Origin: Betaproteobacteria bacterium | Lineage (GTDB): Bacteria; Pseudomonadota; Gammaproteobacteria; Burkholderiales; Rhodocyclaceae | Assembly (NCBI GenBank): GCA_028065725.1 | Contig: JAPTVL010000129.1 | Location: 1-5,198 of the forward strand | Direction: 5' to 3' | DNA: 5,198 nt | Shown here: piece by piece, positions 1 to 5,198 of the stretch | Numbering within the stretch: the stretch's first letter is position 1 | How the letters are laid out: the number at the start of each line of letters is the position of its first letter | The notes under the pieces: generated by a model | Seen by the model: the letters and a program-made list of their open reading frames with translations, nothing else | Told to the model about the DNA's origin: nothing | The model's database searches: none | Program-made: the position numbers and the translations under genes

Positions 1-282
1 GGCGCGACGCGCGGAATCGACGTAGCCCTCGACCGGCTTGGTGATGAACACCGCGACCATGGCGGCGATGATGCCGGTGATCACCATCACCATGATCATC
101 TCGATCAGGGTGAAGCCGCGCAGCTTGGTGCGGCCCTTCAGGCCAATCCATGAACCGCCCGCACTAAGCCCACCCCACGGGGACTCCCTTCGGTCGTCAT
201 TGCGAGCGAAGCGCGGCAATCCAGACTGCCACGGCGCTGCGGCCTCGCAGTGACAGCAGGCGAAGCAATCTTGGCGGCTCAT
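1..282 (-). CDS. mshO: MshO-like type IV minor prepilin, N-terminal part (runs off window)
   Basis: Ninety-four codons are open from an ATG at 282 to the window edge; the C-terminus is missing. About 56 residues in is a class III prepilin cleavage site, KLRG^FTLIEM, with Glu at +5, followed by a hydrophobic helix and the segment AVFITKPVEGYVDSARRA, which is characteristic of MshO minor pseudopilins. The product is expected in the inner membrane, cut by the PilD-type peptidase, and built into the pilus tip/initiation complex with MshC and MshD. The ATG overlaps the mshD stop (ATGA), suggesting translational coupling; I see no clear Shine-Dalgarno. It is the only in-frame ATG before the cleavage site (TTG at 219 is an alternative). 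Oddity: the leader is very long because residues about 5-30 are encoded by a dispersed palindromic repeat (195-270). The family call is confident; the start is less so. Confidence 0.85.
   Translation of the reverse strand, partial: MSRQDCFACCHCEAAAPWQSGLPRFARNDDRRESPWGGLSAGGSWIGLKGRTKLRGFTLIEMIMVMVITGIIAAMVAVFITKPVEGYVDSARRA
195..270 (-). repeat. Dispersed palindromic repeat, copy B (mshD/mshO junction)
   Basis: This is a 76-bp copy of a repeat whose outer arms on the plus strand are CGTCATTGCGAG and CTCGCAGTGACAG, near-complementary and able to fold. It ends with GCAGGCGAAGCAATC. Read on the minus strand, 270-241 matches copy A (851-880) at 29 of 30 positions, and the rest aligns with small changes plus about 20 bp (204-223) absent from copy A. 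It begins 8 nt after the mshD stop codon and is translated without a stop as part of the MshO leader. The motif 'CATTGCGAG...GAAGCAATC' is recalled as a dispersed element type in many proteobacterial genomes; I cannot name a catalogued family from this window alone. Confidence 0.8.
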
Positions 283-935
283 GGCGCGAAGTTGGGCGAA
301 TGACGGGTGCGGTAGCCCTCCAGCGTCAGGCTGTCGGAACCGTGCGTGACCGTGACCGAGATGCGCAATGCCGCCGATCCCGACGTGGCGTCGCCCACAC
401 CGTCGAGCGCCTCGGGCGTGATGGTAATGGTCGCGCTGTAGCCCGCGGGCGCCGGGTTGTTGCCGGTGATGTCGGCGATCTGGCTGGGCAGTTGATAGCC
501 GCCATTGACGTAATAGTCATTGACGTTGTTGAACGGGTATGTCGTGCTGGTGCGCGCTTCGCTTACCCCGTTTACGGTTTCCGGTCCCAGGCCTTCCACT
601 ATCGTGCAGCCTGCCGTGCCGGTTGCCGTCGCCACATTCGGATCATTGGGATCGCACCAGGTGAAGGGCTGCATCTCGACCTCCTCGATGAGGCCCCCGG
701 CGATCGCCAGCATCTGCTTCCTGATCAGCGGATCGGCGCTGTTCCTCGCCGTGATGTTCAACACCGTGAGGATGCCGACGATGCCGACGCTGACGATGAC
801 GATGAACATCACCAGCTCGATCAGGGTCATGCCCGACGAACGCCCGCAGTGATTGCTTCGCCTGCTGTCATTGCGAGGCCCGCAGGGCCGTGGCAATCGC
901 AATGACATATCCACGGCCGGACGCTCAATGCACAT
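279..935 (-). CDS. mshD: MshD-like type IV minor prepilin
   Basis: A 218-residue prepilin. The cleavage site is SSG^MTLIEL at residues 35/36, with Met rather than Phe at +1 and Glu at +5, followed by a hydrophobic helix to about residue 60. The stretch ADPLIRKQMLAIAGGLIEEV (67-86) and then QPFTWCDPNDPNV, LGPE, FNNVNDYYV and LEGYRTRHSPNFAP are hallmarks of MshD. Cys94 and Cys110 may form a disulfide in the pilin head. The role is minor pseudopilin in pilus assembly at the inner membrane. ATG 935 overlaps the end of mshC by 11 nt; ATG 908 is an in-frame alternative lying at the edge of a repeat hairpin. ATG 830 cannot be the start because it would remove the cleavage Gly. No good Shine-Dalgarno is visible for either start. 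The leader (residues about 10-29) is encoded largely by palindromic repeat copy A. Mature length about 183 residues. Confidence 0.88.
   Translation of the reverse strand: MCIERPAVDMSLRLPRPCGPRNDSRRSNHCGRSSGMTLIELVMFIVIVSVGIVGILTVLNITARNSADPLIRKQMLAIAGGLIEEVEMQPFTWCDPNDPNVATATGTAGCTIVEGLGPETVNGVSEARTSTTYPFNNVNDYYVNGGYQLPSQIADITGNNPAPAGYSATITITPEALDGVGDATSGSAALRISVTVTHGSDSLTLEGYRTRHSPNFAP
851..907 (+). repeat. Dispersed palindromic repeat, copy A, with strong hairpin (mshC/mshD junction)
   Basis: A 57-bp copy of the same repeat as 195-270, in the opposite orientation. It contains a perfect 11-bp inverted repeat, TGTCATTGCGA (866-876) and TCGCAATGACA (897-907), and inside it a second stem, GGCCC (877-881) with GGGCC (885-889) around a 3-nt loop. 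The transcript can therefore form a long bipartite hairpin immediately downstream of the ATG at 908 and inside the mshD leader. Compared with copy B it lacks about 20 internal bp. It is open in the mshD frame and encodes leader residues LRLPRPCGPRNDSRRSN. A role in mRNA stability or translation is inference only. Confidence 0.82.
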
Positions 936-1494
936 AGCCGGTCTCGTTCTCGACGGTGATGGTCTCGGCGGTGGCGCCGGTCTGATCCTTGACGCTCACG
1001 GTTTTCGGCGCCGAGAGCGAGCCGCTGCTGTCGTAGGGCCTGCCCAGGGCGTCGAAGCAGATCTGCCCGGTGGTCGCCAGATTGTCCGTCACGGTCACGC
1101 TGGTCTTGGCCTGGTGATAGCTTGCGGGCAGCGCCACGGTCGAAACGCAGGCGGCGCTGCAGGTCGTGGCCGTGCCCAACTGGCAAAGCGTCGGCGGATC
1201 GGCGGCGAAATCGAGACGGACCATGCGCCGCTGGGCGACCGCGGTTTCCCTGGCGTAGTGGATCAGCGAGTTCAACTGGTCGGCGGCGCCCACCGCCTCG
1301 AAGTCGTTGAGATTGGCAAAGCGCGGCAGCACGACGACGGCGAGGATGCCGAGGACGATCATGATCGTGATCAGCTCGATCAGGGTGAAGCCAGACCGAC
1401 CGCCTCGCCGGGTCAGGCCGGTTCTTCGCATCGGGGCAGACGCTGTCATTGGCTCGAACAAACTCCAACTTTGCCGGAACGGTGAAGTGCTCAT
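925..1494 (-). CDS. mshC: MshC-like GspH/FimT-type minor prepilin
   Basis: A 189-residue prepilin with cleavage site RSG^FTLIELITIMIVLGIL at residues 35/36 and Glu at +5. The segment FANLNDFEAVGAADQLNSLI followed by HYARETAVAQRRMVRLDF is typical of the GspH/FimT/MshC group. The C-terminal head has ICFDALGRPYDSSG (145-158) and ends with a TGYVH tail. Four cysteines (104, 112, 116, 146) could pair. Function: minor pseudopilin that helps initiate or cap the MSHA pilus, acting from the inner membrane after processing by the prepilin peptidase. Starts: ATG 1494, 18 nt after the upstream stop, lacks a Shine-Dalgarno; ATG 1449 has GGAG 13 nt upstream; ATG 1431 would give a 14-residue leader closer to usual. 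The longest frame is reported. It follows the TPR-glycosyltransferase gene and overlaps mshD by 11 nt. Confidence 0.87.
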   Translation of the reverse strand: MSTSPFRQSWSLFEPMTASAPMRRTGLTRRGGRSGFTLIELITIMIVLGILAVVVLPRFANLNDFEAVGAADQLNSLIHYARETAVAQRRMVRLDFAADPPTLCQLGTATTCSAACVSTVALPASYHQAKTSVTVTDNLATTGQICFDALGRPYDSSGSLSAPKTVSVKDQTGATAETITVENETGYVH

Positions 1495-1512
1495 GTTAGT
1501 CTGACAATGGGC

Positions 1513-4335
1513 CTACGGAGCCGACCCAGTCGCCTTGGAGACCAGAGGAAAACACGCATTGCGCTCCGACTCGATCCGTTCTTGTGTCGGTGCTTCGGGA
1601 TAAGCCAAGGCCCAAAGGTCGAAGCTCGCTCCCTGTTCCACGACCATCGCCCGGAAGCCGCCTTCCTCCAGTTCCCGAGCCAGGCTGCGCGCGGTAAAGC
1701 CGGTCTTGTGCGCCATGTAGAGATTGCCCTTGGCCAGCGATGCCCGGTGGCCATAGAGCATATCGATCGGAGCGATCGGGCCTGCCGGCGAAACATAGGC
1801 GGGCTCCTCCAATTCGTCGGCGGCGACCAGTGCACAGATTGGCTGCAAGTCGGGACAGGTCAGCACCAGCATCCCTTCGGGCTTGAGAACCCGCCTGAAC
1901 TCCTTGAGCGCCACCGGGACTTCGTGCGGGTGGAGATGCTCGATGGTGTGCGACGAATAAACGGCATCGACACTGGCACTCTCGACCGAGGACATGTCGA
2001 GCATGCTGGCGACCACGTCGGGCATGGCGTCCGGATCGATGTCGAGGCGGATCTCGCGCCAGCGGCTCTGGAACAGGCGCGGCATGGAGCGGCGATCGGC
2101 TCGGCCGCAGCCGACGTGAAGCACGGTCTTGCTCGCGATGGCAGGCGCGGCATGGATTCCGCCGTCCAGCTTTTCGCCTTCGCACCAGGCTCGCCACATG
2201 CGCCGGTAGAGCAGCTCCAGGTCGCGGGTGAATTGCTCCGGCTGGCACAGCGGGCTGTCTTTCATCCGCCCGCGCAGCCCGCGCCGCAGTTTGCGCAGGC
2301 GCCCGGGATCGCCGGCGAGCGAAACGGCGCCGGCGACGTAGGCATCGACATCGGCGAAGATCAATTCGGTCAGGCCGATATTGGTCAGCGCCGAAGTCGT
2401 CTGGCGCGAGACCACGCTGTCGCCGGCGATGGTCACCACCGGCACCCCCATCCACAGCGCTTCGAGCGTGGTCATGCCGCCGTTGAAGGGAAAGGTGTCG
2501 AGCGCGATGTCGATGTCGCCGTACTCGGCGAACATCTGCCCATGCGCAGAGACTTCGCGTAAGTCCAGGCGATCCCGTCCGATGCCCTGCGCCGCGAAGC
2601 GTTCGGCCAGGCGATCCTTGACCGCTTCCTCGGACAGCGCGCCGGACTTGACGACGAGCCGGCTTTGCGCGACGGACTGAAGAATCCTGGCCCAGGCCGA
2701 CACGACCTCGTCGGTCATCTTGGGCAGGCGATTGAAGGAACCGAAGGTGATGCTCCCCGACTTTTCAAGCGGCGGCGCTGCGACCTCGGGCGCGTACTCG
2801 GGCGGCCCGTAACAGAAGCGGGTATGCGGCAGAAAGGCCGGGGTTTCTGAAAAAAGCTGCCCGCCCCCGGGCGGCGTGGTGAACGGATCGGTGATGAAGT
2901 AATCGATGGCGCTCAGTCCGGTCGAATGGAAGTAACCGATCCACTCGGCCTGCACGGGGGCGGGCCGGCGGGCGAAGACCAGCAGGCGATGGAAGGCGGT
3001 ATGGCCGGACAGATCGACCAGGATATCGATTTCGGCCTTGCGGATCAGATCGGCGAGTTCCTCGTCGCTGTGGAAGAAGATGTCCTCCCAATGCTCGGCC
3101 GCCTGCCGCAGTTCGGGCAGGACGTCCTGCTCCCGGACGACCATGGAGAAGCAATGAATCTCGAACAGGCTGCCGTCGTGGTGGCGCAGCACGTCGCGCA
3201 GCAGGAAGCCCACCGGGTGTCGGACGAAGTCGCCGGAGACGTAGCCGATGCGCAGCTTGCGCTGCGGATCGCGGTCGCGCGCCGCAAAATCGTCCGGGGC
3301 CCGCAGCGGCAGCTCGAAGCGCCGCGCCCAGTCGAGATGGCGCTGGAAAACCGCCTCCGGAGCGATCCGCGACTGGTTGTTGAGCTCGAACAGGACGTTC
3401 GAATACATGCCCGGCTGCTGGCCGTCCAGTTCGATGACCTTCTCATAGAGCGGCAGCGCCGCCGCGGAATCGCCGCCCGAACTGAGGCAGGAGCCGAGCG
3501 TGACCAGGGCGATGATGCTCTCCGGCTGGCGCGCGAGTATGCGCCGGCACAGTTCCTCCGACTGGCTGAGGTGGCCGGCCGCCTGATGGGCGGCGGCGAG
3601 AAAACCCAGCGCCTGGATGGTTTCGCCGCGCTCCCTGATCTGGCGCTCGATGTAGCCGATGGCGTTGGCCATTTCCTCGCGCGAGCCCAGCAGCGTCGCG
3701 AGATTGAAGTGCGCCTCCGGGTAATCCGGGCGCAGCTCCAGCGCCCGTCGGTACTGCGCGATGCCCTGCTTGGCGCGGCCGGTCTGGATCAGCACATTGC
3801 CCAGGTTGAGGTGGGCCTCGGGCCGGTCCGGCTCGTCCGCCACCAGGGCTTCCGCGGCCGCGCGCGCCTCGTCGAAACGCGCCAGTTCGAACAGGGCCGC
3901 GATCCTGTTCAGTCTTGCCTCGAAGAAGCCGGGTTTGCAGGCGAGCGCCCGATCGAACCAGACGAGCGCTTCCTCGTGTTGCCCCTTGGCGATGCACCAT
4001 TCGCCGAGATTGCTCAGGGCCTGCGGATAATCGGGCTTGAGCGCCAGCGCGCGCAGGTAGGCCTCCCGCGCCTCGTCGAGATTATCGGCGTGGCGATACG
4101 CGGCGCCCAGGCTGCACCAGAGACCCGCATCCTCCGGCCTGGCCGCCAGCGCCGTTTCGAGCTGCAAAATCGCGGCCTCGGCCTCGCCCCGGGACAGCGC
4201 CCGGCGGGCCAGCGCGTGCATCGCCTCGACGTCGCCCGCCCCGGCGACCCGCGCATCGACCACGTCGGCGACCGCGCCGAGCCCGCGCCTGTCGAGCCAG
4301 CGCGCGATCCAGCGCATCACGCGGCCCCGGCTCAT
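1513..4335 (-). CDS. TPR - SPINDLY/OGT-type glycosyltransferase - SAM methyltransferase fusion
   Basis: A 940-residue cytoplasmic enzyme with no signal peptide or membrane segment. Residues about 37-308 form eight 34-residue TPRs (repeat tails such as ALALKPDYP, ALELRPDYP at even spacing). Residues about 360-715 match the O-GlcNAc transferase/SPINDLY family: RIGYVSGDFVRHPVGFL (362-378, with His373 where OGT has its HP motif), DILVDLSGHTAFHR, RPAPVQAEWIGY, DYFITDP, FGSFNRLPKM (Lys539 aligns with the phosphate-contacting Lys of OGT), and DTFPFNGGMTTLEALWMGVP (613-632). Residues about 736-910 are a class I methyltransferase: VLHVGCGRA (738-746), LDIDPDAMPDVV, HTIEHLH and RVLKPEGMLVLTCPD. Expected activity is transfer of a sugar from a nucleotide sugar to Ser/Thr of a protein bound by the TPRs, with methylation of sugar or protein. 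It lies between mshA and mshC, suggesting pilin as substrate (inference). ATG 4335 is 5 nt after the upstream stop; ATG 4317 is possible. In-frame sequence upstream of 4335 is the shadow of the 91-residue gene. Confidence 0.9.
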   Translation of the reverse strand: MSRGRVMRWIARWLDRRGLGAVADVVDARVAGAGDVEAMHALARRALSRGEAEAAILQLETALAARPEDAGLWCSLGAAYRHADNLDEAREAYLRALALKPDYPQALSNLGEWCIAKGQHEEALVWFDRALACKPGFFEARLNRIAALFELARFDEARAAAEALVADEPDRPEAHLNLGNVLIQTGRAKQGIAQYRRALELRPDYPEAHFNLATLLGSREEMANAIGYIERQIRERGETIQALGFLAAAHQAAGHLSQSEELCRRILARQPESIIALVTLGSCLSSGGDSAAALPLYEKVIELDGQQPGMYSNVLFELNNQSRIAPEAVFQRHLDWARRFELPLRAPDDFAARDRDPQRKLRIGYVSGDFVRHPVGFLLRDVLRHHDGSLFEIHCFSMVVREQDVLPELRQAAEHWEDIFFHSDEELADLIRKAEIDILVDLSGHTAFHRLLVFARRPAPVQAEWIGYFHSTGLSAIDYFITDPFTTPPGGGQLFSETPAFLPHTRFCYGPPEYAPEVAAPPLEKSGSITFGSFNRLPKMTDEVVSAWARILQSVAQSRLVVKSGALSEEAVKDRLAERFAAQGIGRDRLDLREVSAHGQMFAEYGDIDIALDTFPFNGGMTTLEALWMGVPVVTIAGDSVVSRQTTSALTNIGLTELIFADVDAYVAGAVSLAGDPGRLRKLRRGLRGRMKDSPLCQPEQFTRDLELLYRRMWRAWCEGEKLDGGIHAAPAIASKTVLHVGCGRADRRSMPRLFQSRWREIRLDIDPDAMPDVVASMLDMSSVESASVDAVYSSHTIEHLHPHEVPVALKEFRRVLKPEGMLVLTCPDLQPICALVAADELEEPAYVSPAGPIAPIDMLYGHRASLAKGNLYMAHKTGFTARSLARELEEGGFRAMVVEQGASFDLWALAYPEAPTQERIESERNACFPLVSKATGSAP

Positions 4336-4340
4336 GGCGC

Positions 4341-4616
4341 TCAGGAAAAGGAATTCAGAACGAGGGAAAACACCAGCTTGCGCACCACGTCCGGCGGTAT
4401 GCCCGCCGCGATCAGGCGCGGCTGCAGCAGGAAAGCCGCGCGCGCCCGGCCGATCACGCCCAGCGCGTGGCGGCGGCGTATCTCCCTGGCCTGCGCCTGG
4501 AACCTGCCCAGCGCGCCGGCCCACTCCGCCTCGCTCGTGCGTTTTTTCCTGGCTTGCGGCGCGCAGCGGAAGAAGGCGGCCTCCAGCTCGGCGGCGACCT
4601 GCGCGGCTTTGCTCAC
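4341..4616 (-). CDS. Small basic protein of unknown function
   Basis: A 91-residue frame with a GTG start and a TGA stop 5 nt before the TPR-glycosyltransferase start. I do not recognise a family. It is Ala/Arg-rich and predicted mostly helical. Residues about 5-20 and 30-60 look amphipathic, with basic patches QARKKR and REIRRRH. The C-terminus, PRLIAAGIPPDVVRKLVFSL, is more hydrophobic and could be an interaction helix. There is no signal peptide or convincing membrane segment. Its tight spacing with the glycosyltransferase suggests a shared role, for example a chaperone or regulator (inference). There is no clear Shine-Dalgarno before the GTG, and an in-frame TGA lies 39 nt upstream, so no ATG alternative exists. 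The opposite strand and the other frame here are also open, as expected at this GC, so its reality rests on operon fit and on sequence that looks protein-like. Confidence 0.65.
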   Translation of the reverse strand: MSKAAQVAAELEAAFFRCAPQARKKRTSEAEWAGALGRFQAQAREIRRRHALGVIGRARAAFLLQPRLIAAGIPPDVVRKLVFSLVLNSFS

Positions 4617-4630
4617 GTCGGCGCTACAGG

Positions 4631-4650
4631 TGCCGAACCGCTTCTCGGCA
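4631..4650 (-). other. Inverted repeat between pilin gene and downstream genes
   Basis: TGCCGA (4631-4636) and TCGGCA (4645-4650) form a perfect 6-bp stem with an 8-nt loop, 14 nt after the pilin stop codon. No run of T follows on the transcribed strand, so it is not a standard intrinsic terminator. In a pilin operon it could act as a weak attenuator or a 3' stabilising or processing site that lets pilin mRNA exceed the downstream message. That role is inference, and a stem of this size can arise by chance. Confidence 0.3.
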
Positions 4651-4664
4651 AATCATGACAAAGC

Positions 4665-5093
4665 TCAGCCGGTGCAAATGATGGTCGCAGTCGCGGAATT
4701 TGAGGTCGCCCCGACATAGACCACGCCGGCAGTTGCCGTTAAGCCGCCGGAGTTAGTGGCGCAAGTGGCGTCGGGGCTGATCGAAAACTTGGTGCTGTCC
4801 CAACTGGCCATGCCCGCCGCCAACACTGCACCCGCACTCGCCCCACTCAATCGGACGACGCCCGCATGAGTGTTATTGACCATGTAACCCGAATAGTTGA
4901 TCGCGGCGGCCGAGGTCAGCGCGCCCGCAGCGCCCTGGACCGCGGCGGTCTTGGCGTCGCCCGTCAGATCGACGAACTTCGGCAGCGCGGTCGCGGCGAG
5001 AATGCCGAGGATGACGATGACCACCACCAGTTCGATCAGGGTGAAGCCCTGTTCCTTGCTCATGTGTTTTATGCTCATGTGTTTTATATTCAA
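4665..5093 (-). CDS. mshA: MshA-like type IV prepilin
   Basis: A 142-residue prepilin counted from TTG 5093. The cleavage site is SKEQG^[13 protein letters not shown] with Glu at +5, then [20 protein letters not shown], the typical MshA N-terminal helix. The mature protein is 126 residues with Cys95 and Cys124, a likely disulfide (D-region) loop near the C-terminus, and a Ser/Thr-rich head ([15 protein letters not shown] tail). It is probably a structural pilin, polymerised through the N-terminal helix at the inner membrane. Start: GGAGGAG at 5100-5106 is 6 nt from TTG 5093, whereas ATG 5078 and ATG 5063 lie 21 and 36 nt away. The Shine-Dalgarno therefore favours TTG with a 16-residue leader; ATG 5063 would give the more usual 6-residue leader. 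It follows another pilin gene by 21 nt, so which of the two is the main subunit is not decided by this window. AT content at its 5' end is higher than in its neighbours. Confidence 0.88.
5058..5087 (-). repeat. 15-bp perfect tandem duplication in the pilin leader
   Basis: Two adjacent identical 15-bp units, ATAAAACACATGAGC on the minus strand (5087-5073 and 5072-5058). Each encodes I-K-H-M-S and each carries an in-frame ATG (5078 and 5063). The duplication keeps the frame and lengthens the prepilin leader by five residues without touching the mature pilin. It could be a replication-slippage event and may vary in copy number between strains. Confidence 0.9.
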
Positions 5094-5099
5094 GATTGA

Positions 5100-5106
5100 C
5101 TCCTCC
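5100..5106 (-). promoter_or_regulatory. Strong Shine-Dalgarno for the MshA-like pilin
   Basis: GGAGGAG on the minus strand, the best ribosome-binding match in the window, sits 6 nt upstream of TTG 5093 and 8 nt after the stop codon of the preceding pilin gene. It decides against TTG 5108, which would place the Shine-Dalgarno inside the coding sequence, and favours TTG 5093 over the ATGs at 5078 and 5063. High translation fits a structural pilin. Confidence 0.75.
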
Positions 5107-5114
5107 AAAAAAAC

Positions 5115-5198
5115 TCAACAACCCGTGGTATCGACCGCCGAGATCTGCGCCGGCACCGAAGCGGAAGCGGCCTGGGTATAGGTGAACATGCAATGGCT
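5115..5198 (-). CDS. C-terminal end of an MshA/MshB-like pilin (cut by window edge)
   Basis: The last 27 codons before a TGA stop. The peptide includes CMFTYTQAASASVPAQISAV and ends in TTGC. A Cys followed by a [MLV]xYTQA-type strand and a terminal Cys is the usual disulfide-closed C-terminus of MSHA pilins. Its position just before the MshA-like gene corresponds to mshB in the known mshB-A-C-D-O order, but a second mshA copy cannot be excluded without the N-terminus. The stop codon is 21 nt from the downstream TTG start, so the two pilins are probably cotranscribed. Confidence 0.75.
   Translation of the reverse strand, partial: SHCMFTYTQAASASVPAQISAVDTTGC

Follow-up and report, generated by a model that had tools for sequence, protein, structure and literature searches.

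Gene organization of the locus

The 5,198-nt stretch of DNA analysed here (the window) encodes on its minus strand the tail of MshB, followed by MshA, a 91-aa ORF, a 940-aa TPR-GT41-methyltransferase protein, MshC, MshD and MshO (Table 1). The order of mshA, C, D and O with pilin leaders, a feature of MSHA loci, is present in the window. The arrangement follows the B-A-C-D-O order of the MSHA (msh) operon but differs in the extra genes between A and C, numbering only two in the window, L001 and L002 (L numbers denote individual loci) and six in L004. According to Pfam, MshA, MshC and MshO carry the N_methyl motif of pilins, with MshD falling below the cut-off. The MshO-like part matches L001, L002 and L004 at 60–66% over 40–49 residues, and L003 at 49%. 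The true start of the MshD-like protein is probably internal to its ORF, and that of the MshO-like protein probably lies near position 183. MshE and MshG are beyond the window; they are encoded upstream in L216, the closest relative of the window, and in L001, L002 and L004. In L001, the upstream order reads E-G-F-B-A; this locus is from Noviherbaspirillum autotrophicum TSA66, which has the complete cassette with the fused gene.

An earlier note on this DNA had described two additional, tightly spaced genes between mshA and mshC. The ORF order and the gaps of 48, 5 and 18 nt around the inserted genes bear this out, and no terminator-like sites were found in these gaps. Two overlapping terminator-like matches are both internal to the fusion gene, and the single promoter-like match is on the opposite strand.

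Table 1. Features of the window
Feature	Position	Strand	Evidence
MshB-like upstream pilin, C-terminal tail	5115-5198	minus	translation, ends ...DTTGC; by-eye comparison of position and ending with mshB of L131
MshA-like major pilin, 132 aa	4665-5063	minus	N_methyl 1.4e-9; BLAST to MshA of L001-L004, L049
Small basic helical companion protein, 91 aa, pI 11.7, GTG start	4341-4616	minus	homologues, co-occurrence, model
TPR-GT41-methyltransferase fusion, 940 aa, ATG start	1513-4335	minus	ORF, Pfam, structure model
TPR superhelix, about residues 3-319	3379-4329	minus	Pfam TPR families; helix pairs in model
GT41 catalytic domain, about residues 361-720	2176-3255	minus	H373 at 3217-3219, K539 at 2719-2721
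SAM-dependent methyltransferase domain, about residues 736-912	1600-2130	minus	Methyltransf_11; model strands and helices
MshC-like minor pilin (GspH/FimT type)	925-1494	minus	N_methyl and GspH (Pfam); BLAST to post-cassette genes of L001-L004
MshD-like minor pilin	279-935	minus	44-50% identity to L001, L002, L004; 30% to L003
MshO-like pilin, 5' part only, cut by window end	1-282	minus	N_methyl 7.1e-8; BLAST

The fusion protein and its small companion

The larger of the inserted genes had been read as a TPR-OGT-methyltransferase. Its three domains are supported by Pfam (GT41 5.6e-52, several TPR families, and Methyltransf_11 4e-10 at residues 739–825) and by an AlphaFold2 model with a mean pLDDT of 85.9, but an OGT-like donor site is not. 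The features of the GT41 family, namely the catalytic domain, the N-terminal TPR superhelix and the catalytic Lys, are all present. K539 occupies the catalytic Lys position (SPY K665, TtOGT K341), and both this Lys and His 373 are conserved in 15/15 members of the main msh clade described below. The Wzy_C and PglL_A membrane domains are absent among the Pfam matches listed (25 of 29 families).

Residues discriminating between the donors of SPINDLY (GDP-fucose; K689, A731 and Y744) and OGT (UDP-GlcNAc; L866, R904 and C917) have been reported, together with an intermediate prokaryotic group showing mixed patterns (PMC10027727). At the corresponding positions the fusion has K563, E604 and F617, retaining one of the three SPINDLY residues and matching none of the OGT-like set. 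The Lys is maintained in 14 members of the main msh clade and replaced by Arg in the remaining one. Since none of the three positions is OGT-like, O-GlcNAc (HexNAc) is not favored and we dropped the O-GlcNAc transferase reading; judging from these residues, a GDP-sugar is a likelier donor than HexNAc. The site is nevertheless mixed, having a SPINDLY-like Lys yet Phe for Tyr 744 and Glu for Ala 731 of SPINDLY, and we count this against the model proposed below. The fusion further differs from SPINDLY, a plant GT41 protein O-fucosyltransferase, in its C-terminal methyltransferase and pilus locus.

The 91-aa ORF, for which 10 homologues were found, is modeled as four helices (pLDDT 85.6). It has no Pfam or NCBIfam match at an E-value of 1, just two weak PHROG matches of unknown function (0.012 and 0.19) and no PDB fold match at 0.001 (best E-value 1.8). 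Previously mentioned simply as a small gene, it is a constant cassette partner rather than an incidental ORF: it is present in all 18 testable cassettes, or 17/17 without L221, which was recognized through that very ORF.

Recurrence of the cassette in one slot

Altogether 19 cassettes were found, the window included, two of them cut at contig ends (L221 and L225). The arrangement is not a chance one: beyond the window, 18 loci have a GT41 gene in an msh-type setting and 17 of these carry the small ORF. A pilin lies immediately upstream of the small ORF in 17/17 testable cassettes, adjacency to a pilin or msh gene being partly the criterion for calling a cassette. The two cut contigs start at the small ORF (L221), so that a pilus setting is deduced there, and inside the GT41 gene (L225).

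The survey of msh operons proposed by the earlier note covered 300 genomes of the window's order, with mshE in 81 of them and 66 loci readable. The small ORF and the GT41 gene recur together in 3 of these 66 loci, and both are absent from the other 78 msh loci, of which 63 could be read all the way from mshG to mshD/O. When the survey loci are ranked by the gap between mshG and mshD/O, the top six comprise three GT41 cassettes, two Wzy_C loci and one toxin-antitoxin-like locus. In the latter, L115, toxin-antitoxin-like genes occupy the slot, as assessed by eye. In L102, mshA is separated from mshC by a Wzy_C gene, and L129 has a gene with PglL_A, Wzy_C and Wzy_C_2 between mshF and mshA.

A scan of genome contigs yielded at least 79 loci. 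For GT41 relatives, at most 4 or 3 candidates were scored per genome and 60 matches were listed. Contexts of 20 kb, sought at 20 places, comprised 10 msh loci, the deduced one (L221), one PilA-type locus (L233), seven loci without a nearby pilin motif (L217, L218, L222, L229, L231, L232 and L234) and a 3.2-kb contig already in the set; the remaining contexts came from the contig scan alone or reached at most about 1.5 kb. In L231, a 202-aa ORF that resembles MshC by BLAST precedes the first GT41 by 4.7 kb.

Relatives outside pilus loci and evolutionary history

The earlier note had considered the pairing of both activities in one chain as the unusual part. This view does not hold. GT41-methyltransferase fusions are common and also occur away from pilin genes in L217 and L218, which form a sister group at 49% identity; rarity can therefore not be claimed for the fusion itself. 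In L229, a GT41 gene without a pilin call adjoins a separate methyltransferase gene. A search returned 4,879 matches among 7,999 scored candidates, and 93 of the 120 matches listed carry both PF13844 and PF08241 (counted by eye and irrespective of context). We therefore dropped the fusion as a novel element.

Phylogenetic analysis relied on a quick tree of 142 rows and a careful tree for which 54 sequences were taken from a collection of 168 (19 from msh loci and 35 others hand-picked from the quick tree). One clade of 15 rows consists of msh sequences only (SH-aLRT 99), and four other msh rows fall elsewhere. A pilin or msh gene adjoins 14 of the 15, window included, while L221 is cut at the contig end. 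The earlier note named homologues lying mostly outside pilus loci as a refuting outcome. This is not what the close clade shows, but it does describe the wider GT41 family, where 104 of 142 rows lack a pilin motif in the DNA examined. The AU test on the 54 sequences rejected a single clade for all 19 msh members (p-AU 0.00015), and with it the idea that GT41 entered msh loci only once. The msh label requires 3 changes on the careful tree and 2 on the quick one, and two or more separate GT41 lineages occur in one slot, accompanied by one kind of small ORF.

It could be argued that the genes are mere passengers that landed in the operon and have no pilus role, given their rarity, the toxin-antitoxin-like genes that can take the slot in L115 and the related fusions elsewhere. 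However, we consider this very improbable, because at least two separate lineages share both slot and small ORF, the genes are tightly spaced, and the small ORF accompanies the cassettes (18/18 testable against 0/78 other loci).

Exchange of the second module

The second module varies among cassettes, being either a methyltransferase (fused, separate or FkbM-type) or a second glycosyltransferase. A GT2-like domain takes the place of the methyltransferase in L004 and L226, an FkbM methyltransferase replaces the fused one in L106 and L228, and nothing was seen there in L049 and L227. The msh operon of L004 contains FdtA (2.6e-59), a DegT aminotransferase, GNAT and GT2. This speaks for a glycan dedicated to the MSHA pilin, the first sugar of which would be capped.

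The same substitutions bear on the idea that the methyltransferase modifies protein, either a pilin side chain or the N-terminus, in a reaction unconnected with the sugar. The domain is of a generic SAM-dependent type and type IV pilins do become N-methylated, but this is carried out by an enzyme of their own, the PilD-type prepilin peptidase. Replacement by GT2-like or FkbM domains, or by nothing visible, is what would be expected for sugar capping, and protein methylation seems improbable to us.

Sugar-related neighbors might instead suggest that GT41 builds or decorates a polysaccharide: by eye, L218 sits among sugar-nucleotide genes, FdtA and DegT accompany L004, and HMW1C also adds a second hexose onto the first (PMC3012730). 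Yet the GT41 enzymes characterized in PMC9715652 and PMC3012730 modify proteins, and in the window, L001 and L002 the two genes are all that lies between mshA and mshC. We consider a polysaccharide target highly unlikely.

The neighboring pilins had been described as having Ser/Thr-rich heads. For MshA the content is indeed raised, but only slightly, with a median of 25.5% in 18 cassette heads versus 21.9% in 31 others (p 0.003, not corrected for relatedness). The motif filter retains 14 of 17 cassette loci; an earlier version of the comparison mixed MshA with MshB. Since the difference is small, we set it aside as strong evidence and place no weight on it.

A proposed model of pilin glycosylation in the cytosol

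Taken together, the repeated use of one slot, the interchange with genes for PglL-type ligases and for sugar biosynthesis, and a pilin gene just upstream lead us to retain the dedicated MSHA modification system proposed earlier, in the form of a cytosolic cassette dedicated to glycosylating the MSHA type IV pilus (probability of about two in three). Gene order, the constant ORF, conserved catalytic residues, module swaps and the Wzy_C/PglL ligases in or beside the slot of other species form the rest of its basis, with FlmG and HMW1C (see below) as precedents; from these we infer the pilin as acceptor, modification before translocation, the donor type, methylation of sugar rather than protein, and what the companion does. 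Since the heads of pilins pass through the inner membrane via Sec, any cytosolic enzyme would have to work ahead of insertion. At that stage, new MshA prepilin, and possibly minor pilins, would be captured by the TPR arm together with the small helical protein. The SPINDLY-type GT41 domain would draw on a nucleotide donor, probably a GDP-sugar, and transfer a single sugar onto Ser/Thr in the head of the pilin; the fused methyltransferase would then cap the added sugar by methylation. Relatives may use a second sugar or FkbM methylation for this purpose. Besides the mixed donor site, we count against this model the need to act before translocation, the L217, L218 and L229 genes without pilins, the rarity of the cassette and the small rise in Ser/Thr.

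Could the enzyme instead modify a cytosolic part of the pilus machine, such as the MshE motor, or itself, as an activity switch? This would avoid the translocation problem and agrees with the N-terminus of the fusion, where no signal peptide or membrane segment was seen by eye and model helices start at residue 3. SPINDLY, moreover, fucosylates intracellular proteins and itself (PMC9715652, PMC10027727). However, the slot directly follows mshA, not mshE; Wzy_C/PglL-type genes occupy the slot or its edge in L102 and L129; and a capping step accompanied by FdtA-type sugar synthesis (L004) is more in keeping with a glycan on the surface than with a switch. Wzy_C/PglL-type enzymes act on exported proteins. 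We regard a switch as unlikely, and favor the pilin as acceptor.

Relation to known systems and implications

Glycosylation of type IV pilins is usually described as periplasmic chemistry (PglL, PilO). Among GT41 enzymes, the gene of the N-glycosyltransferase HMW1C adjoins its substrate gene, and we know of no methyltransferase in HMW1C/NGT. HMW1C glycosylates a secreted adhesin in the cytoplasm, a precedent for cytosolic modification, but it uses an Asn acceptor, lacks the TPR arm and serves a different route, two-partner secretion (PMC3012730). Closer in layout is FlmG, a cytosolic flagellin O-glycosyltransferase of Caulobacter, in which an N-terminal TPR region binds the subunit of a surface filament and a C-terminal GT-B domain follows (PMC7591256). 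FlmG, however, modifies flagellin, which leaves the cell through the flagellar apparatus, and the sugar is pseudaminic acid; the parts of PMC7591256 used here describe neither a methyltransferase nor a small companion of the 91-aa family. PglL/PilO O-oligosaccharyltransferases likewise provide dedicated pilin glycosylation, and related genes occupy the msh slot or its edge in L129 and L102, but they are membrane enzymes that use a lipid-linked donor and work at the periplasmic face (PMC7591256) and have no Pfam domain in common with the fusion. In the part of the open-licence literature searched by title, we found no GT41 enzyme of a type IV pilus, and a cytosolic GT41 serving such a pilus appears undescribed there; the part of PMC7762298 used here concerns MSHA pili and a PglB and does not mention GT41.

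The odds seem to us evenly balanced that the cassette represents a third route of type IV pilin glycosylation, in which a soluble SPINDLY-type GDP-sugar transferase and its companion act on cytosolic prepilin, the cap (methyl or second sugar) is exchangeable, and recruitment took place at least twice into the msh slot where other species keep PglL-type periplasmic ligases.

In some bacteria related to Burkholderia, a swappable gene set right after the main pilin gene apparently serves to attach a sugar and then decorate it inside the cell. As a compact attach-and-cap module beside its presumed acceptor, the cassette makes acceptor, donor and cap separately testable. If the model is true, modification of prepilins is possible in the cytosol, and the question arises of how a head that already bears a sugar gets across the membrane. 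Part of the large and mostly uncharacterized family of SPINDLY-like proteins in bacteria would also gain a function, as would a small companion that has no Pfam or NCBIfam model.

Recurrence of the cassette

The pairing of a small ORF with a TPR-GT41 gene between mshA and mshC recurs well beyond the window. Loci were collected from a scan of genome contigs (at least 79 loci) and two family-level searches, the first with matches (E ≤ 1e-90) in 28 of 297 genomes and the second with matches in 19 of 392; gene order was read by script. We counted 19 cassettes, window included. A pilin lies directly upstream of the small ORF in 17/17 testable cassettes, a count that is partly true by definition, since a cassette was taken as a GT41 gene adjoining a pilin or msh gene. 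The contig of L221 starts at the small ORF, and it was this ORF together with the methyltransferase and GT41 genes that identified the locus; the contig of L225 starts within the GT41 gene, with MshC, D and O following. In L049 and L227, an MshA-like pilin is the sole msh identifier.

The small ORF is present in all 18 testable cassettes (17/17 if L221 is excluded). Our model of it rests solely on ten sequences from the window's family and on loci L001–L004. In the remaining cassette loci this model detects the ORF with E values of 2.6e-4 or lower; L216 probably belongs to the model via its homologue. The product is basic (pI 11.7 in the window, 9.8 to 11.7 across 17 members), and the window enzyme has a pI of 5.6.

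For a view of the operon independent of GT41, we sampled 300 genomes spread evenly over the order to which L001 belongs. Of these, 81 encode an MshE relative (E 1e-140); the sequence following mshE, at most 20 kb, was taken from 80 of them, with L001 serving as the 81st. In 66 loci the sequence could be read from mshG as far as an mshD or mshO on the same strand (median distance 1,960 nt). The other 15 comprised six short contig ends and nine in which 20 kb contained no same-strand D or O gene; the nine include L085 and L121, where these genes are inverted. Three of the 66 readable loci hold the cassette. Neither the small ORF nor GT41 was seen in the 78 surveyed msh loci lacking a cassette, 63 of them readable from mshG to mshD/O; one such locus, L145, has a weak methyltransferase match (E 0.0027). 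The cassette is thus rare among msh loci.

The six longest mshG-to-D/O stretches were those of L106, L115, L001, L131, L102 and L129. GT41 cassettes account for L001, L106 and L131. Between its MshA and MshC, L102 encodes a Wzy_C protein of 666 aa, whose NCBIfam match to an O-glycosylation ligase is only sub-threshold; in L129, a protein of 607 aa with PglL_A, Wzy_C and Wzy_C_2 domains is encoded between MshF and MshA. Glycosylation-type genes therefore occupy five of the six largest insertions. The sixth, L115, carries toxin-antitoxin-like small genes between mshA and mshC (by eye), indicating that the slot also accepts unrelated cargo.

Coordinates of features in the window and in compared loci
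Locus	Position	Strand	Feature
Window	1513..4335	minus	940-aa TPR-GT41-methyltransferase fusion
Window	4341..4616	minus	Small ORF, 91 aa
Window	241-277 and 844-880		Inverted repeat with arms of 37 nt (89% complementarity); the first arm lies shortly after the end of mshD, the second overlaps the 5′ end of its ORF
L115	about 5004-7700		Toxin-antitoxin-like small genes
L217	9971-17037	minus	GT41-methyltransferase fusion after RTX/S-layer-like repeat ORF and 511-aa ORF (by eye)
L219	6825-8681		Three tandem MshA-like pilins; small ORF between copies 1 and 2, not beside GT41
L015	16601-16888		Weak small-ORF relative, GT41 locus without pilin motif
L032	9763-9942		Weak small-ORF relative, GT41 locus without pilin motif
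L043	11932-12462		Weak small-ORF relative, GT41 locus without pilin motif

The inverted repeat in the window resembles a dispersed REP-like element present in two copies of opposite orientation (element type by eye), which would also lengthen the predicted N-termini of mshD and mshO.

Origin of the enzymes and exchange of the second module

A quick tree covering 142 GT41 domains places 15 of the msh sequences, the window's included, in an exclusive clade (SH-aLRT 99), outside which fall those of L106, L228, L049 and L227. Monophyly of all 19 was rejected on a smaller, more carefully built tree with 54 rows (p-AU 0.00015). At least two lineages of GT41 have therefore come to occupy the slot, and the same small ORF accompanies each. 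Nearest to the window's fused enzyme are those of L216 and L003, both with a separate methyltransferase, which implies fusion or fission more than once.

The second-step module differs among the 19 cassettes.

Second modules by cassette (Pfam for L003, L004, L106, L225, L226 and L228; our own profile of the window's methyltransferase family for the others)
Module	Arrangement	Cassettes
Methyltransf_11	fused to GT41	window, L001 (Noviherbaspirillum autotrophicum), L002 (Herbaspirillum sp. ST 5-3), L224
Methyltransf_11 type	separate, between small ORF and GT41	L003 (Rhodoferax MAG), L131, L216, L220, L221, L223, L230
Methyltransf_11 type	separate, after GT41	L219
GT2-like domain	fused	L004 (Oxalobacteraceae bacterium OM1), L226
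FkbM methyltransferase	fused	L228
FkbM methyltransferase	separate	L106
Methyltransf_23 type	separate	L225
None seen		L049 (Sterolibacterium MAG), L227

Such a swap of methyltransferase for glycosyltransferase would fit capping of the first sugar better than protein methylation. Ahead of mshC, L004 also encodes a GT2, a GNAT acetyltransferase, FdtA (2.6e-59) and a DegT aminotransferase, which together resemble a dTDP-3-amino-3,6-dideoxyhexose pathway. No NCBIfam model scored above cut-off for its FdtA, GNAT and DegT proteins, so this sugar is a candidate.

Active site and sugar donor

Window K539 aligns with the Lys that is catalytic in SPINDLY (K665) and in the OGT of Thermobaculum (K341, replaced by Met in 5djs), and both H373 and K539 are invariant in a 34-sequence alignment (A1). 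One study names three residues as governing donor choice, and places some prokaryotic enzymes in an intermediate group that mixes the patterns (PMC10027727). SPINDLY K689 corresponds to window K563 (K in 14 of the 15 msh-clade members, R in one), the A731/R904 position to E604 (window only, by eye) and the Y744/C917 position to F617 (F in 15/15). None of the three window residues is OGT-like, which makes HexNAc, one of the sugars named in the earlier note, less likely; we infer a GDP-sugar donor. The sugar need not be fucose, because the fucose-holding tyrosine is Phe (F617).

A putative cytosolic route for pilin modification

The pilin is the candidate acceptor. The earlier note called the pilin heads Ser/Thr-rich, but MshA heads from cassette loci exceed those from comparison loci only slightly in Ser/Thr (median 25.5%, 18 heads from 14 loci, vs 21.9%, 31 heads from 30 loci; p 0.003, ignoring relatedness), a difference too small to favour this reading. 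Most likely, MshA is modified by a cytosolic attach-and-cap route, whose steps beyond gene order and catalytic residues we infer as follows. The TPR arm would bind prepilin MshA in the cytosol, while the basic four-helix companion perhaps holds the prepilin or docks on the acidic enzyme. GT41 would add the first sugar, the methyltransferase would then cap it, and the capped pilin would afterwards be inserted in the membrane and assembled. Hardest to explain is how a pilin head carrying the modification would cross the inner membrane. There are precedents: the TPR glycosyltransferase FlmG recognizes its filament subunit in the cytosol (PMC7591256), and the GT41 enzyme HMW1C modifies an adhesin there, with secretion afterwards (PMC3012730).

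Neither the enzyme family nor the msh operon nor the glycosylation of pilins is new; judged by title, the open-licence literature matches listed include no GT41 enzyme serving a type IV pilus.

GT41 genes outside msh operons

Among the best matches of both family-level searches (E 1e-140 or better), 9 of 11 lie in msh loci. The other two are GT41-methyltransferase fusions, in L217 beside a repeat-rich RTX-like ORF with no pilin gene and in L218 among sugar-nucleotide genes, away from pilin genes (both by eye). Together with L229, a GT41 and methyltransferase pair also not at pilin genes, their setting counts against the pilin-modification reading, as does the rarity of the cassette. L217 is possibly another surface-protein glycosylation pair.

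GT41 genes also lie near PilA-type pilins in ten non-msh loci (L031, L033, L035, L036, L054, L064, L067, L071, L076 and L233). At such loci, found in Rhodocyclales, Geobacter/Pelobacter, Polaromonas and others, TPR-GT41 genes often stand two or three in a row and encode up to 3,732 aa. Weaker small-ORF relatives occur at three of them (L064, E 1.5e-9; L076, 3.6e-4; L036, 1.6e-3). Further relatives in L032, L015 and L043 (E 0.003 to 0.011) are possibly due to chance; those of L015 and L032 lie directly before, or overlap, the start of the GT41 ORF. The small ORF may accompany TPR-GT41 enzymes in general, and the GT41–pilin pairing may be wider than msh.
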